Below, one piece after another: positions 1-64,000 of a stretch of 64,000 nucleotides of DNA. The notes under the pieces are model-generated. The model saw nothing but the letters and a program-made list of their open reading frames with translations. It did no database searches and was not told where the DNA came from. The position numbers were made by a program, and so were the translations under genes. Positions within the stretch are counted from its first letter, which is position 1, and each line of letters opens with the position of its first letter. This stretch comes from Candidatus Desulfarcum epimagneticum (lineage in GTDB: Bacteria; Desulfobacterota; Desulfobacteria; Desulfobacterales; CR-1). The stretch is taken from NCBI GenBank assembly GCA_900659855.1, contig CAACVI010000034.1, forward strand, positions 124,001 to 188,000, given 5' to 3'.

Positions 1-124
1 TCCACCTTTCCATCCCCCGGCTCTGGGCCACGATGATCTCGGGCGCGGCCGGGGATGAAAGCGGGGGCCTCAGCGTCTCGGCCAGGCGGTCGGCCAGCGT
101 CTCCAGACGGTTTCCGGAAAACAA
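1..124 (-). CDS. recC: RecC-like exonuclease V gamma subunit, N-terminal fragment
   Basis: Only the first 40 or so codons lie in the window; the gene runs off the left edge. The translation reads LFLFSGNRLETLADRLAE, then a stretch ending IVAQSRGMERW. This matches the start of RecC, which typically begins with an aromatic residue, SNRLE, LADRLA and later a VQSxGMxRW motif. RecC is the Chi-recognising, helicase-like subunit of the RecBCD nuclease. No ATG is visible at the start. A TTG at 124 is a plausible start but no strong ribosome-binding site precedes it, so the exact N-terminus is uncertain. The FecR-domain gene ends 48 bases upstream on the same strand. Confidence 0.7.
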   Translation of the reverse strand, partial: MFSGNRLETLADRLAETLRPPLSSPAAPEIIVAQSRGMERW

Positions 125-171
125 AAAAAGGCCGGGCCCCCGGTCGGACGCCGCGTTTGCCGGACAAAGGC

Positions 172-1227
172 TCACTTGGGCTCAGGCTTGGGCTCTTTGA
201 TTTTAACCGGCAGGGACTGCTTCACAGACGGCGCTTTGGCCGCCGAGGGTTTGTTTCCCGTGGACTTCATATGGCTCTTAATGCCGCTCATGCCTCCCTG
301 GTTCACGTTCATCGAAGGCGGCATGGAGCCCGGCATGTCCCCCGGGAAAGGCGGGCCGGACGCGCCTTTTCCCTTGTCCCCGAACGAAAGGCCGGGGCCC
401 TTCAAACCGTCTTTGCCCCCGGAGCCGCCGCCTTGTCCCCGTCCTCCGGACGGCCCCGTTCCCCCACGAGAAGGCCCCTGTCCCCGGCCGGACGAAGGCC
501 CCATGTCAAAGCCTTTGGCAAGCAGGCGCGCCCGGTCCCGGGCCACGGCGGCCGGGGCCGAGGGCGGCCCGTTCCAGGGAACCCCGGTCTCCTGGTAATC
601 TTTTAAAATCGCGGGGCCGGCCCCGGGATCGCTTAAGCTGAACACCTTCAGCGTGGTATTTTCCAGGGCCACCACCCGGGTTCCGGTCTCATCCACATCC
701 AGGATAAACTCAGACCCCGTCACCTTGATCAGCGCGGCGCCGGTCTTGATTTTAAAGGCGGTCGGATCAAACCGGGCCAGCCGGGTCACATGGACCCGGG
801 CCTTTCCCCGCTTCATGCTCAAAAGAAACGAGCGCTTCTTTCTTTCCGGCATATACACGCTTTGATCGATTTTCAGCGAACTCAGCGACGTCAGGGTCAG
901 CAGGCTGCCGTCGTTGAATTTCAAACGGATCCGCCCGCCTTTCATGGCGATGACCTGGTCTCCCTTGTAAACCGGGAACCCCTTCCGGATGACATAGGCG
1001 ACGTCGGCGCCCGCATGGACGGCCAGCGCCTGTCCCAGAACCTGCTCCGATTTTCCCACGGACGCGCCCGGCCCGGGCTTGAATCGTTTCTCCACCCGGA
1101 CGCCTTTGGGCAAAAGCGAATCGGACGAATTCCCTTCCAGGGCCGCGGCGTCCGGAACACGCGAAAAAACCGCCAGGCAGACCCCGGCCAGAAAAATCGT
1201 CGCTTTTCCTTTCAATCGATTCATCAT
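172..1227 (-). CDS. Secreted FecR-domain protein with Gly/Pro-rich tail
   Basis: A protein of about 351 residues with an N-terminal hydrophobic signal segment, so exported. Residues about 60-200 form a FecR-type domain: a KGDQVIAMKGGRIRLKF-like opening, GSLLTLTSLSSLKI, and KTGAALIKVTGSEFILDVD ahead of an EN-TTLKVFS strand. This beta-rich domain is known from anti-sigma regulators and from periplasmic or surface proteins. There is no cytoplasmic anti-sigma N-terminus here, so a regulator role is unlikely. The last 120 residues are low-complexity, rich in Gly, Pro, Ser and Lys. I chose the ATG at 1227 over a TTG at 1239 because it follows a G-rich stretch about 12 bases after the stop of the TPR-barrel gene. 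The two genes are almost certainly one operon. Confidence 0.75.
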   Translation of the reverse strand: MMNRLKGKATIFLAGVCLAVFSRVPDAAALEGNSSDSLLPKGVRVEKRFKPGPGASVGKSEQVLGQALAVHAGADVAYVIRKGFPVYKGDQVIAMKGGRIRLKFNDGSLLTLTSLSSLKIDQSVYMPERKKRSFLLSMKRGKARVHVTRLARFDPTAFKIKTGAALIKVTGSEFILDVDETGTRVVALENTTLKVFSLSDPGAGPAILKDYQETGVPWNGPPSAPAAVARDRARLLAKGFDMGPSSGRGQGPSRGGTGPSGGRGQGGGSGGKDGLKGPGLSFGDKGKGASGPPFPGDMPGSMPPSMNVNQGGMSGIKSHMKSTGNKPSAAKAPSVKQSLPVKIKEPKPEPK

Positions 1228-1239
1228 TCCCCCCCCCAA

Positions 1240-2742
1240 TCACCGCTCAAAGGACAAATGCAGAGCCCCTGTCCTTTGCCGGTAGTCATAGTCATCGTCT
1301 GTGGAGTGATTCTCCAGATACGTCCATTCCGTCGAAAGGCGCAGACCCTCAAGCCACAAAGGCATGGAGACAGAGGCGGTTCCGTAATACTGCTCGTCCC
1401 GCCGTCTGGACCCGTCATCGGCGCGCTCATACTCATCCCAGGAATATGTCTGGTAAAACCCCAGCCTCCAGTCCCCGGGCAGGGTCAGGGTCAGGCCCGC
1501 GCCCGCCTGTTTTTCCAGGTATGTGTAATCGGCGGACGCCTTTGACGAACGGCTCACCCCCCCGCTGAGGCTGAGGTTGGCCCTGTTTTTGAAAAATCCC
1601 GAGTAAAGGGCGATTTCCGCCCCCGATTCGTAGCCGTCCTGGTCCTCGTCCGTAATGTGGTCCTCGGCGGAATAAGAATACGTCACGTTGACCAGGTGGT
1701 TTTGGAACGCCCGCCAGGTGAGGCCCGGCTTGATCTGGCGGGCCCGAAGGTAAGGCTCGTTTCCCAGGCGGGTCCCGGAGTGGAGATATTGAAAATGAAA
1801 GGCCAGGGACTCCATGTAATGCGCGGCGTAAAGCCCGCCTTCGCTGATGAGGTACTGGTAATCCGCCAGCTTCTGATTCAGGGTCTGGTAATGGTTGTAG
1901 CCCACGCTGATTTCCTGCCGGGGCTTTTTTAAAAGATCATACTTGACCGACAGGTAGCCGGTCCCCAGGAGATCATCGTCGCTTCCCCGGCTGTAAGTGG
2001 ACATGGCGGTCAAAGGAACGTTGTCGTCATACTGATACCCCAGGCGGCCATACAGATGCCAGCGCCGCTTCTCCTTTATTTTTCGCCGGATGGTCTCCAG
2101 CCATTTTTCGGCTTTGGACGCCAGCATGGGGCTTCGGGATTCGTTTTTCACATATTCAAAGCGTGTTCGGGCCTGTTTTTCCATCCCAGCGTGGTAATGG
2201 CTCACGGCGGACAGGTAAACAGCCGGGTCTTTCAGGGACGGCTCGTTTTCGCCGGCGGACTCAAAATAAGGGATGGCCTCCCTGTGGCGTTTGAGGCCAA
2301 ACAGGCAAAGCCCCGCGTAATACGCGGCCTCCCCATGGGAGGGGTCCTGGGCCGCGATTTTTTCAAACACCGCCAGCGCCTGGGCGTGGTCCCCGTTTTC
2401 ATAGGCGATTTTCGCGGAGTCGTACTCCATCTCGGCCAGGTCGGGCTTTTGCGCCAACGCCCGCTCAAAATGCCCCTTCGCCTCTTCGGGGCGCCCCATT
2501 TTCGAAAGGGCCGCGCCCAGGTAATAATGGCTTTCCGGGTGGTCGGGATCGATTTCAAGGGCTTTTTGAAAATGTTTTGCGGCGGCCCCGTGGTCCCCCT
2601 CCTCATAGGCGAAAAGCCCCATGTCGAAATAAATCTCCGGGTCTCCCGCGAAAACAGGGGATTTATGGACAAAAAACGAGGCGAACAGAAGCGCCCCCGC
2701 CAGCGCGCCAAAAAAAAGAATGCGATGCGGTTTTCGGCTCAT
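1240..2742 (-). CDS. TPR protein with C-terminal beta-barrel-like domain
   Basis: About 500 residues. A signal peptide is followed by four or more tetratricopeptide repeats at roughly residues 35-200, with clear DPDHPESHYYLGAALSKMG and ALAVFEKIAAQDPSHGEAAYYAGLCL-type helices. From about residue 225 the sequence becomes alternating polar and aromatic beta strands (for example RLGYQYDDNVPL and VNVTYSYSAEDH) and ends in LHLSFER, as in an outer-membrane barrel. This architecture resembles TPR-barrel outer-membrane proteins, including the Slam/DUF560 group, but membership is not proven. The start at 2742 follows AAGGAGG by 11 bases. A longer frame from GTG 2769 would start inside the family-1 repeat. 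It precedes the FecR-domain gene by 12 bases, which suggests a shared envelope function. Confidence 0.72.
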   Translation of the reverse strand: MSRKPHRILFFGALAGALLFASFFVHKSPVFAGDPEIYFDMGLFAYEEGDHGAAAKHFQKALEIDPDHPESHYYLGAALSKMGRPEEAKGHFERALAQKPDLAEMEYDSAKIAYENGDHAQALAVFEKIAAQDPSHGEAAYYAGLCLFGLKRHREAIPYFESAGENEPSLKDPAVYLSAVSHYHAGMEKQARTRFEYVKNESRSPMLASKAEKWLETIRRKIKEKRRWHLYGRLGYQYDDNVPLTAMSTYSRGSDDDLLGTGYLSVKYDLLKKPRQEISVGYNHYQTLNQKLADYQYLISEGGLYAAHYMESLAFHFQYLHSGTRLGNEPYLRARQIKPGLTWRAFQNHLVNVTYSYSAEDHITDEDQDGYESGAEIALYSGFFKNRANLSLSGGVSRSSKASADYTYLEKQAGAGLTLTLPGDWRLGFYQTYSWDEYERADDGSRRRDEQYYGTASVSMPLWLEGLRLSTEWTYLENHSTDDDYDYRQRTGALHLSFER

Positions 2743-2761
2743 CTTATGGTTTTCCTCCTTG

Positions 2762-2914
2762 GGGTTCACTCAAAAATCAGTTTACAATTTTGGGAGTTAA
2801 GTCGCCTGTCTGACAAGGCGTGAAAACTTGAGGCATATCGGGATATGCCGAGTTTTCATAACGCGGTCAGGATGAATTGGCTTCCAAAATGTAAAGTTAT
2901 TTTTGAGTGAGCCC
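2762..2914. repeat. Family-1 palindromic MITE-like element, copy 1
   Basis: A 153-bp non-coding element with inverted ends, GGGTTCACTCAAAAAT at the left and the complement of GGGCTCACTCAAAAAT at the right. The interior holds further inverted repeats, for example TTGAGGCATATC facing GATATGCCGAG. It is flanked by a direct repeat TTG (2759-2761 and 2915-2917), consistent with a 3-bp target duplication. A near-identical copy lies at 29337-29493. It fills the gap between the TPR-barrel gene and the pentapeptide gene, and its right end encodes the last residues of the latter. A 3-bp duplication would fit some IS5-type transposases, but no transposase is nearby. Confidence 0.85.
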
Positions 2915-4780
2915 TTGGCATCCGGCCTTCAGGTAAGCGTCCAGGGCGTCGGTCAGAATCTGGGCCGGGTCTTGGTCCGGCGGCGTGTCCGGGGCCAGAA
3001 CGGTCGCCATCCAGGGATCGGCGCACAGGCGGCGCATCCCGGCGGCGATAAACGGGCTTTCGCAGGCCAGCTTCGCCCGGATTTCAAAAAAACGCCCGGC
3101 CGGCGCGCGGTCTTTCAGAAGCGGGGCCAAATTGTCCCCTGTTCCCGCGCTCCTTGAAAACGCCTCTTCAACGCGGCGGGCGAAATCCCCTTTTTTAAAT
3201 GCGTGCAGATGGGGAAGGGTTCGCGTCAAAACCTCGCTCCAGTCCCCCGGGGGCGTCAGGTTGGGGTCCCCCGCCGTTTCGGCGAAACGGGCGCCGGCGG
3301 CCTCCACGCCGTTCATGCGGGTCTCGCCGATGTAGGCCCCGTCCAAAAAAGCGCCGCTCAAATCCGCCCCCGTAAGATCGGCGTTGTAAAGCATGGCGCC
3401 GTCCAGGCGGGCCTCGGTGAGATCAACGCCCGACATGCCGGCCTCGGTGAGATCGGCCCCGGAAAAAACAGCGGCGGGCGCCTCCGCGCCATGCAGAAGC
3501 GCCCGGGCGACAACAGCCCCCTCCAGAACGGCGTCGCTCAAGTCCGCGCCCCTCATGTCGGCGGCGGTCAAATCCGCCCCTTTCATCCGGGCGCGGATCA
3601 GGTGGGCCCGGCGCAGGTCCGCCTCTTTGAGAACGGCTTTTTCAAAATCGGCCCGGTATAACACCGCGCCGGTCAAACGGGCCCGGGTCAAATCCGCCTG
3701 ATGAAACCCGACGGCGCTCAGGTTGGCCCCATCCAGTCGGGCCCCCCTCAAGTCGGCCTTGTAAAGGCGGCTCTGGGAAAAATCGGCGAAACGCAGGTCC
3801 CGGCCCCTCAAATCCGCGCCCTCGGTGAAATCCAGCCACTGGGAAGGGTCCGGCTTTCCCCTGTCCATGTAATAGCGCGCCACGCTCTCACCGGGCTCTT
3901 TGGCCACCAGGGTCTTGCCTTTGAGCTGGAGCCGGGGATACAAAAACTCAAAATCCTTTCCCAAAACATTCATATCCATCCAGAGGGAAAAAACCAGAAA
4001 CAGGCTCGCCGCCGAGACAAGGGCCATCAGAACCGACACCCCCCCCGCCAGGGGCCCTTTTCCGCCGGCCCCGAAGAATCGCCAAAAAAATCCCCCAAAA
4101 AACCCAAGGGTCCCGAAAAAGCCCCGCCGCCCTTCCCTCTCATGGCCCTTCTTCTCATGACCGGGGGTTTGGACCACGCTTTCCCAGTAAAGCCCCAAAA
4201 GGGACAGGTCCGCGAAAAAAACAAACGAATGCCAAAGGGTCATGGGAAAGCTGTGGAAGGGGGAAAATTTCAGCTGAATGGCCAGAAGCAGCGCCAAAGG
4301 AAAAAAATAGGTGGTGATGTAAATCAGACCCAGTATCAGGTAATAATGGGGCTGGCCGGGGCGAAAACGGACAAAAAAGTTGAAGATAAAGGGGGACAGA
4401 AGCAGACGGACTTCGTCCCTGGACACCCGGGCGCTCCAGGCCAGGAGCTTTTTCACGTGCTGGGCCAGGCTGAACAGCAGGTTGAAATGAATGGCCGCGA
4501 TGAGCGGGGGAGCCAGAATGTAAAACCCGAACAAAGGAATCTCGAAATTCACCACCGGCAGGGTCACCCGGCTTTCGGGAATCAGAAGCTGCTCATGGGT
4601 GGTGGAGGCGGCCGTGATCAGCATGTACAGGTTGGCCATCAGAAAGGTCAGGAAAAAATGACGGGTTTTTTCCGTGGAACTGTCCAGAAGACTCTTTATT
4701 TTTTCAGGATCAACGCCCTGGTTTTTTTCAGGATCAGCGCCCCGGCCGGCGACGGCCGGCTCGGTTCCGGAAGGTTCCAT
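2897..4780 (-). CDS. Membrane-anchored pentapeptide-repeat protein
   Basis: 627 residues. The N-terminal half has about five hydrophobic segments (near residues 42-60, 75-115, 150-180, 185-205 and 245-270), so it is an inner-membrane protein. Residues about 310-500 are pentapeptide repeats of the A(D/N)LxX type, such as ADLRGARLDGANLSAVGF and ADLTAADMRGADLSDAVL, which fold into a right-handed quadrilateral beta-helix. The remaining 120 residues are helical and unassigned. Membrane proteins with this layout are common in Desulfobacterota and cyanobacteria, but their role is not known. The final codons (GLTQK and the stop) are provided by the right end of the family-1 repeat, so the native C-terminus was probably a little different. 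Confidence 0.85.
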   Translation of the reverse strand: MEPSGTEPAVAGRGADPEKNQGVDPEKIKSLLDSSTEKTRHFFLTFLMANLYMLITAASTTHEQLLIPESRVTLPVVNFEIPLFGFYILAPPLIAAIHFNLLFSLAQHVKKLLAWSARVSRDEVRLLLSPFIFNFFVRFRPGQPHYYLILGLIYITTYFFPLALLLAIQLKFSPFHSFPMTLWHSFVFFADLSLLGLYWESVVQTPGHEKKGHEREGRRGFFGTLGFFGGFFWRFFGAGGKGPLAGGVSVLMALVSAASLFLVFSLWMDMNVLGKDFEFLYPRLQLKGKTLVAKEPGESVARYYMDRGKPDPSQWLDFTEGADLRGRDLRFADFSQSRLYKADLRGARLDGANLSAVGFHQADLTRARLTGAVLYRADFEKAVLKEADLRRAHLIRARMKGADLTAADMRGADLSDAVLEGAVVARALLHGAEAPAAVFSGADLTEAGMSGVDLTEARLDGAMLYNADLTGADLSGAFLDGAYIGETRMNGVEAAGARFAETAGDPNLTPPGDWSEVLTRTLPHLHAFKKGDFARRVEEAFSRSAGTGDNLAPLLKDRAPAGRFFEIRAKLACESPFIAAGMRRLCADPWMATVLAPDTPPDQDPAQILTDALDAYLKAGCQGLTQK

Positions 4781-4986
4781 ATGCCCCGCCTGTTTGGTTT
4801 ATGGGAGAATTCGCGCCCGGCTCTCTCTTTTCAATCAGACGCCTTATTGGATTTTATGTACCACATAGAGAGGGGAAAAAAAAGAATAAAATCCACTTTT
4901 GGTGTTGCAAGGACAAGGGCAGGCGCTGTATCTATTTTCAGAACCCGCAAAAAACCAAACATCGCCGTTTAAAAAGGAGGATTCCC

Positions 4987-5811
4987 ATGAGCGTTTTTAT
5001 CGTTGACCCGGACAAATGCGACCGCGACGGTCTGTGCGTTTTGGAATGCCCGGCCCAGATCATCGAGATGGATAAAAACGACCCCGTCCCCCGGCCCTCG
5101 GAAATGGCCGGGGACCTGTGCATGGATTGCGGCCATTGCGTGGCCGTGTGCCCGAAGGGGGCGTTTTTCCACCGGTCCATGTCCCCGGATGAATGCCCCC
5201 CGCTTCAAAAAGAGCTGCTTTTGGGCCCTGAACAGGCGGCGCATTTCCTGCGATCCCGCCGGTCCATACGGGTGTGGAAAGACAAAAAGGTGGAAAAGGA
5301 CCTGATTGAAAAACTGATCAAAACCGCCCGTTTCGCGCCCTCGGGCCACAACCTTCAGCCGGTCATGTGGCATGTGATTCACGACCGAAAGGATGTGGAG
5401 AAGATGGCCGGCCATGTGGCCGACTGGATGCGGTATATGATGACCGAGCATAAGGATGTGGCGGAGATGATGCATATGGACCTGGTCGTGGAGAAATGGG
5501 AAAAGGGAAGCGACGGGATATGCCGGGGCGCGCCCCATGTCATCGTGGCGCATGGCCCCGCGCAGGACCCCACGGCCCAGACCGCGGCCACCATCGCGCT
5601 GACCTATCTGGATCTGGCGGCCCACGCCCTGGGTCTGGGATCATGCTGGGCCGGTTTTTTTAACGCGGCGGCCGCCTTCTTTCCTCCCATGCAGAAGGCC
5701 CTGGGTCTTCCGGAGGGAAACGCCTGCCTCGGGGCCATGATGCTGGGATATCCCAGGCTCAAATACCACCGGCTGCCCAATAGAAAGGAGCCGGTCATCA
5801 CCTGGGCATAG
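4987..5811 (+). CDS. Ferredoxin-nitroreductase fusion
   Basis: 274 residues. The first 70 contain two cysteine motifs for 4Fe-4S clusters: a CDRDGLCVLECP stretch near residue 11 and CMDCGHCVAVCP near residue 45. The rest is an FMN-binding nitroreductase domain, recognisable from RSRRSIRVWKDKKV and FAPSGHNLQPVMWHVI and from a C-terminal GLGSCWAGFF. Such fusions reduce small-molecule substrates with electrons from the clusters; the substrate cannot be told from sequence. The ATG at 4987 sits six bases after AAGGAGG, which decides the start. It is transcribed alone, divergent from the pentapeptide gene. Confidence 0.9.
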   Translation: MSVFIVDPDKCDRDGLCVLECPAQIIEMDKNDPVPRPSEMAGDLCMDCGHCVAVCPKGAFFHRSMSPDECPPLQKELLLGPEQAAHFLRSRRSIRVWKDKKVEKDLIEKLIKTARFAPSGHNLQPVMWHVIHDRKDVEKMAGHVADWMRYMMTEHKDVAEMMHMDLVVEKWEKGSDGICRGAPHVIVAHGPAQDPTAQTAATIALTYLDLAAHALGLGSCWAGFFNAAAAFFPPMQKALGLPEGNACLGAMMLGYPRLKYHRLPNRKEPVITWA

Positions 5812-5837
5812 GGCCGCGAAAAGACGCCCTCTTGAAT

Positions 5838-6134
5838 TTAATAATACACCGGATCTTCGGCGAACCACGACTCCATCTCCTGTCGGGTTTTGGGATCAAG
5901 ACGGCCCGCTTTCACCAAAAGGCCCCCGATCCCGGCCTCCCTCAGGGTGTCGATGGAAAGGATATCCTCCACGCTTTTGCCCGGGGCCCAGAAAAAAGTG
6001 TAGGCCGAAGTGAGCCTTTTTTTCTTTAAAAATTGGACGCTTTCCCCCATATAGATGAGGTGGTAAGACAAAAGAAAATATCCGGCGGCGGCGGCAAGGG
6101 CCACAAGGACCCACATTTTGATTTTTTTCAGCAT
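5838..6134 (-). CDS. Small membrane-anchored hypothetical protein
   Basis: 98 residues. Residues 5-28 form one hydrophobic helix (MWVLVALAAAAGYFLLSYHL), followed by a short soluble region with several charged residues, ending WFAEDPVYY. A GGGAG-like stretch precedes the ATG. I do not recognise the family. It lies 26 bases past the stop of the nitroreductase gene, on the opposite strand, so the two converge. Confidence 0.6.
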   Translation of the reverse strand: MLKKIKMWVLVALAAAAGYFLLSYHLIYMGESVQFLKKKRLTSAYTFFWAPGKSVEDILSIDTLREAGIGGLLVKAGRLDPKTRQEMESWFAEDPVYY

Positions 6135-6253
6135 GAAACGGCTCCCGGTCGGGCGTGTTTTTTTGGATCATAAGCGAACCACAAATAAAGAGGATATCAT
6201 ACCCCGATAAAAAACACGGTGTCAATCCATGATGGATGAAAAGGAGCCTGAAT

Positions 6254-6697
6254 TTGGAGACGGAACTCAAAAAAGCCATTGAGCGGGCGGTCAAAAACGA
6301 GCCACTGGCAAAGGCCATGGGAATGGAGCTGGTTGAGCTTGGGCCGGGCCGTTCCGCCGTTGCAATGACCTATGACCCCGTGAAAATGGACAACATTTAC
6401 GGCCGCGCCCACGGCGGGGCCGTTTTCGCCCTGATCGACGAGGCGTTTGAGACGGCGAGCCAGACCGACGGGACGGTGGCCGTGGCCTTGAACGTCAACG
6501 TGACCTATGTGGCCGCCCCCGGGGCCGGGGACCGGCTGAGGGCCGAGGCGAGGATGGCGAGCCGGACCCGGAAAACGTCCCTGTTCGACATCACGGTGAC
6601 GGACGGCGACGGCGCCCTTATCGCCCGATGCGCCGCGCTGGCCTATCGGACCGGCAAATCAGCGCTTGTGTCTTTAAAGAAAAACGAAAAAGAATAA
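6254..6697 (+). CDS. PaaI-type hotdog thioesterase
   Basis: About 147 residues, the normal length for a single hotdog domain. The diagnostic motif is HGGAVFALIDEAFETA near residue 58, which holds the HGG turn and the Asp/Glu region used for catalysis, followed by beta strands VALNVNVTYVAAP and SLFDITVTDGDG. Members hydrolyse acyl-CoA or aryl-acyl-CoA thioesters, often in phenylacetate or fatty-acid metabolism. A TTG at 6254 is preferred because AAGGAG precedes it by seven bases; an upstream ATG at 6236 would add six residues and lacks such a site. Transcribed alone, with tRNA-Pro following on the opposite strand. Confidence 0.82.
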   Translation: METELKKAIERAVKNEPLAKAMGMELVELGPGRSAVAMTYDPVKMDNIYGRAHGGAVFALIDEAFETASQTDGTVAVALNVNVTYVAAPGAGDRLRAEARMASRTRKTSLFDITVTDGDGALIARCAALAYRTGKSALVSLKKNEKE

Positions 6698-6735
6698 GGG
6701 ATAAGAACCGAAAAAAAACTAAGGAATGAAAAAAA

Positions 6736-6812
6736 TGGTCGGGACAGCAGGATTTGAACCTGCGACCCCAGCGTCCCGAACGCTGTGCTCTACCAGGCTG
6801 AGCCATGTCCCG
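6736..6812 (-). tRNA. tRNA-Pro (CGG anticodon)
   Basis: On the minus strand the sequence folds as a full cloverleaf: acceptor CGGGACA paired with TGTCCCG, D stem GCTC/GAGC, anticodon stem CAGCG/CGCTG with loop TTCGGGA, and T stem GCAGG/CCTGC. The anticodon at positions 34-36 is CGG, reading proline. A discriminator A and an encoded CCA follow the acceptor stem. Confidence 0.96.
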
Positions 6813-6824
6813 ACGTTTAAAAGA

Positions 6825-6976
6825 TGACAGCATCGTAAAAAATCCGATCTACTGTGTTATAGCGCTTATTTTTAATTGAGGCATACTACATGTATTGCCT
6901 CAATTAAAAATAAGCGCTACGCCTTGTATATCGAATTCTTTACGACGCTGTCCCGTGATTTCTTACGAGTTTATCA
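6825..6976. repeat. Family-2 palindromic element, full copy A
   Basis: A 152-bp element starting TGACAGCATCGTAAAAAATC and ending with TCTTACGAGTTTATCA. The centre is a palindrome of about 50 bp: GCGCTTATTTTTAATTGAGG faces its complement around ACATGT. A second full-length copy of the same length lies at 44668-44819 and shorter derivatives at 8862, 32007 and 43418. It occupies most of the gap between tRNA-Pro and the end of purA. No open frame of note lies inside, so it is non-autonomous. Confidence 0.85.
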
Positions 6977-7074
6977 AAAAATGGAAACATGAAACATAAA
7001 TACGGAATATCTCCAAGCGGGTCTTTTCTTATGTCACATTTTACCAATTGTCAATTAAAAAAAGACCCGGCCCT

Positions 7075-8861
<1,787 letters not shown>

Positions 8862-8879
8862 TTTTTTACGACGCCATCA
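8862..8879. repeat. Family-2 end fragment at the tadA start
   Basis: An 18-bp match (TTTTTTACGACGCCATCA) to the outer end of the family-2 element. It directly abuts the tadA initiation codon, so it forms that gene's 5-prime leader. Related end units occur at 32047-32064 and 43418-43435. Confidence 0.6.
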
Positions 8880-8911
8880 TCATTTTTATTCATGAAAAAA
8901 TGAACTAGTCA

Positions 8912-8940
8912 TTGACATATCCGCCCGCATATTTTATGAA
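8912..8940 (+). promoter_or_regulatory. Sigma-70-type promoter upstream of tRNA-Arg
   Basis: TTGACA at 8912-8917 and TATGAA at 8935-8940, separated by 17 bases. The next feature downstream on this strand is a hairpin at 8959-8982 and then tRNA-Arg at 9009. Confidence 0.65.
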
Positions 8941-8958
8941 CAGGCATTGATTCCATCC

Positions 8959-8982
8959 GAGGCCGTCAGATCCGACGGCCTC
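8959..8982 (+). other. Leader hairpin between promoter and tRNA-Arg
   Basis: A perfect 9-bp stem GAGGCCGTC / GACGGCCTC with a six-base loop, followed ten bases later by a run of seven T. It lies about 19 bases after the -10 box and 27 bases before the tRNA. It may be a processing signal, an attenuator, or the terminator of a very short RNA. Confidence 0.5.
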
Positions 8983-9008
8983 TTCATGACGTTTTTTTGA
9001 GTTCAGAC

Positions 9009-9086
<78 letters not shown>

Positions 9087-9233
9087 TCCCCGCCTTTTAA
9101 GCCCAACTAATAACATTAGTATAATCTCGCGGCGAGGTCAAGAAGAAGCTTGATTTTATACAGGGTAACCGCATTTATAAATCATTTTCCCAGGACTTTC
9201 AGCAGACAATCATTATCCCAAACCAACCCTAAT

Positions 9234-9280
9234 GGCTCGCTCAAAAATGGGTTTACATTTTGAAAGCCCATTCATCCGGA
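9234..9280. repeat. Family-1 solo end next to the Rhs remnant
   Basis: About 45 bases match the outer end of the family-1 element (GGCTCGCTCAAAAAT, then TTTACATTTTGAAAGCCCAT, ending CATCC). The rest of the element is missing and the match stops where the orphan Rhs sequence begins. It may be the scar of a deletion or recombination that brought the Rhs tip here. Confidence 0.6.
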
Positions 9281-9283
9281 CAT

Positions 9284-11002
9284 GGGGACCTGGACGTGCA
9301 CATACAACGCCTTTGGTGAGCTGACCAGTCAGACCAACGCCAAAAACCAGACCGCGACCATTATGACAAGCTCAATCGTCTGACAGGCGCGTCTCTTTCC
9401 GGAGCGATCAGCCAAAGCGTCGATTACGCCTATGACGCAAAAGGAAACATGACCTCGAAATCCGGAGTGGGGACATATGTGTACGGGGAAAACAGCGCCG
9501 GACCCCATGCCGTGACTTCGGTCACGGTTTCGGATGAAACTTCCCGGACATTTTCCTATGACGACAACGGCAACATGATCCGAAAAACAACGACTTCCGG
9601 ACAAAGCACAGAAACCATGTCCATTGACTGGACGTCCTTTGACAAGCCGTCCCGGTTCACAAAAGGGGGGCTTGAGAACGCCTTTTTCTACGGGCCGGAC
9701 CGGGCAAGATGAAAAAAGGCCGTGACCCGGGACGGGGTTGCCGAAAGCGTGACCGTGTATATCGGCAAGGATTATGAGAAAGTGACCGAAAACGGCCAGG
9801 ATGTCCACAAATATTTTGTTTACGCCGAGGGACAATTGGCGGCCGTCCACAAAAAAATCGGAAACGCGCCGGACGAGACGAGGTATATGCGCCGGGATTC
9901 CCTGGGAAGCATCGACACGGTGACAAACGGCCTTGGGGACGTGGAGGAAAAAATGGCCTACGCGCCATTCGGGAGCCCCCGGTCTTTGGACGGGCAGTCT
10001 GTGGATTTTTCCCTGTCTTTCACAAACCGGGGATTCACCGGCCATGAGCATATCGATGATATGGGGATCATCCACATGAACGGCCGGGTCTATGATCCTG
10101 AGATCGGCCGGTTTTTGTCTCCCGATACTTTCATCCAGGACCCCTGCAACAGTCAGAGCTTTAACCGCTACACTTACTGTTTGAACAATCCCTTGCAGTA
10201 TACTGATCCGAGCGGACAGTCTTTCAGTGTCATTGTCGCGTATGTGGCGTCCATTTCCTTTGCCGCCGTCGCAAAAGCCGTGGTGGTCGGCGCGCTGATA
10301 GGAGCCGCTGTGGGAGGGAGTATGGCGGCTATAAACGGCGGGGATGTGTTGGAGGGAATGAAAGGAGGGGCGATATCCGGAGCTATTTCCGGGGCTATTT
10401 TTGGGGGCATACATTTTATTCCCGGGATGGGGGAGGTGGGAACCGCCTTCTCCTCGTTCGGCCAGGCGATGGTTCATGCCGCCGGAGGGGCTTTGTCCGG
10501 GGCGATAAGCGCGAGTATCAACGGTTCTGATCTCGGTATGGCAATGGCAGCCGGGGCCATAGGGGCCGGGGTCGCCAAATATGTGGGCGGAAAATTTCTT
10601 CACAAAGTAGGTTTTCCCAAAGAATTGGCTGGACGGACCCTTGTGGGCGGCGCTACAGGTGGAATCGGCGCTGAAATCTATGGCAGCGATTTTGGGGAAG
10701 GTTTTACGAATGAAGCGGCTTCTGCGGCCATTGGGTTTTTGTGTAATGATCGCCTTACAGCGGGAATGGACGCGCTGGAAAAGGCCAATCGGGAATGGAC
10801 ATATAACAATGAGACCGGCCATGTGTATGGCCCTGATGGCAATCGGGTCACCAGTGAAGGTTATGGAAGAAAAGGCTACTCAGGAATGGGAGTGGGACGA
10901 AATAACCCAAGGATGACGGGTGTTAAAGACACTGGCCCCATACCCAAAGGAATGTACAGGATAGGGAAACCATATGAGCATGACGTGGTTAAACAAAAAT
11001 AG
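9284..11002 (+). pseudogene. Orphan Rhs tip 1, disrupted, with truncated tlde1 toxin
   Basis: This is the 3-prime part of an Rhs polymorphic-toxin gene without its delivery N-terminus. YD-repeat motifs such as YDKLNRLTGASLSG and FSYDDNGNMIRKTTTSG are followed by the Rhs core (GRVYDPEIGRFLSPDTFIQ, then LNNPLQYTDPSG), a Gly/Ala-rich hydrophobic stretch, and a variable tail. Damage is visible: a frameshift near 9360 and an in-frame TGA at 9710-9712 where copy 2 has a Tyr codon. After GFLCND the tail reads GYSGMGVGRNNPRMTGVKDT and GPIPKGMYRIGKP, matching the start of a tlde1 (DUF2778) L,D-transpeptidase-type toxin. It stops at DVVKQK, before the HGDS and GCI motifs that hold the catalytic residues. 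A toxic product is therefore very unlikely. Confidence 0.8.
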
Positions 11003-11114
11003 ACATTTTTTTAGGCTGATTTTTCATGGTTTTCACTGATTTCAAACATTCCACCCCGGACAAGCCGGAACCAAATAGGGGCTATGCCTTTTTCAAGACA
11101 ATGAGGGCGGTTTT

Positions 11115-11477
11115 TTGTCCACGGATTTTGGCCTTTCGGAATTCAATGTCATGGATGAAGCCGAAAGGTTAAGGCGATACCGGCGATATGTGTATGAGGC
11201 CGGGGCGTTGAGCCGGCCTGACAAGAGTTTTTCAGGAGCCATTAAAGACGGCGTCCTGGAAAAGGAAAGGCAGGCCGGGTTCAATTTGAGTCGCGTTCAG
11301 CGATTTGCATACCGAACCCGGTATTTCAGCGATTCGGGCATCATCGGGTCCAAGGCGTTTGTCATGAAAAACTACCAGCGGTTTAAGGGCCATTTCCAGT
11401 GCAAACATGAAAAAAAGCCCAAATCCATCAAGGGTCTTAATGGGATATACTCGTTGAAACGGTTGGCGAACGCCTGA
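11115..11477 (+). pseudogene. RAYT-like transposase, C-terminal remnant
   Basis: About 120 residues with the typical end of a REP-associated Y1 (HUH) transposase: RTRYFSDSGIIGSKAFVMKN, then KPKSIKGLNGIYSLKRL. The N-terminal half with the HUH pair and catalytic Tyr is absent, and no proper start is present, so it is a fragment. A shorter relative lies at 41379-41543. It sits directly behind the first Rhs tip. Confidence 0.6.
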
Positions 11478-11672
11478 TAGATCAGGTGTCAGGAGCGGGG
11501 ATATCGGTTTCATGGTGACAGACGAAAGCAGATAAAACTTGATAAACGGATTTGCCTTTGAATTATTATTCCGTTTGTGACACTCATTTAATAACTCTAT
11601 TCGCCTGTCCTTCAAATGGAGCGTTTAAGGTCATTCCAATGGGCGGAATTCAATCCCCCATCCCCTCAGTTT

Positions 11673-12044
11673 TTATTTTGGGAAATATTTTACTCCCGCA
11701 ATGCCCTTGAAATCAATATCCCGGGTCCAGACCACAGCGTCATAATCTTTCGCGGTGGCAAGGATGATACTGTCCGCCATGGGCAGCTTGAGCCGCAAAC
11801 TCAGCTTTGAGGCTGTGATCGCAAGCCTCGCTGTCAGTTCAATCACTTTTCCTTTCCGCATAGCCGCCACAGCCTGCAATGCCTGATTTTCGCCTGATTC
11901 CCGAAAAACGACTTTAAACACTTCGTAAATGGTGATGACTGGAACGATAAGCGATTGTATATCCTGAATGGGCGCGTGAAAATTTTCGGCTGAAGGCTCA
12001 TCGGCAAAATAGGACAGCCAGCCTGAAGAATCTATCACATTCAT
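11673..12044 (-). CDS. vapC: VapC-type PIN-domain toxin
   Basis: 123 residues, normal for the family. It is a Mg-dependent ribonuclease of the PIN fold. The acidic residues expected for metal binding are present: D5 in MNVIDSS, E41 in TIYEVFK, D91 in LPMADSIILATA, and D109/D111 in WTRDIDF. The ATG overlaps the stop of the antitoxin gene by four bases, the usual vapBC coupling. It lies between the two Rhs tips and stabilises itself by addiction if active. Confidence 0.9.
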   Translation of the reverse strand: MNVIDSSGWLSYFADEPSAENFHAPIQDIQSLIVPVITIYEVFKVVFRESGENQALQAVAAMRKGKVIELTARLAITASKLSLRLKLPMADSIILATAKDYDAVVWTRDIDFKGIAGVKYFPK

Positions 12045-12247
12045 ACTCTGTCCCGTTCACGATCAAACTCCGTGTTGATGCCTTTCACGAATCCACGTAA
12101 TTCAGAAATGTCCATATCAGGGATAAGCTCAATTCTTCCCTCATATTCGATAACCTGCATTTTCTGTCCGGGCTTAAGGTCCATGGATTTTATGACATTT
12201 TGGGGGAGCGCCACTTGAAATTTTGGAGACACTGTCACAGTTTGCAT
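12041..12247 (-). CDS. vapB: AbrB-fold (VapB/MazE-type) antitoxin
   Basis: 68 residues with an AbrB swapped-hairpin domain at the N-terminus (TVSPKFQVALPQNVIKSMDL, then KPGQKMQVIEYEGRIELIP) and a charged C-terminal tail for binding the toxin. AAAGGAGG lies just upstream of the ATG. The first gene of the operon, so it probably represses the promoter in the gap 12248-12400 together with the toxin. Confidence 0.9.
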   Translation of the reverse strand: MQTVTVSPKFQVALPQNVIKSMDLKPGQKMQVIEYEGRIELIPDMDISELRGFVKGINTEFDRERDRV

Positions 12248-12407
12248 ATTGGAATCCTCCTTTGACTGAATTCAAGTGTCACAATAGCGTCATCGATAAA
12301 AATTTTCAATGATTAAAATAGCGCCTGAACGAAAGCCTGCGCGATTTTGATTTTATCAAGTATTATCGGCCTGTCTCCATTTTGACCATTTAACGGAAGA
12401 GTTCTCA

Positions 12408-13922
12408 TATGACAGTCTCAATCGTCTGACAACCGCTGATCTTTCCGGTCAGATCGACGACAGCGTCTCTTATCAATATAACGCCATGGGGACATATGTG
12501 TACGGGGAAAACAGCGCCGGACCCCATGCCGTGACTTCAGCCGGAAGCCATACATTTCAATATGACGACAACGGCAACATGATCCGAAAAACAACGACTT
12601 CCGGACAAACCACAGAAACCATGTCCATTGACTGGACGTCCTTTGACAAGCCGTCTCTGTTTACAAAAGGGGATATTAAAAACGCCTTTTTCTACGGGCC
12701 GGACCGGGCAAGATACAAAAAGACCGTGACCCGGGACGGGGTCGCCGAAAGCGTGACCGTGTATATCGGCAAGGATTATGAGAAAGTGACCGAAAACGGC
12801 CAGGATGTTCACAAATACTTTGTTTACGCCGAAGGGCAGCTGGCGGCCGTGCACAAGAAAATCGGAAACGCGCCGGGCGAGACGAGGTATATGCACCGGG
12901 ATTCCCTGGGAAGCATCGACACGGTGACAAACGGCCTTGGGGACGTGGAGGAAAAAATGGCCTACGCGCCATTCGGAAGCCCCCGGTCTTTGGACGGGCA
13001 GTCTGTGGATTTTTCGCTGTCTTTCACAAACCGGGGATTCACCGGTCATGAGCATATCGATGACATGGGGATCATCCACATGAACGGCAGGGTCTATGAT
13101 CCTGAGATCGGCCGGTTCATGTCGCCGGACACTTTCATCCAGGATCCTTACAGCAGCCAGAGTTTTAACCGCTACACTTACTGTTTGAACAATCCTTTGC
13201 AGTATACTGATCCGAGTGGGCATTTTTTTGGATGCATCGTCGCGGCTATTGTGGCCATCGCCACCAATCCCGTCGTGGTGGGCATCGCAGCCGGGGCCTT
13301 AGCGGGAGCCGCCATCGGCGCCGCCGTCGGGGGGGCTATGGCGGCCATCAACGGCGGGGATGTGTTGGAGGCAATGAAAGGAGGGGCGATATCCGGGGCT
13401 ATCTTTGGGGGTATACATTTTATTCCCGGGATGGGGGAGGTGGGAACCGCCTTCTCCTCGTTCGGCCAGGCGATGGTTCATGGCGCCGGAGGGGCGCTGT
13501 CCGGGGCGATAACCGCGAGCATCAATGGCTCTGATCTCGACATGGCAATGGTGACGGTCGCCATAGGGGCCGGGGTCGCCAAATATGTGGGCGGGAAATT
13601 TTTTCACGGAAAAAGTTTCCCCAAAGAATTGGCTGGACGAACCCTTGTGGGCGGCGCTACAGGTGGAATCGGCGCTGAAATCTATGGCGGCGATTTCGGG
13701 AATGGATTTACGAATGGCATGGCCAATGCCGCGGTTACTGCGGCCATTGGGTTTTTGTGTAATGATATGTATGATGAATTGTATGATTGGGGCGATGAGG
13801 GAATATATGAGGAAGTAGGAACCTGCGGTAGTGGGTGGAATGAACCATTTGTCGCAGACAATCCAAGTGGTTTCGCTTTTGCAGAAGTCATGATCTTGGT
13901 TATGGCTCATTGGGATGGTTAG
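12408..13922 (+). CDS. Orphan Rhs tip 2 with a different C-terminus
   Basis: A continuous frame of about 500 residues that begins inside the YD repeats (YDSLNRLTTADLSGQ) without a true start; the first Met is at 12486. It carries the Rhs core through NNPLQYTDPSG and a long Gly/Ala-rich hydrophobic segment. It closely resembles tip 1 at 9470-10750, then diverges after GFLCND into an unrelated tail (MYDELYDWGDEG to VMAHWDG). Core Rhs proteins form a shell that encloses and releases the C-terminal toxin; this copy lacks the delivery part and is a displaced tip that could be swapped into a full-length gene by recombination. The tail is only about 50 residues, short for a toxin, and may be frameshifted (see 13910-14137). 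Confidence 0.75.
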   Translation, partial: YDSLNRLTTADLSGQIDDSVSYQYNAMGTYVYGENSAGPHAVTSAGSHTFQYDDNGNMIRKTTTSGQTTETMSIDWTSFDKPSLFTKGDIKNAFFYGPDRARYKKTVTRDGVAESVTVYIGKDYEKVTENGQDVHKYFVYAEGQLAAVHKKIGNAPGETRYMHRDSLGSIDTVTNGLGDVEEKMAYAPFGSPRSLDGQSVDFSLSFTNRGFTGHEHIDDMGIIHMNGRVYDPEIGRFMSPDTFIQDPYSSQSFNRYTYCLNNPLQYTDPSGHFFGCIVAAIVAIATNPVVVGIAAGALAGAAIGAAVGGAMAAINGGDVLEAMKGGAISGAIFGGIHFIPGMGEVGTAFSSFGQAMVHGAGGALSGAITASINGSDLDMAMVTVAIGAGVAKYVGGKFFHGKSFPKELAGRTLVGGATGGIGAEIYGGDFGNGFTNGMANAAVTAAIGFLCNDMYDELYDWGDEGIYEEVGTCGSGWNEPFVADNPSGFAFAEVMILVMAHWDG

Positions 13923-14137
13923 AACAAAAACCACGAAGCTATTATGATTTAAAATTTAAAGAAGAATTGTTGGCAGTCTGTTCCGAGATCCGTAGACCAA
14001 TGCGACATGTAGCCTGCAAAAAAACGGCAATGCGTTATTATAAAGTGGTTGATTCCATGGGGGGAAGTGCATTCGAAAAGGGGCAAATGAAAGAAGAGGA
14101 AAAAGCGTTTAAAAGAATTCTGCCAAAAAACAATTAA
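13910..14137 (+). CDS. Small frame overlapping the Rhs tip 2 end
   Basis: 75 residues, lysine-rich and AT-rich, overlapping the last 13 bases of the Rhs frame in another phase. It could be a short immunity gene, or the rest of the Rhs toxin domain separated by a frameshift, since joining them gives a tail of about 120 residues. No convincing ribosome-binding site precedes it. I do not recognise the family. Confidence 0.35.
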   Translation: MGWLEQKPRSYYDLKFKEELLAVCSEIRRPMRHVACKKTAMRYYKVVDSMGGSAFEKGQMKEEEKAFKRILPKNN

Positions 14138-14364
14138 CCCGGTAAACTCCCGGCTTTGCCGGGGAGACTTGTGGAGTTTGAAAGTTCCGGGAATATGGTG
14201 AAACCTCCTTTTTGTGAACGGCACAGAGGGGAGGCTTCATAAAGAGGAGGTTTCTAACTTCGAAAAACGAAATATATTTTTTATTGAGTAAAGACAAATA
14301 GTTAGACAAAAAAAATATTTGTTAAGCATCTGGTTTTCTTGATAAGATTTATTGGGGGCATACT
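14138..14364. other. AT-rich non-coding gap with small hairpin
   Basis: No gene seen. It contains a short hairpin CCCGGCTTTGCCGGG near 14152-14166 soon after the stop of the preceding small frame, then AT-rich sequence leading to the membrane-protein gene. Confidence 0.4.
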
Positions 14365-14757
14365 ATGATACGCAAACTGTCAATAACCGTATTAAGCATA
14401 GGATTTTTTCTTCATATACACACGTTTATGTTTAAAATTAAAGAGGGTTTTGAATTTGAATTGTCGGAATTCCTATTTTTATCATTATTGCCTTACATAA
14501 TCTGCTTAACAGTATTTTTCACAAAACAAAAATCTTTTATGCCTTTTTTGGGGTCTGCAATACCCTTGTTCATTGATATTATTACATATTATTCAGTATT
14601 TATAAACCCAAAATCTTCTACAGACAGTTTAGCTTTTTTGTGGATGCCGATTTGGAATACTGTATTTTTTGTACCTTTGGGTTTTCTGTTTGGTTATATT
14701 ATTGACAGGCAGTTGGTTGCCAAGCAAGGTAATGATACCAAAGAGCAAAACGAATGA
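14365..14757 (+). CDS. Small AT-rich membrane protein, possible immunity protein
   Basis: 130 residues with about four hydrophobic segments (near residues 5-25, 33-52, 58-75 and 92-113) and a hydrophilic tail ending KEQNE. Codon use is strongly AT-rich, unlike the core genes. A GGGGG stretch precedes the ATG. The position right behind an Rhs variable tip is where immunity genes are found, and several immunity proteins are small membrane proteins, but this role is an inference from position only. Confidence 0.55.
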   Translation: MIRKLSITVLSIGFFLHIHTFMFKIKEGFEFELSEFLFLSLLPYIICLTVFFTKQKSFMPFLGSAIPLFIDIITYYSVFINPKSSTDSLAFLWMPIWNTVFFVPLGFLFGYIIDRQLVAKQGNDTKEQNE

Positions 14758-14894
14758 ACATAAGCGCATAAAGGCATACCGAAGTCAAAGCTTGAACAGT
14801 GAATGATGCCCGGGCCGGGATCGCGGATCGCCCGGGGAACCTGATGGAGTTCCTTGGGCCATGAAAAAAACAGAGACAGGCGAATAAAACTCGG

Positions 14895-15263
14895 TCATTG
14901 AATCGCGTCAATCCCGGAGCGCTCCCCATGAGCGGCTGTCTCTTCAAAATGCCCGGAGCGTCGGGGATCTGAAGCCGATTCGATTGAAAGCCTGAAACCC
15001 AGTGAATGAAGGATGGAGCGAAGCGTGTTTATTTTTGGATTTCCTTTTTTCGAAAGAGTTCTGTAAAGGGTTTGTCGGTTCAGTTCTGTATGTTTTGAAA
15101 GCTTCGTGATGCCTCCCCGCGCTTCCGCGACCGTTCGAAGGGCCATGAGGAACGCTTCCGTATTCCCGTCTCTAAAGTATTCATCAAGAGAGCGCCTGAG
15201 ATATTCGGCCGCCTCCCCGGGGTCTTTCATTTTTTCCGTCACAAGTTCCCTGTAATTCCCCAT
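14895..15263 (-). CDS. Orphan addiction-module antidote (HTH) protein
   Basis: 122 residues. The pattern AAEYLRRSLDEYFRDGNTEA, then GGITKLSKHTELNRQTLYRT and NPKINTLRSILHSLGFRLSI is that of the probable addiction-module antidote family with a Cro-type helix-turn-helix. Its normal partner is a RelE/HigB-like killer protein encoded directly upstream, but none is present; upstream lies a 99-bp gap and then the divergent RHH/MazF pair. So it is an orphan antitoxin, possibly still a regulator. Confidence 0.75.
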   Translation of the reverse strand: MGNYRELVTEKMKDPGEAAEYLRRSLDEYFRDGNTEAFLMALRTVAEARGGITKLSKHTELNRQTLYRTLSKKGNPKINTLRSILHSLGFRLSIESASDPRRSGHFEETAAHGERSGIDAIQ

Positions 15264-15301
15264 GTCTCTCTCCTTTTATACTCCTTAATGCGAAAATGGA
15301 T

Positions 15302-15330
15302 TTGACATGGGCTGAAAGGCCGATTAAAAT
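15302..15330 (+). promoter_or_regulatory. Promoter of the RHH/MazF pair
   Basis: TTGACA at 15302-15307 and TAAAAT at 15325-15330 with a 17-base spacer, 33 bases before the antitoxin start. It lies in a 99-bp gap shared with the divergent orphan antidote gene. Confidence 0.6.
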
Positions 15331-15362
15331 AGCTATAGATATCCACATTCAGGAGACGTGAT

Positions 15363-15596
15363 ATGAAAACGGTTCAGATGACCCTTGATGAAGACCTGGT
15401 TCAAACGGTTGATCGTATCTCGAAACAGCTTCACACCACTCGCTCCGCTTTCACACGAAAGGCGCTTCGAGAGGCCATTGACCGTCACAATATTGACCGC
15501 CTGGAGCGCCGGCATCGGGAGGGATACGAGCGGCGACCGGTGGGAGGTGATGAATTCTCGGTTTGGGAAAAAGAGCAGGATTGGGGCGACGCGTGA
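15363..15596 (+). CDS. Ribbon-helix-helix antitoxin
   Basis: 77 residues. The N-terminal MKTVQMTLDEDLVQTVDRIS strand-helix and the second helix TTRSAFTRKALREAI form an RHH (CopG/MazE-like) DNA-binding domain; the C-terminal half is charged and probably wraps the toxin. CAGGAGACG precedes the ATG. It overlaps the MazF-family gene by four bases (GTGA). Confidence 0.85.
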   Translation: MKTVQMTLDEDLVQTVDRISKQLHTTRSAFTRKALREAIDRHNIDRLERRHREGYERRPVGGDEFSVWEKEQDWGDA

Positions 15597-15904
15597 AACA
15601 CGGCGAAATTCGCTGGTATAAATTCGCCCGGCCGGACAAAAAAAGGCCGGTTCTCATCCTGACCCGGGATTCTGCGCTGGACTATCTGGGGGAGGCGACT
15701 GTCGCGCCCATTACAACCACAACACGCGACATACCGTCCGAGGTTTTTCTCTCAAAAGCCGACGGCATGCCAAAGGATTGCGCGATTAACTGTGACCATC
15801 TGCAAACGGTTTCCAAGGCGAAGATCGGCTCCCTGATCTCAACCTTGTCCCCGTCAAAAATGTCTGATGTCGGCCGGGCGATCCGCTTTGCTCTTGGGAT
15901 CTGA
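15593..15904 (+). CDS. MazF/PemK-family mRNA interferase toxin
   Basis: About 103 residues. The start VKHGEIRWYKFARPDKKRPV and the blocks VAPITTTTRDIPSEV and INCDHLQTVSKAKIGSLIS are typical of the PemK/MazF barrel, which cleaves mRNA at short motifs. GTG at 15593 overlaps the antitoxin stop, giving translational coupling; an earlier ATG at 15563 is in frame but lies inside the antitoxin gene. Confidence 0.9.
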   Translation: MKHGEIRWYKFARPDKKRPVLILTRDSALDYLGEATVAPITTTTRDIPSEVFLSKADGMPKDCAINCDHLQTVSKAKIGSLISTLSPSKMSDVGRAIRFALGI

Positions 15905-15986
15905 AACATCTCAGGAACCATTTTTGAGCCCCTTCCCGATGATATCGGCGCCGCTCCACCGCCTTTTCTCTCCGGCCTCATCCTTG

Positions 15987-17114
15987 TCACGCGCCGGGCG
16001 CTTTCTCCTTTTCCCGCTCTTTTTTCTCCACCACGCAATAAATGCCGCCCTCTTCCAGGCCCGGCCCGAAGCAGCCGTTGCACGAAATGCACGCGGCGGG
16101 TCTTCGGTCCCCTTTCATCCACCGGCCGGGCATATCCGGCTCCCGGATCAGGGGCCTGGACATGGCCACATAATCGACGGCCCCTGAAGAGACGGCGTCT
16201 TCGCAGACATCGTAAGACCGAAATCCCCCCACCGACATCACGGGACAGGCCGCCACCTCCCGGACCCGGCGGGCGGCGTCCAGATTGTAGGCCTCCTTTT
16301 CGGGCGCGTTGATCTTTTTTCGAGCCGGGGTTTTGTCCCCCGACGCCATGGTTCCGGTGGACACTTCGATGGCGTCGATGCCCGCGTCCGAAAGCCGCCC
16401 GGCCGCGAAAAGCGCCTCTTCAATCTCAAGCCCCCCCTCCAGATGGTCGCCCGCCGTCAGTTTTATCATCGCCGGAAAATCGTGGCCCGCCTCCTTTCGG
16501 ACAGCGTCGTAAACCTCCATCAGAAAACGGCTCCGGCCCTCGATGCCGCCGCCGTAGTCATCTTCCCGAAGATTGGTGTGCGGGGACAGGAACTGGTTGA
16601 TGAGATACCCGTGGGCGCCGTGAAGCTGGACCGCGTCAAATTCCCACTCCCTGGCCCTGCGCGCGCCGGCCCCGAATGCCGCCGCGATATCGCGAATCTC
16701 CGGGATGGAAAGCGCCCCGGGGGTCTCGGGATACTGGACCGTTTCCACGGCCGAAGGCGCCAGGGTCCGCCCGCCCGCCGTTTTGGAGTCGGTCTGCCCC
16801 CCGGCGTGGACCAGCTGAACGGCGATCTTTCCCCCGGCGTCGTGAACGGCCCGGGTGATCCGTAAGGCGTCCTTCGCGAAATCATCGGTGTGAAAGCCCA
16901 TTTTGCCGGGCAGCTGTTTGCCGTCCGGCCGCACAAAGGCGTAGCCGGTGATAATCAGCCCCACGCCCCCCCGGGCCAGGTTTCCATAAAAGGCGGCCAG
17001 CTTTTCAGACGGGCGGCCGTCGGGCCCGCACATTCCCTCCCAGGTGGCGGAGCGCGCCACACGGTTGGAAAGCCTCATGCCGTTGATGACTGTTTCCTCG
17101 AATAATGTCGCCAT
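15987..17114 (-). CDS. Old Yellow Enzyme-family NADH:flavin oxidoreductase
   Basis: About 375 residues forming one FMN-binding TIM barrel. The motif HGAHGYLINQFLSPHTNLR carries the substrate-binding His pair and is diagnostic, together with LVHAGGQT and VSTGTM. A C-terminal cysteine cluster (CISCNGCF) ends the barrel, in the place where larger 2,4-dienoyl-CoA-reductase-type relatives bind 4Fe-4S with CxxCxxxC; the second domain of those enzymes is absent. Members reduce activated C=C bonds; the substrate is unknown. The second ATG (17114) is better placed behind AGGAGG than the first (17120). Confidence 0.9.
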   Translation of the reverse strand: MATLFEETVINGMRLSNRVARSATWEGMCGPDGRPSEKLAAFYGNLARGGVGLIITGYAFVRPDGKQLPGKMGFHTDDFAKDALRITRAVHDAGGKIAVQLVHAGGQTDSKTAGGRTLAPSAVETVQYPETPGALSIPEIRDIAAAFGAGARRAREWEFDAVQLHGAHGYLINQFLSPHTNLREDDYGGGIEGRSRFLMEVYDAVRKEAGHDFPAMIKLTAGDHLEGGLEIEEALFAAGRLSDAGIDAIEVSTGTMASGDKTPARKKINAPEKEAYNLDAARRVREVAACPVMSVGGFRSYDVCEDAVSSGAVDYVAMSRPLIREPDMPGRWMKGDRRPAACISCNGCFGPGLEEGGIYCVVEKKEREKEKAPGA

Positions 17115-17343
17115 ATCCATCTCCTCCTTTAAATCCTTTAAAATTTTTTTGAAAACCCTTTGAAAATTTAGCGCCGCGATTTTTGTTTGACAAGAGTAAA
17201 GATGCGAAAAAAACTCCAGGGCCCCGAAACGATTTCCTGTTGCAAAAAATCCTGAACGCTGATAAAGGACACATGAAACGTTTCTGATCTTAACCGCTTG
17301 TGTTTATTTTAAATCATTACAACCCAAAAAGGGGTGAGTCCCG

Positions 17344-18036
17344 ATGTTTGCAAACACGCAGGTGTGGATGGATCTTTTTTTAAAATTCAGCGCCGCCACG
17401 ATTTTAAGCGGGGCCATCGGCCTGGAGCGGGAGTACCACGGCCGGGCGGCGGGCCTTCGCACCCATATCCTGGTGTGTCTGGCCTCCACCGCCATCATGT
17501 CCATCTCCCAGGCGGCCCAGGCGGTCTTCGAGTCCCAGGGCGCCGAGTCGGTGTTCAGAATCGATCCCTGGCGCCTGGCCGCCGGAATCGTGACCGGCAT
17601 CGGTTTTTTGGGGGGCGGCGCCATTTTGAAATCCAACGACCTGATCCGGGGGCTGACCACGGCCGCCTGCGTCTGGTTTGTGGCCGCCATCGGGATCATC
17701 ATCGGCTCGGGGCTCTATGCGCCAGCCATCATGATCACCCTTTTCGGACTCGCGGTCCTCACCGGCCTGGAGCCTTTGGGGAACCGGATTCCTTCGGAAA
17801 AATTCGGCAGAATCGAAATCGTTTCGGAAATGGCGTCCGCTGAAAAAATCGAAAACGCCTGCCTGAATATTTTGAGACAATACGCCATCTCCATTGTCGG
17901 CACCGTGATCTCGGCGGATTCCGAAACCGGCCAGAGAACCCTGACCCTTGAGATCAGGACCCGGAAAGTCAAAAACAAACACGAAATTTTAAAAAAGCTG
18001 TTTTATCTGCCCAATGTCAAAAGCGTGAGATGGTGA
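17344..18036 (+). CDS. MgtC/SapB-family membrane protein
   Basis: 230 residues. The N-terminal 140 residues hold four to five membrane helices with the family signatures SGAIGLEREYHGRAAGLRTH and GIGFLGGGAILKS, then LTTAACVWFVAAIG. The C-terminal 80 residues form a soluble ACT-like domain ending in FYLPNVKSVRW. MgtC-type proteins affect Mg homeostasis and ATP synthase activity in some bacteria; the role here is unproven. It precedes the CoADR-like gene by 34 bases on the same strand. Confidence 0.9.
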   Translation: MFANTQVWMDLFLKFSAATILSGAIGLEREYHGRAAGLRTHILVCLASTAIMSISQAAQAVFESQGAESVFRIDPWRLAAGIVTGIGFLGGGAILKSNDLIRGLTTAACVWFVAAIGIIIGSGLYAPAIMITLFGLAVLTGLEPLGNRIPSEKFGRIEIVSEMASAEKIENACLNILRQYAISIVGTVISADSETGQRTLTLEIRTRKVKNKHEILKKLFYLPNVKSVRW

Positions 18037-18070
18037 CGAAGCGCGGAAAGAATCTTTTGAAAGGACACCC

Positions 18071-19759
18071 ATGGCCTCAAAAAAAATACGGATCATCGGC
18101 GGCTCGGCGGCCGGGGCAAAGGCGGCGGGAAGGGCCAGGCGAATGGATGAGCGCGCCGACATCGCCATCCTCCAGAATGTCCCGGACCTGGCCATGGCCA
18201 CATGCGCCTATCCCTATTACGCCCAGGGAATTGTGAAAAGAAGGGATTTTTTGTTCAAAACCCCGGACTACTTTTTAAAGGCAAAAAACGTCGAGGCCCT
18301 CACCGGCGTGGAGGCGCTGGAGATCGACCGTTCCGCCAAAGAGGTCCTGTGCCGGGAGGTCGGCGCCGGCCGCCTTTTCAAACGCTCCTACGACAAACTC
18401 ATCCTCGCCACCGGCGCCCGGCCCCGGCGCCTTGGGGTGGAGGGGGAGGGCCTTAATGGGGTTTCGGCGTTGCACACCCTGGGGGACAGCGATTATTTCA
18501 AAAGCGTGTGCAAAGGTGAAAACATCTCAAAGGCCGCGGTCATCGGCGGCGGCCTGGTGGGGATGGAGGCCTGCGAGGCCCTGGCCCTTTCCGGCGCCCG
18601 GGTGACGGTGGCGGAGTTTTCGGACCAGATCCTTCCCATGCTGGACTGGGATCTGGCGGCCCTGGTTCAGAATCATTGCGAGCAAAAGGGCGTCCGGGTG
18701 AGGCTGAATGTCTCGGTGGAGCGATTTTCAGGACAGAACGGGGTCCTTAAGGCCGTCCATTTCACGGACGGAACCCAAATGGAATGCGGTCTGGCCATTG
18801 TGGCCGCCGGGGTGGCGCCCCATGCGGAGCTGGCCGAAAAAGCCGGGCTTTCCATCGGCCCCACCGGGGGGATTGAAACCGACGCCCATATGCGGACATC
18901 GGACCCCGACATTTACGCGGCCGGGGACTGCGCCCAAAAAATCGACCGGATCACCGGCGAGCCGGTTCTGTCGCCCATGGGGGATCTGGCCAATCTCGAG
19001 GGCCGGGTGGCCGGGGAAAACGCCGCGGCCGGGGACCGGGCGGTTTTCAACGGCGTTTTGCGGACCGGGATCTGCAAAATCTTTGATTTTTCCGCCGGCG
19101 CCGCCGGTGTGAGCCAAAAACAGGCCAGACGCCTGGGGCTCGACTGTCTCGCCTCCCTTTGCGCGGGGTCCGACAAACCCTTTTTCATGAACCCCGGCTC
19201 CCTGGTCAGCCGCATGACGGCCGACAAAAAAGACAGGACCCTTCTGGGGTTTCAGTGCGTGGGAACCGGCGATGTCTCCAGGCAGGCGGCGACGGCCGCC
19301 GCAGCCATTTACGGAAAAATGTCCGCGTCCGACGCGGCGGGTCTGGACATGCCCTACGCCCCGCCCTTTTCCCCGGCCATCGATCATTTCATCGCGGCGG
19401 CCCATGTCCTGACCAACCAGGCCGACCATCTCTTTTCCCCCGTCTCGTCCTTTGAAGTGAAAAAAGCGGCCGGGGGAAAAAACCCGCCCTTTATCCTGGA
19501 TGTCCGGGACCCCGGGGAATACCGGTCCATCCGCCTGGGAATCGGCGAAACCCTCATCCCTGTGGGCGATTTGAGACAAAACCCCGACGCCCTGCCCCGG
19601 GACAAAAACGCCGCCATCGTCTGCTACTGCGCAGTGTCCGCCCGGGCCTATGAGGCGTCGCGGATTCTTCTGGCGAACGGCTATGAAAATGTCCGGGTCA
19701 TGGAGGGCGGGATCGCGGCCTGGCCATTTGAAATGGAAAAAACCGGGGCGCGGGCGTGA
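18071..19759 (+). CDS. CoA-disulfide reductase-like flavoprotein with rhodanese tail
   Basis: 562 residues. The N-terminus has an FAD-binding IIGGSAAGAKAAGRARR motif and the single redox Cys at position 45 in MATCAYPYY, as in CoADR and Nox enzymes. A second nucleotide-binding motif AVIGGGLVGMEACEALAL serves NAD(P)H, and ASGDCA-like AAGDCAQKID ends the FAD domain. Residues about 460-562 form a rhodanese domain with a candidate active Cys at 520 in CYCAVSARA. CoADR-rhodanese fusions reduce CoA-disulfide, persulfide or polysulfide, consistent with sulfur metabolism. The stop overlaps the next gene (GTGA). Confidence 0.9.
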   Translation: MASKKIRIIGGSAAGAKAAGRARRMDERADIAILQNVPDLAMATCAYPYYAQGIVKRRDFLFKTPDYFLKAKNVEALTGVEALEIDRSAKEVLCREVGAGRLFKRSYDKLILATGARPRRLGVEGEGLNGVSALHTLGDSDYFKSVCKGENISKAAVIGGGLVGMEACEALALSGARVTVAEFSDQILPMLDWDLAALVQNHCEQKGVRVRLNVSVERFSGQNGVLKAVHFTDGTQMECGLAIVAAGVAPHAELAEKAGLSIGPTGGIETDAHMRTSDPDIYAAGDCAQKIDRITGEPVLSPMGDLANLEGRVAGENAAAGDRAVFNGVLRTGICKIFDFSAGAAGVSQKQARRLGLDCLASLCAGSDKPFFMNPGSLVSRMTADKKDRTLLGFQCVGTGDVSRQAATAAAAIYGKMSASDAAGLDMPYAPPFSPAIDHFIAAAHVLTNQADHLFSPVSSFEVKKAAGGKNPPFILDVRDPGEYRSIRLGIGETLIPVGDLRQNPDALPRDKNAAIVCYCAVSARAYEASRILLANGYENVRVMEGGIAAWPFEMEKTGARA

Positions 19760-20334
19760 GTCGGCTTCTGGTCATCGACAACTACGACTCCTTCACCTGG
19801 AACCTGGTCCAGATGTTCATGGGGCGGGGGCTTTCCATCGAGGTTCATCGAAACGACCGCCTGTCCGTGTCCGAGGCCTTTGACATGAGCCCCGACCTGA
19901 TCCTGGTGAGCCCGGGGCCGGGCGACCCCGGCGACGCGGGAATCTCCATGGAGATCATCCGCCGATTCGCCGACAAGGTTCCCCTGCTGGGGGTGTGCCT
20001 GGGCATGCAGTGCCTCAACGAGGTCTTCGGAGGAGAAACCGTCCGGGCCGGGCTTCCCATGCACGGCAAGACCAGCGACATTTATCACGACAACCGGGGC
20101 CTGTTCGCCGGCCTCCCCCTCCCCTTCCCGGCGGCCCGGTATCATTCCCTGGCGGTCCGGCCCGGCGCCGGAACCCTGGAAGCGCTGACGGTCTCCGCCC
20201 GGACAAAGGACCAGGTCATCATGGGGCTGTCCCACCGCGAATACCCCCTCCACGGCGTGCAGTTCCATCCTGAAAGTTTCCTCACCCCCCAGGGATTCAT
20301 AATCATCGACAATTTTCTGCGCATGGGCGCATAG
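19756..20334 (+). CDS. Glutamine amidotransferase, PabA/TrpG type
   Basis: 192 residues, a class-I glutamine amidotransferase that feeds ammonia to chorismate for anthranilate or 4-amino-4-deoxychorismate. The opening LLVIDNYDSFTWNLVQ, the oxyanion-hole SPGPGDPGDAG, the nucleophile Cys in GVCLGMQ and HPES near the end are all present. It starts at GTG overlapping the previous stop by four bases, an odd pairing because no TrpE or PabB partner is adjacent. I cannot say which pathway it serves. Confidence 0.88.
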   Translation: MSRLLVIDNYDSFTWNLVQMFMGRGLSIEVHRNDRLSVSEAFDMSPDLILVSPGPGDPGDAGISMEIIRRFADKVPLLGVCLGMQCLNEVFGGETVRAGLPMHGKTSDIYHDNRGLFAGLPLPFPAARYHSLAVRPGAGTLEALTVSARTKDQVIMGLSHREYPLHGVQFHPESFLTPQGFIIIDNFLRMGA

Positions 20335-20390
20335 CCCTTTCTCCTTTTTTCCCGCTCCCCGGTTTCCCGGCATTTTTTCCTTGACCCGGC

Positions 20391-20419
20391 GCCGGTTGAA
20401 CGGTATTAAGTGAATTTAA
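20391..20419 (+). promoter_or_regulatory. Promoter of the TRAP transporter operon
   Basis: TTGACC at 20391-20396 and TATTAA at 20414-20419 with a 17-base spacer, 70 bases before the dctP-like start. The only good candidate in the gap after the amidotransferase gene. Confidence 0.5.
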
Positions 20420-20489
20420 ATTATTATCCGAATTATTCAAATTTTTATCGGTGAATCGCAACGGGCATATTCAAATTAAGGAGGTACAA

Positions 20490-21572
20490 ATGGCCATTCG
20501 GAAAATCTTCGTCACCCTTTTCATCTGTCTTTTGGGCTTTGCTCTGTTCGCGGGACCCGCGCTTTCCAAAAAGCCGTCCCTGAACGCGTGGAAGCCCGCC
20601 TTTGATCCGTCAGGCGCGACATACAAATGTGTGGTCTCCAACGTGTCGCACCCGGTCATCAAGGGGGTCTACGCGGGCTATGCCATAAGAGACGCCGTCT
20701 GGAAAAGCTCAAATGGCCGGATATATGTGGATTACAAACCGCTGTCGGTTCTGGGCGGAGAGGTGGAGGTGCTCAACCAGCTCCAGATGGGCGCCATCCA
20801 GGGAATGGGCGTCAGTTCCGTGGCGGCCACGAACTTAGGGCCCCGTTTCGGCCTGATCAACCTTCCCTTCCTGGTCAACTCCTTTGACAAACTGGACAAA
20901 TTCGTTTCCAGCGGAAAACTCTTCGACCATTACATGATGGCCATGAACCACCAGGGCATCATCGGGCTGGACATCACCGGCTACGGCAACTACGGATGGG
21001 CCACCACCACCCCGGTCCGCTCCATCGCCGACGCCAAAAAATTGAAGTTCAGAACCGCCGAGGCCGCGGTCAACCAGCTGGTTTACCGGCAATGGGGCAT
21101 GAACCCCGTGGCCATGCCCTGGCCGGATGTGCCGGTGGCGCTCAAGCAGGGGGTCATCGACGGCCTGGACCACACGCCCATGGTCTGCAACATCACCAAA
21201 AAATTCGATGTGGCCAAATACTACACCTACCTGAACTACGCCCAGGGGCTTTTTATCTGGATATTCAACAAGGCCTGGTTTGAAAAGCTTCCCGCCGATT
21301 TGCAGAAAACATTCAGGGAGACGGTTCGCGATGTCTGCGCCGGCATCCGGAAGGAGAGCAGACAGCAGGAGATCGACGAAATCGCCAAAGCCAAGGCCAA
21401 AGGCATTGAGTTCATCCGCCTGCCTGAATCGGATATGGCCACCCTGAAAAAACAGGGGAACGCGGCCCACGAAAAATACGCCGCCGAGATCAACAAAATC
21501 TACCCCGGCGACAAATCTACGTTTGAAAATTACGTAAAAACCGTTCAGGACTATATGTTTTACAAACCCTGA
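20490..21572 (+). CDS. dctP: TRAP transporter substrate-binding protein
   Basis: 360 residues with a Sec signal peptide (residues 1-25) and a DctP-type periplasmic fold: GEVEVLNQLQMGAIQG, LPFLVNSFDKLDKF, and the GLKFRT-like motif KKLKFRTAEAAVNQLVYRQW with the arginine that usually contacts a carboxylate. ALKQGVIDGLDHTP follows. The substrate is likely an organic acid but cannot be named. The ATG at 20490 follows AAGGAGG by six bases, which decides the start. A hairpin terminator after it probably lets this gene be made in excess of the permeases. Confidence 0.93.
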   Translation: MAIRKIFVTLFICLLGFALFAGPALSKKPSLNAWKPAFDPSGATYKCVVSNVSHPVIKGVYAGYAIRDAVWKSSNGRIYVDYKPLSVLGGEVEVLNQLQMGAIQGMGVSSVAATNLGPRFGLINLPFLVNSFDKLDKFVSSGKLFDHYMMAMNHQGIIGLDITGYGNYGWATTTPVRSIADAKKLKFRTAEAAVNQLVYRQWGMNPVAMPWPDVPVALKQGVIDGLDHTPMVCNITKKFDVAKYYTYLNYAQGLFIWIFNKAWFEKLPADLQKTFRETVRDVCAGIRKESRQQEIDEIAKAKAKGIEFIRLPESDMATLKKQGNAAHEKYAAEINKIYPGDKSTFENYVKTVQDYMFYKP

Positions 21573-21585
21573 CGCCCCTCAAAAA

Positions 21586-21632
21586 AAACGCGGCGCCGGC
21601 GGATTGAAACGGCGCCGCGTTTCTTCTTTTTC
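21586..21632 (+). terminator. Intra-operon terminator after dctP
   Basis: A 12-bp perfect stem, AAACGCGGCGCC paired with GGCGCCGCGTTT around a 13-base loop, followed by TTTCTTCTTTTT. It lies 14 bases after the binding-protein stop and before the permease genes, so probably partial. Confidence 0.85.
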
Positions 21633-21705
21633 CATTCGCCCCTTTGTTTGATTCAGCGCCGACACTCAGGGATTTGATTTAACTTCAACACTCAGGAATC
21701 AGCCG

Positions 21706-22215
21706 ATGCTTGAAAAGACCCTCGGTCTTGTGGACCGGATATTGTCATTTTTTGAAGACTGGACCCTTTTTATCACTGTGATGATCGCCCTTATGGCCCT
21801 TTTTTTCAATGTGGTTTTAAGATACGGTTTCAACTATTCCCTGGCCTGGTCGGAGGAGCTGGTGAGGGAGGTGATCATTTACACCACCTTTGTGGGATGC
21901 GGCGCCGCGATCAAACGGCGTTCCATGATCAAAATCGACGCCTCCGTGCAGCTGGCCCCGCGGCTTAAAACGCCCCTGACCTTTTTCAGCGGTTTCATCA
22001 CCCTGATTTTTTCCATGATGATGATGTATTACGGCTTTAAAATCGCCCATCTCCAGGTTCTCACGAACCAGAAAACCATCATCCTGCAAATTCCGCTGGT
22101 ATATATCTTCGCCGTTTTGCCCCTCATGGGATTCACGATGTTTTTAAGAACCATCCAGGTATTTTATGAGGACATCAAAGAGCTGACAAGCAAAAACCGC
22201 CGAGACGGGCATTAA
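21706..22215 (+). CDS. dctQ: TRAP transporter small permease
   Basis: 169 residues with four membrane helices and the DctQ signatures NVVLRYGFNYSLAWSEELVR near residue 33 and CGAAIKRRSMIKID near residue 65. It bridges the large permease and assists coupling to the ion gradient. A modest AGGA precedes the ATG by nine bases. The large permease follows after 21 bases. Confidence 0.93.
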   Translation: MLEKTLGLVDRILSFFEDWTLFITVMIALMALFFNVVLRYGFNYSLAWSEELVREVIIYTTFVGCGAAIKRRSMIKIDASVQLAPRLKTPLTFFSGFITLIFSMMMMYYGFKIAHLQVLTNQKTIILQIPLVYIFAVLPLMGFTMFLRTIQVFYEDIKELTSKNRRDGH

Positions 22216-22236
22216 GGGGCAAGGAGAAACCGTTTT

Positions 22237-23532
22237 ATGGAATCCAGCGATATCATTACCATACTGATCCTCTTGGGGGCCATGGCCACCTATATTCCGG
22301 TGTTCATGTGCCTTTTTTTCACGGCTGTTCTGGGCTTTGTGCTGTTCACGGACCTGCCCCTCATGCTTCTGGCCCAGTCCTTTTTAAGAAGCATGGACAA
22401 TTTCGCCCTGGTGGTGGTGCTCTTTTTTATCCTTTGCGGAAACATCATGACATCCGGGTCCATCGTCAAAAAACTCATCAAAGTGGCCAACGTCCTGGTG
22501 AGCTGGCTCCCCGGGGGCCTCGGCATGGCCGGGGTTCTGGCCTGCGGGCTTTTCGGCGCCATCTCCGGCTCCACCGTGGCCACGGTGGTGGCCCTGGGCG
22601 GATTCATGATCCCGGCCCTTTTAAAAAACGGGTACCCGGAAAAATACACCCTGGGGATCATGACCACCTCTCCCAACCTGGGGGTCATCATTCCCCCGAG
22701 CATCGGCATGATCCTTTACAGCATGATCAGCAATGTGTCCCTGGAAGGGCTCTTTTTAACCGGCTTTCTTCCCGGCGTCATGATCATGGGCGGCGTGTGC
22801 CTGTACACCTATTTTTTCTTTAAAAACAAAAAAGAGATCGTCCGAATGCCTTTCCCCGGGGCAAAGGAAGTGGCGGCGGTTTTAAAGGAGGGCTTCTGGT
22901 CCCTGATGCTGCCCGTGATTATTTTCGGGGGGATATTCTCCGGAGCCTTCACGGCCAACGAAGCGGCGGTGGTGGCCTGCGTCTATGCCTTTTTCGTTGA
23001 AATTTTCATCCACAAGTCGCTGAAATTAAGGGATATCAAAAGAATCACCGTGGACTCGGCGGTGACTTCGGCCACCCTTCTGGTCATTGTGGCGGGCGCC
23101 ACGTGCTTCGGCCGTCTCCTCACCCTCCAGGACATCCCCGGCCGGATCGCCGAGGCGGTGCTGTCCACCATCGACTCCCAGGCCCTGTTCCTTTTCGCCA
23201 TGAACATCCTTCTGCTTTTCGTGGGCATGTTCATGGACATCATTTCCGCCACCATGATCCTGGGGCCGGTCTTTCTGCCCATGCTGGACGTGCTGGACAT
23301 CAACTGGATGCACTTCGGGCTGATCATGACGGTGAACCTTTCCATCGGCTACTGCACCCCGCCCATGGGCGTCAGCCTCTACATCACCGGCGGCATCGCC
23401 AACCGCGACATCATCTACGTGTCCAAATCGGTGATTCCGTTTGTGGCCATCCAGATGTCCGTCCTGTTTTTCTTCACCTACTTCCCGGAGGCGGCGCTTT
23501 GGCTGCCGCGCCTGATGGGCTTTTTAGAATAA
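22237..23532 (+). CDS. dctM: TRAP transporter large permease
   Basis: 431 residues, about 12 membrane helices, forming the ion-coupled channel. Typical DctM segments are visible: FCGNIMTSG-like ILCGNIMTSGSIVKKLI, GAISGSTVATVVALGGFM, PPSIGMILYSMISNVS and a C-terminal TPPMGVSLYITGGIA. AAGGAG lies upstream. Last gene of the operon, followed by a strong terminator. Confidence 0.95.
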   Translation: MESSDIITILILLGAMATYIPVFMCLFFTAVLGFVLFTDLPLMLLAQSFLRSMDNFALVVVLFFILCGNIMTSGSIVKKLIKVANVLVSWLPGGLGMAGVLACGLFGAISGSTVATVVALGGFMIPALLKNGYPEKYTLGIMTTSPNLGVIIPPSIGMILYSMISNVSLEGLFLTGFLPGVMIMGGVCLYTYFFFKNKKEIVRMPFPGAKEVAAVLKEGFWSLMLPVIIFGGIFSGAFTANEAAVVACVYAFFVEIFIHKSLKLRDIKRITVDSAVTSATLLVIVAGATCFGRLLTLQDIPGRIAEAVLSTIDSQALFLFAMNILLLFVGMFMDIISATMILGPVFLPMLDVLDINWMHFGLIMTVNLSIGYCTPPMGVSLYITGGIANRDIIYVSKSVIPFVAIQMSVLFFFTYFPEAALWLPRLMGFLE

Positions 23533-23542
23533 AAATTTTCTC

Positions 23543-23579
23543 AAAAAAAAAGGGCGGCCTTTCGGCCGCCCTTTTTTTT
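23543..23579. terminator. Bidirectional terminator between dctM and the RND pump
   Basis: GGGCGGCC and GGCCGCCC pair around TTTC, flanked by A-rich sequence on the left and eight T on the right, so it can stop transcription from both converging operons. Confidence 0.9.
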
Positions 23580-23593
23580 GTCTCACCTCTTCC

Positions 23594-26500
23594 CTACCCC
23601 TCATGAGGCGGCTTTGTCCCGGTGATGCGGTAAAACGGCGCCCAGTAGGCCCGGCGGACCTTCCTCACGCCGGATCCGGCGGCCCGGCTCGTGGTGTAAA
23701 CCAAAGAATAAAGAACCGGGACCACCAGCAGGGTCAGGACCGTGGCCAGGGTCAGGCCGAAAATGACCGCCGACGCCATAGACCGCCACCACTGGCTCGA
23801 CTCGCTCACCCAGGAAATCTCCATAAGATGGAAATCAAACGCCACCCCGGTGACCATGGGCAAAAGCCCCAGGATGGTGGTGGCGGCGGTGAGCAGCACG
23901 GGCCTTAAACGGGTGCACCCGGCGGCGATGATGGCCTCATAGGTGGGCATGCCCCTTTCTTTGAGGCGGTTGATGTAGTCAATGAGCACGATGGCGTTGT
24001 TCACCACCACCCCGGCCAGGGAGATGACGCCCACCCCGGTCATGATGATGCCGAAGGGCATGCGCATGACCGCCAGGCCGAAAAAGACGCCCCCCAGCGA
24101 CAGGATCACGGATGTGATGATGATAATGGGCTGGGACACGGAGTTGAACTGGGTCACCAGGATCAGCATGATGAGAAAAATGGCGGCCGCGAAAGCCTTG
24201 GTGAGGAAAGCCTGGGACTCCTCCTGGGCCTCGTTCTCCCCGGTAAAACGGATGCTGTAACCCGGCGGAAGGGGAAAATCCGCCAGCATTTTCTCAGCCT
24301 GGGCCCGAACCACAGGGCCGGGAATGTGTTTTTCATCCACCTCGGCCTTCACCGTGACCACCCGCTCGTGGTTGATCCGGCTGATCTTTCCAAGCCCCCC
24401 GGTGACCTCGAATGTGGCGATGGAACTCAGCGGAATCATGCCGGACGGGGTGGGAATCAGAAACTCCCTTAAAAAATCCGTTTGCCGGCGCCGGGATTCG
24501 GGCAGCTGAACCGTGATGTCGTAATCCTCATCGCCCTCCCGGTAGGTGGAGACCTTGATCCCGTTGAAGGCCACCTTCATGATAAACCCCACCGTCTCGG
24601 TGGACAACCCCACCAGCGCGGCCTTTTGCCGGTCCACCTTTAATTTTACGGTGGGAGAGCCGGACACATAGTCATCCCGGATGTCCCGGACAAAGGGGAT
24701 TTTTTCAATGTGGTCCACGATTTCCGCAGAAATGCGGCCCAGCGCGTTGAAATCCTCCCCGGTGATCTCGATGTTGATGGGGGCGCCCGTGGGGGGGCCC
24801 TCCTGCTGTTTGGACACGGTGATCCCGGCGCCGGGAATGTCCGCCACCCGCCTGCGAATGTCCTCCACCGTTCCGGAGGAGGGTTTGAGGCGGTCTTTCA
24901 TGTCCAGGAACTGAACCCCGATGTGGTTGGGCAAATTCCCCTCAAAGGCCGACTTCCCCCCGGCCACGGCCACGGCGCGGGAATAGACATACTTAATGTC
25001 GTCCATATCCGACGGCCCTGAAAATTCCACGCCGGTCGCCGTTTGGTGAATCTTGTCCCCCCGGCTTCCCGCAAAGCAGGGATGGGCGCCGTCTTCGGCG
25101 GCCGGCCCGCACACGGCGGCCTCCACGGCCCGGGCCACCCGGTCGGAATAATCCAGGTCCGCGCCTTCGGGCATGTCGAGATTCACATAAATGGCTTTGG
25201 GGTCGATGTCGGGAAAAAACTCCACCGGCTTTTCAACGCCGATGGCGAACAGCCACACCATGAACATGATGACCAGGGAAAGAAAAGACAGGATGACCAC
25301 AGGGATTCGGTTTCTTAAGGCCGCTCCCAAAAAAGACCGGTAAGCCGAAAGAAAGGGCCCCTTGACCTCGATGGGCGCCTCCCCGGCTTTTTCCACCTCC
25401 CCGGCGTCGGCGCCTCGGGCGGCCGCGCGGCGGGAAAAAGGGACCCGCATGAATATGGAGGCCAGGGCCGGGTTGATGACCAGCGCCACAAAAAGAGACG
25501 AGGACAGGGTGACGATGACGGTCCGGGGCAGATAGCCCATAAACTCCCCCATGATTCCCGGCCAGAAAATCATGGGGAAAAAAGCCGCCACCGTGGTCAG
25601 GGTGGACGCCGTCACCGGCTGGGCCACCTCAGCCGCGGCCTTGACGGCCGCGTTGATCCGGGGGACCCCCTGCTCCATGTAGCGGAATATGTTTTCCACA
25701 ATGACGATGGCGTTGTCCACCAGCATGCCCAGGGACAGGGTGAGGGAAAAAAGCACCACCATGTTCAGGGTGATCCCCATGGCATGAAGGATCATAAAAG
25801 AAATGAACATGGAAAAGGGAATGGCCAGGCTCACCAGAATGGCGTTTCGGATTCCCATGACAAAAAACAGGACCGCGACAACCAGAATCAGGCCGGTGAT
25901 GATGTTGTTTTCGAGATCCGAGACCATCATTCTGACATCATCGGCCTTGTCCATCAGTTTGGTGGCCGTCACCCCATTTGGCCAGGAGGGGCGTCTTTTC
26001 TCCAGGAGGCTGTCGATTTGATCGGCGATATGCAGAATATTTTCGCCCGATCTTTTCTTCACCTGGATATTCACCGCCGAATGGCCGTTCAGCCGGGAAA
26101 CGCCGGCTTCATCCTTGAACCCGTCCACCACCCGCGCCGCGTCCTTGAGATAGACCGGCCGGCCCTTGTGAAGCCCGATCACCAGACCGTAGATGTCGTC
26201 CGGGGTTTCAAACTCCCCGGGGACCCGAAGCCGGAAACGGCCGTCGCCCATGCGGATGGTTCCCCCGGACACATTCCGGTTTTCCCCGGATATCACGTTT
26301 TGCAGGTTGGTGATGGGAATGCCGAAATAGGCCAGCTTTTCCGGGCTGGGCTCCACCCGGATCTCCCGCTCCAGCCCGCCGGTGACCTCGGCTTCCAAAA
26401 CGCCCTTGATGGATTCGATCTCCTCCTCAATGTCCTCGGCGATCTGTTTAAGCCGGACCAGGCCCACCGGTCCGGACAAAGAGATGACGATGATGGGCAT

Positions 26501-26908
26501 TTCGGCGAAATTGACCTCCGTCACCTCGGGGTCGTCCTCCATGTCCGACGGCAGATCGGGCCGGGCCAGATCCACCTTGTCCTTGGTCTTGGGAAGGACC
26601 TCGTCAATGTCGGTTCCGGCGATGAACTCGATGACGATGGAGCTGGATCCCTCCATGCTGGTGGAGGATATTTTTTTGACCCCCTCCAGGCTTTTGAGCT
26701 TTTTTTCAATGGGAATGGTGATGGACTTCTCAATGTCCTCCGGGGCCACGCCCGGGTACCGGGAGCTGACAAACACATAGGGAATGGTGATGTCCGGGTC
26801 CGATTCCCGGGGCATTTCCAGGTAGGCGATCAGGCCGAAAACCAGGATGACCAGGGTCAGAACCGCCACGCTGGTCCTTTTGCGAACCGCCAGGTCGGAG
26901 ATCATCAT
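23594..26908 (-). CDS. RND-family efflux pump, inner-membrane subunit
   Basis: 1104 residues, a little longer than a typical AcrB-like protein. The N-terminus has LTLVILVFGLIAYLEMPRES, then DPDITIPYVFVSSRYPG and SITIPIEKKLKSLEGVKKI, as in the HAE1 group. The mid-membrane block has TLSLGMLVDNAIVIVENI with the paired acidic residues of the proton relay. A linker of charged residues (RRAAARGADAGEVEKAGEA region) is inserted between the two halves. The tripartite pump moves lipophilic compounds out of the cell; the substrate is unknown. It starts at an ATG overlapping the adaptor stop by four bases. No TolC-type outer-membrane gene is adjacent. Confidence 0.93.
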   Translation of the reverse strand: MMISDLAVRKRTSVAVLTLVILVFGLIAYLEMPRESDPDITIPYVFVSSRYPGVAPEDIEKSITIPIEKKLKSLEGVKKISSTSMEGSSSIVIEFIAGTDIDEVLPKTKDKVDLARPDLPSDMEDDPEVTEVNFAEMPIIVISLSGPVGLVRLKQIAEDIEEEIESIKGVLEAEVTGGLEREIRVEPSPEKLAYFGIPITNLQNVISGENRNVSGGTIRMGDGRFRLRVPGEFETPDDIYGLVIGLHKGRPVYLKDAARVVDGFKDEAGVSRLNGHSAVNIQVKKRSGENILHIADQIDSLLEKRRPSWPNGVTATKLMDKADDVRMMVSDLENNIITGLILVVAVLFFVMGIRNAILVSLAIPFSMFISFMILHAMGITLNMVVLFSLTLSLGMLVDNAIVIVENIFRYMEQGVPRINAAVKAAAEVAQPVTASTLTTVAAFFPMIFWPGIMGEFMGYLPRTVIVTLSSSLFVALVINPALASIFMRVPFSRRAAARGADAGEVEKAGEAPIEVKGPFLSAYRSFLGAALRNRIPVVILSFLSLVIMFMVWLFAIGVEKPVEFFPDIDPKAIYVNLDMPEGADLDYSDRVARAVEAAVCGPAAEDGAHPCFAGSRGDKIHQTATGVEFSGPSDMDDIKYVYSRAVAVAGGKSAFEGNLPNHIGVQFLDMKDRLKPSSGTVEDIRRRVADIPGAGITVSKQQEGPPTGAPINIEITGEDFNALGRISAEIVDHIEKIPFVRDIRDDYVSGSPTVKLKVDRQKAALVGLSTETVGFIMKVAFNGIKVSTYREGDEDYDITVQLPESRRRQTDFLREFLIPTPSGMIPLSSIATFEVTGGLGKISRINHERVVTVKAEVDEKHIPGPVVRAQAEKMLADFPLPPGYSIRFTGENEAQEESQAFLTKAFAAAIFLIMLILVTQFNSVSQPIIIITSVILSLGGVFFGLAVMRMPFGIIMTGVGVISLAGVVVNNAIVLIDYINRLKERGMPTYEAIIAAGCTRLRPVLLTAATTILGLLPMVTGVAFDFHLMEISWVSESSQWWRSMASAVIFGLTLATVLTLLVVPVLYSLVYTTSRAAGSGVRKVRRAYWAPFYRITGTKPPHEG

Positions 26909-28047
26909 GAGTCGAGAACCTTTCGGGCGTCATCCACATGTCTCACCACATCCACAGCCCGGCCGTCCTCCACCTTCCGGTGTCCCACGATGATGACCCG
27001 GTCGCCCGGGGACAGTCCCGATGTGATCACCGCCTGCCATCCGACGAGCCCGCCGGTTTCCACCGGTCTTTTTCGCGCCACCCCCTCTTCCTCCACATAA
27101 ACGAAGCGCTGGTCGCCGTCGGCGATGATGGCGTAAAGGGGCGCCGCCACCGCCTTTTCAAACACCGATTTGGTGATGTGGACCCGGGCGAACATGCCCG
27201 GGAAAATGAGGCCGTCGGGGTTGGGGACTTTCAGCTCCAGATCGTAGAGGCGCGACATGGTCCGGGGCCGCCTGGAAAAAAAGATTTTCTTTCCCGCCAC
27301 CCGCTTTTTTTCAACAGCGTCGATGACCACCTCGGCCCGGTCCACGTCCATGACCGCCGGGGCGTCGCTTTCCGGAACCCCCACCGTGACCTTGACGTTT
27401 TCGAACTGAATGATGGCGGCCACCTCCTCCCCGGCCTTCACAAAGGCCCCGGCTTTGGCGATGACATCATTGAGCCGGCCCCCGATGGGCGCCGTGACCC
27501 GGGTCCGCTCAAAGGCCAGGGCCGCCTCGTCCCGGGCCGCCTCCAGGTCCGCCACTTTGGCCTCAATCTCGTCCAGCCTGCTGGGGGACACGATATTTTT
27601 CTTCGCCAGGGCCGATATCCGGCTGTGATTGAGTTTCGCCAGCTTCAGGTTCGCCTCGATCCCGGAAAGCCGGGACCGGAAGTCCCGGTCGTCAATCTCC
27701 ATGATGACCTGCCCGGCCTTGATCGTCCGCCCCTCGGCGACCCGTATCCGCCTCACCCGGCCCGGGACCTCGGCCCGGACCTTTAAGTCCTCAAAGGGCA
27801 TGACCTCGCCGGGAAGGCTGATTTCATCCTTCATCCGGCGGTTTTCAACGGCCAGGGTCACCACCTTGACCGGGGGCGCGGTTTCGGACATGGCCGCTTT
27901 GCGCGACACCTCCAGGTCCTTTTGCTTTCCTTTCACCAGGAGGCCCATGTTGAAAATAATGAGGACGAACAAAGCCACAATCAGCCAGGGGCCCAGGCTC
28001 CACAGGACTCTCAGCGCCCTTGTTTTGACATTCGATTTTTCTTCCAT
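26905..28047 (-). CDS. RND pump periplasmic adaptor (membrane fusion protein)
   Basis: About 380 residues. A single N-terminal membrane segment (SLGPWLIVALFVLIIFNMGL) is followed by a HlyD-like lipoyl half-motif (DLKVRAEVPGRVRRIRVAEG), a coiled-coil hairpin, and the second lipoyl half (TRVTAPIGGRLNDVIAKAGA). It links the pump to an outer-membrane channel. The ATG at 28047 with AAAGGA seven bases upstream is preferred over a longer frame starting at 28113. Coupled to the pump gene by a four-base overlap. Confidence 0.92.
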   Translation of the reverse strand: MEEKSNVKTRALRVLWSLGPWLIVALFVLIIFNMGLLVKGKQKDLEVSRKAAMSETAPPVKVVTLAVENRRMKDEISLPGEVMPFEDLKVRAEVPGRVRRIRVAEGRTIKAGQVIMEIDDRDFRSRLSGIEANLKLAKLNHSRISALAKKNIVSPSRLDEIEAKVADLEAARDEAALAFERTRVTAPIGGRLNDVIAKAGAFVKAGEEVAAIIQFENVKVTVGVPESDAPAVMDVDRAEVVIDAVEKKRVAGKKIFFSRRPRTMSRLYDLELKVPNPDGLIFPGMFARVHITKSVFEKAVAAPLYAIIADGDQRFVYVEEEGVARKRPVETGGLVGWQAVITSGLSPGDRVIIVGHRKVEDGRAVDVVRHVDDARKVLDS

Positions 28048-28175
28048 CAATTTTTCCTTTAATAAACGCGCCGCGACGGCGGCAAAAAAAAATCGAGCCT
28101 CCGGAAATGTCATCCGGCGCCCGAGACGGCCTTCTTCAAAGGAATTTTACATAGCGCTGTTCCGGCCTTTCCGCA

Positions 28176-28204
28176 ATCAAAAACACCGCGCCCCATGGGC
28201 GCGG
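28176..28204 (-). terminator. Terminator of the epimerase gene
   Basis: On the minus strand, CCGCGCCC pairs with GGGCGCGG around a three-base loop, followed by TGTTTTTG. It lies 30 bases after the stop of the decarboxylase/epimerase gene. Confidence 0.75.
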
Positions 28205-28233
28205 CCCGCTGAAAGAACCCCTCTTCTCATCAC

Positions 28234-29187
28234 TCACCCGTCAATCAGACCCCGAAAATAGGCGATGGTTTTTTTCAAGCCTTCCTGAAGGGAAGTTCCA
28301 GGCTCCCAACCCAGATCTTTTTTCGCAAGGGCGATGTCCGGTTTCCGCCGCGCGGGATCATCCGAAGGAAGCGGTTTGAAGTTAATTTTGGATCCGGAGC
28401 CTGTGATGTCAATGATTTTTTCGGCCAGCTCCAGTATGGTGAACTCCCCGGGGTCGCCCAGATTCACGGGCCCGGTGAGACCCTCCCGGGAATCCATCAG
28501 GCGAGCCAGGCCGTCCACCAGATCGTCCACATAACAAAAAGACCGGGTCTGGCTCCCGTCGCCATACACGGTCAGGGGATTTTCCTTGAGCGCCTGAACG
28601 ATGAAATTGGACACCACCCGGCCGTCATTGGGATGCATGCGGGGGCCATAGGTGTTGAAAATCCGCGCGACTTTGATATCCAGGCCGTGCTGCCTGTGGT
28701 AATCAAAAAAAAGGGTCTCGGCGCATCGTTTCCCCTCGTCATAGCAGGACCGAACGCCGATGGGGTTCACATTCCCCCAGTAGCTTTCCGGCTGGGGATG
28801 AGCCGTCGGATTTCCATACACTTCGCTGGTGGAAGCCTGGAGTATTCTGGATTTCGTTCGTTTGGCCAGCCCCAGCATGTTGATGGCGCCATGGATGTTC
28901 GTCTTGATGGTTTTGATGGGGTTGCGCTGGTAGTGGATCGGCGAGGCCGGGCAGGCCAGGTTGTAGATTTCGTCGATTTCCAGACAAAGGGGAAAGGTGA
29001 TGTCGTGGCGGATAAACTCAAACTTCGGATGATCCAGAATACGCGCGATATTTTGCTTCGGCCCCGTGAAACAATTATCCACGCATATGACCTCATGGCC
29101 TTCCGAAAGCAGCCGCTCGCAAAGATGGGAGCCCAAAAAACCGGCTCCCCCGGTGACCAGAACCCGTGTGTCGCTGTAATATTTCAC
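28234..29187 (-). CDS. UDP-glucuronate decarboxylase-like SDR
   Basis: About 317 residues of the extended short-chain dehydrogenase family. [19 protein letters not shown] binds [13 protein letters not shown] supplies the catalytic Ser/Thr and YDEGKR the Tyr-Lys pair. The blocks [18 protein letters not shown] and [17 protein letters not shown] are those of UDP-xylose synthases, which oxidise and decarboxylate UDP-glucuronate for capsule or lipopolysaccharide sugars; dTDP-glucose dehydratases are related but differ here. A GTG at 29187 follows GGAG by five bases; a GTG at 29211 would add eight residues. It stands alone, with no other sugar genes next to it. Confidence 0.88.
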
Positions 29188-29336
29188 GATTTCTCCAACA
29201 AAATAAACCACTAAAAAAAAAGAAAATTCATTTCTTTAGAAATGAAAATCCCGCGAATTTCGCGCCGGAATATTAAGTAATGCGGCACGCCCGAATTGTC
29301 AACACGAATGATCCCAAAAACGGAAATATCCACTTA

Positions 29337-29493
29337 GGGTTCACTCAAAAATTAGTTTACAATTTTGGGAGTTAAGTCGCCTGTCTGACAAGGCGTGAAA
29401 ACTTGAGGCATATCGGGATATGCCGAGTTTTCATAACGCAGTCAGACAGGATGAATGGGCTTCCAAAATGTAAAGTTATTTTTGAGTGAGCCC
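29337..29493. repeat. Family-1 palindromic MITE-like element, copy 2
   Basis: 157 bp, nearly identical to the copy at 2762-2914 in the same orientation, with a 4-bp difference near the right end. Target duplication TTA at 29334-29336 and 29494-29496. The right-hand TTA is also the stop codon of phoR on the minus strand, so the element lies immediately downstream of that gene and its hairpins could end the phosphate-regulon transcript. Confidence 0.88.
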
Positions 29494-31281
29494 TTACGCC
29501 GCCGGAAGCCGAAAGGTGAAAACGCTTCCCTTTCCAGGCGCGCTTTCCACGTCCACCCCTCCCCCGTGGGCCAAAGCGATGTGCTTGACAATGGCAAGGC
29601 CCAGGCCCGCGCCCCCGGGTCCGGGGTCCCGGGGGGCGTCGGCCCGGTAAAAACGCTCAAAAAGCCGGGGCAGGCCCCGGGACGGAATGCCGGGGCCGAA
29701 ATCCCGGAACCGGACCCGGATATCGTCCCCGTTCCGGCCGGCCTTTACATGAATCTCCCGGCCTTCCCCGCTGAACTTCACGGCGTTGTCCATGAGATTG
29801 ACAAAGGCCCGCTCCAAAAGGCCCGGGTTGGCGCGGACGGTCATGTCCGAATCCAGATAAACGCGGATGTCGATCCCCTTTTCTTCAGCCGCGGATTCGC
29901 AGGTCTGAACAGCGGCCCGGATCACATCCTTAAGCGAGGCGTCCTCAAGCCGGATCTCTTCAAAACCCTCCCGGTTTTCAATGCGCGACAGCGCCATGAG
30001 GTCCTCGATGATGGCGGACAGGCGCCCGACATGGCGGCGGATGATGGAAAGGAAACGGCGGCGGTCGTCCTCGCTTTCAACGGCGCCTGAGGCCAGGGTC
30101 TCCACAAAGCCCCGGATGGCGGTGAGCGGGGTTTTCAGCTCATGGGACACGTTGGCGGCGAAATCCCGGCGAATGTGTTCCAGACGCCGAAGCTGGGTGA
30201 CATCGCTCAAAGCCAGAAGGGTTCCGGCCGCCCCCGGGTCCGGGGAATCCGGTTCGGCGCCCCGCAAAGGCGCGCATCGGACATGCACGAGGCGCTCCTC
30301 TTCCCTTTGCAAAACAATGTCGCCGTCATGGCCCCGGCCGGTTTCCATGGTCTTTTTCACCATTTCATTCAGGGCCGGGTCCCGGACGATCTCGTGAAGC
30401 CCCATTCCCTTTTGAATATCCGTATGGGAAAAAATATCCCGGGCCGCCCGGTTGGCGCTCAGCGCGCGCCCCCGCGGGTCCAGGGCCACAATTCCCTCGG
30501 TCATGCTGGACAGGATGGCCTTGCGCTCGGCGGATTCGCGCAGGGCCAGGCGAATTTTCTCCTGAAGCCGCCCCGCCATATGGTTCATGGACTCGGCCAG
30601 GGCCGCCAGCTCCAGGGTGGAGGAGGAAGGCAGGCGGAAATTCAAATCCCCGGCGGCGAAGCGGTCGGCGCCCGCCTTCATCTCCTCCATGGGGCGGCTC
30701 ACGCGCCGGGATATCCACAAACAGATCAGCGAGGCCGCCAGCAGGGCGCAAATCCCTCCCAGGGCGATCCGGGCCCCCATGGCGGCGAATTCCTCCTCAA
30801 TCTCGGAAAGCGGTAGGGCCACCCGGACCACGGCGGCGGGCCTGTCCCCGACCATGACCGGAAGGGCCGTGTACATCATCCGCCTGGCCAGGGTCTCGCT
30901 GTGGCGGATGGAAGACCCGACCTTTCCGGATATGGCTGAAAAAATTTCAGGGCGGTCCGAATGGTTTTCCATCACAGCCGGGTTTTCATCGGAATCGCCC
31001 AGGACTCTTCCGCCGATCCCCGCCACAGTGACGCGGACGCCTGTTTTTCTCCCCAGTCTTTTGCACAAGGAATCGATTCCGGACGCGTCCGGCGCCGCGA
31101 AAAAATCCCGGAACCGGTCTTCGGCCATCCGTCCCACGGTCAAAAGGTCCGCGGCGGTTTTTTCCAGGTAAAAGTCCTTGAGGAAATCAAAGGCGAGCGC
31201 GCCCGCGCCGAAAATAGACAAAAGAATCACGGCCAGGTAAGAAGGATAGAGTTTCCAGATGAGTTTTCGGGGTTTTTTCAT
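29494..31281 (-). CDS. phoR: PhoR-type sensor histidine kinase
   Basis: 595 residues. Two membrane segments (about 12-33 and 170-190) enclose a periplasmic sensor of roughly 135 residues. A HAMP region, a PAS domain (about 255-360) and a HisKA domain follow with the phosphorylated His380 in NVSHELKTPLTAI; the ATPase domain has NLMDNAVKFS, DFGPGIP and GAGLGLAIVKH. It phosphorylates PhoB when phosphate is scarce. Context fixes the assignment: it is the last gene of the pst-phoU-phoBR cluster and overlaps phoB by four bases. The large sensor domain is longer than in E. coli PhoR but common in Desulfobacterota. Confidence 0.93.
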   Translation of the reverse strand: MKKPRKLIWKLYPSYLAVILLSIFGAGALAFDFLKDFYLEKTAADLLTVGRMAEDRFRDFFAAPDASGIDSLCKRLGRKTGVRVTVAGIGGRVLGDSDENPAVMENHSDRPEIFSAISGKVGSSIRHSETLARRMMYTALPVMVGDRPAAVVRVALPLSEIEEEFAAMGARIALGGICALLAASLICLWISRRVSRPMEEMKAGADRFAAGDLNFRLPSSSTLELAALAESMNHMAGRLQEKIRLALRESAERKAILSSMTEGIVALDPRGRALSANRAARDIFSHTDIQKGMGLHEIVRDPALNEMVKKTMETGRGHDGDIVLQREEERLVHVRCAPLRGAEPDSPDPGAAGTLLALSDVTQLRRLEHIRRDFAANVSHELKTPLTAIRGFVETLASGAVESEDDRRRFLSIIRRHVGRLSAIIEDLMALSRIENREGFEEIRLEDASLKDVIRAAVQTCESAAEEKGIDIRVYLDSDMTVRANPGLLERAFVNLMDNAVKFSGEGREIHVKAGRNGDDIRVRFRDFGPGIPSRGLPRLFERFYRADAPRDPGPGGAGLGLAIVKHIALAHGGGVDVESAPGKGSVFTFRLPAA

Positions 31282-31970
31282 GTGGCTTTAAAACGGTAGC
31301 CCGCCCCCCGAACCGTCTCGATGAGGTCCGCGCGGGGTCCCAGTTTTTTTCTCAAGCCCACGATCTGCACATCCACGGCCCGGTCGGTCACCGCGTGATG
31401 GGGCCCCCTGATCCTGTCCACAATCTGAGACCGGGACAGGGTCCAGCCCGGGCGGGAGGCCATGAGCGTGAGCAGTTTGAATTCGGTGTGGGTCAAATCC
31501 ACAGGCTCGCCTTGAACCGTGACCCGGCGCATGTCCGGGCGGATCTCCAGATCCCCCCTTCGAATGACCCTTTCGGGGGTCTCCTCCCCCCGGGGGCGGC
31601 TTCGCCGAAGCGCGGCCCGGACCCGGGCGATGAGAACCCGGGGGGAAAAGGGTTTGGTGATGTAATCGTCGGCTCTGAGCTCCAGGCCCGCCACAATGTC
31701 CGAGTCCTCGCCTTTGGCCGACAGAATGATGATCGGAATAAAGCGGGTTTGGGGGTTGTCCTTCAGGCGGCGGGCGACCTCCAGGCCGTCGATGCCCGGC
31801 AGCATCAGATCCAGCAAAATGAGATCCGGCTTTTCAAAGGCCGCCTTTTGAAGGGCGCTTTCCCCGGACCGGGCCAGGGACAGCTCGTAGCCCTCAAGAG
31901 CCAGGTTGAAGCGCAAAAGCTCCAGAATGTCCTCTTCGTCGTCCACGATGAGCAGGCGTTCTCTGGCCAT
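31278..31970 (-). CDS. phoB: PhoB-type response regulator
   Basis: About 230 residues. The receiver domain has the acidic pair in LLIVDDEED, the phosphoacceptor D54 in LILLDLMLPG and the conserved Lys in ITKPFSPRVLIARV. The winged-helix domain has LTHTEFKLLTLMASRPGWTL and GPHHAVTDRAVDVQIVGLRKK, the usual OmpR/PhoB DNA-binding helix. It activates phosphate-starvation genes. The ATG at 31970 is preferred over a GTG nine bases upstream, because a G-rich stretch just precedes it. Confidence 0.93.
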   Translation of the reverse strand: MARERLLIVDDEEDILELLRFNLALEGYELSLARSGESALQKAAFEKPDLILLDLMLPGIDGLEVARRLKDNPQTRFIPIIILSAKGEDSDIVAGLELRADDYITKPFSPRVLIARVRAALRRSRPRGEETPERVIRRGDLEIRPDMRRVTVQGEPVDLTHTEFKLLTLMASRPGWTLSRSQIVDRIRGPHHAVTDRAVDVQIVGLRKKLGPRADLIETVRGAGYRFKAT

Positions 31971-32006
31971 GTCCCCCACTGTTTTTCGGCGTTTGTCGCT
32001 TTTCCC

Positions 32007-32064
32007 TTTTTTACGACGCTGTCCCGTGATTTTTTACGAGTTTATCCTTTTTACGACGCCATCA
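32007..32064. repeat. Family-2 derivative between phoB and phoU
   Basis: Contains the right end of the family-2 element (TTTACGACGCTGTCCCGTGA to GAGTTTATC) and then an inverted outer-end unit CTTTTTACGACGCCATCA. The central palindrome is missing. The first three bases of the unit on the minus strand, TGA, are the stop codon of phoU. Confidence 0.7.
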
Positions 32065-32718
32065 AATATCATGGCGGACGATCTCCCCGTCAATCATATA
32101 AATCACGTCCTCGGCGATGTTGGTGGCATGGTCCGCGATTCTCTCCAGATGCCGGGAGATCAGGTAATAATTGATCAGGCGGCCCGCCATCTCCGGGTTT
32201 TTCTTCAAAGCGGTCTTGATCCGCTTATAGGCGAGATTTCTCAGATCATCCACCTCGTCGTCCATGTCGCCGACCATGCGGGCGGCCTCGCTGTCCAGGT
32301 GGACCAGGGCGTCCAGGCTTTTGGAAAGCATGTATTTGACCTTTTCGCCCATATTAGCATAATCCATGAATTTTTCAAGGGGATTGTGTTGGGAGACGAC
32401 CTGAACCCGGCGGGCGATGTTCACCGTCAGATCAGCGATCCGCTCCAGATCGCTGTTGATCTTGATGACCGCCGCTAAAAAACGCAGATCCACCGCCACG
32501 GGCTGATGCAGCGCGATGATTTTCAGGCACTCCTCCTCAATCTCCACCTCCATCTCGTCCACCTCATAATCCGAGGCGGCGATCCACCCGGCGGTTTTCA
32601 GATCGTTTTCGGCCACCGCCTCAATGGCCTTCCGAAGGCGCCCCTCCACCACGGCGCCCAGGGTCAGAATCTTTTTTTTAATGGCCTCCAGCTCCCTGCG
32701 AAAATGTCTCGCGCTCAT
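32062..32718 (-). CDS. phoU: Phosphate transport regulator PhoU
   Basis: 218 residues, two repeated three-helix bundles with the metal-binding motifs DYEVDEMEVEIEEEC and DDEVDDLRNLAYKR, and the repeat ends LERIADLTVNIARR and LERIADHATNIAEDV. It damps PhoR when Pst imports phosphate. It follows pstB by 15 bases. Confidence 0.96.
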   Translation of the reverse strand: MSARHFRRELEAIKKKILTLGAVVEGRLRKAIEAVAENDLKTAGWIAASDYEVDEMEVEIEEECLKIIALHQPVAVDLRFLAAVIKINSDLERIADLTVNIARRVQVVSQHNPLEKFMDYANMGEKVKYMLSKSLDALVHLDSEAARMVGDMDDEVDDLRNLAYKRIKTALKKNPEMAGRLINYYLISRHLERIADHATNIAEDVIYMIDGEIVRHDI

Positions 32719-32733
32719 TGGGCAAATTCCCTC

Positions 32734-33585
32734 CTATCCGAATCTTCCGGTGATGTAGTCTTCCGTGAGTGGGTGAAGGGGATGGGTGAAAAGCTGATCC
32801 GTGACGTTGACCTCGATCAAATCCCCTAAGTGAAAAAAAGCGGCCCGCTGGGACACCCGCGCCGCCTGCTGCATGGAATGGGTGACGATGACGATGGAGT
32901 ACCGGCGGCGCAGCTCGTGGATCAAATCCTCGATCCGGGAGGTGGCGATGGGGTCCAGGGCCGAGCACGGCTCGTCCATCAAAATCACCTCCGGGCTCAC
33001 CGCGATGGCCCTTGCGATGCAAAGCCGCTGCTGCTGCCCGCCGGAAAGCCCTGTGGCCGGGTTGTCCAGGCGGTCCCGGACCTCCTCCCACAGCCCCGCC
33101 TTTTTAAGCGAGTCCTCCACCACGCCGTCCAGCTCGGCCCGGGTTTCGGTCAGACCGTGGATCCGGGGGCCGTAGGCCACGTTTTCGTAAATGGTCTTGG
33201 GAAAGGGGTTGGGCTTTTGAAACACCATCCCCACCCGGGCCCTTAAGGGGACCACGTCCACCCCGGGGGCGTAAATGTCCATGTCATCCAGCAGAATCTC
33301 GCCCTCCACCCGGCATCCGTCAATGGTGTCGTTCATGCGGTTGAGACATCTGAGAAAAGTGGATTTCCCGCATCCCGACGGCCCGATCAGCGCGATGGTC
33401 TCGGCCTGCCCGATGTCCAGGGACACGTCCGATATGGCCTGTTTGTCCCCGTAACACACGCTCAGGCTCCGGCAGGTTATGCGGGGGCGCTCCACAAAGG
33501 CGGGCCCCACTGTTTTTCGATTCTCCCGGTCCGCCGGGCTGTGTTCCCGGTCCGCTCCGTCCGTTTTTTTTTTCAATTCTTCCAT
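32734..33585 (-). CDS. pstB: Phosphate ABC transporter ATPase
   Basis: About 283 residues. Walker [20 protein letters not shown], the phosphate-specific Q-loop [21 protein letters not shown], signature [14 protein letters not shown] and Walker [15 protein letters not shown] are present. An N-terminal charged extension of about 30 residues precedes the domain. ATG at 33585 follows AGGGG; an earlier ATG directly at the pstS stop is less likely. Confidence 0.97.
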
Positions 33586-33600
33586 AAAATTCCCCTGCAT

Positions 33601-34671
33601 CTAAAGGTCGCCGCAGGAAAGGGTTTTAAGGTTCTGGATATTTTTTCGAAACATGGCGCGCTCGCCCTCGGGCATGGGGATCATCCCCTTGTCCGCCAGG
33701 TAGCCGTCCCCGCCCCATGTGGAGTCTTTTGAGAATTCCTTCAGATAACCCCGGATCCCGGGAATTTTCCCCACATGGGCCTTTTTGACGTAAAAAAACA
33801 GGGGCCTGGAAATGGGGTATTTTCCGTCGGCGATGTTCTCAAAAGTCGGGGGCACATTCTCCACAAACGCCCCTTTGATCTTATCCTCGTTCTGATCCAG
33901 AAAGCTGTAGCCGAAAATCCCCATGGCGTCGGGGTTGGCCGACAGTTTCTGGACGATGAGGTTGTCGTTCTCCCCGGCCTCCACGTAGGCGCCGTCTTCC
34001 CGGACCGTGTGACAGACGCGCTTGTATTCCTTTTTATTTTTCTTTTTCATGGCCTTGATCCAGGAAAAAGTCACAGCGCCCCCCTCCATGGCCAGCTCCA
34101 CAAAGGCGTCCCTTGTTCCGGAGGTCGGCGGCGGCCCCAGGACTTCGATCTTGACATCGGGAAGGCCCGGATCCACATCCCGCCAGGTTCTGTAAGGGTT
34201 GGGGACCAGTTTCGCGGCGCCTGAAGGGTCCGGGACCTTTTTGGCCAGCGCCATGAAGATATGGCGGCGGGAAAGCCTCATGGGAGCCGATTTTTTCGAG
34301 TGGGCCAGCACGATGCCGTCATAACCGACTTTGACCTCGATGATGTCTTTGACCCCGTTTTGAAAACATTTTTCACACTCGCTTTTTTTAATCCGCCGGG
34401 AGGCGTTGGCGATATCCGGGCGCCTGGCCCCCACGCCGGCGCAAAACAGCTTGAACCCTCCTCCGGAGCCGGTGGACTCCACCTTGGGGGTTTTAAAGGA
34501 TGTGGTTTTGCCGAAGCGCTCGGCCACGGCGGTGGAAAAGGGATAGACCGTGGAAGAGCCCACAATGTCGATGTGGTCCCGGGCGTAAGACGGCGAAGGC
34601 GCCGCCAAGAAAATCATCATGGCCGAAAGCGCGAACGCCGCGGCCCTGCCTGTGAATGTCCATTTATTCAT
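33601..34671 (-). CDS. pstS: Phosphate-binding periplasmic protein
   Basis: 356 residues with a signal peptide ending near SPSYA. The phosphate-binding loops IVGSSTVYPFSTAVAERFG, ESTGSGGGFKLFCAG and PTSGTRDAFVELAM are clear, so it captures phosphate for PstCAB. It also has a CEKCF pair. AAGGAG lies 11 bases upstream of the ATG. Its place between pstA and pstB, not first in the operon, is less usual. Confidence 0.95.
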   Translation of the reverse strand: MNKWTFTGRAAAFALSAMMIFLAAPSPSYARDHIDIVGSSTVYPFSTAVAERFGKTTSFKTPKVESTGSGGGFKLFCAGVGARRPDIANASRRIKKSECEKCFQNGVKDIIEVKVGYDGIVLAHSKKSAPMRLSRRHIFMALAKKVPDPSGAAKLVPNPYRTWRDVDPGLPDVKIEVLGPPPTSGTRDAFVELAMEGGAVTFSWIKAMKKKNKKEYKRVCHTVREDGAYVEAGENDNLIVQKLSANPDAMGIFGYSFLDQNEDKIKGAFVENVPPTFENIADGKYPISRPLFFYVKKAHVGKIPGIRGYLKEFSKDSTWGGDGYLADKGMIPMPEGERAMFRKNIQNLKTLSCGDL

Positions 34672-34722
34672 ATTAAATATATCTCCTTTTGCGTCATTGA
34701 AAAAAATCTCCGCCCCGCCCGA

Positions 34723-36000
34723 TCAATCCACCCGGCGCTCAAACTTTTTCCGAAGCCACACCGCCGCGGCGTTCATGGCCACCAGAAAAACCAGAAGCGC
34801 CATGATGGCGGCGCATGTCCGCTCCACAAAAGCCCGCTCGGGGCTGTCCGCCCATAAATAAATCTGAACCGGAAGCGCCGAGGCCGGGTCCGCGAACCCT
34901 TTGGGAATATCCGCGATAAAGGCCACCATGCCGATCATCAGCAAAGGCGCCGTCTCCCCCAGGGCCCGCGCCATGCCGATAATGGCGCCGGTGAGCATGC
35001 CCGGAAGCGCCAGGGGAAACACATGGTGAAGCGCCATCTGCATCTTTGAGGCGCCCACCCCCAAAGCCGCCTCCCGGATGGAGGGGGGAACGGCCTGGAT
35101 GGACGCGCGGCTTGAGATGATGATGGCCGGAAGGGTCATCAAGGCCAGGGTCAGCCCCCCGGCCAAAGGAACCGAGCGGGGAACGCCGAAAAAGTTCAAA
35201 AACACCGCCAGACCCAAAAGCCCAAACACAATAGAGGGCACGGCCGCCAGGTTGTTGATGTTGATTTCAATCAAATCAGTCCAGCGGTTTTTCGGGGCGA
35301 ACTCCTCCAGGTAAACAGCGGCGGCCACTCCCACGGGAAATGATAGAAGCAGGGTGACCAGAAGGGTCATGGCCGATCCGGCCAGCGCGCCCAGGATTCC
35401 GGCCAGCTCCGGCTCCCGGGAATCCCCGGAGACGAAAAACGCCCGGTTGAAACGCTTTTCAATCCTTCCCCGGCTTTCCAGGGACCGGATCCACCGGATC
35501 TGTGTGTCGCTCAGCCGCCCCCGCCCCTCTGCCATGTCTTTGTCCAGACGGCCCTTGATGAGCATGTCCACATCGTCGTCCGCCGGGACCCACATGGACA
35601 GGGTCCGGCCCGCCAGGCCGGGATCCTTCAGGACCCTCTCCCGCAGCTGATACGAGGCGCCGTCGCTGACCAGGGAATAAAGGGCGCGTTTGTCCCGGCG
35701 GCTTTTCGCGTCCGGAAACATGTCCCGCAGGCTTTTTTTCACCAGTCCGGCGTAATCGGCGCCGGACAGTCCCCCGGCCCGGATTTCCACCGGGTCCGCG
35801 AAGACATCGATCCGGATGAAGGTCTGCTGAAACGCCGAATACCCGTTTGAAAAAATGCCGGCGAACAGCAAAAAAAGAAAAAACAGGGCCGCGCCGATGG
35901 CCGACAGGCCGCACAGGCGGAAAATCCGCTCGGTCCGGCGGCGTTTTTTCAGCCCTTTGCTCACAATATGAATGATGTCCTCATGCGCCCGGCCACTCAT
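34723..36000 (-). CDS. pstA: Phosphate ABC permease PstA with extended N-terminus
   Basis: About 425 residues. One membrane helix near the N-terminus is followed by a periplasmic region of about 150 residues, as in the DUF3333-containing PstA form, then the five-helix permease core with the coupling loop EAALGVGASKMQMALHHVFP. The ATG at 36000 follows AAAGGAGG by six to seven bases; a start at 36021 would overlap pstC. Confidence 0.94.
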   Translation of the reverse strand: MSGRAHEDIIHIVSKGLKKRRRTERIFRLCGLSAIGAALFFLFLLFAGIFSNGYSAFQQTFIRIDVFADPVEIRAGGLSGADYAGLVKKSLRDMFPDAKSRRDKRALYSLVSDGASYQLRERVLKDPGLAGRTLSMWVPADDDVDMLIKGRLDKDMAEGRGRLSDTQIRWIRSLESRGRIEKRFNRAFFVSGDSREPELAGILGALAGSAMTLLVTLLLSFPVGVAAAVYLEEFAPKNRWTDLIEININNLAAVPSIVFGLLGLAVFLNFFGVPRSVPLAGGLTLALMTLPAIIISSRASIQAVPPSIREAALGVGASKMQMALHHVFPLALPGMLTGAIIGMARALGETAPLLMIGMVAFIADIPKGFADPASALPVQIYLWADSPERAFVERTCAAIMALLVFLVAMNAAAVWLRKKFERRVD

Positions 36001-36013
36001 GTCTTTTCCTCCT

Positions 36014-37387
36014 TTACTCATACTGCTCCCGGTATTTCCGGGTCACATAAAGCGCGATGACATTCAAAATCATCGTGATGACAAAAAGCGAAAGCCCCAG
36101 GGCAAAGGCGGCCAGGGTCTTGGGGCTGTCGAATTCCTGGTCTCCCACCAGAAGGGTGGCGATCTGGACCGTCACCGTGGTGACGCTTTTGAGCGGATTC
36201 AGGGTGAGATTGGCGGAAAGCCCGGCCGCCATGACCACGATCATGGTCTCGCCGATGGCCCGGGACACGGCCAGAAGCATGCCGCCCGCAATGCCGGGCA
36301 GCGCGGCGGGCAGAAGAACCCGGCGCGCGGTCTCGGACCGGGTGGCGCCCAGGGCGTAGGACCCGTCCCGAAGAGACTGGGGGACCGCGTTGATCACGTC
36401 ATCGGACAAAGAGGACACAAAGGGAATGATCATCACCCCCATGGTCAGACCCGCCGCGAGCGCGCTTTCCGAAGACACGTCCAGCCCGGCCGCCGTTCCC
36501 AGGTCCCGAATCAGCGGCGCCACGATCAAAGCCGCGAAATAGCCGTACACCACCGTGGGAATGCCCGCCAGAATTTCCATCAGGGGCTTCACCACGGCCC
36601 GGACCTTTTTTCCAGCGTATTCCGAAAGATAAATGGCGGACATGAGCCCCACCGGGGCCGCCACCATCATGGCCAGAAACGCCACCAGCAATGTGCCGGC
36701 AAACACCGGCACGGCGCCGAAGGCCCCGGACGATCCCGCCTGGTCTTCCCGAATGGCCATCTGGGGGCTCCATTCGGTTCCGAAGATAAATTCAAAAAAC
36801 GGAACCGCCTTGAAAAACCGGATGGCCTCCCACAAAACGGAAACCGCGATCCCCAGGGTGATGAAAACCGCCGCCGCCGAGCAGATCATCAATGCGATCC
36901 GTCCGATTCGCTCCACCCGGTTCCTGGCCCGGAAATCCGGGGATATCCGGCGCAGCGCCAACGCGATCCCGGCCATGGACACGCATAAAATCAGGATGAG
37001 CAGCGCCGCGCGGCCGATTCCCTTTAAATGGGCGTATCGCGCGGCGGCCGCGGCCTCCAGGGGAAGTCCCTCCCCCGCGATATCGCCTTCCATGATGTGT
37101 CTCACATCATTCATGAAAAGACTCAGGTCCTCCTCGGGAAGCGACTGAATATGATCGGGCAGACCCGCCACCACCAAATGCGCGATGACGCCGGACTCCA
37201 TCATTATCCAGACCCCGAGGATCAAAAGAGCCGGAAGACCACAGCCCAGGGCCACGAAGGCGCCGTGATAAGAGGGCCGGGAGTGTGTTTTTAAATCCCC
37301 GGCGACTTTCAGCGCCCGGCGGCGTCCGGCCCAGCGGCCGAACAGCGTCAGGATTAAAAGGGTGATGAGAATGAATTGTATGGACAT
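36014..37387 (-). CDS. pstC: Phosphate ABC permease PstC with extended N-terminus
   Basis: About 457 residues. An N-terminal membrane segment and a long region before the core, then the permease domain with PLMEILAGIPTVVYGYFAAL and the EAA-type loop LRDGSYALGATRSETARRV. An upstream extension of 50 codons in the same frame would run through a set of direct repeats (37414-37453) that look regulatory, so I place the start at the ATG at 37387. First gene of the phosphate operon. Confidence 0.93.
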   Translation of the reverse strand: MSIQFILITLLILTLFGRWAGRRRALKVAGDLKTHSRPSYHGAFVALGCGLPALLILGVWIMMESGVIAHLVVAGLPDHIQSLPEEDLSLFMNDVRHIMEGDIAGEGLPLEAAAAARYAHLKGIGRAALLILILCVSMAGIALALRRISPDFRARNRVERIGRIALMICSAAAVFITLGIAVSVLWEAIRFFKAVPFFEFIFGTEWSPQMAIREDQAGSSGAFGAVPVFAGTLLVAFLAMMVAAPVGLMSAIYLSEYAGKKVRAVVKPLMEILAGIPTVVYGYFAALIVAPLIRDLGTAAGLDVSSESALAAGLTMGVMIIPFVSSLSDDVINAVPQSLRDGSYALGATRSETARRVLLPAALPGIAGGMLLAVSRAIGETMIVVMAAGLSANLTLNPLKSVTTVTVQIATLLVGDQEFDSPKTLAAFALGLSLFVITMILNVIALYVTRKYREQYE

Positions 37388-37413
37388 GGCTTTCGTTTCA
37401 AAAAAACATAAAC

Positions 37414-37453
37414 CTGTTTCAATGGTCTGTTTTATGACCTGTTTTATAGTCTG
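37414..37453 (-). promoter_or_regulatory. Direct repeats upstream of pstC, candidate Pho box
   Basis: On the plus strand CTGTTTCAATG, CTGTTTTATG, CTGTTTTATA and a final CTG start at 37414, 37427, 37439 and 37451, about 12-13 bases apart, 27 bases upstream of pstC. PhoB sites are tandem repeats of CTGTCAT-like units with AT-rich spacers and an 11-base period. The resemblance is suggestive, the period a little longer. Confidence 0.5.
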
Positions 37454-37546
37454 GGAGCAATATACGGCCCCTTTGTTAGGATTTTGTGAGGGAGAGGTTA
37501 GTTTTTTGATAGAAAAAAGACGCCAAAGAATGGGCAAACAAAACCG

Positions 37547-37576
37547 TTGACGCCGGCGGAAAAAGCGCTGTAATAT
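37547..37576 (+). promoter_or_regulatory. Promoter of the cyclase-family gene, twin of 39716
   Basis: TTGACG at 37547 and TAATAT at 37571, 18-base spacer. The flanks AAACCG before and AAAGCGCTG inside the spacer are identical to the promoter at 39716-39745, two kilobases away. Confidence 0.6.
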
Positions 37577-37689
37577 TAAATTTATAAATCGCGTTCAGAC
37601 GGCCGTCATTCCCGCGCCACTTCACGATGGCGGACGCTGAGGCCCAGGACCTCACATCCGCGACCCCGTCAATCAGGAGGAAAACGACC

Positions 37690-38631
37690 ATGAAAAAAAT
37701 TTTTGCCGCATTAACGCTTCTGGCCGCTGTTGGATTCGCGTGGGGACCCGCCCATGGGCAAAACCCGCGCCAGGGCCTTTGGGGCCTTTACTTTGACACG
37801 CTCAAAGACGCCAAATACATTGATCTCACCCACGCCTTTGAGCCGGTTCAGTCCGTGTGGCCCGGGTTCGGCAACGCCCAATTCAAACCGGCCAAAGCGG
37901 GCCGCCGGATCCCGGGATATGTGGAGGTCGGCCAGGAATTCACCTATGAAAAACACGGTTTTGTCGCCACCGCCTACGAGCTGACCACCGATCAATACGG
38001 CACCCAGCTCGATCCCCCGGCCCACTGGGACAAACTCGGCGCCACCATCAGCGACATCCCCGCCACCTACGCTGTTCGCCCCCTGGTGGTCATCGACATC
38101 CACGAGAAAGTGGCCAAAGACGATGGGTATCATCTTCAGGTCAAAGACATCCATGCCTGGGAGACCCAACATGGCCGCATTCCCGAGGGCTCGGTGGTCA
38201 TGGTCCGCTCCGACTGGCACAAACGGTGGGCCGAAACCAGGCGCTTCAACCAGAAGCCCTTTCCCGGCGTGGGCCTTGACGCGCTGAAGTTCCTCCACCT
38301 GAAGCGAAAGATACTCTTTCATGGCCATGAGCCCCTGGACACGGACACCACGACGAATCTCGAGGGGGAATACTGGCTCATACACAACCATTTCGCCCAG
38401 GCCGAGGGCGTGGCCCACCTCGACCAGGTCCCCGAGTCCGGGGCGCTGATCATGATCGGGTTCGCAAAGCCGAAAGGCGGCACAGGCGGCTACGCCCGAT
38501 ACATCGCCATCGCGCCCAAATCCTGGAAGCACGGCGTCTCCATCGCCCAGGTCCCGGGCGCCCCCCTTCCCGTTCAGCCCCATCCGCTGAAGCGGGACAA
38601 AAACGGCGTGATGCGCCCGACGCCTGAATGA
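37690..38631 (+). CDS. Exported cyclase-family (kynurenine formamidase-like) protein
   Basis: 313 residues with a Sec signal peptide (residues 1-23). The domain is that of metal-dependent cyclases/formamidases, seen in KYIDLTHAFEPVQSVWPGF, the block TDQYGTQLDPPAHWD near residue 105 and GSVVMVRSDWHKRW. In well-studied members the metal site reads HxGTHxDxPxH; here the first two His are both Gln, leaving D and the last H. Either the metal site differs or this is a divergent subfamily. The ATG at 37690 follows AGGAGG. Substrate unknown; the periplasmic location is also unusual for kynurenine breakdown. Confidence 0.8.
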   Translation: MKKIFAALTLLAAVGFAWGPAHGQNPRQGLWGLYFDTLKDAKYIDLTHAFEPVQSVWPGFGNAQFKPAKAGRRIPGYVEVGQEFTYEKHGFVATAYELTTDQYGTQLDPPAHWDKLGATISDIPATYAVRPLVVIDIHEKVAKDDGYHLQVKDIHAWETQHGRIPEGSVVMVRSDWHKRWAETRRFNQKPFPGVGLDALKFLHLKRKILFHGHEPLDTDTTTNLEGEYWLIHNHFAQAEGVAHLDQVPESGALIMIGFAKPKGGTGGYARYIAIAPKSWKHGVSIAQVPGAPLPVQPHPLKRDKNGVMRPTPE

Positions 38632-38722
38632 ATTTTTGAATGAGGTTGGGCTTCATTAAGCGCTGGAATGGAGGCCGGCCGCCTCCGGATCTGTTCACCT
38701 GAAAAGTCAGGAGGAGAGTCCA

Positions 38723-38896
38723 ATGATGAAAGACCCAATCGTCGATGAGGTTCGTCGGCGTCGCCAGGAACATGCCAAAGAGAATCAAAATGATCTGGAT
38801 AGAATCATTGAGTCCTTTCGCAGACGAGAGCGGGATTCAAAACGAAAAACCCTGAACCCCGGTCCAAAAAAGCGATTGGATAAAGCCAAAGGTTGA
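38723..38896 (+). CDS. Short charged protein upstream of a TA pair
   Basis: 57 residues: MMKDPIVDEVRRRRQEHAKE, then NDLDRIIESFRRRERD and a lysine-rich end. AGGAGGAG lies seven to eight bases upstream, supporting translation. Similar short proteins beginning with a KDPIVxEVRxxR motif are widespread in Desulfobacterota and cyanobacteria, often near toxin-antitoxin genes, with no known function. Confidence 0.65.
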   Translation: MMKDPIVDEVRRRRQEHAKENQNDLDRIIESFRRRERDSKRKTLNPGPKKRLDKAKG

Positions 38897-38934
38897 TCAT
38901 TCCATGCGAAAGAAAAAAATAGCGGGGCAATGGG

Positions 38935-38966
38935 TAGGTTGGCGTTGAGTGAAACGAAACCCAACA
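38935..38966. repeat. Dispersed palindrome GGTTGG..CCAAC
   Basis: An imperfect hairpin, GGTTGGCGTT facing AAACCCAAC around GAGTGAAACG, followed by T. It resembles a palindrome found between genes in many unrelated bacteria. Confidence 0.4.
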
Positions 38967-39045
38967 TTTTTAAATCCCGCTATTTCAAACGGACAATCCG
39001 TTTTTCAAAAGACTTTTCTGAGCATAAAAAAAGGAGAGGAAATTC

Positions 39046-39279
39046 ATGATTGATCGCATCACCGCCGACCCAAATATACTTGGAGGGAAACCCATTATAA
39101 AGGGGACACGTTTGTCTGTGGAGTTCATCCTGGAATTGCTGGCCTCGGATATGACTGAAAATGAGATTCTGGCTGATTATCCCCATATCACTAGAGAAGA
39201 TATCCATGCCTGTCTCAGGTATGCGGCCCGCTCCTGTAAAAATGAAATTTATGTCGAATTTGAGCCTGTCCTCGTATGA
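39046..39279 (+). CDS. DUF433 antitoxin
   Basis: 77 residues. ITADPNILGGKPIIKGTRLS and VEFILELLASDMTENEILAD, then YPHITREDIHACLRYAA are the hallmarks of DUF433, a helix-turn-helix-like antitoxin partner. AAGGAGAGG lies before the ATG. It overlaps the PIN-like gene by four bases. Confidence 0.92.
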   Translation: MIDRITADPNILGGKPIIKGTRLSVEFILELLASDMTENEILADYPHITREDIHACLRYAARSCKNEIYVEFEPVLV

Positions 39280-39650
39280 AATTAAATCAGATCAAACTCC
39301 TGACAGATGAAAATATTTCCCCGAAGGTCGTCTCCTGTCTTCGACAAATAAAAATTGATATTCTCGATACGAAGGAAGAAAAATGGCATGGAACAGACGA
39401 TGAAACGCTCCTGAATATCGCTTATAGGGAAAAGCGTTTTGTTCTGACGCATGATTCTGATTTCGCCTCATTGGCCATCAATCAGAGCAAGCCGTGTTAT
39501 GGCATTTTCTATTTGCGTTTGAAGAACATGAATCCTGTTTATGTAAGTCGGGTCTGCAAAGATCTTTTTCAGAAAGAAATGGAAATCACCCCACGTTCCA
39601 TTTGGGTGATTGAAGACGCGCGGATACGGGTTCGCTATCTCATGGACTAA
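39276..39650 (+). CDS. DUF5615 PIN-like toxin
   Basis: 124 residues. The start IKLLTDENISPKVVSCLRQ, a central GTDDETLLNIAYREKRFVLT and HDSDFASLAI give the acidic residues of a PIN-like nuclease. With the DUF433 gene it forms a recognised type II toxin-antitoxin pair. Base composition is more AT-rich than core genes, in keeping with transfer. Confidence 0.9.
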   Translation: MKLNQIKLLTDENISPKVVSCLRQIKIDILDTKEEKWHGTDDETLLNIAYREKRFVLTHDSDFASLAINQSKPCYGIFYLRLKNMNPVYVSRVCKDLFQKEMEITPRSIWVIEDARIRVRYLMD

Positions 39651-39715
39651 CAAAAATCAAAACTGTTTTGGGGCGCTGAAAAGGCTTTTCCAAAAAATTC
39701 AAAAAAACAAAACCG

Positions 39716-39745
39716 TTGACCTCAAAAGGGAAAGCGCTGTAATAT
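39716..39745 (+). promoter_or_regulatory. Promoter of gene 39807, twin of 37547
   Basis: TTGACC at 39716 and TAATAT at 39740 with an 18-base spacer. It shares AAACCGTTGAC and AAAGCGCTGTAATATTAA with the promoter at 37547-37576. Confidence 0.6.
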
Positions 39746-39806
39746 TAAGATTGTGAAGCGCATCCAAACGAATATCCGTCTTTGGAATTGAGACATCGGA
39801 GGGAAA

Positions 39807-40118
39807 ATGGCCGATGAAAAATTGAGAGAGACAAAACAAATAAAAAGTGATGAAATGGAAGATGAACTTCGACCTGAATATGATTTGTCACAATTAAAAG
39901 GCGGCGTGAGAGGCAAATACGCGTCAAAATACAAAGAAGGAACCCACTTGATTTTATTAGAACCTGATGTGGCTAATGTCTTTAAAGATAATGAATCCGT
40001 AAACGAAGCATTGAGATTGTTAATAAAAATCGCTGGTGAAAAATATGCAAAAGCCGCCCGACCAGTCGCTCCGGCGGGCTCGCGCCACTCCGCTTCGTTG
40101 CGTGGCGCGAGCCGCTGA
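39807..40118 (+). CDS. Antitoxin-like small protein with replaced C-terminus
   Basis: 103 residues. GGVRGKYASKYKEG, then LLEPDVANVFKDNESVNEAL and RLLIKIAGEK belong to a widespread family of small proteins seen near toxin genes, though I cannot name a characterised member. GGAGGGAAA lies before the ATG. The last 20 residues (AARPVAPAGSRHSASLRGAS) are encoded by a strong hairpin at 40056-40120 unlike the rest in composition, so the native end was probably lost. Confidence 0.6.
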   Translation: MADEKLRETKQIKSDEMEDELRPEYDLSQLKGGVRGKYASKYKEGTHLILLEPDVANVFKDNESVNEALRLLIKIAGEKYAKAARPVAPAGSRHSASLRGASR

Positions 40119-40120
40119 GC
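40056..40120. repeat. attC-like or REP-like hairpin 1
   Basis: A 12-bp perfect stem, GGCTCGCGCCAC at 40077-40088 with GTGGCGCGAGCC at 40102-40113, extended outward by GCTC/GAGC with unpaired bases between. It opens with GCCCGAC at 40056. The bulged layout resembles integron attC sites, but the expected GTTRRRY end is not clear. Confidence 0.45.
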
Positions 40121-40424
40121 TTGATGAGTCTAAGCTTCAGACTCTATGATGAGCAACGGTTTGAAGAGGCGCTAAAAAACGAATCCATTTTGCGTGAATC
40201 GAAATGGACGGAAAGCATTGCCATTGGGAGCAGGCAATTTGTTAAAAAAACGAAAAACCGACTGGGTATAAAAGAAACGGGCAGAAAAATCGTCGAACAA
40301 AACGGGATATGATGCTCTTTAAGAGAGCCGGGAGCCTTACAGGGCTGTTTTTGACCCTGAAAAGGTGGGTCTAAGCCCTGGGAACAGCTATCCTTGGAAT
40401 GAATATTATGAAATTACAGACTGA
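40121..40424 (+). pseudogene. RAYT-like transposase C-terminal remnant, frameshifted
   Basis: The first frame reads RLYDEQRFEEALKNESILRE, then KWTESIAIGSRQFVKKTKNR and LGIKETGRKIVEQNG, the typical end of an HUH-type REP-associated transposase. It stops at 40312, and the family's usual continuation appears in another frame (EPYRAVFDPEKVGLSPGN to EYYEITD, ending 40424). The catalytic N-terminus is absent. Confidence 0.65.
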
Positions 40425-40443
40425 TAGTTTGGTCCGACTACAG

Positions 40444-40538
40444 GCCTACGCACAGCTCAGATTGGCATTAATGACTTGATGGCGTCGGCACTTCGCGCCG
40501 CGCCATCGGAGTTCCCAGTGATCCGCAACCCGTTAGGC
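40444..40538. repeat. attC-like site 2
   Basis: CGTTAGGC at 40531-40538 fits the integron R-box GTTRRRY. Its complement GCCTAACG is nearly matched by GCCTACG at 40444-40450, one base short. Between them GATGGCG/CGCCATC form a stem. Length 95 bp is within the attC range. An AT-rich gene starts 51 bases later, as in a cassette. No integrase is in the window. Confidence 0.4.
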
Positions 40539-40588
40539 TTTTTTACGAAGAATATTTGGGGGAAATTTGAGTTTAAAGGTTTAAAGGT

Positions 40589-41323
40589 ATGAGAAACGAA
40601 GTGAATGTGACAGCAAGTAAATTCCCATTTATAATGATTTTGGCTGCAATGCTTTTTAGGGGTTTTCTATTCTCCATCCTAAATGGCCCTCTTATCTGGA
40701 ATCTATTATGTAAAAACAGCTTCGAGACATTAGATGAATTATATAAAAGTGGAACAATAGATGTTTTGGCAGGAATATTGAAATTAGGCGGTGGAGCTTT
40801 CTCTGTTTCTATACTAATAATAACATGCATGAGCATTGGAATTGTCTTAAACCCAATTGAGAACCTGTTGTCCACGTTGATACCTACAACTATAAATTTA
40901 GCAATAAAAACAATAAAGTGGGCGATAAAAAAACTAAGTTTGGTAATAAAAAAACCTCTCAGATTTACCCAAAAAGAGTTCACTCTCATATTTACCCAAA
41001 AAGAGTTCATGAATAAGGAATACGCGCCATTTTTGAGTTGGCTTATGATGAATCCGACAAAAAAAACGCACTGGGAGTGGGAATTATTCCTATATCAATT
41101 GTCATGGAGTATTTTTACAATTATAAGCGTCTGGTCAATATTGTCACTAATCTTGCTGAAACAACCGCCTTCAATTTCAATAGGAATACTTATCCCATAT
41201 TTTGTTGTAACGTCGTTCTTTTTGATTTTTGCATTGTCACGCGGATATGTATTGTCAAATGTACATTTATTTTATTTCAAACAATATAAGGATGATGAAA
41301 CCGTAAAAAAGACTTTACTGTAA
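40589..41323 (+). CDS. AT-rich multi-pass membrane protein of unknown function
   Basis: 244 residues with hydrophobic segments near 12-30, 65-95, 160-185 and 195-220, and a positively charged middle with a repeated FTQKEF motif. No recognised family. The coding sequence is strongly AT-rich next to its neighbours, a sign of transfer, and it stands directly behind an attC-like hairpin, which would fit a gene cassette. Confidence 0.6.
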   Translation: MRNEVNVTASKFPFIMILAAMLFRGFLFSILNGPLIWNLLCKNSFETLDELYKSGTIDVLAGILKLGGGAFSVSILIITCMSIGIVLNPIENLLSTLIPTTINLAIKTIKWAIKKLSLVIKKPLRFTQKEFTLIFTQKEFMNKEYAPFLSWLMMNPTKKTHWEWELFLYQLSWSIFTIISVWSILSLILLKQPPSISIGILIPYFVVTSFFLIFALSRGYVLSNVHLFYFKQYKDDETVKKTLL

Positions 41324-41378
41324 CGAATTGAAATAGTTCAGAAAACGAAAATATCAAAAATATGAGGGCAGGCAAATA

Positions 41379-41543
41379 ATGCTATATTTCACCGATTCGG
41401 GAATCATCGGCTCCAAAGCGTTTGTCATGACGCATTACCGGCGCTTCAAAGACCGTTTTGAATCCAAACGCGAAAAGAAACCCAAATCCATTCAAGGGCT
41501 TGAGGGAATTTATTCGTTGAAACGCCTGTCTGAATCTGTGTGA
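41379..41543 (+). pseudogene. RAYT-like transposase, short C-terminal remnant
   Basis: 54 residues (MLYFTDSGIIGSKAFVMTHY, then KPKSIQGLEGIYSLKRLSES) that match the end of the remnant at 11115-11477. Only the last quarter of the protein remains. Confidence 0.6.
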
Positions 41544-41607
41544 CCCCGCTTTCCGGCCAAAACGGCGGCGCCCGGCGCGGTCTCAATTTAAAAATTGAAA
41601 ATTGGCT

Positions 41608-41635
41608 GTAGAGACGCAAAATCTTGCGTCTCTAC
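41608..41635. repeat. Palindrome GTAGAGACGCAA
   Basis: A perfect 12-bp inverted repeat, GTAGAGACGCAA with TTGCGTCTCTAC around AATC. It lies in the non-coding gap 41544-42075 and resembles small palindromes dispersed in other genomes. Confidence 0.6.
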
Positions 41636-41732
41636 ACGGTAGACGGATTGCACCGGATCGGCGATGCTTCCGGAACCGGGGACACATTCACCCTTTTTTC
41701 GTAAAAATCGAATCCGCAGGTTCAAGAAACAA

Positions 41733-41752
41733 GGGCGTTTCGCGAAACGCCC
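41733..41752. repeat. 20-bp perfect palindrome
   Basis: GGGCGTTTCGCGAAACGCCC, in the same non-coding gap. No coding potential seen around it. Confidence 0.55.
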
Positions 41753-41910
41753 CTACCCCACAAAACAAACCCCATGCCGCGCCGGCGCTCATCCCCCGCA
41801 TGGCCCCGCGATGATAAATAGGGACAGGCAAATAATACTTAATTGAAGTTCCGCTAATGCTCATGCTTGTTGGTATTTGCATTAAAACATGCCACTTGTT
41901 TAATGATTAA

Positions 41911-41930
41911 GGGTTCACTCAAAGTGACCC
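41911..41930. repeat. Family-1 terminal fragment
   Basis: GGGTTCACTCAAA followed by GTGACCC, preceded by TAA. It matches the outer ten to thirteen bases of the family-1 end and folds into a short hairpin. Confidence 0.35.
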
Positions 41931-42014
41931 GAGCCCGTAGGTTCGCATACAGGACCCGTTATAAATTCCAGCGTGTCTGGCTCCATTGCCGGCGCGTTCA
42001 TTTTTGACATTTCC

Positions 42015-42060
42015 GGACCCTGCCCCCAAAAATGTCTTGACATTTTTGGGGGCAGGGTCC
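42015..42060 (+). promoter_or_regulatory. Perfect inverted repeat before the AAA ATPase gene
   Basis: Two perfect 22-base arms (first arm begins GGACCCTGCCCCCAAAAATG) separated by two T. A TTGACA is formed at 42037-42042 across the centre, so the repeat overlaps a likely -35 box. The gene starts 15 bases after the right arm. Operator or hairpin leader. Confidence 0.6.
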
Positions 42061-42075
42061 AAAATAGTCCTCACC

Positions 42076-43251
42076 ATGAAACGATATCTGGAAGACCCCA
42101 TCATATCGGACTTAAAAGACAGGTTTGTCTTAATCGCAGGCCCCAGGCAAGTCGGCAAAACCACCATGGCCCGCCGGATCGCGGACCAGATGTCTCCGGC
42201 TCCGGCGAATTCATATTTCAACTGGGATTATCAGCCCCACCGAAAAGTCATCCGGGAGATGGACTGGCCCAGAACTTCGCCGGTCATTGTTCTGGATGAG
42301 ATACATAAATACAGCGAATGGAAAACTTTGCTGAAAGGGTTCTTCGACGCCGAAGGACGCCGGCAGAAAATAATGGTCACGGGAAGCGCGAGGCTCGACA
42401 TTTATAAAAAGGGGGGCGAATCCCTCATGGGAAGGGCTTACCATTTCAAGCTGCATCCGTTGACGATCGGCGAAATATCCAGAAATGGCGCCGTCCCCGA
42501 GACACAGAGTCTCATGAATCCGGATTCATGGCTTGAAACAGACGACAATATGGGCATGGATATTTTCAAACAGTTGTTTTCCATCGGCGGATTTCCGGAG
42601 CCCTTTTTAAAAGGAGATGAGCGTGAGGCGAAAAGATGGCGGATAAACAGGAGAGATCAGGTGTTAAGAGAAGATCTGCGCGATTTGACACAGATTCGCC
42701 ATATCACAAAAGCCGAACATCTTTTCGACCTCCTCCTTGATCGGGTGGGCGCCCTGATTTCAGTGAACTCGCTGAGGGAAGACCTTGAGGCGGACCATAA
42801 GACCGTGTCGGCATGGATGGATGTGTTTGAAAAACTTCATATTATCTTTTCCGTCATGCCCTACAGCGCGAAACTCCAGCGCTCCATTAAAAAAGCGAGA
42901 AAAATTTATTTCTGGGACTGGTCCGAAGTCCCGGATCACGGGGCGCGTTTTGAGAATCTCATCGCGGTTCATCTGATGAAATATTGCGACTATATGAAAA
43001 ATGTCGCCGGAGAGAATCTTGAATTGAGGCATATACGCGACCGGAATAAGCGGGAAGTGGATTTTTTGATCACAAAAGACCGCAGGCCCTGGATTTTAAT
43101 GGAGTCTAAATATGGTCAAACGCGCGAGGCCGGAAATCTTTCATATTTTGCCAAACAACTGGACGTCGCGCATCGATACCAGGTGACGGCCAAAAACCAT
43201 CACTCCCGCCATGTCGCGCCATGCTGGCGGATACTGGCCGGGCTGCCGTAA
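42076..43251 (+). CDS. AAA ATPase with DUF4143, copy 1
   Basis: About 391 residues. FVLIAGPRQVGKTTMARRIA is the Walker A loop and VIVLDEIHKYSEWK the Walker B; VTGSARLDIYK is the sensor region of the AAA_14 group. The C-terminal half carries DUF4143 with a nuclease-like strand: RNKREVDFLITK and ILMESKYG resemble the E-VDF-K-type restriction endonuclease fold. The cellular role of this large family is unknown. A homologue is at 59051-60289, and both are preceded at once by an inverted repeat. Confidence 0.88.
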   Translation: MKRYLEDPIISDLKDRFVLIAGPRQVGKTTMARRIADQMSPAPANSYFNWDYQPHRKVIREMDWPRTSPVIVLDEIHKYSEWKTLLKGFFDAEGRRQKIMVTGSARLDIYKKGGESLMGRAYHFKLHPLTIGEISRNGAVPETQSLMNPDSWLETDDNMGMDIFKQLFSIGGFPEPFLKGDEREAKRWRINRRDQVLREDLRDLTQIRHITKAEHLFDLLLDRVGALISVNSLREDLEADHKTVSAWMDVFEKLHIIFSVMPYSAKLQRSIKKARKIYFWDWSEVPDHGARFENLIAVHLMKYCDYMKNVAGENLELRHIRDRNKREVDFLITKDRRPWILMESKYGQTREAGNLSYFAKQLDVAHRYQVTAKNHHSRHVAPCWRILAGLP

Positions 43252-43280
43252 AGGGGAAAATCTTTGGTTTTTGGCGGTGG

Positions 43281-43300
43281 AGACAAGGCATGCCTTGCCT
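43281..43300. repeat. Dispersed palindrome AGACAAGGCATGCCTTGTCT, copy 1
   Basis: AGACAAGGCATGCCTTGCCT, one mismatch from a perfect palindrome; the perfect form lies at 45014-45033 with similar flanks (GGCGG or GCGG before, TTTCACGGTTT or CTTCACGGTTT after). Confidence 0.55.
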
Positions 43301-43417
43301 CTGCAATTTCACGGTTTGATTGTATTTCATTTCTTCTCGATGGAGCGCCCGGGCCGGAAAGCGCCGGATGGCGCGACTGTTTCCTTTAATATTTTCCCGC
43401 AAAAACGCTGTGACATA

Positions 43418-43538
43418 TTTTTTACGACGCCGTCAATATTGATAAACTCGTAAAAAAGCACGGGACAGCGTCGTAAAAAATTCGATATACAAGGCGTAGT
43501 GGTTATTACAGTAGATCGGATTTTTTACGATGCTGTCA
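43418..43538. repeat. Family-2 internally deleted copy C plus end unit
   Basis: A separate end unit TTTTTTACGACGCCGTCA (43418-43435) is followed by ATAT and then a 99-bp family-2 element in inverse orientation (43440-43538) without the central palindrome. ATAT also follows the element. Its outer end supplies the last codons and stop of the unknown gene 43525-44637. Confidence 0.75.
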
Positions 43539-44637
43539 ATATTTCAAAATGAACGCCCCGCTTAACAAGCCGCTGATGAAAACGGCGCGACACCTTTTCA
43601 TCAAATATCCCTAAAAAGTAGATGGCATTCTCCCCTATGCCATCTCCCAATATTTCAGCGAACTCTTTGTATGAGGACAGCCGCCGCTCTTTTTCAGGCG
43701 TAACGGCTCTTCCCTGGTGATCTCGTCTATAGCTGTTCAGCGGGTCGGCGGCGCTTTTATCAACGCCTTTTTGAAGGTCAAAAAACGCGCGGGAGCGTTC
43801 CGCCTCAGGGGTGATGAATTCAAACGCTTTTTGAAAAATCAAATCTCGTATGATCCCTTCCCGGACAGGTTGAAAGTACGTTCTGAAAATATGGAAGGGA
43901 GGCGCTTTGTCGGAATGACCGAGTATATATATAAGCCCTTTCCGCGCGTCGATTTGTCCTGCGCGCCGATCCGAAACGGGCATGTATTGGCGGCGAACGC
44001 CTTCCAGCTCTTCGGAAAGAAATCGGAACAGAATCGTATTGGCGATGCCGCGCCCGGATGTCGTGAACAAACCGCCATGAAGCCAGAAATAGGGAATTTC
44101 CACAAAACCGTCATGAATACGGAGTTTTTCTTCAGCCGCCTTTGTTAATGAGACGCTGTTTATATCAAGCTTGATCACATGGCGTGTGAGGGTCAAAAGC
44201 CCAACCGGAAGGGATTCGTCGCGCGCAACGAAGACAATATCAGACTGGAAAAATCTCCGGAAGTAAATTTTTTCCCGGTCATAAGACCCGCGTGAGCCAA
44301 GCGTGTTGAAAATGGCGCATTGGCAAATCAGGTCAAAATCAAAAATGATCCGGAACATCTTTTCAGGCGCGTCAACGGAAGGTGAAAATCTTTCGACGCT
44401 CAAATGAGTCCCGCCTGATTTAATTATAAATTTCTCAAAAGATGTGAGCGCGGCGGGCGATTTTAAAAACGAATCGCTTAAATAGGATGTTCCGGACACG
44501 GGCTCCGTGTCGCCCGGGAAAACAGCGCTTTTTCCTGTGATCTCTTCCATGAGATCCGCATATTCCCCGGATGTCTGTGGCAAAGGCTTGTCCGGTCGAT
44601 AAAGTCCGGATTCGGTTAACAGCCGTCCGCGCATCAT
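43525..44637 (-). CDS. Unknown protein flanked by family-2 repeats
   Basis: 370 residues. No family recognised. The middle (DIVFVARDESLPVGLLTLTR, then PYFWLHGGLFTTSGRGIANT) has the look of a GNAT acyltransferase fold, with a strand, a beta-bulge and a possible acyl-CoA loop GRGIAN, but this is weak. The last four residues and stop codon (LTAS, TAA) are read from the end of a family-2 element, and another full copy lies 31 bases upstream of the start, so the gene is bracketed on both sides. Codon use resembles the core genes. Confidence 0.65.
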   Translation of the reverse strand: MMRGRLLTESGLYRPDKPLPQTSGEYADLMEEITGKSAVFPGDTEPVSGTSYLSDSFLKSPAALTSFEKFIIKSGGTHLSVERFSPSVDAPEKMFRIIFDFDLICQCAIFNTLGSRGSYDREKIYFRRFFQSDIVFVARDESLPVGLLTLTRHVIKLDINSVSLTKAAEEKLRIHDGFVEIPYFWLHGGLFTTSGRGIANTILFRFLSEELEGVRRQYMPVSDRRAGQIDARKGLIYILGHSDKAPPFHIFRTYFQPVREGIIRDLIFQKAFEFITPEAERSRAFFDLQKGVDKSAADPLNSYRRDHQGRAVTPEKERRLSSYKEFAEILGDGIGENAIYFLGIFDEKVSRRFHQRLVKRGVHFEILTAS

Positions 44638-44667
44638 CCCCCGCTTTTTGTTTTCTTGCGTAATAAT

Positions 44668-44819
44668 TGATGGCGTCGTAAAAAATCCGATCTACTGCGT
44701 TGCAGCGTTTATTTTTAATTGAGGCATACTACATGTATTGCCTCAATTAAAAATAACCACTACGCCTTGTATATCGAATTTTTAACTTAGCCATCCCAAG
44801 CTTTTTTACGAGTTTGTCA
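44668..44819. repeat. Family-2 palindromic element, full copy B
   Basis: 152 bp, the same length as copy A, from TGATGGCGTCGTAAAAAATC to ACGAGTTTGTCA. The flanks ATAAT (44663-44667 and 44820-44824) suggest a 5-bp target duplication; extended, AATAATTGA is repeated at both ends. The central palindrome is kept with a small change at its right edge. Confidence 0.85.
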
Positions 44820-45093
44820 ATAATTGAATGCCCTGGAAATCCTTCTGTTTTTAATCGCGGCGCCGTCAAATCCGTCGGAGATCGCGCCAGGCCGGGGCCC
44901 GCCCCGAAGAGCGTGTTTGGGAATCGTCCCCGCCATACACCACGGCGCTTCTCACCTCGCGCGGCCGGAGGGACGCCCCACCCTTTGAGCCGCGTTGGGG
45001 TTTTCAGCGGCAAAGACAAGGCATGCCTTGTCTCCACCGCTTCACGGTTTTCGGCCCGAAAAAATAGGCTTCCTGACGCGCTCAAACCGCGGA
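44820..45093. other. Non-coding gap
   Basis: No convincing gene. It includes the perfect palindrome at 45014-45033 and GC-rich sequence without codon bias on either strand. Confidence 0.5.
45014..45033. repeat. Dispersed palindrome, copy 2
   Basis: AGACAAGGCATGCCTTGTCT, a perfect 20-bp palindrome related to 43281-43300. Confidence 0.6.
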
Positions 45094-45573
45094 TCAATAC
45101 ATCATGCCGCCCACATAGACCCCCGCGCCCACAAAAACGTCCTGGTTGGGAACTTTGTAAATATAAGTGAGTTTTTTCGAGGGGGTCTTCCTGCCGGGTT
45201 TCGGCCACATGTACTCGACCCATCCATGCCCGACCTTCCTGGCAAGATTGACGAAATGGACAAAAAGCGCCTTGTCCATGGGGTCCGTGATTAAAAGGAC
45301 ATGATCGTGCCGGGTCAGCTCGGGCTGTATGGGGTGCGCCAGCATTTTGCCGTCCATATTCATCAAAAATACATAAGAGTCTTTCCAGACAAAAGGGCCG
45401 GAGGAGTCGCCGATCGCCTCTATGGCCGCCTTTAACCCTTTGGAATTGATCAGCGCGGCGGCCTCATGGCATTTTACCACGCATTCGTCTTTTGTGGCCG
45501 GCTTTCCGGCGATCGCGGTTGTCCCAAAAATAAGAAGCGCCGAGGCGGTCGCGGCGATAATCAGTTTTTTCAT
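45094..45573 (-). CDS. Secreted single Cache-domain protein
   Basis: 159 residues with a signal peptide (residues 1-22). The domain reads GPFVWKDSYVFLMNMDGKML, then AHPIQPELTRHD, GWVEYMWPKPG and YIYKVPNQDVFVGAGVYV, as in stand-alone sCache_2 proteins that bind small carboxylates. There is no kinase or chemotaxis output, so it may be a binding protein. AAGGAG precedes the second of two ATGs. It follows the SatP-like transporter gene by 17 bases, so a shared role in acetate or carboxylate sensing and uptake is plausible. Confidence 0.8.
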   Translation of the reverse strand: MKKLIIAATASALLIFGTTAIAGKPATKDECVVKCHEAAALINSKGLKAAIEAIGDSSGPFVWKDSYVFLMNMDGKMLAHPIQPELTRHDHVLLITDPMDKALFVHFVNLARKVGHGWVEYMWPKPGRKTPSKKLTYIYKVPNQDVFVGAGVYVGGMMY

Positions 45574-45590
45574 CATTTCTCCTTGATTTT

Positions 45591-46160
45591 TTATTTTATC
45601 CAGGGCTTGCCCACCGGGAGCACGTCTCTTCCAAACACCTGGAGGCAGATGGCGTGGGCCATCATGTACCAGGCGGAAAGGGCGCACAGCATCAGCTCAT
45701 AGCCCGCCACCCGGGTCATCGCGGGAAAGCCGAAATGCGCCAGATCCAGCAGTATGAATCCGATAAGCAAAAGGGTGAACGTCACCGCCATGGCCCCGTG
45801 AATCTTCATGGCGGGAATCCACATGATGAACGTGTAAAGCGTCCAAGCCACCAGGAACCACCCGACATCCGTCGTGCTGGAGTGATAGATGTTGAAAAAA
45901 TTCATGATAAAGATGATTCCCAGCGCTATCCAGAACGCCCCATACGACACAAAAGCGCTGTAGCCGAAGTTGTTGCCGCATTTAAATTCCTGAAAGCCGG
46001 CGATCATCTGGGCCAGTCCCCCAAATATAAACGCCAGCGCCACGACAGGGCCGACCCCGCACCATCCCACGTTGTGAAACTGAAGCAGCATGGTGGTCAG
46101 CCCGAAACCCGCCAGTCCCACGACGCCCGGGTTTCCTTTTTCCGTTTCCGCATTTGCCAT
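45591..46160 (-). CDS. SatP/YaaH-family acetate transporter
   Basis: About 189 residues with six membrane helices. NPGVVGLAGFGLTTMLLQ is the GPR1/FUN34/YaaH signature region (usually NPxPLGL), and GGLAQMIAGFQEFKCGNNFG is also typical. Family members carry acetate or succinate with protons. The ATG at 46160 follows GGAGGGAG by nine bases. First gene of a two-gene unit with the Cache protein. Confidence 0.88.
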   Translation of the reverse strand: MANAETEKGNPGVVGLAGFGLTTMLLQFHNVGWCGVGPVVALAFIFGGLAQMIAGFQEFKCGNNFGYSAFVSYGAFWIALGIIFIMNFFNIYHSSTTDVGWFLVAWTLYTFIMWIPAMKIHGAMAVTFTLLLIGFILLDLAHFGFPAMTRVAGYELMLCALSAWYMMAHAICLQVFGRDVLPVGKPWIK

Positions 46161-46280
46161 AAAAAAATCTCCCTCCATTCAAAAGTGAAAATGACGCGGG
46201 CATTGGTTTAAATCGCCTCAACCCCGCTCCGTTAAAACCTTTTCTTTTTTTTAAAAAAAGCCTTGCGGAAATTTTAACCC

Positions 46281-46492
46281 TTATCGATTTAAATTCCGCA
46301 AAATCTTTTGAAACAGACGATAGCTCACAATTTCCACGCCGTGAAACGGATTCAGAGCCAACAGGTCATCATCGCCTGTAAGGGGAATGTTTCTTCTTCC
46401 AACATTCTGACAATCTGGACTTTCTCCTCAGTTGGACGCTGGGCGATCAATGATTTCAACTGACTAAAATCGATGTTCGGGCTGAGATTCAT
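46281..46492 (-). pseudogene. Relic toxin-antitoxin operon with internal deletion
   Basis: The 5-prime part reads MNLSPNIDFSQLKSLIAQRP, then TEEKVQIVRMLEEETFP, the start of a small VapB-like antitoxin. It runs into another frame with GDDDLLALNPFHGVEIVSYR and LFQKILRNLNR, the end of a PIN-family toxin, which stops at 46281. The middle of both genes is missing, so nothing functional remains. Confidence 0.65.
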
Positions 46493-46522
46493 AGCATTTT
46501 CTCCCGCTTGTGATGGAATCAC

Positions 46523-47791
46523 TCAAAACGTCTTCCACATATCCTCGTCGTCAAACACCTTCTCCATGTCATCCCCGGCGTTGAGCCCGTCCTTTTCCGT
46601 GTCCCGGTATTTCCCGGTTTCATCCAGAACCTCCTGGTAGTACTCATGCTGGATGAGCTGGTCCATGATCTGGTTGGTGCCCGTCCATATCTGGCACAGG
46701 CGGGCGTCTCTTACAAAACGCTCCACCGGGTAAATGTCCGTGTAGCCGATCCCCCCCAGCATCTGCATGGACAGGTTGGAGACCTCCCACATGCTGTCCG
46801 TGGCGAAACGCTTGGCCTCGCTGACAATGCGCCTGAGCCGGGGGTCTTCCCGGTCGGCGGCCAGGGCCGCCTGGTAAACGATTCCGGCGGAGGCGTCCAT
46901 GAGGGTGACGCCCCGGGCCAGCATGGAATTGACCGCCTGGAACCGGCGGATTTTCTTGCCGAAGGCCACGCGCTTGTCCGAATACCGGGCCGCGATCTCC
47001 AAAGCGGCGCGCATGCCCCCGATGGCGGGCGCGGCGCTGCACAGCCGCTCCGGGACCATCATGCGGTTAAACACCAGGGCGCCCCCGTTCAGGGGCCCCA
47101 CGAGATTTTCCCTGGGGACTTTCACATCGCGAAAAATCAGGCGGCCGGTTCCCCCGCCCCGGGTTCCCATGAGCCCGTACAGATAGCTGACCTCGACGCC
47201 CGGGCCCCGCTCGATGATCACGGCGCTGATGCGGCGGTCAGGGGGGGATTGGGGGTCGAAATCGGTCCGGACGTAAACAAAAAAGAAATCCGCGCCCTCG
47301 GCGCCCACCACAAAGCGTTTCTGCCCGTTGACCAGAAAATGATCCCCTTTGTCCTCGGCCTTGCTGGTGGCCCCGAAAAAGTCCGATCCGCCCCGGGGCT
47401 CGGTGAGGGCCTCGGCGCTGACCTTCTCGCCTTTGAGCATGGGCGTTAAAAATTTTTCCTTCTGCGCCTCGGTCCCGAACCGGACAAGGGCCTCGCCCAC
47501 GATGTCCGGCATGACAAAGGCGCAGCCGCAGGCCGGGCCCAGGCAGCCGATTTCCGCCTGAACCGCCGCCGCGGCGCGCCAGTCCAGCCCCCTTCCCCCG
47601 TATTTTTCCGGGAACCGGACCCCCAGGAGATGATGTTCGGCGAATTTTTCGTAAAGCTCTCTCGGGAATTTGATCTCATCCCGGTCCATGGCCTTCAAAT
47701 ACTCAGGATCCACCTGGTTTTTCACAAACTCCCGGGCCTCCCCGGCCACGGCCTTTGCATTTGGGTGCAGCAGAAAATTAAAAAACGACAT
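46523..47791 (-). CDS. Acyl-CoA dehydrogenase
   Basis: 422 residues in the standard three-domain layout. ALTEPRGGSDFFGATSKAED is the FAD/substrate strand region, GYTDIYPVERFVRDARLCQI and WTGTNQIMDQLI form the C-terminal signature. It oxidises an acyl-CoA to the enoyl-CoA with electrons to ETF; chain specificity cannot be read. Transcribed alone, divergent from the DUF362 gene. Confidence 0.94.
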   Translation of the reverse strand: MSFFNFLLHPNAKAVAGEAREFVKNQVDPEYLKAMDRDEIKFPRELYEKFAEHHLLGVRFPEKYGGRGLDWRAAAAVQAEIGCLGPACGCAFVMPDIVGEALVRFGTEAQKEKFLTPMLKGEKVSAEALTEPRGGSDFFGATSKAEDKGDHFLVNGQKRFVVGAEGADFFFVYVRTDFDPQSPPDRRISAVIIERGPGVEVSYLYGLMGTRGGGTGRLIFRDVKVPRENLVGPLNGGALVFNRMMVPERLCSAAPAIGGMRAALEIAARYSDKRVAFGKKIRRFQAVNSMLARGVTLMDASAGIVYQAALAADREDPRLRRIVSEAKRFATDSMWEVSNLSMQMLGGIGYTDIYPVERFVRDARLCQIWTGTNQIMDQLIQHEYYQEVLDETGKYRDTEKDGLNAGDDMEKVFDDEDMWKTF

Positions 47792-47928
47792 GAGCGCCTC
47801 CTTATAAAATGACCGCGTTTACATTCGATTCGACATCGCCAAAATAAAAATCTCAAAATATCCTTTATTCGTCAACAAATATATCCTACCATAACCAAAA
47901 CCAACGATAAAATAAGGAGGGAGATCAA

Positions 47929-49371
47929 ATGGACGCCGGACATCGGGTATTGATCATGAAATGCGACCGGTACGACCCAGAGCGCATAAAAGAAATCATC
48001 CGGGAGGGAATGGAGGAGCTGGGGGTCCGGCCATGGGGCAAAATTCTTTTGAAACCCAACGCGGTGCTGGCCCACCCCGACCTTTTTCCCCACGCGTTCA
48101 CCCGAAAGGAGTTTCTGGACGGCGCCCTGGGCGCCGCGGCGGCCCGGGCAAAAAACGTCCGGGAAATCTCGGTGGGAGAGCGTTCGGCCATCACCATTCC
48201 CACGCGGTTTTGCTTTAAAAACGCCGGGTATCCCAAGGTCATCAAAAAACACGGGGCCAGAACGTATTATTTTGAGGAGCGCCCCCAGGTCCCGGTGGAG
48301 GTCAAGGACCCAAACGCCCTTCGGCGCCGCATGGTTCTCCCCAAGCCGGTGGCGGAATGCGATTTTTTGATCAATCTGCCCAAATTCAAGGCCCACCCCT
48401 GGACCCGGCTCACCTTAAGCCTTAAAAATTTCATCGGCATCCAGGACGACGCCTGGCGCCTCATGGACCACAACACGTTTCTGGAACATAAAATCGCCGA
48501 CCTCCAGTCCGTCATCCAGCCCAAATTCATCGCCATCGACGCCATTTCAGCGGGACAGAAAACCATGATCACCCCGGTCCCCTTTCATATGGGCGCCATT
48601 GTCATGGGAACCAACTCCTGCGCCGTGGACACGGTGGGCTGCCACATGGTCCATGTGGACCCGTCGGATCTCATCCACCTTAAAATGGCCTCGGAAAGGG
48701 GGCTGGGACCCATGCGCCTGGATGAGATAGAGGTGTCCGGGGATTTTCCCTTAGACGAGGTCCGGCGGCGGACCGAGGGGTTTGAGTTTCTCATGGAGCG
48801 CATTGACGAGTATTTCGGGCCGGACGGGGCCATCTCCTGCGAGGCGGGGGAATTTCCGGAAAAACATTCCCGGGACTACTGCTGGGGCGGCTGCCCCGGC
48901 GCCCTTCAGGAGGCCATTCACATCATCAGAGAATTGATTCCCGACGCGGAGAAAAAAATGAAAAAAATCCGCTACGTGACGGGAAAAACACAAGGCCCCC
49001 TGAATATCGAAAAAGACGAGACCGTCATTTTCGCCGGGGACTGCGCGAGCTTCAAGGGTGAAATCAACGGCCGGAAGGTGGAGATCAAAAGCCGGTATGA
49101 GCCCGGGGGCAAAAAAATGAAATCCAACGACATGCTGTCCAAAAACATCAAAACCCTGGCCCATTGTTTTAAAAACAGGAAATCCCCCTATGTCCGGGCA
49201 AGGGGGTGCCCCATGTCCGTGGCCGACGTGGTCCATTATCTTTCGGCGTTCGGAAAAATCAGAAACGTGAACTTCGACCTCAAGCTGATCATTCCCTTGA
49301 ACATCGCCTACATGAAGATGCGGGCCGCGAAGGCGCTGAGCCGGCTGGGGCATTGGTTAGGATGGGGCTGA
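47929..49371 (+). CDS. DUF362-domain protein
   Basis: 480 residues. The DUF362 block is marked by GKILLKPNAVLAHP, the ECDFLINLPKFKAHPWTRLT region and GTNSCAVDTVGCHMVHVDP. No ferredoxin cysteines are attached, unlike many relatives. The family is common in anaerobes with suggested but unproven links to iron-sulfur or electron-transfer proteins. AAGGAGGG lies before the ATG. Confidence 0.88.
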   Translation: MDAGHRVLIMKCDRYDPERIKEIIREGMEELGVRPWGKILLKPNAVLAHPDLFPHAFTRKEFLDGALGAAAARAKNVREISVGERSAITIPTRFCFKNAGYPKVIKKHGARTYYFEERPQVPVEVKDPNALRRRMVLPKPVAECDFLINLPKFKAHPWTRLTLSLKNFIGIQDDAWRLMDHNTFLEHKIADLQSVIQPKFIAIDAISAGQKTMITPVPFHMGAIVMGTNSCAVDTVGCHMVHVDPSDLIHLKMASERGLGPMRLDEIEVSGDFPLDEVRRRTEGFEFLMERIDEYFGPDGAISCEAGEFPEKHSRDYCWGGCPGALQEAIHIIRELIPDAEKKMKKIRYVTGKTQGPLNIEKDETVIFAGDCASFKGEINGRKVEIKSRYEPGGKKMKSNDMLSKNIKTLAHCFKNRKSPYVRARGCPMSVADVVHYLSAFGKIRNVNFDLKLIIPLNIAYMKMRAAKALSRLGHWLGWG

Positions 49372-49399
49372 GGGAGGGGGCCGGGCATGGAGCGTGATG

Positions 49400-49420
49400 G
49401 GGGGACGGCGACCGTCCCCC
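49400..49420. terminator. Hairpin between converging genes
   Basis: GGGGGACGG pairs with CCGTCCCCC around CGA. It sits between the converging DUF362 and lipoprotein genes. No strong T run follows, so termination is only likely. Confidence 0.45.
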
Positions 49421-49433
49421 TCTCAAATACTTC

Positions 49434-49604
49434 TTAAGGAACCCCGGCCGGGGGAGGAGGCGGAATGATCGCCTCGATGGGCGGCTGGGAATCCATCATC
49501 CCCTCCGGAGAAGTCCCGGTGGATGGCCGGTCCACGGTTGTCGCGCAGCCGAAGCCGAGCATGGCGGCCAGAACCAGGGGCAAAACGATTTTAAAGCCTT
49601 TCAT
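49434..49604 (-). CDS. Small lipoprotein
   Basis: 56 residues. A signal peptide with a lipobox at its end (MLGFGC, Cys20) is followed by a short acidic and then proline-rich tail (IIPPPPPAGVP). AAGGAGG lies before the ATG, so it is likely expressed. No known family. It is located downstream of mltG on the same strand, 120 bases away. Confidence 0.7.
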   Translation of the reverse strand: MKGFKIVLPLVLAAMLGFGCATTVDRPSTGTSPEGMMDSQPPIEAIIPPPPPAGVP

Positions 49605-49724
49605 GTCTCATCCTCCTTCTTTCTATGGGTGTTTAAAAGCCGGGCGCTGTCCGATGAACCCCATCAAAAGGCCCGGGAGTCTCTCTCATTTTATCCCTAT
49701 TATCGCCCATCCCATCCCCCTTTG

Positions 49725-50759
49725 TCAAGGGGCGATTTTGGCCCGTCTCCGCCGTCTTTTCTGATGTTTGAACACCGCCTTTTCGTGCTCGCGCAACGTG
49801 GCCGAAAACTGGTGAAAGCCGTCATTTTTCGAGACAAAAAAAAGAAAATCCGTGTCCGCCGGGTAAAGGGCCGCCCGGAGGGACTCAAGGCCGGGGCTGG
49901 CGATGGGGCCCGGGGGAAGGCCCCGGATGACATAGGTGTTGTGGGGCGCGGGCTCTTTGAGATGCCTGCGGGTGAGGTTCCCGTCAAAGTCCCGAATGCC
50001 GTAGATCACGGTGGGATCGCTTTCCAGACGCATGTTTTTTTTCAGCCGGTTGTGAAACACCGATGAAATGACGGGGCGCTCCGGGGCCGCGCCCGTCTCT
50101 TTTTCGATGATGGAGGCCAGCGTGACCACCTGGTGGACGGAGAAACCCAATGAGCGGGCCCGCTCTTCCCATTCCGGAGAAAAAACGGACCGGAAGCGCC
50201 GAACCATGGCGGCGATGAGCGCGGCGGGCGCCGTGTCCCGGGGGAAAAAATAGGTGTCGGGAAACAGGTATCCCTCAAAGGTTTCGGCGTCCACCCCCAT
50301 TTCCGCGGCCAGGGAGGGATTGACCGCCGCGTCCATAAACTCCTTTTCGCCGCACACACCGGCCCGGGCCGCCAGGGAGGCGATCTGCCGCATGTTCTGG
50401 CCTTCGGGAATGGTGAGCCGGCGCAAAAGCCCCCTTCCCCGGACCAGCTCCCCGAGGATGAAAGACGGGGTCATGGATGGACCCAAAGCGTATTCCCCGG
50501 CCTTGATTTGTTTGTCATCCCCCTTGAGAAAGGCCAGCGCCTTGAAAGCCAGGGGCCTTTTGACGATCCCCCGGCGGGCCATCTCCGAGACCGCGGAGCC
50601 GAAATCCCTTCCCGGCTCAACGACCAGTATCAGACTCTTTCCCGGGGCGCCCGCCGGTCTTTCGGCGTAAATGGCCAGGCTCAAAAGAAAAAAGAAAATG
50701 AGCGCGAAAACGGCGAAAAGCGCCATGGAAAGCCAGTCCCATATTTTGCCTGCCTCCAT
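49725..50759 (-). CDS. mltG: Endolytic murein transglycosylase
   Basis: About 344 residues. A single N-terminal membrane helix, a LysM-like region with GEYALGPSMTPSFILGELVR, then the YceG/MltG domain: LTIPEGQNMRQIA, EGYLFPDTYFFP, the catalytic Glu in ASIIEKETG and SDPTVIYG. It cuts nascent glycan strands and ends synthesis in the periplasm. The ATG at 50759 follows AAGGAGG by 11 bases. It follows the RACo-like gene by 22 bases. Confidence 0.95.
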   Translation of the reverse strand: MEAGKIWDWLSMALFAVFALIFFFLLSLAIYAERPAGAPGKSLILVVEPGRDFGSAVSEMARRGIVKRPLAFKALAFLKGDDKQIKAGEYALGPSMTPSFILGELVRGRGLLRRLTIPEGQNMRQIASLAARAGVCGEKEFMDAAVNPSLAAEMGVDAETFEGYLFPDTYFFPRDTAPAALIAAMVRRFRSVFSPEWEERARSLGFSVHQVVTLASIIEKETGAAPERPVISSVFHNRLKKNMRLESDPTVIYGIRDFDGNLTRRHLKEPAPHNTYVIRGLPPGPIASPGLESLRAALYPADTDFLFFVSKNDGFHQFSATLREHEKAVFKHQKRRRRRAKIAP

Positions 50760-50781
50760 CTGCCGGTCCGCCTCCTTATTT

Positions 50782-52740
50782 TTAAGACGCTTTTTTAGAA
50801 TCCGCCCTGCGCGCGGCAAACCGCTGTTTCAAATTGGGAAACAGGTTGATGTCCGTATGGGGCAGAAACAGCGCCGCGATGTAGGAATCCATGTAGGACG
50901 GGGTTTCGGACAACTCAAAATTGGTGATTTTCTTCACCACCTCCACCACCTCCTGGCGCACATGGTTGGTGAGGGAGCTGATTTTGGCGCCCATGAGGGA
51001 GCCGTTGCCCAAAAACCGAATTTTGCCGGGGTCTATTTCCGGCAAAAGCCCGATGGTCATGGAGCGCTCCAGGTCCACGTAGCTGCCGAACCCGCCGGCC
51101 AGGAAAATCCGCTCAATGTCTCCCACGCCCAGGCCCACCTCTTCCAGCAGGGTCATAAATCCGCTGTAGATGGCGCCTTTGGCCCGGATCAGGTTGTCAA
51201 TGTCCGGCTCGGTGAGGACAATGTCCCGGTCCACCTGGCTGTCCTCTTTCCACGCCAGGACATACTCCCATATCCCTTCGGTCTCCCGTATGCGGGGCGT
51301 GTCCAGGTCCCGGTTGAATTTTCCCCCGCTGTCAATGACCCCTTCATCGAACAGGGCCGCCGCGATGGTGATGAGCCCCGAGCCGCACACGCCCTTGGGC
51401 CTGACATTGCCGATGGTGATGTTCATGGGCTCGAAGGTGTGGGGATCAATGGAAAAATCCTCAATGGCCCCTTTGGAGGCCCTCATGCCGAAGGTGATTC
51501 CGCCTCCCTCGAAGGCCGGTCCCGCCGAGCAGGCGGCGCAGGCCAACCAGTCCCGGTTTCCGATGACGATCTCCGCGTTGGTGCCGATGTCGATGAAAAG
51601 GGTCACCTCCTCGGTCCGGTACATGCCCGACGCCATGACCCCGGCCACAATGTCTCCCCCCACATAGCTGGAGATGGCCGGGTACACCAGCGCCAGGGCA
51701 TGGTCCTCCAGATCGATCCCCAGATCCCGGGCATGAATCGGGGGAAACAGGGTGGAGGCCGGCACATAGGGCGACAGGCGGATGTGGGCCGGGTTGATTT
51801 TCAAAAGAAGCTGGGTCATGGTGGTGTTTCCCGCCAGGGTGATGGAGGAGATGTCGTCCTTTTCCACCCCGGATTTCACCCGCATTTTTTGAATCAGCTC
51901 GTTGATGTTTTTTACCACGGCGTCGTGAAGCTTTTCAAGGCCCCCCTCTTTTCCCGCGAAAACAATCCGGGTGATCACGTCCTCCCCGTAGCTGATCTGA
52001 CCGTTGTAATCGCCTTCCCAGGCCAGGACATCGCCTGTGTTCAAATCGATGAGCTGGCCGTAAAGGGTGGTGGTGCCGATGTCCATGGCGATGGCGTAAT
52101 TCCGGCCCGTGGCGTCGCCGCCCTGGATGTTGATGATCTGGCTCTTTCGGTTTTCCCGAACCGGACGGGCCAGGGTGGCCGTGACCTTGAAGCCGTTTTC
52201 CCTCATGACATCCGGGGTCTTTCGGATCACCGGCAGATTGGCCGCCAGAAGGGTCTCGCCATGATCAATTTTCAGATGGGAGACCAGCCGGGCCATGTCG
52301 GGCAGGTTGTCTGTCTTCGAAGGCTCGGGAAGCTCCAGGTATCTTTTTTCCACCTGGGGGGTAAAAAGGCCCTCCTCCTTCAGATCGTCCAGGCGAAACT
52401 CCGCCTCCCGGGCCTTGGTCCGGGGTTTTTTCACAAAGGAGAAAGCGGCCCGGTCCATGGCCGACTCCACGGGAATCCGGATGACCACATCGCTTTCAAT
52501 GGTGGTCAGGCAGGCCTGCCGATAGCCTTTTTCGATGTCCTCCCGGCTCAGTTTCTCCGTGATTCCGCCTTTAACCTCCCCCTTCTCCACGATGACCCGG
52601 CATTTTCCGCACACCCCTTCGCCGCCGCAGGAGGCGTTGATGTGAACCCCCGCCTCCATGGCGGCCCGGATCAGGTTCTCGCCATGCGCCGCCTCCACCG
52701 TCACGTCGCCGGGCTGAAAAGTCAGTTTATGTTTCTTCAA
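50782..52740 (-). CDS. RACo-like corrinoid activation/ASKHA ferredoxin protein
   Basis: About 652 residues. The N-terminal 2Fe-2S domain has ligands C38, C44, C47 and C77. After a linker, an actin-like ATPase domain carries AMDIGTTTLYGQLIDL, ITLAGNTTMTQLLL, LFIDIGTNAEIVIGNRDW and IFLAGGFGSYVD. RACo proteins use ATP to return the cobalt of corrinoid methyl-carrier proteins to Co(I). The target methyltransferase is not in the window. The start is a TTG at 52740 with AGGAG seven bases upstream. Confidence 0.88.
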   Translation of the reverse strand: MKKHKLTFQPGDVTVEAAHGENLIRAAMEAGVHINASCGGEGVCGKCRVIVEKGEVKGGITEKLSREDIEKGYRQACLTTIESDVVIRIPVESAMDRAAFSFVKKPRTKAREAEFRLDDLKEEGLFTPQVEKRYLELPEPSKTDNLPDMARLVSHLKIDHGETLLAANLPVIRKTPDVMRENGFKVTATLARPVRENRKSQIINIQGGDATGRNYAIAMDIGTTTLYGQLIDLNTGDVLAWEGDYNGQISYGEDVITRIVFAGKEGGLEKLHDAVVKNINELIQKMRVKSGVEKDDISSITLAGNTTMTQLLLKINPAHIRLSPYVPASTLFPPIHARDLGIDLEDHALALVYPAISSYVGGDIVAGVMASGMYRTEEVTLFIDIGTNAEIVIGNRDWLACAACSAGPAFEGGGITFGMRASKGAIEDFSIDPHTFEPMNITIGNVRPKGVCGSGLITIAAALFDEGVIDSGGKFNRDLDTPRIRETEGIWEYVLAWKEDSQVDRDIVLTEPDIDNLIRAKGAIYSGFMTLLEEVGLGVGDIERIFLAGGFGSYVDLERSMTIGLLPEIDPGKIRFLGNGSLMGAKISSLTNHVRQEVVEVVKKITNFELSETPSYMDSYIAALFLPHTDINLFPNLKQRFAARRADSKKAS

Positions 52741-52799
52741 TGCGCCACTCCTGTCTGTCCATGTCTGTTTGAAATTAAAATCCGCTCGAGCCTCACGTT

Positions 52800-53315
52800 T
52801 CACTTGAGATTGAATCGGTGAATCAAAAAATCGGCGGTTTTTCCGGCCTCTTTCGGGGAAAACACCGGCGTCCGGGCGCCTTCGATGTCCGAATCGCTGA
52901 CAAACGCCAGCAGCGCCTCGTCGTCCCGGCAAAGGGGGCGGGGGGAAATCTCCGGCCGGAACACCTCTATTTTGGAGATGTTTTCGCGTTTGAAACCTTC
53001 GCAGAGCACAATGTCCACGCCGGGAAAAAGATACAGCCACTCCAAAGGGCCCCGATCCCGGTCCGCGTCCGCCACCATTCCCGCGCCGGACGCCGAAACC
53101 ACCGCCGCCACCGACGCGCCGGCGCGCTTGTGGCGCCAGCTGTCCTTTCCCGGCCGGTCGATTTCCGCCATTTCGGCCTTGTGGTGATGCTTGATGGTCC
53201 CCACTTTCAGGCCCCTGGCCTTGATTTCAGGGATCAGTCTTTCCATGAAGGTGGTTTTCCCGGATCCGGAATTTCCCACGATGGCCACCACAGGGGGCCG
53301 GTCTCCCGGCGTCAT
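52800..53315 (-). CDS. mobB: Molybdopterin-guanine dinucleotide biosynthesis protein
   Basis: 171 residues. The P-loop GNSGSGKTTFMERLI, then GTIKHHHKAEM and the DSWRHKRAGA block with a VLCEGFKRE motif define MobB, a GTPase that helps attach GMP to molybdopterin for Mo/W enzymes. It precedes the RACo-like gene by 59 bases. Confidence 0.93.
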   Translation of the reverse strand: MTPGDRPPVVAIVGNSGSGKTTFMERLIPEIKARGLKVGTIKHHHKAEMAEIDRPGKDSWRHKRAGASVAAVVSASGAGMVADADRDRGPLEWLYLFPGVDIVLCEGFKRENISKIEVFRPEISPRPLCRDDEALLAFVSDSDIEGARTPVFSPKEAGKTADFLIHRFNLK

Positions 53316-53359
53316 GTCCAGTCGTCTTTCACTGCGCTCACTATAATTTTTCCTTGTCC

Positions 53360-53402
53360 TGAAAATAAAGACGGCGGCCCCGGGAGAGTCCCCGGGCCGC
53401 CT
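53360..53402 (-). terminator. Terminator of the VWA/OmpA lipoprotein gene
   Basis: GGCGGCCC pairs with GGGCCGCC, extended by GGG/CCC past one mismatch; on the minus strand the stem is followed by TCTTTATTTTC. It lies just after the stop at 53409. Confidence 0.7.
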
Positions 53403-53408
53403 CTGTTT

Positions 53409-54614
53409 CTATTTCATGATCTGTATTTCAATTCTTCGATTGGCGGCCCTGCCCTCTTCCGTGTCGTTGGAGGCCCGGGGAAGGGTCTCTCCCCGTCCGG
53501 CGGTGGAAATTCTCGCCGGGTCGATCCCTTTTTTAAACATATAGGCCTTGGCCGCGTTGGCCCGTTTGATGGAAAGCCGCATGTTGTAGGTGGCGCTTCC
53601 CCGGCTGTCGGTGTGCCCGATGAACATCGCCCGGACAAGCGGGTTCCCGGCAAGAATCCGCGCCACTTCGTCCAGGGCCACAGACGCCCCGGGTTTGAGC
53701 GCCGTGTCGTTGGAATCAAAAAGCGCGCCTCCTAAAAACCAGCATCCGCGGGCGTCCACACCAGCCCCTTTCAAAGTGCCCGGGCACTGGTCCCGGTCAT
53801 CCCCGACCCCGTCCCCGTCGGCGTCCAGCGGACACCCGAGCGCGTCGATTTTCACGGATTCGGGCGTGGCCGGGCATTTGTCCAGATGGTCGAACACCCC
53901 GTCGCCGTCGCTGTCCGGATACGGGGTCGGAACAAACAGCGCCCGTTTGACAAAATCGGCCATGGCCCCGGGAGCCAGGATGTCTTTGGCGTTGACGAAA
54001 AATCCGCATTCCCCGGCGCGGGCCACCCCATCCATAACCCGCGCGCCCCTGAGGTCAAAACCCGTGTGAACCGTGTAAACGCACAGCGAGTCCCCCCACT
54101 GTTTTTTTAAACGCGCGGCGGCCCGAACCGGGTCGTCTCCGATGACATCGCCGTCGCTGATGATGACCGCCGCCGTTTTTTCCCCGGCCCCGGAAAGGGC
54201 GCCTGAGACGGCGTCAATCCCCCGGGACATGGATGAGGAACCGCCGATTTCCGACATCCGGCCCAGCGCGGCCATAAAATCATCTGTGGAATGCATGGCC
54301 GGCCCGTAAAGAGATTTTCCCTTTTCAAAAGAGCGCAGGGAGGACTTGATTTCCATCCCGGCCGGAAGGGTCCGGATCATCCGCCGGGCCGCGGTTTTGG
54401 CCAAATCGAAATGTCTTTCCCCCTTTTGGGACGCGGCCATTGAAAAAGAGGAATCCAGAATGATCATGAGATGACCCACCCCGGGCTCAAGGGCTGTTGT
54501 GTCAATCGAAGCCGGGGCGAAGGCTTCCCCGGGCGTTTCGACCGGGCCGGAGGCGCAGCCCGTCAGAAAAGTCGCGGCGATCAAAAACGTCATCCATTTC
54601 AACATGTTTTTCAT
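53409..54614 (-). CDS. VWA and OmpA-domain outer-membrane lipoprotein
   Basis: 401 residues. Lipobox FLTGC puts lipid on Cys20. A von Willebrand A domain (about 48-250) has the MIDAS motif DSSFS at 54-58. Two thrombospondin type-3 calcium repeats follow (DSDGDGVFDHLDKCP and DADGDGVGDDRDQCP), then an OmpA peptidoglycan-binding domain with GHTDSRGSATYNMRLSIKRA. It probably tethers the outer membrane to the wall while presenting an adhesive or metal-binding domain. Transcribed alone. Confidence 0.92.
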   Translation of the reverse strand: MKNMLKWMTFLIAATFLTGCASGPVETPGEAFAPASIDTTALEPGVGHLMIILDSSFSMAASQKGERHFDLAKTAARRMIRTLPAGMEIKSSLRSFEKGKSLYGPAMHSTDDFMAALGRMSEIGGSSSMSRGIDAVSGALSGAGEKTAAVIISDGDVIGDDPVRAAARLKKQWGDSLCVYTVHTGFDLRGARVMDGVARAGECGFFVNAKDILAPGAMADFVKRALFVPTPYPDSDGDGVFDHLDKCPATPESVKIDALGCPLDADGDGVGDDRDQCPGTLKGAGVDARGCWFLGGALFDSNDTALKPGASVALDEVARILAGNPLVRAMFIGHTDSRGSATYNMRLSIKRANAAKAYMFKKGIDPARISTAGRGETLPRASNDTEEGRAANRRIEIQIMK

Positions 54615-54744
54615 AGGTCATTCTCCTTGGCCATGGTGTGTGAAAGTCCGTTTGCCTGTCCGGCGTTTTTTCCTCAAAACGTTCAAGTATCACATGACAT
54701 GTCCAAAGGGAAGGATAAAATGCGGCGGCCCCGGCCCGGCTTAA

Positions 54745-54781
54745 GGGCTCGCTCAAAAATAACTGATTTTTGAGCGAACCC
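54745..54781. repeat. Minimal family-1 element, ends only
   Basis: 37 bp made of the two family-1 ends, GGGCTCGCTCAAAAAT and its inverted mate, around AACTG. TAA is repeated at 54742-54744 and 54782-54784, a 3-bp target duplication. The stop codon of the M24 peptidase gene lies at its edge. Confidence 0.75.
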
Positions 54782-55980
54782 TAACCGGACTCAAACAGCC
54801 CCCGGGGGCTCACGGTGAGAATCTCATTGCCGCCGGCGCCCACATGGATGGTGTCCTCGATCTTCAACACCCCGGCTTTGTCGTCCATCATGTGAAGCTC
54901 AACGGCCAGGATATGGTTTTCGACTATTTTCTCCCGGCTTTTTGACAGAATAATCGGGGGCTCGTTGACCTCCAGCCCCACGCCGTGGCCCGCGAGAACG
55001 CTTCTTTTTCCGTTCCCGAACCTCAAAAAGGCCTTGTCCCGCCCCAGTTTTTTCGCCCGATCAACGGCCGCCCCATAAATGTCGGCGCATGCCGCGCCCG
55101 GCCGGATGACCTCGCTGATGAGAAAATCGGAGATTTCTTTCAAATCGTCATAGCAGGCCCGGGCGTCGGGGCTCGCTTTTCCGGCCACAAAGCTTCGGGT
55201 ATGGTCCACATGGTATCCGTTGATGTGGCAGGGAATGTCGATGATGACATTTTCGCCCTCCCGGATGGGCCTTCCGGACGGCCCGGCCGGAACCGAGGCG
55301 CTCTGGCCTGTCCCGGTGAGGGAATACAAAACCCCGCTGTTTCGCTTCAAAGCCTCCCCGGCGCCCACAGGGCCCGCGCTCATGAAAAAGTCTCTCATCC
55401 GGAAAAAAAAGCTTCCCTCGTGTCCGGCCAGACGGTGGGCATGCTCCACGGCGGCCGAAAGCGCCAGCTCGGTGACGCCCGGCCGGAGGGCGGCGCGGGC
55501 CGCCTCGTATCCCCTGAGGGTCGCAAGGCCCCCCCTCCGGGTCTGCGCCACCTCAAACGGATCCTTGACGGCGCGCCGGGCCAGGATGAGCGGAGAAATG
55601 TTTTCAAACCGGGCGCCTTTGAAAATCGCTTGAAGCTCCATAAACTCCAGGGCCGTCAGCACATCCAGCTCCAGGCCGATTTTTTTGTTTTTCAGCCCGG
55701 AGAAAAAGGCGTTGTAAACCCCGGAGAGCTTTCTCTCCTCCACGATCATGGACGGGTCCAGAAAGGTCTCATTCAGGACGAAGTCCATGCCGCTTTTGAC
55801 AAAAAGCGCGCAGTCGTCCGGCGACACGGCCAGAAAGGCGGGCTGGGCCGTTCCCGTGTGATAAAAAATGTCCCGGGAATACGCCAGGAGACAGGCCCCG
55901 AAACCGTTCTTTTCAAGGTCTTGCCTGAGCCTTGACATTCGTTTTAAAAACAGGTCCTTGTTTTTTATTCCTTCGTTCAT
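54781..55980 (-). CDS. M24-family metallopeptidase (Xaa-Pro aminopeptidase-like)
   Basis: 399 residues with a creatinase-like N-terminal domain and a pita-bread catalytic domain. The metal ligands fit VIIDIPCHINGYHVDHTRSF (two Asp), LAGHGVGLEVNEPP (His), AVELHMM (Glu) and IEDTIHV (Glu). Such enzymes release N-terminal residues before proline, or hydrolyse creatine-type substrates. The stop TAG is formed where the minimal family-1 element meets the gene. Confidence 0.92.
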   Translation of the reverse strand: MNEGIKNKDLFLKRMSRLRQDLEKNGFGACLLAYSRDIFYHTGTAQPAFLAVSPDDCALFVKSGMDFVLNETFLDPSMIVEERKLSGVYNAFFSGLKNKKIGLELDVLTALEFMELQAIFKGARFENISPLILARRAVKDPFEVAQTRRGGLATLRGYEAARAALRPGVTELALSAAVEHAHRLAGHEGSFFFRMRDFFMSAGPVGAGEALKRNSGVLYSLTGTGQSASVPAGPSGRPIREGENVIIDIPCHINGYHVDHTRSFVAGKASPDARACYDDLKEISDFLISEVIRPGAACADIYGAAVDRAKKLGRDKAFLRFGNGKRSVLAGHGVGLEVNEPPIILSKSREKIVENHILAVELHMMDDKAGVLKIEDTIHVGAGGNEILTVSPRGLFESG

Positions 55981-56219
55981 CTTTTCCGCTTCCTTTCAAT
56001 CCGGGTTCTCATAAGGGGGAAGGTCCGATTCAACAGGCCCGGTGTAGCATGATCGCCTTTTTTTTTGCAATCATAAAAAACCCCGGGGACCGGCCCGCGC
56101 CTTTTTTTTTGAAAAAAGCGTGTTTTTTTGTTGTGCTCGTTTATTTTGTCTGTTATTAAAACCGGGTTGGATGCGATGGGCTAAAAAACCAAACCATGCC
56201 AGAATTTTAAGGAGGAAGA

Positions 56220-57020
56220 ATGAAAAAGTTTTTGACTGTGATCCTGAGCGCCGCTTTGTTCCTGTCTCTTTCCGCCAACGTTTTCGCCGGGGACGCCATC
56301 AGCGACATCCTCAAACGCGGAACCCTCAAGGTGGGAATGGAAGCCGGGTACATGCCCTTTGAGATGAGAGCCAAGACCGGCAAAATCATCGGCTTCGACG
56401 TGGACATGGCCAAAGAGATGGCCAAAGCCATGGGCGTGAAACTGCAACTGGTCAACACCAACTGGGATGGCATCATTCCGTCTCTGATCACCAAAAAATT
56501 CGACATGATCGCCTCCGGAATGACCGTGACCCAGGGGCGCAATCTCAAAATTAATTTCGCCCTGCCTTACATCACTGTGGGCCAGACGGTCCTTTTGCGA
56601 AAAGGGCTGAAGGGCAAAATCACCTCGTACGACCAGCTCAACAACCCGAAGTATAAAATCGCCTCCAAGCTGGGGACCACCGGCGAGCAGGCCGTCAAAC
56701 GCATGATCCCCCGGGCCACTTACATCAGTTATGAGACCGAGCAGGAAGGCGCCATGGAGGTCATCTCCGGAAAGATCGACGCCTTTGTGTACGACCTTCC
56801 CTTCAACGCCATCATGGCCAGCGACAAGGGCAAGGGAAAAATCGTCCACCTCGACAAGCCGTTCACCTTCGAGCCCCTGGCCTGGGCCGTTCGGAAAGAC
56901 GATCCCGATTTCCTCAACTGGATGAACAATTTCCTGTTCCAGATGAAAAACGACGGAAGATACGACAAAATATACGCCAAATGGTTTAAAAGCTCCGACT
57001 GGCTCAAAGCTGTGAAATAA
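56220..57020 (+). CDS. Polar amino-acid ABC binding protein
   Basis: 266 residues with a Sec signal peptide. LKVGMEAGYMPFEMRAKTGK and IIGFDVDMAKEMAKAMGVKL, then DMIASGMTVTQGR mark the SBP_bac_3 family that binds polar amino acids; the Arg in the last block usually pairs with the ligand carboxylate. AAGGAGG lies before the ATG. First gene of a three-gene transporter; a terminator follows it. Confidence 0.94.
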   Translation: MKKFLTVILSAALFLSLSANVFAGDAISDILKRGTLKVGMEAGYMPFEMRAKTGKIIGFDVDMAKEMAKAMGVKLQLVNTNWDGIIPSLITKKFDMIASGMTVTQGRNLKINFALPYITVGQTVLLRKGLKGKITSYDQLNNPKYKIASKLGTTGEQAVKRMIPRATYISYETEQEGAMEVISGKIDAFVYDLPFNAIMASDKGKGKIVHLDKPFTFEPLAWAVRKDDPDFLNWMNNFLFQMKNDGRYDKIYAKWFKSSDWLKAVK

Positions 57021-57058
57021 GATTAAAATTTAAGTCTTTACGCATGTATATAAGCCTT

Positions 57059-57098
57059 TGGCGGCCCATCGTTTGAGGAGGCCGCCAGGGGCTTTTTT
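57059..57098 (+). terminator. Partial terminator after the binding-protein gene
   Basis: TGGCGGCC pairs with GGCCGCCA across a 13-base loop, then GGGGCTTTTTTTT. It lies between the binding protein and its permease, so read-through is expected and the binding protein is made in excess. Confidence 0.8.
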
Positions 57099-57177
57099 TT
57101 AAACCATTTTTACATTCAGACCACGCTCAATCACATGAAAGAGCGCGCCAAACGCCAAGGAGAATCTCGCGCAGACA

Positions 57178-58140
57178 ATGGCATCCGAGCTGACCCAAAA
57201 AACATTCTGGTTTTCCTGCCTGGCCCTGATCCTGGTCGTACTGGGATGGGGGCTCACCGAAATGACGGACCGGATCAATTACAAGTGGTACTGGAACCGG
57301 GTTCCCCAATATTTTTTCTTCACCGAAAACGTGGAGCATTTCCCTTCAGGGCCGGGGGTGGTCCGGGTGACGCCCGCGGAAGACCAGCGCTCCCGGGTGG
57401 AGGTGACGGCTGAAAACGGCGCCACAGAATCCTTTAAAGTCCTCACGGACACCCTGGAGGTGAAAACCGGGGACCATGTCTCGGACACGGATATGCTGGG
57501 CTCAAACCCGACCCTTTCCACCGGCATTCTTATCATCGGGCTCATCACCACCCTTGAAATATCGGTGTACGCCTCGCTTTTGGGACTGGTCATCGGCCTT
57601 TTCGCCGGCCTGGGACGCATTTCCAAAAACCCCATGCTCAAGGGCCTGGCCACCATTTACGTGGAAATCATACGGGGCACGCCCCTGCTGGTCCAGATTT
57701 TTATTTTTTACTTTTTTATCGGCTCCATCATGGAATTTGACCGCTTCTTCGCGGGAGTCATGGCGCTGGCCATATTCGCCGGGGCCTATGTGGCGGAGAT
57801 CATCCGGGCCGGAATTCAATCCATCAACCCGGGCCAGATGGAGGCCGCCCGCTCGCTTGGGATGAATTATCTCCAGGCCATGGTCACCATCATCCTCCCC
57901 CAGGCGTTTAAACGAATCCTGCCCCCCCTGGCCGGACAGTTCATCTCCCTGATCAAAGACTCCTCCCTGGTGTCCGTCATCGCCATCACCGACCTGACCA
58001 AGGCGGGACGGGAAGTGATCACCTCCACTTTCGCCACCTTTGAAATATGGTTCACCGTCGCCGGCATGTACCTGGTTTTGACCTTCTCTTTGTCCATGGT
58101 AGTGAGATATATTGAAAGGAGATTTTCTGTCAGTGATTGA
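57178..58140 (+). CDS. Amino-acid ABC transporter permease
   Basis: 320 residues. An N-terminal helix is followed by a soluble region of about 95 residues, longer than in typical HisMQ permeases, before the membrane core with [19 protein letters not shown] and the ATPase-contact loop [26 protein letters not shown] is 15 bases upstream of the ATG, a loose spacing. The stop overlaps the ATPase gene. Confidence 0.92.
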
Positions 58141-58867
58141 AATTAAAGATATATCCAAAACATTCACCGCCGGGATTCACGTGGTGAAAGCGGTCGATCA
58201 TGTCAGCTGCCGGGTGGAAAAAGGGCAGGTGGTGGTGGTGATCGGGCCGTCCGGGTCGGGAAAATCCACCCTGCTGCGCTGCATCAACCAGTTGGAGACC
58301 GTGGACCGCGGAGACATCATCATCGACGGGACCCCCATCACCGACAAAAAGGTGAACATCAATAAAATACGCGCCGAGGTGGGAATGGTGTTCCAGTCCT
58401 TCAACCTCTTTCCCCATAAATCGGTCCGGGAAAATATCAACCTGGCCCAGCTCAGGGTCCGCAAACGCTCCCAGGAAGAGGCCAACCAAAAAACCGACTA
58501 CCTGCTTAAAAAAGTGGGAATGCCGGAAAAGTCCAACGTGTATCCCTCCCAGCTTTCCGGGGGACAGCAGCAGCGGGTGGCCATCGCCCGGGCGCTGGCC
58601 ATGGACCCCAAAATCATGCTGTTTGACGAGCCCACCTCGGCCCTGGACCCCGAAATGGTGGGGGAGGTGCTGGAAGTCATGCTGAACCTGGCCCGGGAGG
58701 GCATGACCATGGTGGTGGTGTCCCACGAGATGGGATTCGCCCGGGAAGTGGCCGACACCGTGATCATGATGGACGCCGGAAAAATCATCGAGGTCGGGGA
58801 CCCCGAGCACTTCTTCACCGCGCCCTCCGAGGCGCGCACCAAGCTTTTCCTGTCCCAAATTTTATAA
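58133..58867 (+). CDS. Amino-acid ABC transporter ATPase
   Basis: About 244 residues in the GlnQ/HisP group. Walker [19 protein letters not shown], signature [19 protein letters not shown], Walker [15 protein letters not shown] and the switch [13 protein letters not shown] are all present. GTG at 58133 is chosen because AAAGGAG lies 11 bases upstream and the codon overlaps the end of the permease gene; a TTG at 58112 would add seven residues. Confidence 0.95.
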
Positions 58868-59016
58868 GAAGGACTTTATAAGCCGGATTCTATAGACGGA
58901 TTCCACCGGACAGCCCCCGGGACTTTGATATTTCGTCTGTCATGAAGCGGGGTTAACGGGTTTAATCCGCGATGGATGTTCAGTTGATTTTTTGAGACAC
59001 AGGTCCAAAAAAAACT

Positions 59017-59048
59017 TGACAATTTTATACACACGTATAAAATTGTCA
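59017..59048 (+). promoter_or_regulatory. Inverted repeat directly before the second AAA ATPase gene
   Basis: TGACAATTTTATAC and GTATAAAATTGTCA are perfect mirror arms around ACAC, ending two bases before the ATG. A TTGACA overlaps the left arm and TATAAA the right arm, so it covers the probable promoter; the message would have a very short leader. Confidence 0.65.
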
Positions 59049-59050
59049 TC

Positions 59051-60289
59051 ATGGAGCGGATACACGGGAAATACCTGTTCAGCCGGGATGTCAACTGGGA
59101 CAAGATGATTTTTTTGTCCGGTCCCCGGCAAATCGGCAAAACCACTTTTGTAAAAAATCATCTGGAGAAAATCAAACAGGCTGATTTTTATTACAATTGG
59201 GATGATCCTTTTGTCCTTAAGCGTTACCGCCAAAACCCTCATTTTTTAAAAGCCCCCATCGCCTCTCAAAGAACAAAACCCCTGGTCGCTTTTGATGAAA
59301 TTCACAAGCATCGAAACTGGAAAAACATTTTAAAGGGCCTGTATGATATCCACCATCACGAGGCGCAATTCATTGTGACGGGAAGCGCCCGGCTTGATTA
59401 TTTCAGACAGTCCGGGGACAGTCTGGTCGGCAGATATTTTTCATTTCGCATGTTTCCGCTGGGGCTTTCCGAGGCGACGGGTCAAATGGACCCTATCATC
59501 CATGACGACTCATATTTTTCGCAAGACTCCTCAGACGAGTTCGTGGCGCGTCTGCGGGCCATGAAGGTCCCGGAAAATAAAGAGGCGTTTGACGCGCTTG
59601 CCGTGTTCGGGGGCTTTCCAGAGCCTTTTTTGAAATCTTCACAGCGTTTCTCCAACAAATGGCGCCATGATTATAAATCCCTGCTGCTGTACGAAGATTT
59701 GCGGGATATGACGCGGATCACCGACATTAAAGGCGTGGAGCAGCTGACGCTGTTATTGCCCGAAAGAGTCGCCTCGCCGCTGAGCGTCAATTCATTGCGG
59801 GAAGATCTCGCCGCGACGCATAAAACAGTCCTCAACTGGATTGAATCGCTGAAAAAAATATACCTGGTATTCTCCATCCGCCCCTGGAGCCAAAATATCG
59901 CCAGGGCCATAAAAAAAGAGAAAAAGGTTTATTTTTTCGACTGGACCCATATTCCCGACAAAGGGAAAAAGTTTGAAAACATGCTTGCGGTTTCTCTGGC
60001 GCGGCTCGTATGCCACTGGAATGAGCTGGGGATCGCCGATTTTGAATTGTGCTACGTCCGAAACGCCCAGAAAAAAGAAGTGGATTTTCTGATCGTAAAA
60101 GACCGAAATCCATACGTCCTGATTGAAGCCAAAAGCGCCATGACCACGCCTTCGAAATCAGGCGTGTATTTTCAAAAAATGCTGAATATCCCCTTTTTCC
60201 AGATCGTCGCCGATTATCATGACGTCGAGGTGTTTCCCAACCAGACCTTCATCATCGGGGCGCCTTTGTTTTTCGGTTTGATCGGCTGA
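59051..60289 (+). CDS. AAA ATPase with DUF4143, copy 2
   Basis: 412 residues, clearly related to the gene at 42076. Walker A is FLSGPRQIGKTTFVKNH, Walker B LVAFDEIHKHRNWKN and the following VTGSARLDYFRQSGDSLVGR matches copy 1. The C-terminal DUF4143 part has KKEVDFLIVKDR and VLIEAKSAM, again like a PD-(D/E)XK nuclease core. Related proteins are often mobile between genomes and their function is open. The operator-like inverted repeat sits against the start codon. Confidence 0.88.
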   Translation: MERIHGKYLFSRDVNWDKMIFLSGPRQIGKTTFVKNHLEKIKQADFYYNWDDPFVLKRYRQNPHFLKAPIASQRTKPLVAFDEIHKHRNWKNILKGLYDIHHHEAQFIVTGSARLDYFRQSGDSLVGRYFSFRMFPLGLSEATGQMDPIIHDDSYFSQDSSDEFVARLRAMKVPENKEAFDALAVFGGFPEPFLKSSQRFSNKWRHDYKSLLLYEDLRDMTRITDIKGVEQLTLLLPERVASPLSVNSLREDLAATHKTVLNWIESLKKIYLVFSIRPWSQNIARAIKKEKKVYFFDWTHIPDKGKKFENMLAVSLARLVCHWNELGIADFELCYVRNAQKKEVDFLIVKDRNPYVLIEAKSAMTTPSKSGVYFQKMLNIPFFQIVADYHDVEVFPNQTFIIGAPLFFGLIG

Positions 60290-60307
60290 TTTTTACCAAG
60301 TCGTTTT

Positions 60308-61306
60308 TCACTCAAAACGGCGCCAGGCCGTCGTCTCATACGCCAGGCGGGCCATCCGAAGGCGGGACACGATATCGGCGTCGTATGTGACGGCCGGGCC
60401 GCCGGGAATAGCGGCGCTTCCCCCGGATATCACGGCCCCGGATATTTCCCCGGACGTCCCGGTCTCGGCCGCGATTCCCTGTCCGGCGATGATCGCCCCC
60501 TCCCAGGACACCACTCCGGAAAAAGTCAGGGTCCCGGCCACGGCCAGAAGACCGTATCCCACGGGGTCGGCCAGGGTCAAATCCCCGGGGCAGAAAAACA
60601 CGCCCAGCCGGTCGTTGGCGCTTCCATAACGGGGAGAGTGGCGTCGGCCCGGCGCGAGGGTCGAAGAAGCCCGGGACCGGGCCCTGTCCAGGGACTCCTG
60701 AACAGGATACGCGGCCCCGCCCCCGCCGGGCGGCGCCCACAGGCTGGTCTGGGGGTCCGGGAAAACCGGGGAGGGCCTGATTTTCACCTCCACGCGCTTT
60801 TGGGATTCCCCGTAAAGGCCGGCCCCCCGGATCCACGCCATGGGGACGCCTGCGGAGACATTTTCCTCGCAGACAAAATCCCCGTCCACATCGCCCCAGA
60901 AGATCACATCGTCGGTGTCCGAATCATGGTTCAGATCCGACCCGCCAAACGCCTCGGTCAGGACCCGAATCTCCGCCAGGGCATTCATGTCGTTTTGAAG
61001 GCCGGGATAAAAATGATGATCCGAATTTCCAGGGTCGTAGGCGCCGAAGTCTCCCAAAGAAAAATCCCCCACGGCCGCGTCGCCGCCCAGGACAAAAACC
61101 CGCCACCGGTCGTTTGCCGGGGCGGACGGAGCCCAGACCGGAAGCCGGGCCCGGGCCTCCTCGATCCCGGCTTCGGCCATGTAAAACGCTTTTTTCCCGG
61201 CCAGGTCGTTTCGGACCATCATCAGCTCCAGGGAGGACATGAAATAGGCGGCGGAGCTTAAAACCGACAGCGCCGCGATGAGCATCAGGCCCGTGATCAG
61301 GGCCAT
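60308..61306 (-). CDS. PilX-type pilus assembly protein
   Basis: About 332 residues. The start NENGMALITGLMLIAALSVL is the PilX N-terminal motif for type IV pilin-like assembly, followed by AYFMSSLELMMVRNDLAGKK and AFYMAEAGIEEARARL, as in minor pilin-associated proteins. The rest is a large, Gly-rich extracellular or periplasmic part without a known domain, containing an EF-like DLNHDSDTDD stretch. ATG at 61306 is used; no good ribosome-binding site is seen. It lies 43 bases after cooS on the same strand, with no other pilus gene nearby. Confidence 0.75.
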   Translation of the reverse strand: MALITGLMLIAALSVLSSAAYFMSSLELMMVRNDLAGKKAFYMAEAGIEEARARLPVWAPSAPANDRWRVFVLGGDAAVGDFSLGDFGAYDPGNSDHHFYPGLQNDMNALAEIRVLTEAFGGSDLNHDSDTDDVIFWGDVDGDFVCEENVSAGVPMAWIRGAGLYGESQKRVEVKIRPSPVFPDPQTSLWAPPGGGGAAYPVQESLDRARSRASSTLAPGRRHSPRYGSANDRLGVFFCPGDLTLADPVGYGLLAVAGTLTFSGVVSWEGAIIAGQGIAAETGTSGEISGAVISGGSAAIPGGPAVTYDADIVSRLRMARLAYETTAWRRFE

Positions 61307-61349
61307 GCCGTTTTCATTTCCGGCGAGACATCCCCGGCCCCCGGCCCCC

Positions 61350-63416
61350 CTAAACCGGAAGTCCAAGGGCTTTGCGCTTCTCATCAATGCGGGCCAGCAT
61401 GGCCCGGGCGGCCTTTTCCGGATCGCTTTCCACATAAAACCGACCGCCCACAATATTCTCCACATCCCGGGTCAAGAGCCGGGCCATCCGGTCGCTGCCC
61501 GAGACATAGGGCGGCTCCCCGATATGGGTGAACACGCCCAGGCCCACGGCCCACACGCCGATGGAGACGGCCTTTTCCGTGATCAGCTCAGGCGCGGACG
61601 CCGCGACGGGCAGATCGCTGATTTTCACCTTGAGGCTCGCGGCCAGGGGGTTTAAGACATCCTCGATCCGGGCGTTGTCCACACAGGCCCCCATATGCCA
61701 GCACGCGGGAATGGCGTCAAGGCCATTGGCTTCGGCCACGGCCTGAAGGGTGGCCTTGAGCCCGGCGCCCACGCCGGGATAGGCCGGGTCCGGCGCCATA
61801 AGGCCCCGCTGGGCCGCCACATGGGACCAGCATCCCGTGCCCACCACCAGCACGTTTTCCTTGATGAGCCTTTGGGTCAGGATCGCGTGCCGGTATCCAT
61901 AGGGCCCCTTGGGCGAGACGCATCCCACGATGGCGGCCACCCCCCGGACGCGATTGGACGCGATGGCGTCGATCAAAGGCTTGAGGGGGTTCGCCGGGTT
62001 GAGTCCGGCCAGGGCCGCCACGATCTGCTCCACCGAAAACCCCGCCATGAGCCTGGCCGGGGCCTGTTTTGGGATCATCATCCGGTCCTTTTTCCGGTTG
62101 GCGAAGTTGTCCACCGCCGTCTTCACGATCCCGGCGGCGATCTCATCGGCCTTTTCAGGGACAAACTCCATATGGGTCGCCCCCTCGATCCGGGCGTGGG
62201 GATGGGTGGTGATGATTTTGGTATGAAAACGCCCGGCCACCCGCTGGATATTGGGCATGACGCACTGCACATCCACCACCATGGCCTCCAGCGCGCCGGT
62301 GGCGATGGCCAGCTCCTGCTGAATCATGGACCCGGCCAAAGGAACCCCTTTTCGCATGAGAAGCTCGTTTCCCGTGCAGCAGATTCCCACCACATTGATG
62401 GGCGGAGACGAGACGCGGCGGGCCGCCTCCAGGATTTTTTCCGAAAGAATGGGCTCATGGCCGTGGACCGCGATGTTGACCTGATCCTTTTCCAGAACCG
62501 TCAAATTGGCCCGCCCCAGGACCAGTTTGGGAACCCCGAACAGGATGTCCTGAATGGCCGAGGCCGGATGCAGGCCGCAGTAGCCGTCCACCAGGCCGAG
62601 CTTCAGGGCGTCCGCCGCCAGGTTCTCCATGTCGGAGTCCACCCCCATGTGAATCCGGTGGGAGGCCTCGCTGAATTCGGCGCCGGCGCCTGTGGGCAAA
62701 ATCCCCATCTTTTTCCATCGCGCCTTTCGCTCGGGATTCGCCTTGTATTCCAGCCAGGCCGGGGAGCCTTCGTTCCGGGAAAAATCGGCCAGCGAGGTCT
62801 CGGCCACGGCAAGGGCCTTGTTGGCCCCGGAGCAGCCCAGTCCTTTGTAAACGGCGTCCAGCTTGTCCGGGTCCGCGATCCGGTAACCGGGCAAATTTCC
62901 CAGCCCCACGCCTTTGAGTATTTTGGCGGCGGCCCTCATATGCTCGGCGTGGGACGCGGCGCCGCAGACCATCCGTGCCACCAGGCCCCGGGCCACAATG
63001 GTGTCCATGGTCGCGCCGCAAACCCCCCGCTCGTTTCCGGTGGCGTCCCCCAGGGTGCAGGGCCCCATCTGGCAGTGAAAGCAGCAAAGCCCGGCCACCC
63101 CGCCGTGTCCGGACTGGGAAAACTCGCACTGGGTCTCCCGGTCCCAGACCAGGTCGATGCCCAGCCTGTGGGCGTGCTCCCGGATCTCTTCGGTGATGGG
63201 ATCGGGCCGAAAATCTCCAAACGCCCCGGCGTCCCCCTCCCCGGAAAGGGCTTTTTTCTCCACTCCCGCCAGAACATGGGAAGGCCCGGCCATGGCCCCG
63301 GCGAGCCCCGCCGCCGCGGCCGTCTTTAAAAAATCCCGGCGGTTGACCCCCCCCGGGCATCCTGGGGAGCAGGCAAAGCCTTCGTCCTTTTTTTCTTTTT
63401 CATTTTTTTTACTCAA
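61350..63416 (-). CDS. cooS: Anaerobic Ni-Fe CO dehydrogenase with apparent Tat leader
   Basis: 688 residues. Cys97 and Cys111 can hold the D-cluster and Cys112, 115, 120 and 133 the B-cluster. The Ni-Fe C-cluster ligands fit NIAVHGH (His at 318-320), GICCTGN (Cys346 or 347), VDVQCVMP (385), VGCVSPK (499), VGTGCW (529) and MGACVDN (578). It interconverts CO and CO2. The unusual part is the N-terminus: RRDFLK at 26-31 with a hydrophobic run to residue 45 and a possible cleavage after VLA (50), the pattern of a Tat signal. The TTG start at 63416 has AAAGGAG seven bases upstream. Cys97 to Cys111 spacing is 13, longer than the usual seven. No cooF, cooC or cooA gene is near. Confidence 0.92.
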   Translation of the reverse strand: MSKKNEKEKKDEGFACSPGCPGGVNRRDFLKTAAAAGLAGAMAGPSHVLAGVEKKALSGEGDAGAFGDFRPDPITEEIREHAHRLGIDLVWDRETQCEFSQSGHGGVAGLCCFHCQMGPCTLGDATGNERGVCGATMDTIVARGLVARMVCGAASHAEHMRAAAKILKGVGLGNLPGYRIADPDKLDAVYKGLGCSGANKALAVAETSLADFSRNEGSPAWLEYKANPERKARWKKMGILPTGAGAEFSEASHRIHMGVDSDMENLAADALKLGLVDGYCGLHPASAIQDILFGVPKLVLGRANLTVLEKDQVNIAVHGHEPILSEKILEAARRVSSPPINVVGICCTGNELLMRKGVPLAGSMIQQELAIATGALEAMVVDVQCVMPNIQRVAGRFHTKIITTHPHARIEGATHMEFVPEKADEIAAGIVKTAVDNFANRKKDRMMIPKQAPARLMAGFSVEQIVAALAGLNPANPLKPLIDAIASNRVRGVAAIVGCVSPKGPYGYRHAILTQRLIKENVLVVGTGCWSHVAAQRGLMAPDPAYPGVGAGLKATLQAVAEANGLDAIPACWHMGACVDNARIEDVLNPLAASLKVKISDLPVAASAPELITEKAVSIGVWAVGLGVFTHIGEPPYVSGSDRMARLLTRDVENIVGGRFYVESDPEKAARAMLARIDEKRKALGLPV

Positions 63417-63460
63417 TATGAAACTCCTTTTGCGTCTTCACGCTCAAACGCCTTGTCTTC

Positions 63461-63600
63461 TATTTTCCTAAAAAAACAGGCTTTCTTTTTTCAATAAACG
63501 CCGCGCATCCTTCCCGGAAATCTTCAGTGGCGGCGGTTTCGCTCACATATGCGAGATGTTTGTCCAGATGGATTTCCAGGTAATCGGCAGGCTCAAAATC
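63461..63600 (-). pseudogene. Enoyl-CoA hydratase C-terminal remnant
   Basis: In the frame ending at the TAG at 63461 the sequence reads LEIHLDKHLAYVSETAATED, then FREGCAAFIEKRKPVFLGK, the typical C-terminus of an enoyl-CoA hydratase. The rest of the gene is absent. It sits between the HTH gene and cooS, so it is a remnant of an earlier gene. Confidence 0.6.
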
Positions 63601-63974
63601 TAAATTTTCGCCCTGAACTCTATTGCCCCGTCACCAAAAGTAGATTCAATCACCTTATGACTCCCATGTCCGGAATTTGTCTCCTTAAAAACCCTGATCA
63701 ACTCATACCTGGATAAAATTTTTAAATCATTATCCAAGCTTGCGGGCGCGCGACGCATATCGCTCATTAAATCGGAAAAAAAAACACGTTTTCTTTTTCG
63801 CAGGTATTGGACTATCTTTGTTCTCTCCGGCTTAAGAATGGCTATTAAATCAGAAGGTTCAATCCAAACAATATTTTTCTCCGTCACCTTCCTTCCCTCA
63901 TCAATTTCTTTTGCCGTCTCTTTGGCTGAAGAAAAAAAATCAGACATGTATCCCGCTTTCAATTTCACATTCAT
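63600..63974 (-). CDS. HVO_A0114-type winged-helix regulator/antitoxin
   Basis: 124 residues. A winged helix is visible at about residues 45-110 (LIAILKPERTKIVQYLRKRK, then VFFSDLMSDMRRAPASLDND), ending in FGDGAIEFRAKI, as in the COG4190 / HVO_A0114 group. Those regulators often pair with a small toxin gene directly upstream; here the upstream DNA lies beyond the window. AGGGAG lies before the ATG. AT-rich codon use suggests transfer. Confidence 0.65.
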   Translation of the reverse strand: MNVKLKAGYMSDFFSSAKETAKEIDEGRKVTEKNIVWIEPSDLIAILKPERTKIVQYLRKRKRVFFSDLMSDMRRAPASLDNDLKILSRYELIRVFKETNSGHGSHKVIESTFGDGAIEFRAKI

Positions 63975-64000
63975 TTTATAAACTCCCTCACCTCTTTTTC

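Follow-up and report, generated by a model that had tools for sequence, protein, structure and literature searches.

A predicted Tat leader, conserved in close relatives, on a Ni-Fe CO dehydrogenase of Candidatus Desulfarcum epimagneticum

The window, meaning the whole stretch of 64,000 nucleotides that was analyzed, belongs to a genome of 3.26 Mb (99.7% complete, 52 contigs). It contains, on contig 34, a gene for a carbon monoxide dehydrogenase (CODH), flanked by a PilX-like ORF and by a small ORF that matches no NCBIfam family. The gene and its features are as follows.

61350..63416, minus strand: Ni-Fe CO dehydrogenase of the CooS type with a predicted Tat leader, 688 amino acids from a TTG start (TIGR01702, PF03063, AlphaFold, fold search)
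61350..63203, minus strand: catalytic part, residues 72-688 (invariant columns and alignments to solved CODHs)
63267..63416, minus strand: predicted Tat signal peptide, residues 1-50 (passes the cut-offs of TIGR01409 and PF10518)
63324..63344, minus strand: twin-arginine motif NRRDFLK, residues 25-31 (alignment, codon-level conservation)
63282..63323, minus strand: h-region, residues 32-45 (mean Kyte-Doolittle value 1.06)
63267..63275, minus strand: predicted signal peptidase site V-L-A, residues 48-50 (constant offset from RR)
63081..63128, minus strand: remodelled D-cluster loop C97-x13-C111-C112 with a 6-residue insertion (alignment, loci count)
63424..63431, minus strand: Shine-Dalgarno sequence AAAAGGAG, ending 7 bases before the TTG start

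The product passed the cut-off of the CO dehydrogenase equivalog TIGR01702 (564.1 bits against 478, residues 73-686) and matched PF03063 with 460 bits. In an alignment of 14 sequences, the C-cluster residues H318, C347, C385, C499, C529, and C578 were invariant and aligned with those of CODH-IV and CODH-II; C112, C115, C120, and C133 of the B-cluster, H156/H159, and K615 were likewise invariant. We take the assignment of these residues to clusters from the CODH-II numbering. The CooS-like protein thus keeps its Ni-Fe and Fe-S ligands, as the original prediction had stated. An AlphaFold model computed with 14 sequences reached a pTM of 0.82 and a mean pLDDT of 80.7, with residues 1-64 and 95-119 below 50, and a fold search with this model found solved CODHs as the best matches (Z 57.5, rmsd 1.9, 605 residues aligned). 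The catalytic part, the cluster and acid-base positions, and the fold are the same as in the CooS CODHs of Carboxydothermus hydrogenoformans (CODH-IV, 6elq, and CODH-II), Thermococcus AM4 (6t7j), and Desulfovibrio vulgaris (6b6v), with Z values of 54-57.5. The chains of these four enzymes align from model residue 62-71 onward and have nothing like the leader of the window protein. Solved CODHs in nearly all matches listed align from residue 52-71 onward, and the Rhodospirillum rubrum and archaeal chains begin later among those listed, the leader part of the model being of low confidence and hardly tested by the fold search. On sequence grounds, the ORF was confirmed to encode a complete Ni-Fe CO dehydrogenase that bears a twin-arginine signal.

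Two curated models recognized this signal above their cut-offs: residues 24-46 scored 24.3 bits with TIGR01409 (cut-off 16.7), and residues 24-43 scored 25.4 bits with PF10518 (TAT_signal, cut-off 22.7). A six-frame scan of the organism's own genome gave seven TIGR01409 matches, of which the CODH leader was the best (30.5 bits); scored as whole proteins, the CODH reached 24.3 bits and the host's [NiFe] hydrogenase small subunit, another of the seven and a useful reference within the genome, 24.0 bits. The twin arginines at residues 26-27 are followed by TAAAAGLAGAMAGP (mean Kyte-Doolittle value 1.06) and by V48-L-A50, a cleavage site of the AxA type. Low hydrophobicity of the h-region is usual for Tat signals. 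In the AlphaFold model, the leader forms a helix at residues 26-39 with low confidence. The proposed Tat-type leader, read from RRDFLK, a hydrophobic run, and a cleavage site near residue 50, therefore stands, the Tat prediction on the N terminus having passed both models. Export of the CODH by the Tat pathway is strongly predicted, and the same genome encodes a TatC (TIGR00945, 221.5 bits, cut-off 132.7).

A scan of genome contigs yielded seven relatives, three of which carry a leader and are 57-67% identical over their best segment: those of BM005 (L037), PL23a_bin.99 (L038), and Desulfothermus okinawensis JCM 13304 (L043), the last with the leader MEKKTNEKGEHVDIKRRDVLKLTASGCLAGLLLKNKKAVAKS. 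A fourth (L039, 71% identical) is cut by a contig end before its N terminus, and the other three, at 38-40% identity, have no leader. The leader is therefore present in all three close homologues whose N terminus is sequenced, the very group in which its absence would have spoken against the original prediction. The motif NRRDFLK is identical in the window, L037, and L038 while their codons differ, and it reads KRRDVLK in L043; the distance between RR and the cleavage site does not vary among the four (VLA in the window, then VFA, VFG, and AVA). L037 and L038 also exceeded the TIGR01409 cut-off (24.5 and 20.7 bits). The leader of L043 gave no TIGR01409 match at E 0.001 and was identified by eye from a motif that looks orthodox.

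We compared codons among the window, L037, and L038 in three pairs. The leader segment compared begins ahead of RR and runs to the cleavage site; across its 26 codons, the pairs differed 9/5/15, 11/5/16, and 5/4/19 times at positions 1/2/3. Over the 22 linker codons after cleavage, the same pairs gave 12/11/15, 14/15/15, and 16/10/17, the last figures in each series being those of L037 versus L038. Changes in the leader thus fall mostly at third positions and those in the linker do not, suggesting selection on the leader peptide and a free linker behind it. A chance occurrence of RR was ruled out by this codon pattern and by the conservation across genomes. Several frame changes interrupt the L043 gene in the draft genome of D. 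okinawensis; its contig also carries an aprA that is split into two halves, each matching TIGR02061, and the other CODH of that genome has stop codons within its match. Because these genes are broken too, indel errors in the draft are the simplest reason for the frame breaks, and we think it unlikely, though not disproven, that the CODH copy is a pseudogene.

The translation start was as originally described, with a TTG codon and AAAAGGAG seven bases upstream. Shine-Dalgarno-like sites also precede the leader ATG of L037 (AAGGAGG), L038 (AGGGAG, the weakest), and L043 (GGGAGG), and no other start has such a site in all four. Ahead of the core, the window gene has two other in-frame start codons, an ATG at 42 and a GTG at 52, neither of which follows a Shine-Dalgarno sequence. 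Met42 has an aligned Met in L037 and none in L038 or L043; an internal start at Met42 was rejected on both counts. In L043, purine-rich, Shine-Dalgarno-like stretches lie upstream of an internal GTG12 and ATG68 and are not shared with the others; a start at GTG12 would still keep the RR motif, and one at ATG68 would cut into the core. Translation from Met42 or later, which would have removed the leader, found no support, as internal starts are not shared among the four.

The distribution of the leader was narrow. Tat CODHs and their close kin occurred in 4 of 389 genomes of an order sample (the genome itself and L044, L045, and L047, judged from their matches to be L037, L038, and L039), the complete ones scoring 1400-1461 bits versus 614 for the next CODH, with at most three candidates scored per genome. 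In a phylum sample with at most two candidates scored per genome, 21 of 395 genomes matched at 1e-170 and only the genome itself did so at the level of the Tat clade; L080, a truncated relative, fell just outside at 642 bits. Of 297 genomes from the order that includes Desulfothermus, 2 matched at 1e-170, with CODHs of 568-595 bits (L115-L117) that start at profile position 63-65 and have no leader; the frameshifted Desulfothermus copy itself lies below this limit, so the search passes over broken copies. Among the loci examined, 52 distinct CODHs contain CC..C..GPC, 3 with the leader and 49 without, and 17 further CODHs with another type of D-cluster also lack it, making 66 leaderless proteins at the N termini inspected. 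These loci are the best matches to our queries rather than a random sample, and the leader was sought by an RR-x-[FLVIM] search in the stop-free frame together with inspection by eye; an additional NCBIfam scan of six among the 66 gave no Tat match. Matches starting at query residues 14-60 (e.g. L011/L053) hinted at further leaders; in those that could be read, the true start comes after stop codons and the frame contains no RR. Judged by eye, the RR strings of L084, L090, L021, and L026 precede the probable start codons of the stop-free frame. A search of 72,556 plasmid records gave 2 matches, which begin at query residues 71 and 72 and leave the leader outside.

In a tree of 69 CODH rows (IQ-TREE, LG+C20), the four Tat sequences and L039 formed one clade (99/91), with L080 and L068 as its sister (100/100). 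The two groups stood apart from CODH-II/IV and the AM4 CODH, the three published enzymes included. L043 was included as joined fragments and its branch is long, and a check of the tree cautions that long branches may be what unites L080/L068 with the rest. Both L080 and L068 begin at contig ends inside the protein, which cuts off the N terminus; a search for full-length members of the sister group among 85 genomes from the order of G457 matched G457 alone at E 1e-120. With its His, Lys, and C-cluster ligands kept, the Tat CODH motif resembles clades E/F as set out in passages of PMC6344411. As the Tat members all belong to one clade, the leader and the change in the D-cluster loop may be one event and not repeated support.

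In CODHs, electrons leave through the D-cluster, which lies at the interface of the dimer. Its spacing is x13 in the window, L037, and L038 and, as read from the translation, in L043; it is x7 in each of the 49 others that contain CC..C..GPC and, in alignments, in CODH-II and CODH-IV. In the MAFFT alignment, six residues are inserted behind the Cys and four are deleted ahead of it. We take the joint occurrence of the leader and the long loop as a sign of a changed electron partner, but the two belong to one clade and could be one ancestral event. Residue 41 of CODH-II presumably lies near the first D-cluster Cys. The PDB titles of 8x9d and 8x9h (F41C) name CO dehydrogenase mutants, that of 8x9d one with increased affinity for electron mediators. 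A passage of PMC6344411 gives the range of the type II D-cluster as C-x7-13-CC; the x13 of the window is the upper limit of this range and falls within the type II definition. Given that range, long D-cluster loops are not unique to Tat CODHs.

In the surroundings of the window, L037, L038, and L043 genes, inspection of the ORF lists by eye and with heme motifs showed no genes for cytochromes, cooF, cooC, or Tat chaperones. The context thus names no electron partner, no such gene adjoining a Tat CODH. L037 lies between an EAL/HDOD-like protein (by eye, with one weak NCBIfam match) and a large ORF without an NCBIfam match, L038 lies among unrelated ORFs, and L043 lies ~0.5 kb before a sat-like ORF (just under the cut-offs), which is followed by aprB and aprA. 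Elsewhere in the genome of the window, an ORF for a four-heme class III cytochrome lies 167 bases after the tatC ORF; its nearest named family is TmcA, at 46.8 bits and below the cut-off of 114. QrcABCD, HmcA, and HmcB were found above cut-off. Hmc and Qrc complexes are typical of sulfate reducers. The genome also encodes a [NiFe] hydrogenase small subunit with a Tat leader (TIGR00391). At a distance from the CODH genes it encodes an ATPase that shares 69% identity with the CooC-like ATPase following L068. This protein matched no NCBIfam family above cut-off, and we call it CooC-like after the neighbor of L068. Two further CODHs are present, one with ORFs resembling ACS and a corrinoid protein adjoining it (by eye) and one a lone, leaderless CooS. 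The four other hosts of the Tat clade have 1-3 further CODHs each, and none of the six further CODHs readable in Tat-clade hosts (L001, L002, and L110-L113) has a leader. The Tat copy is thus an extra enzyme in these hosts.

Our preferred reading, which we regard as probable, is that the gene encodes an exported, Ni-loaded, homodimeric CODH that would oxidize CO in the periplasm and pass electrons via the remodelled D-cluster to class III cytochromes. Tat carries folded proteins, and the clusters and Ni would therefore be inserted before export. We infer that the CODH folds and receives its Fe-S and Ni clusters in the cytoplasm, perhaps with the help of the CooC-like ATPase, and assembles as a homodimer. 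The Tat translocase would then export the folded dimer, and the leader would be cut after A50. In the periplasm, the enzyme would oxidize CO to CO2 and 2H+, and the electrons would travel from the remodelled D-cluster exit to class III (c3-type) cytochromes and on to Qrc and menaquinone (or Hmc), a route shared with periplasmic hydrogenases and formate dehydrogenases in sulfate reducers. The CO/CO2 couple lies near -520 mV, which is ample. We infer this cytochrome partner, the physiology of the exported enzyme, and a possible energy gain. Qrc is described in passages of two papers as a cytochrome c3:menaquinone oxidoreductase for periplasmic H2 and formate electrons (PMC13059093) and as electrogenic (PMC6303296).

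The exported CODH might instead act as a CO scavenger or detoxifier that guards periplasmic metalloenzymes such as [NiFe] hydrogenase, with any energy gain incidental, which we consider possible but unlikely. The Tat-leader hydrogenase small subunit of the host fits such a role, as does the position of the Tat CODH gene, alone and without an evident energy-conserving partner gene. The best phmmer match to the protein among solved structures is CODH-IV (6elq), which we take to be of the CO-scavenging type, and part of PMC2901600 suggests CO detoxification by CODH for Desulfovibrio desulfuricans B-1388. A scavenger would still need a sink for its electrons, however; the D-cluster exit is remodelled rather than lost, and the ORF lists show no hydrogenase gene adjoining a Tat CODH.

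It is improbable, in our view, that the enzyme is exported and left uncleaved, with the Tat helix anchoring the dimer on the periplasmic side of the inner membrane near Qrc/Hmc. For hydrogenases of Desulfotomaculum ruminis, a passage of PMC3569383 predicts a Tat anchor that stays uncleaved, but the VLA/VFA/VFG/AVA site keeps a constant spacing in all four proteins, and the linker directly after it is unconserved in the three compared. We give slightly less credence still to a cytoplasmic CODH whose Tat-like leader is unused or whose translation also starts inside the leader. Characterized CooS enzymes are taken to be cytoplasmic, Met42 of the window has its counterpart in L037, and an AAGGG stretch precedes the internal ATG68 of L043. 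Against this, Met42 lacks a Shine-Dalgarno sequence, internal starts are not common to the four, the leader codons are under purifying selection, and the leader has the highest TIGR01409 score of its genome. An exported prismane-family enzyme with another reaction (hydroxylamine reduction or purely CO2 reduction) is very improbable: PF03063 also includes hybrid-cluster proteins (HCPs), and these appear in the fold search, but at Z 28 versus up to 57.5 for CODHs and with no HCP model match in NCBIfam at E 0.001, and the protein passes the TIGR01702 equivalog cut-off and keeps the C- and B-cluster, His, and Lys positions of CODHs.

Ni-Fe CODHs are regarded as cytoplasmic and ferredoxin-linked. 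The window protein has a conserved and rare Tat leader that points to an unexpected compartment. If it is exported, CO oxidation moves outside the membrane and the electron partner shifts from ferredoxin to a cytochrome, and Ni and Fe-S loading as well as dimer assembly are required before export. Among the matches listed in the literature searched, chiefly open-access main texts, we found no Tat-bearing or exported anaerobic CODH with a gene. The relevant passage of PMC11509735 treats periplasmic CODHs as speculation alone. Word searches of survey papers found neither "periplasm," "signal peptide," "twin-arginine," nor "export" in PMC13240472 and neither "periplasm," "signal," "tat," nor "export" in PMC13056359; in PMC6344411, "signal" and "export" are absent, and the passages with "periplasm" that were examined concern an ABC transporter.

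The host's [NiFe] hydrogenase small subunit (TIGR00391) has a leader of the same class and of close score, and the enzyme differs from the CODH in family and substrate. A [NiFe] hydrogenase is a folded redox enzyme that acquires its clusters before export, feeds periplasmic cytochromes, and consists of two subunits, one of which is carried along. CODHs are homodimers, so that each chain would bear a leader, unlike the two-subunit hydrogenase. The proposed logic would be the same as that of the periplasmic formate dehydrogenases of sulfate reducers, with a one-carbon donor outside and electrons passing to cytochromes and Hmc, although these are Mo/W enzymes unrelated to CODH. In one of them, Thermodesulfovibrio FdhA, a Tat signal is noted in part of PMC5165239.

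We also considered, as a doubtful extension, transmembrane CO cycling. CO formed in the cytoplasm by CODH/ACS or the leaderless CooS during acetate or pyruvate oxidation would diffuse out and be re-oxidized by the Tat-exported CODH, its D-cluster exit re-shaped for a c-type cytochrome; the protons would stay outside, and the electrons would return via Qrc. Voordouw is said to have described CO cycling in D. vulgaris in 2002, with CO as an internal intermediate and a cytoplasmic CooS. The present scheme would likewise make CO an internal intermediate, the CooS of the D. vulgaris scheme being cytoplasmic. Voordouw 2002 is cited for CO cycling in D. vulgaris in a passage of PMC3569383. A Tat-exported CODH would supply the enzyme outside the membrane with which energy conservation by CO cycling in sulfate reducers could be tested, and the scheme, if true, would be a third member alongside hydrogen cycling and formate cycling. 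One carrier of the Tat CODH, Desulfothermus okinawensis JCM 13304, is a culture-collection strain.

The n-region of the predicted Tat leader of the window CODH carries a pair of cysteines ahead of the twin arginines:

window 63357-63371, minus strand, C16 and C20, spaced C-x3-C

Among the four leaders compared, those of the Tat-leader CODHs of BM005 and PL23a_bin.99 (loci L037 and L038) contain an n-region pair spaced C-x2-C instead, and the pair is missing from that of Desulfothermus okinawensis (L043). One study (PMC6344411) describes additional N-terminal Cys motifs in certain CODH groups, for which a metallochaperone-like role was guessed. In the window CODH, the pair would depart along with the signal peptide.

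At the D. okinawensis locus (L043 2219-8946), sat-like, aprB, and aprA ORFs lie about 0.5 kb downstream of the Tat CODH on the same strand.

Three further features:

L068 1602-2405, CooC-like ATPase
L121 6178-6933, its 69% identical counterpart
L072 4139-6109, lone leaderless CooS

The ATPase follows the truncated sister-group CODH in L068, and its counterpart in the window's genome is placed apart from CODH genes. Neither CooF nor CooC was seen among the listed ORFs adjoining the leaderless CooS of that genome, which clusters in the tree with its CODH/ACS-type CODH, both being long-branched.

Two window ORFs were assigned by eye:

60308-61465, minus strand, ORF with a PilX-like stretch
50782-53040, minus strand, ORF resembling an ASKHA/ferredoxin-type activator of corrinoid proteins

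The CODH ORF has its 3' end inside the former, whose true start is probably internal. The putative activator ORF is overlapped by a MobB-like ORF (52800-53315), likewise judged only by eye.
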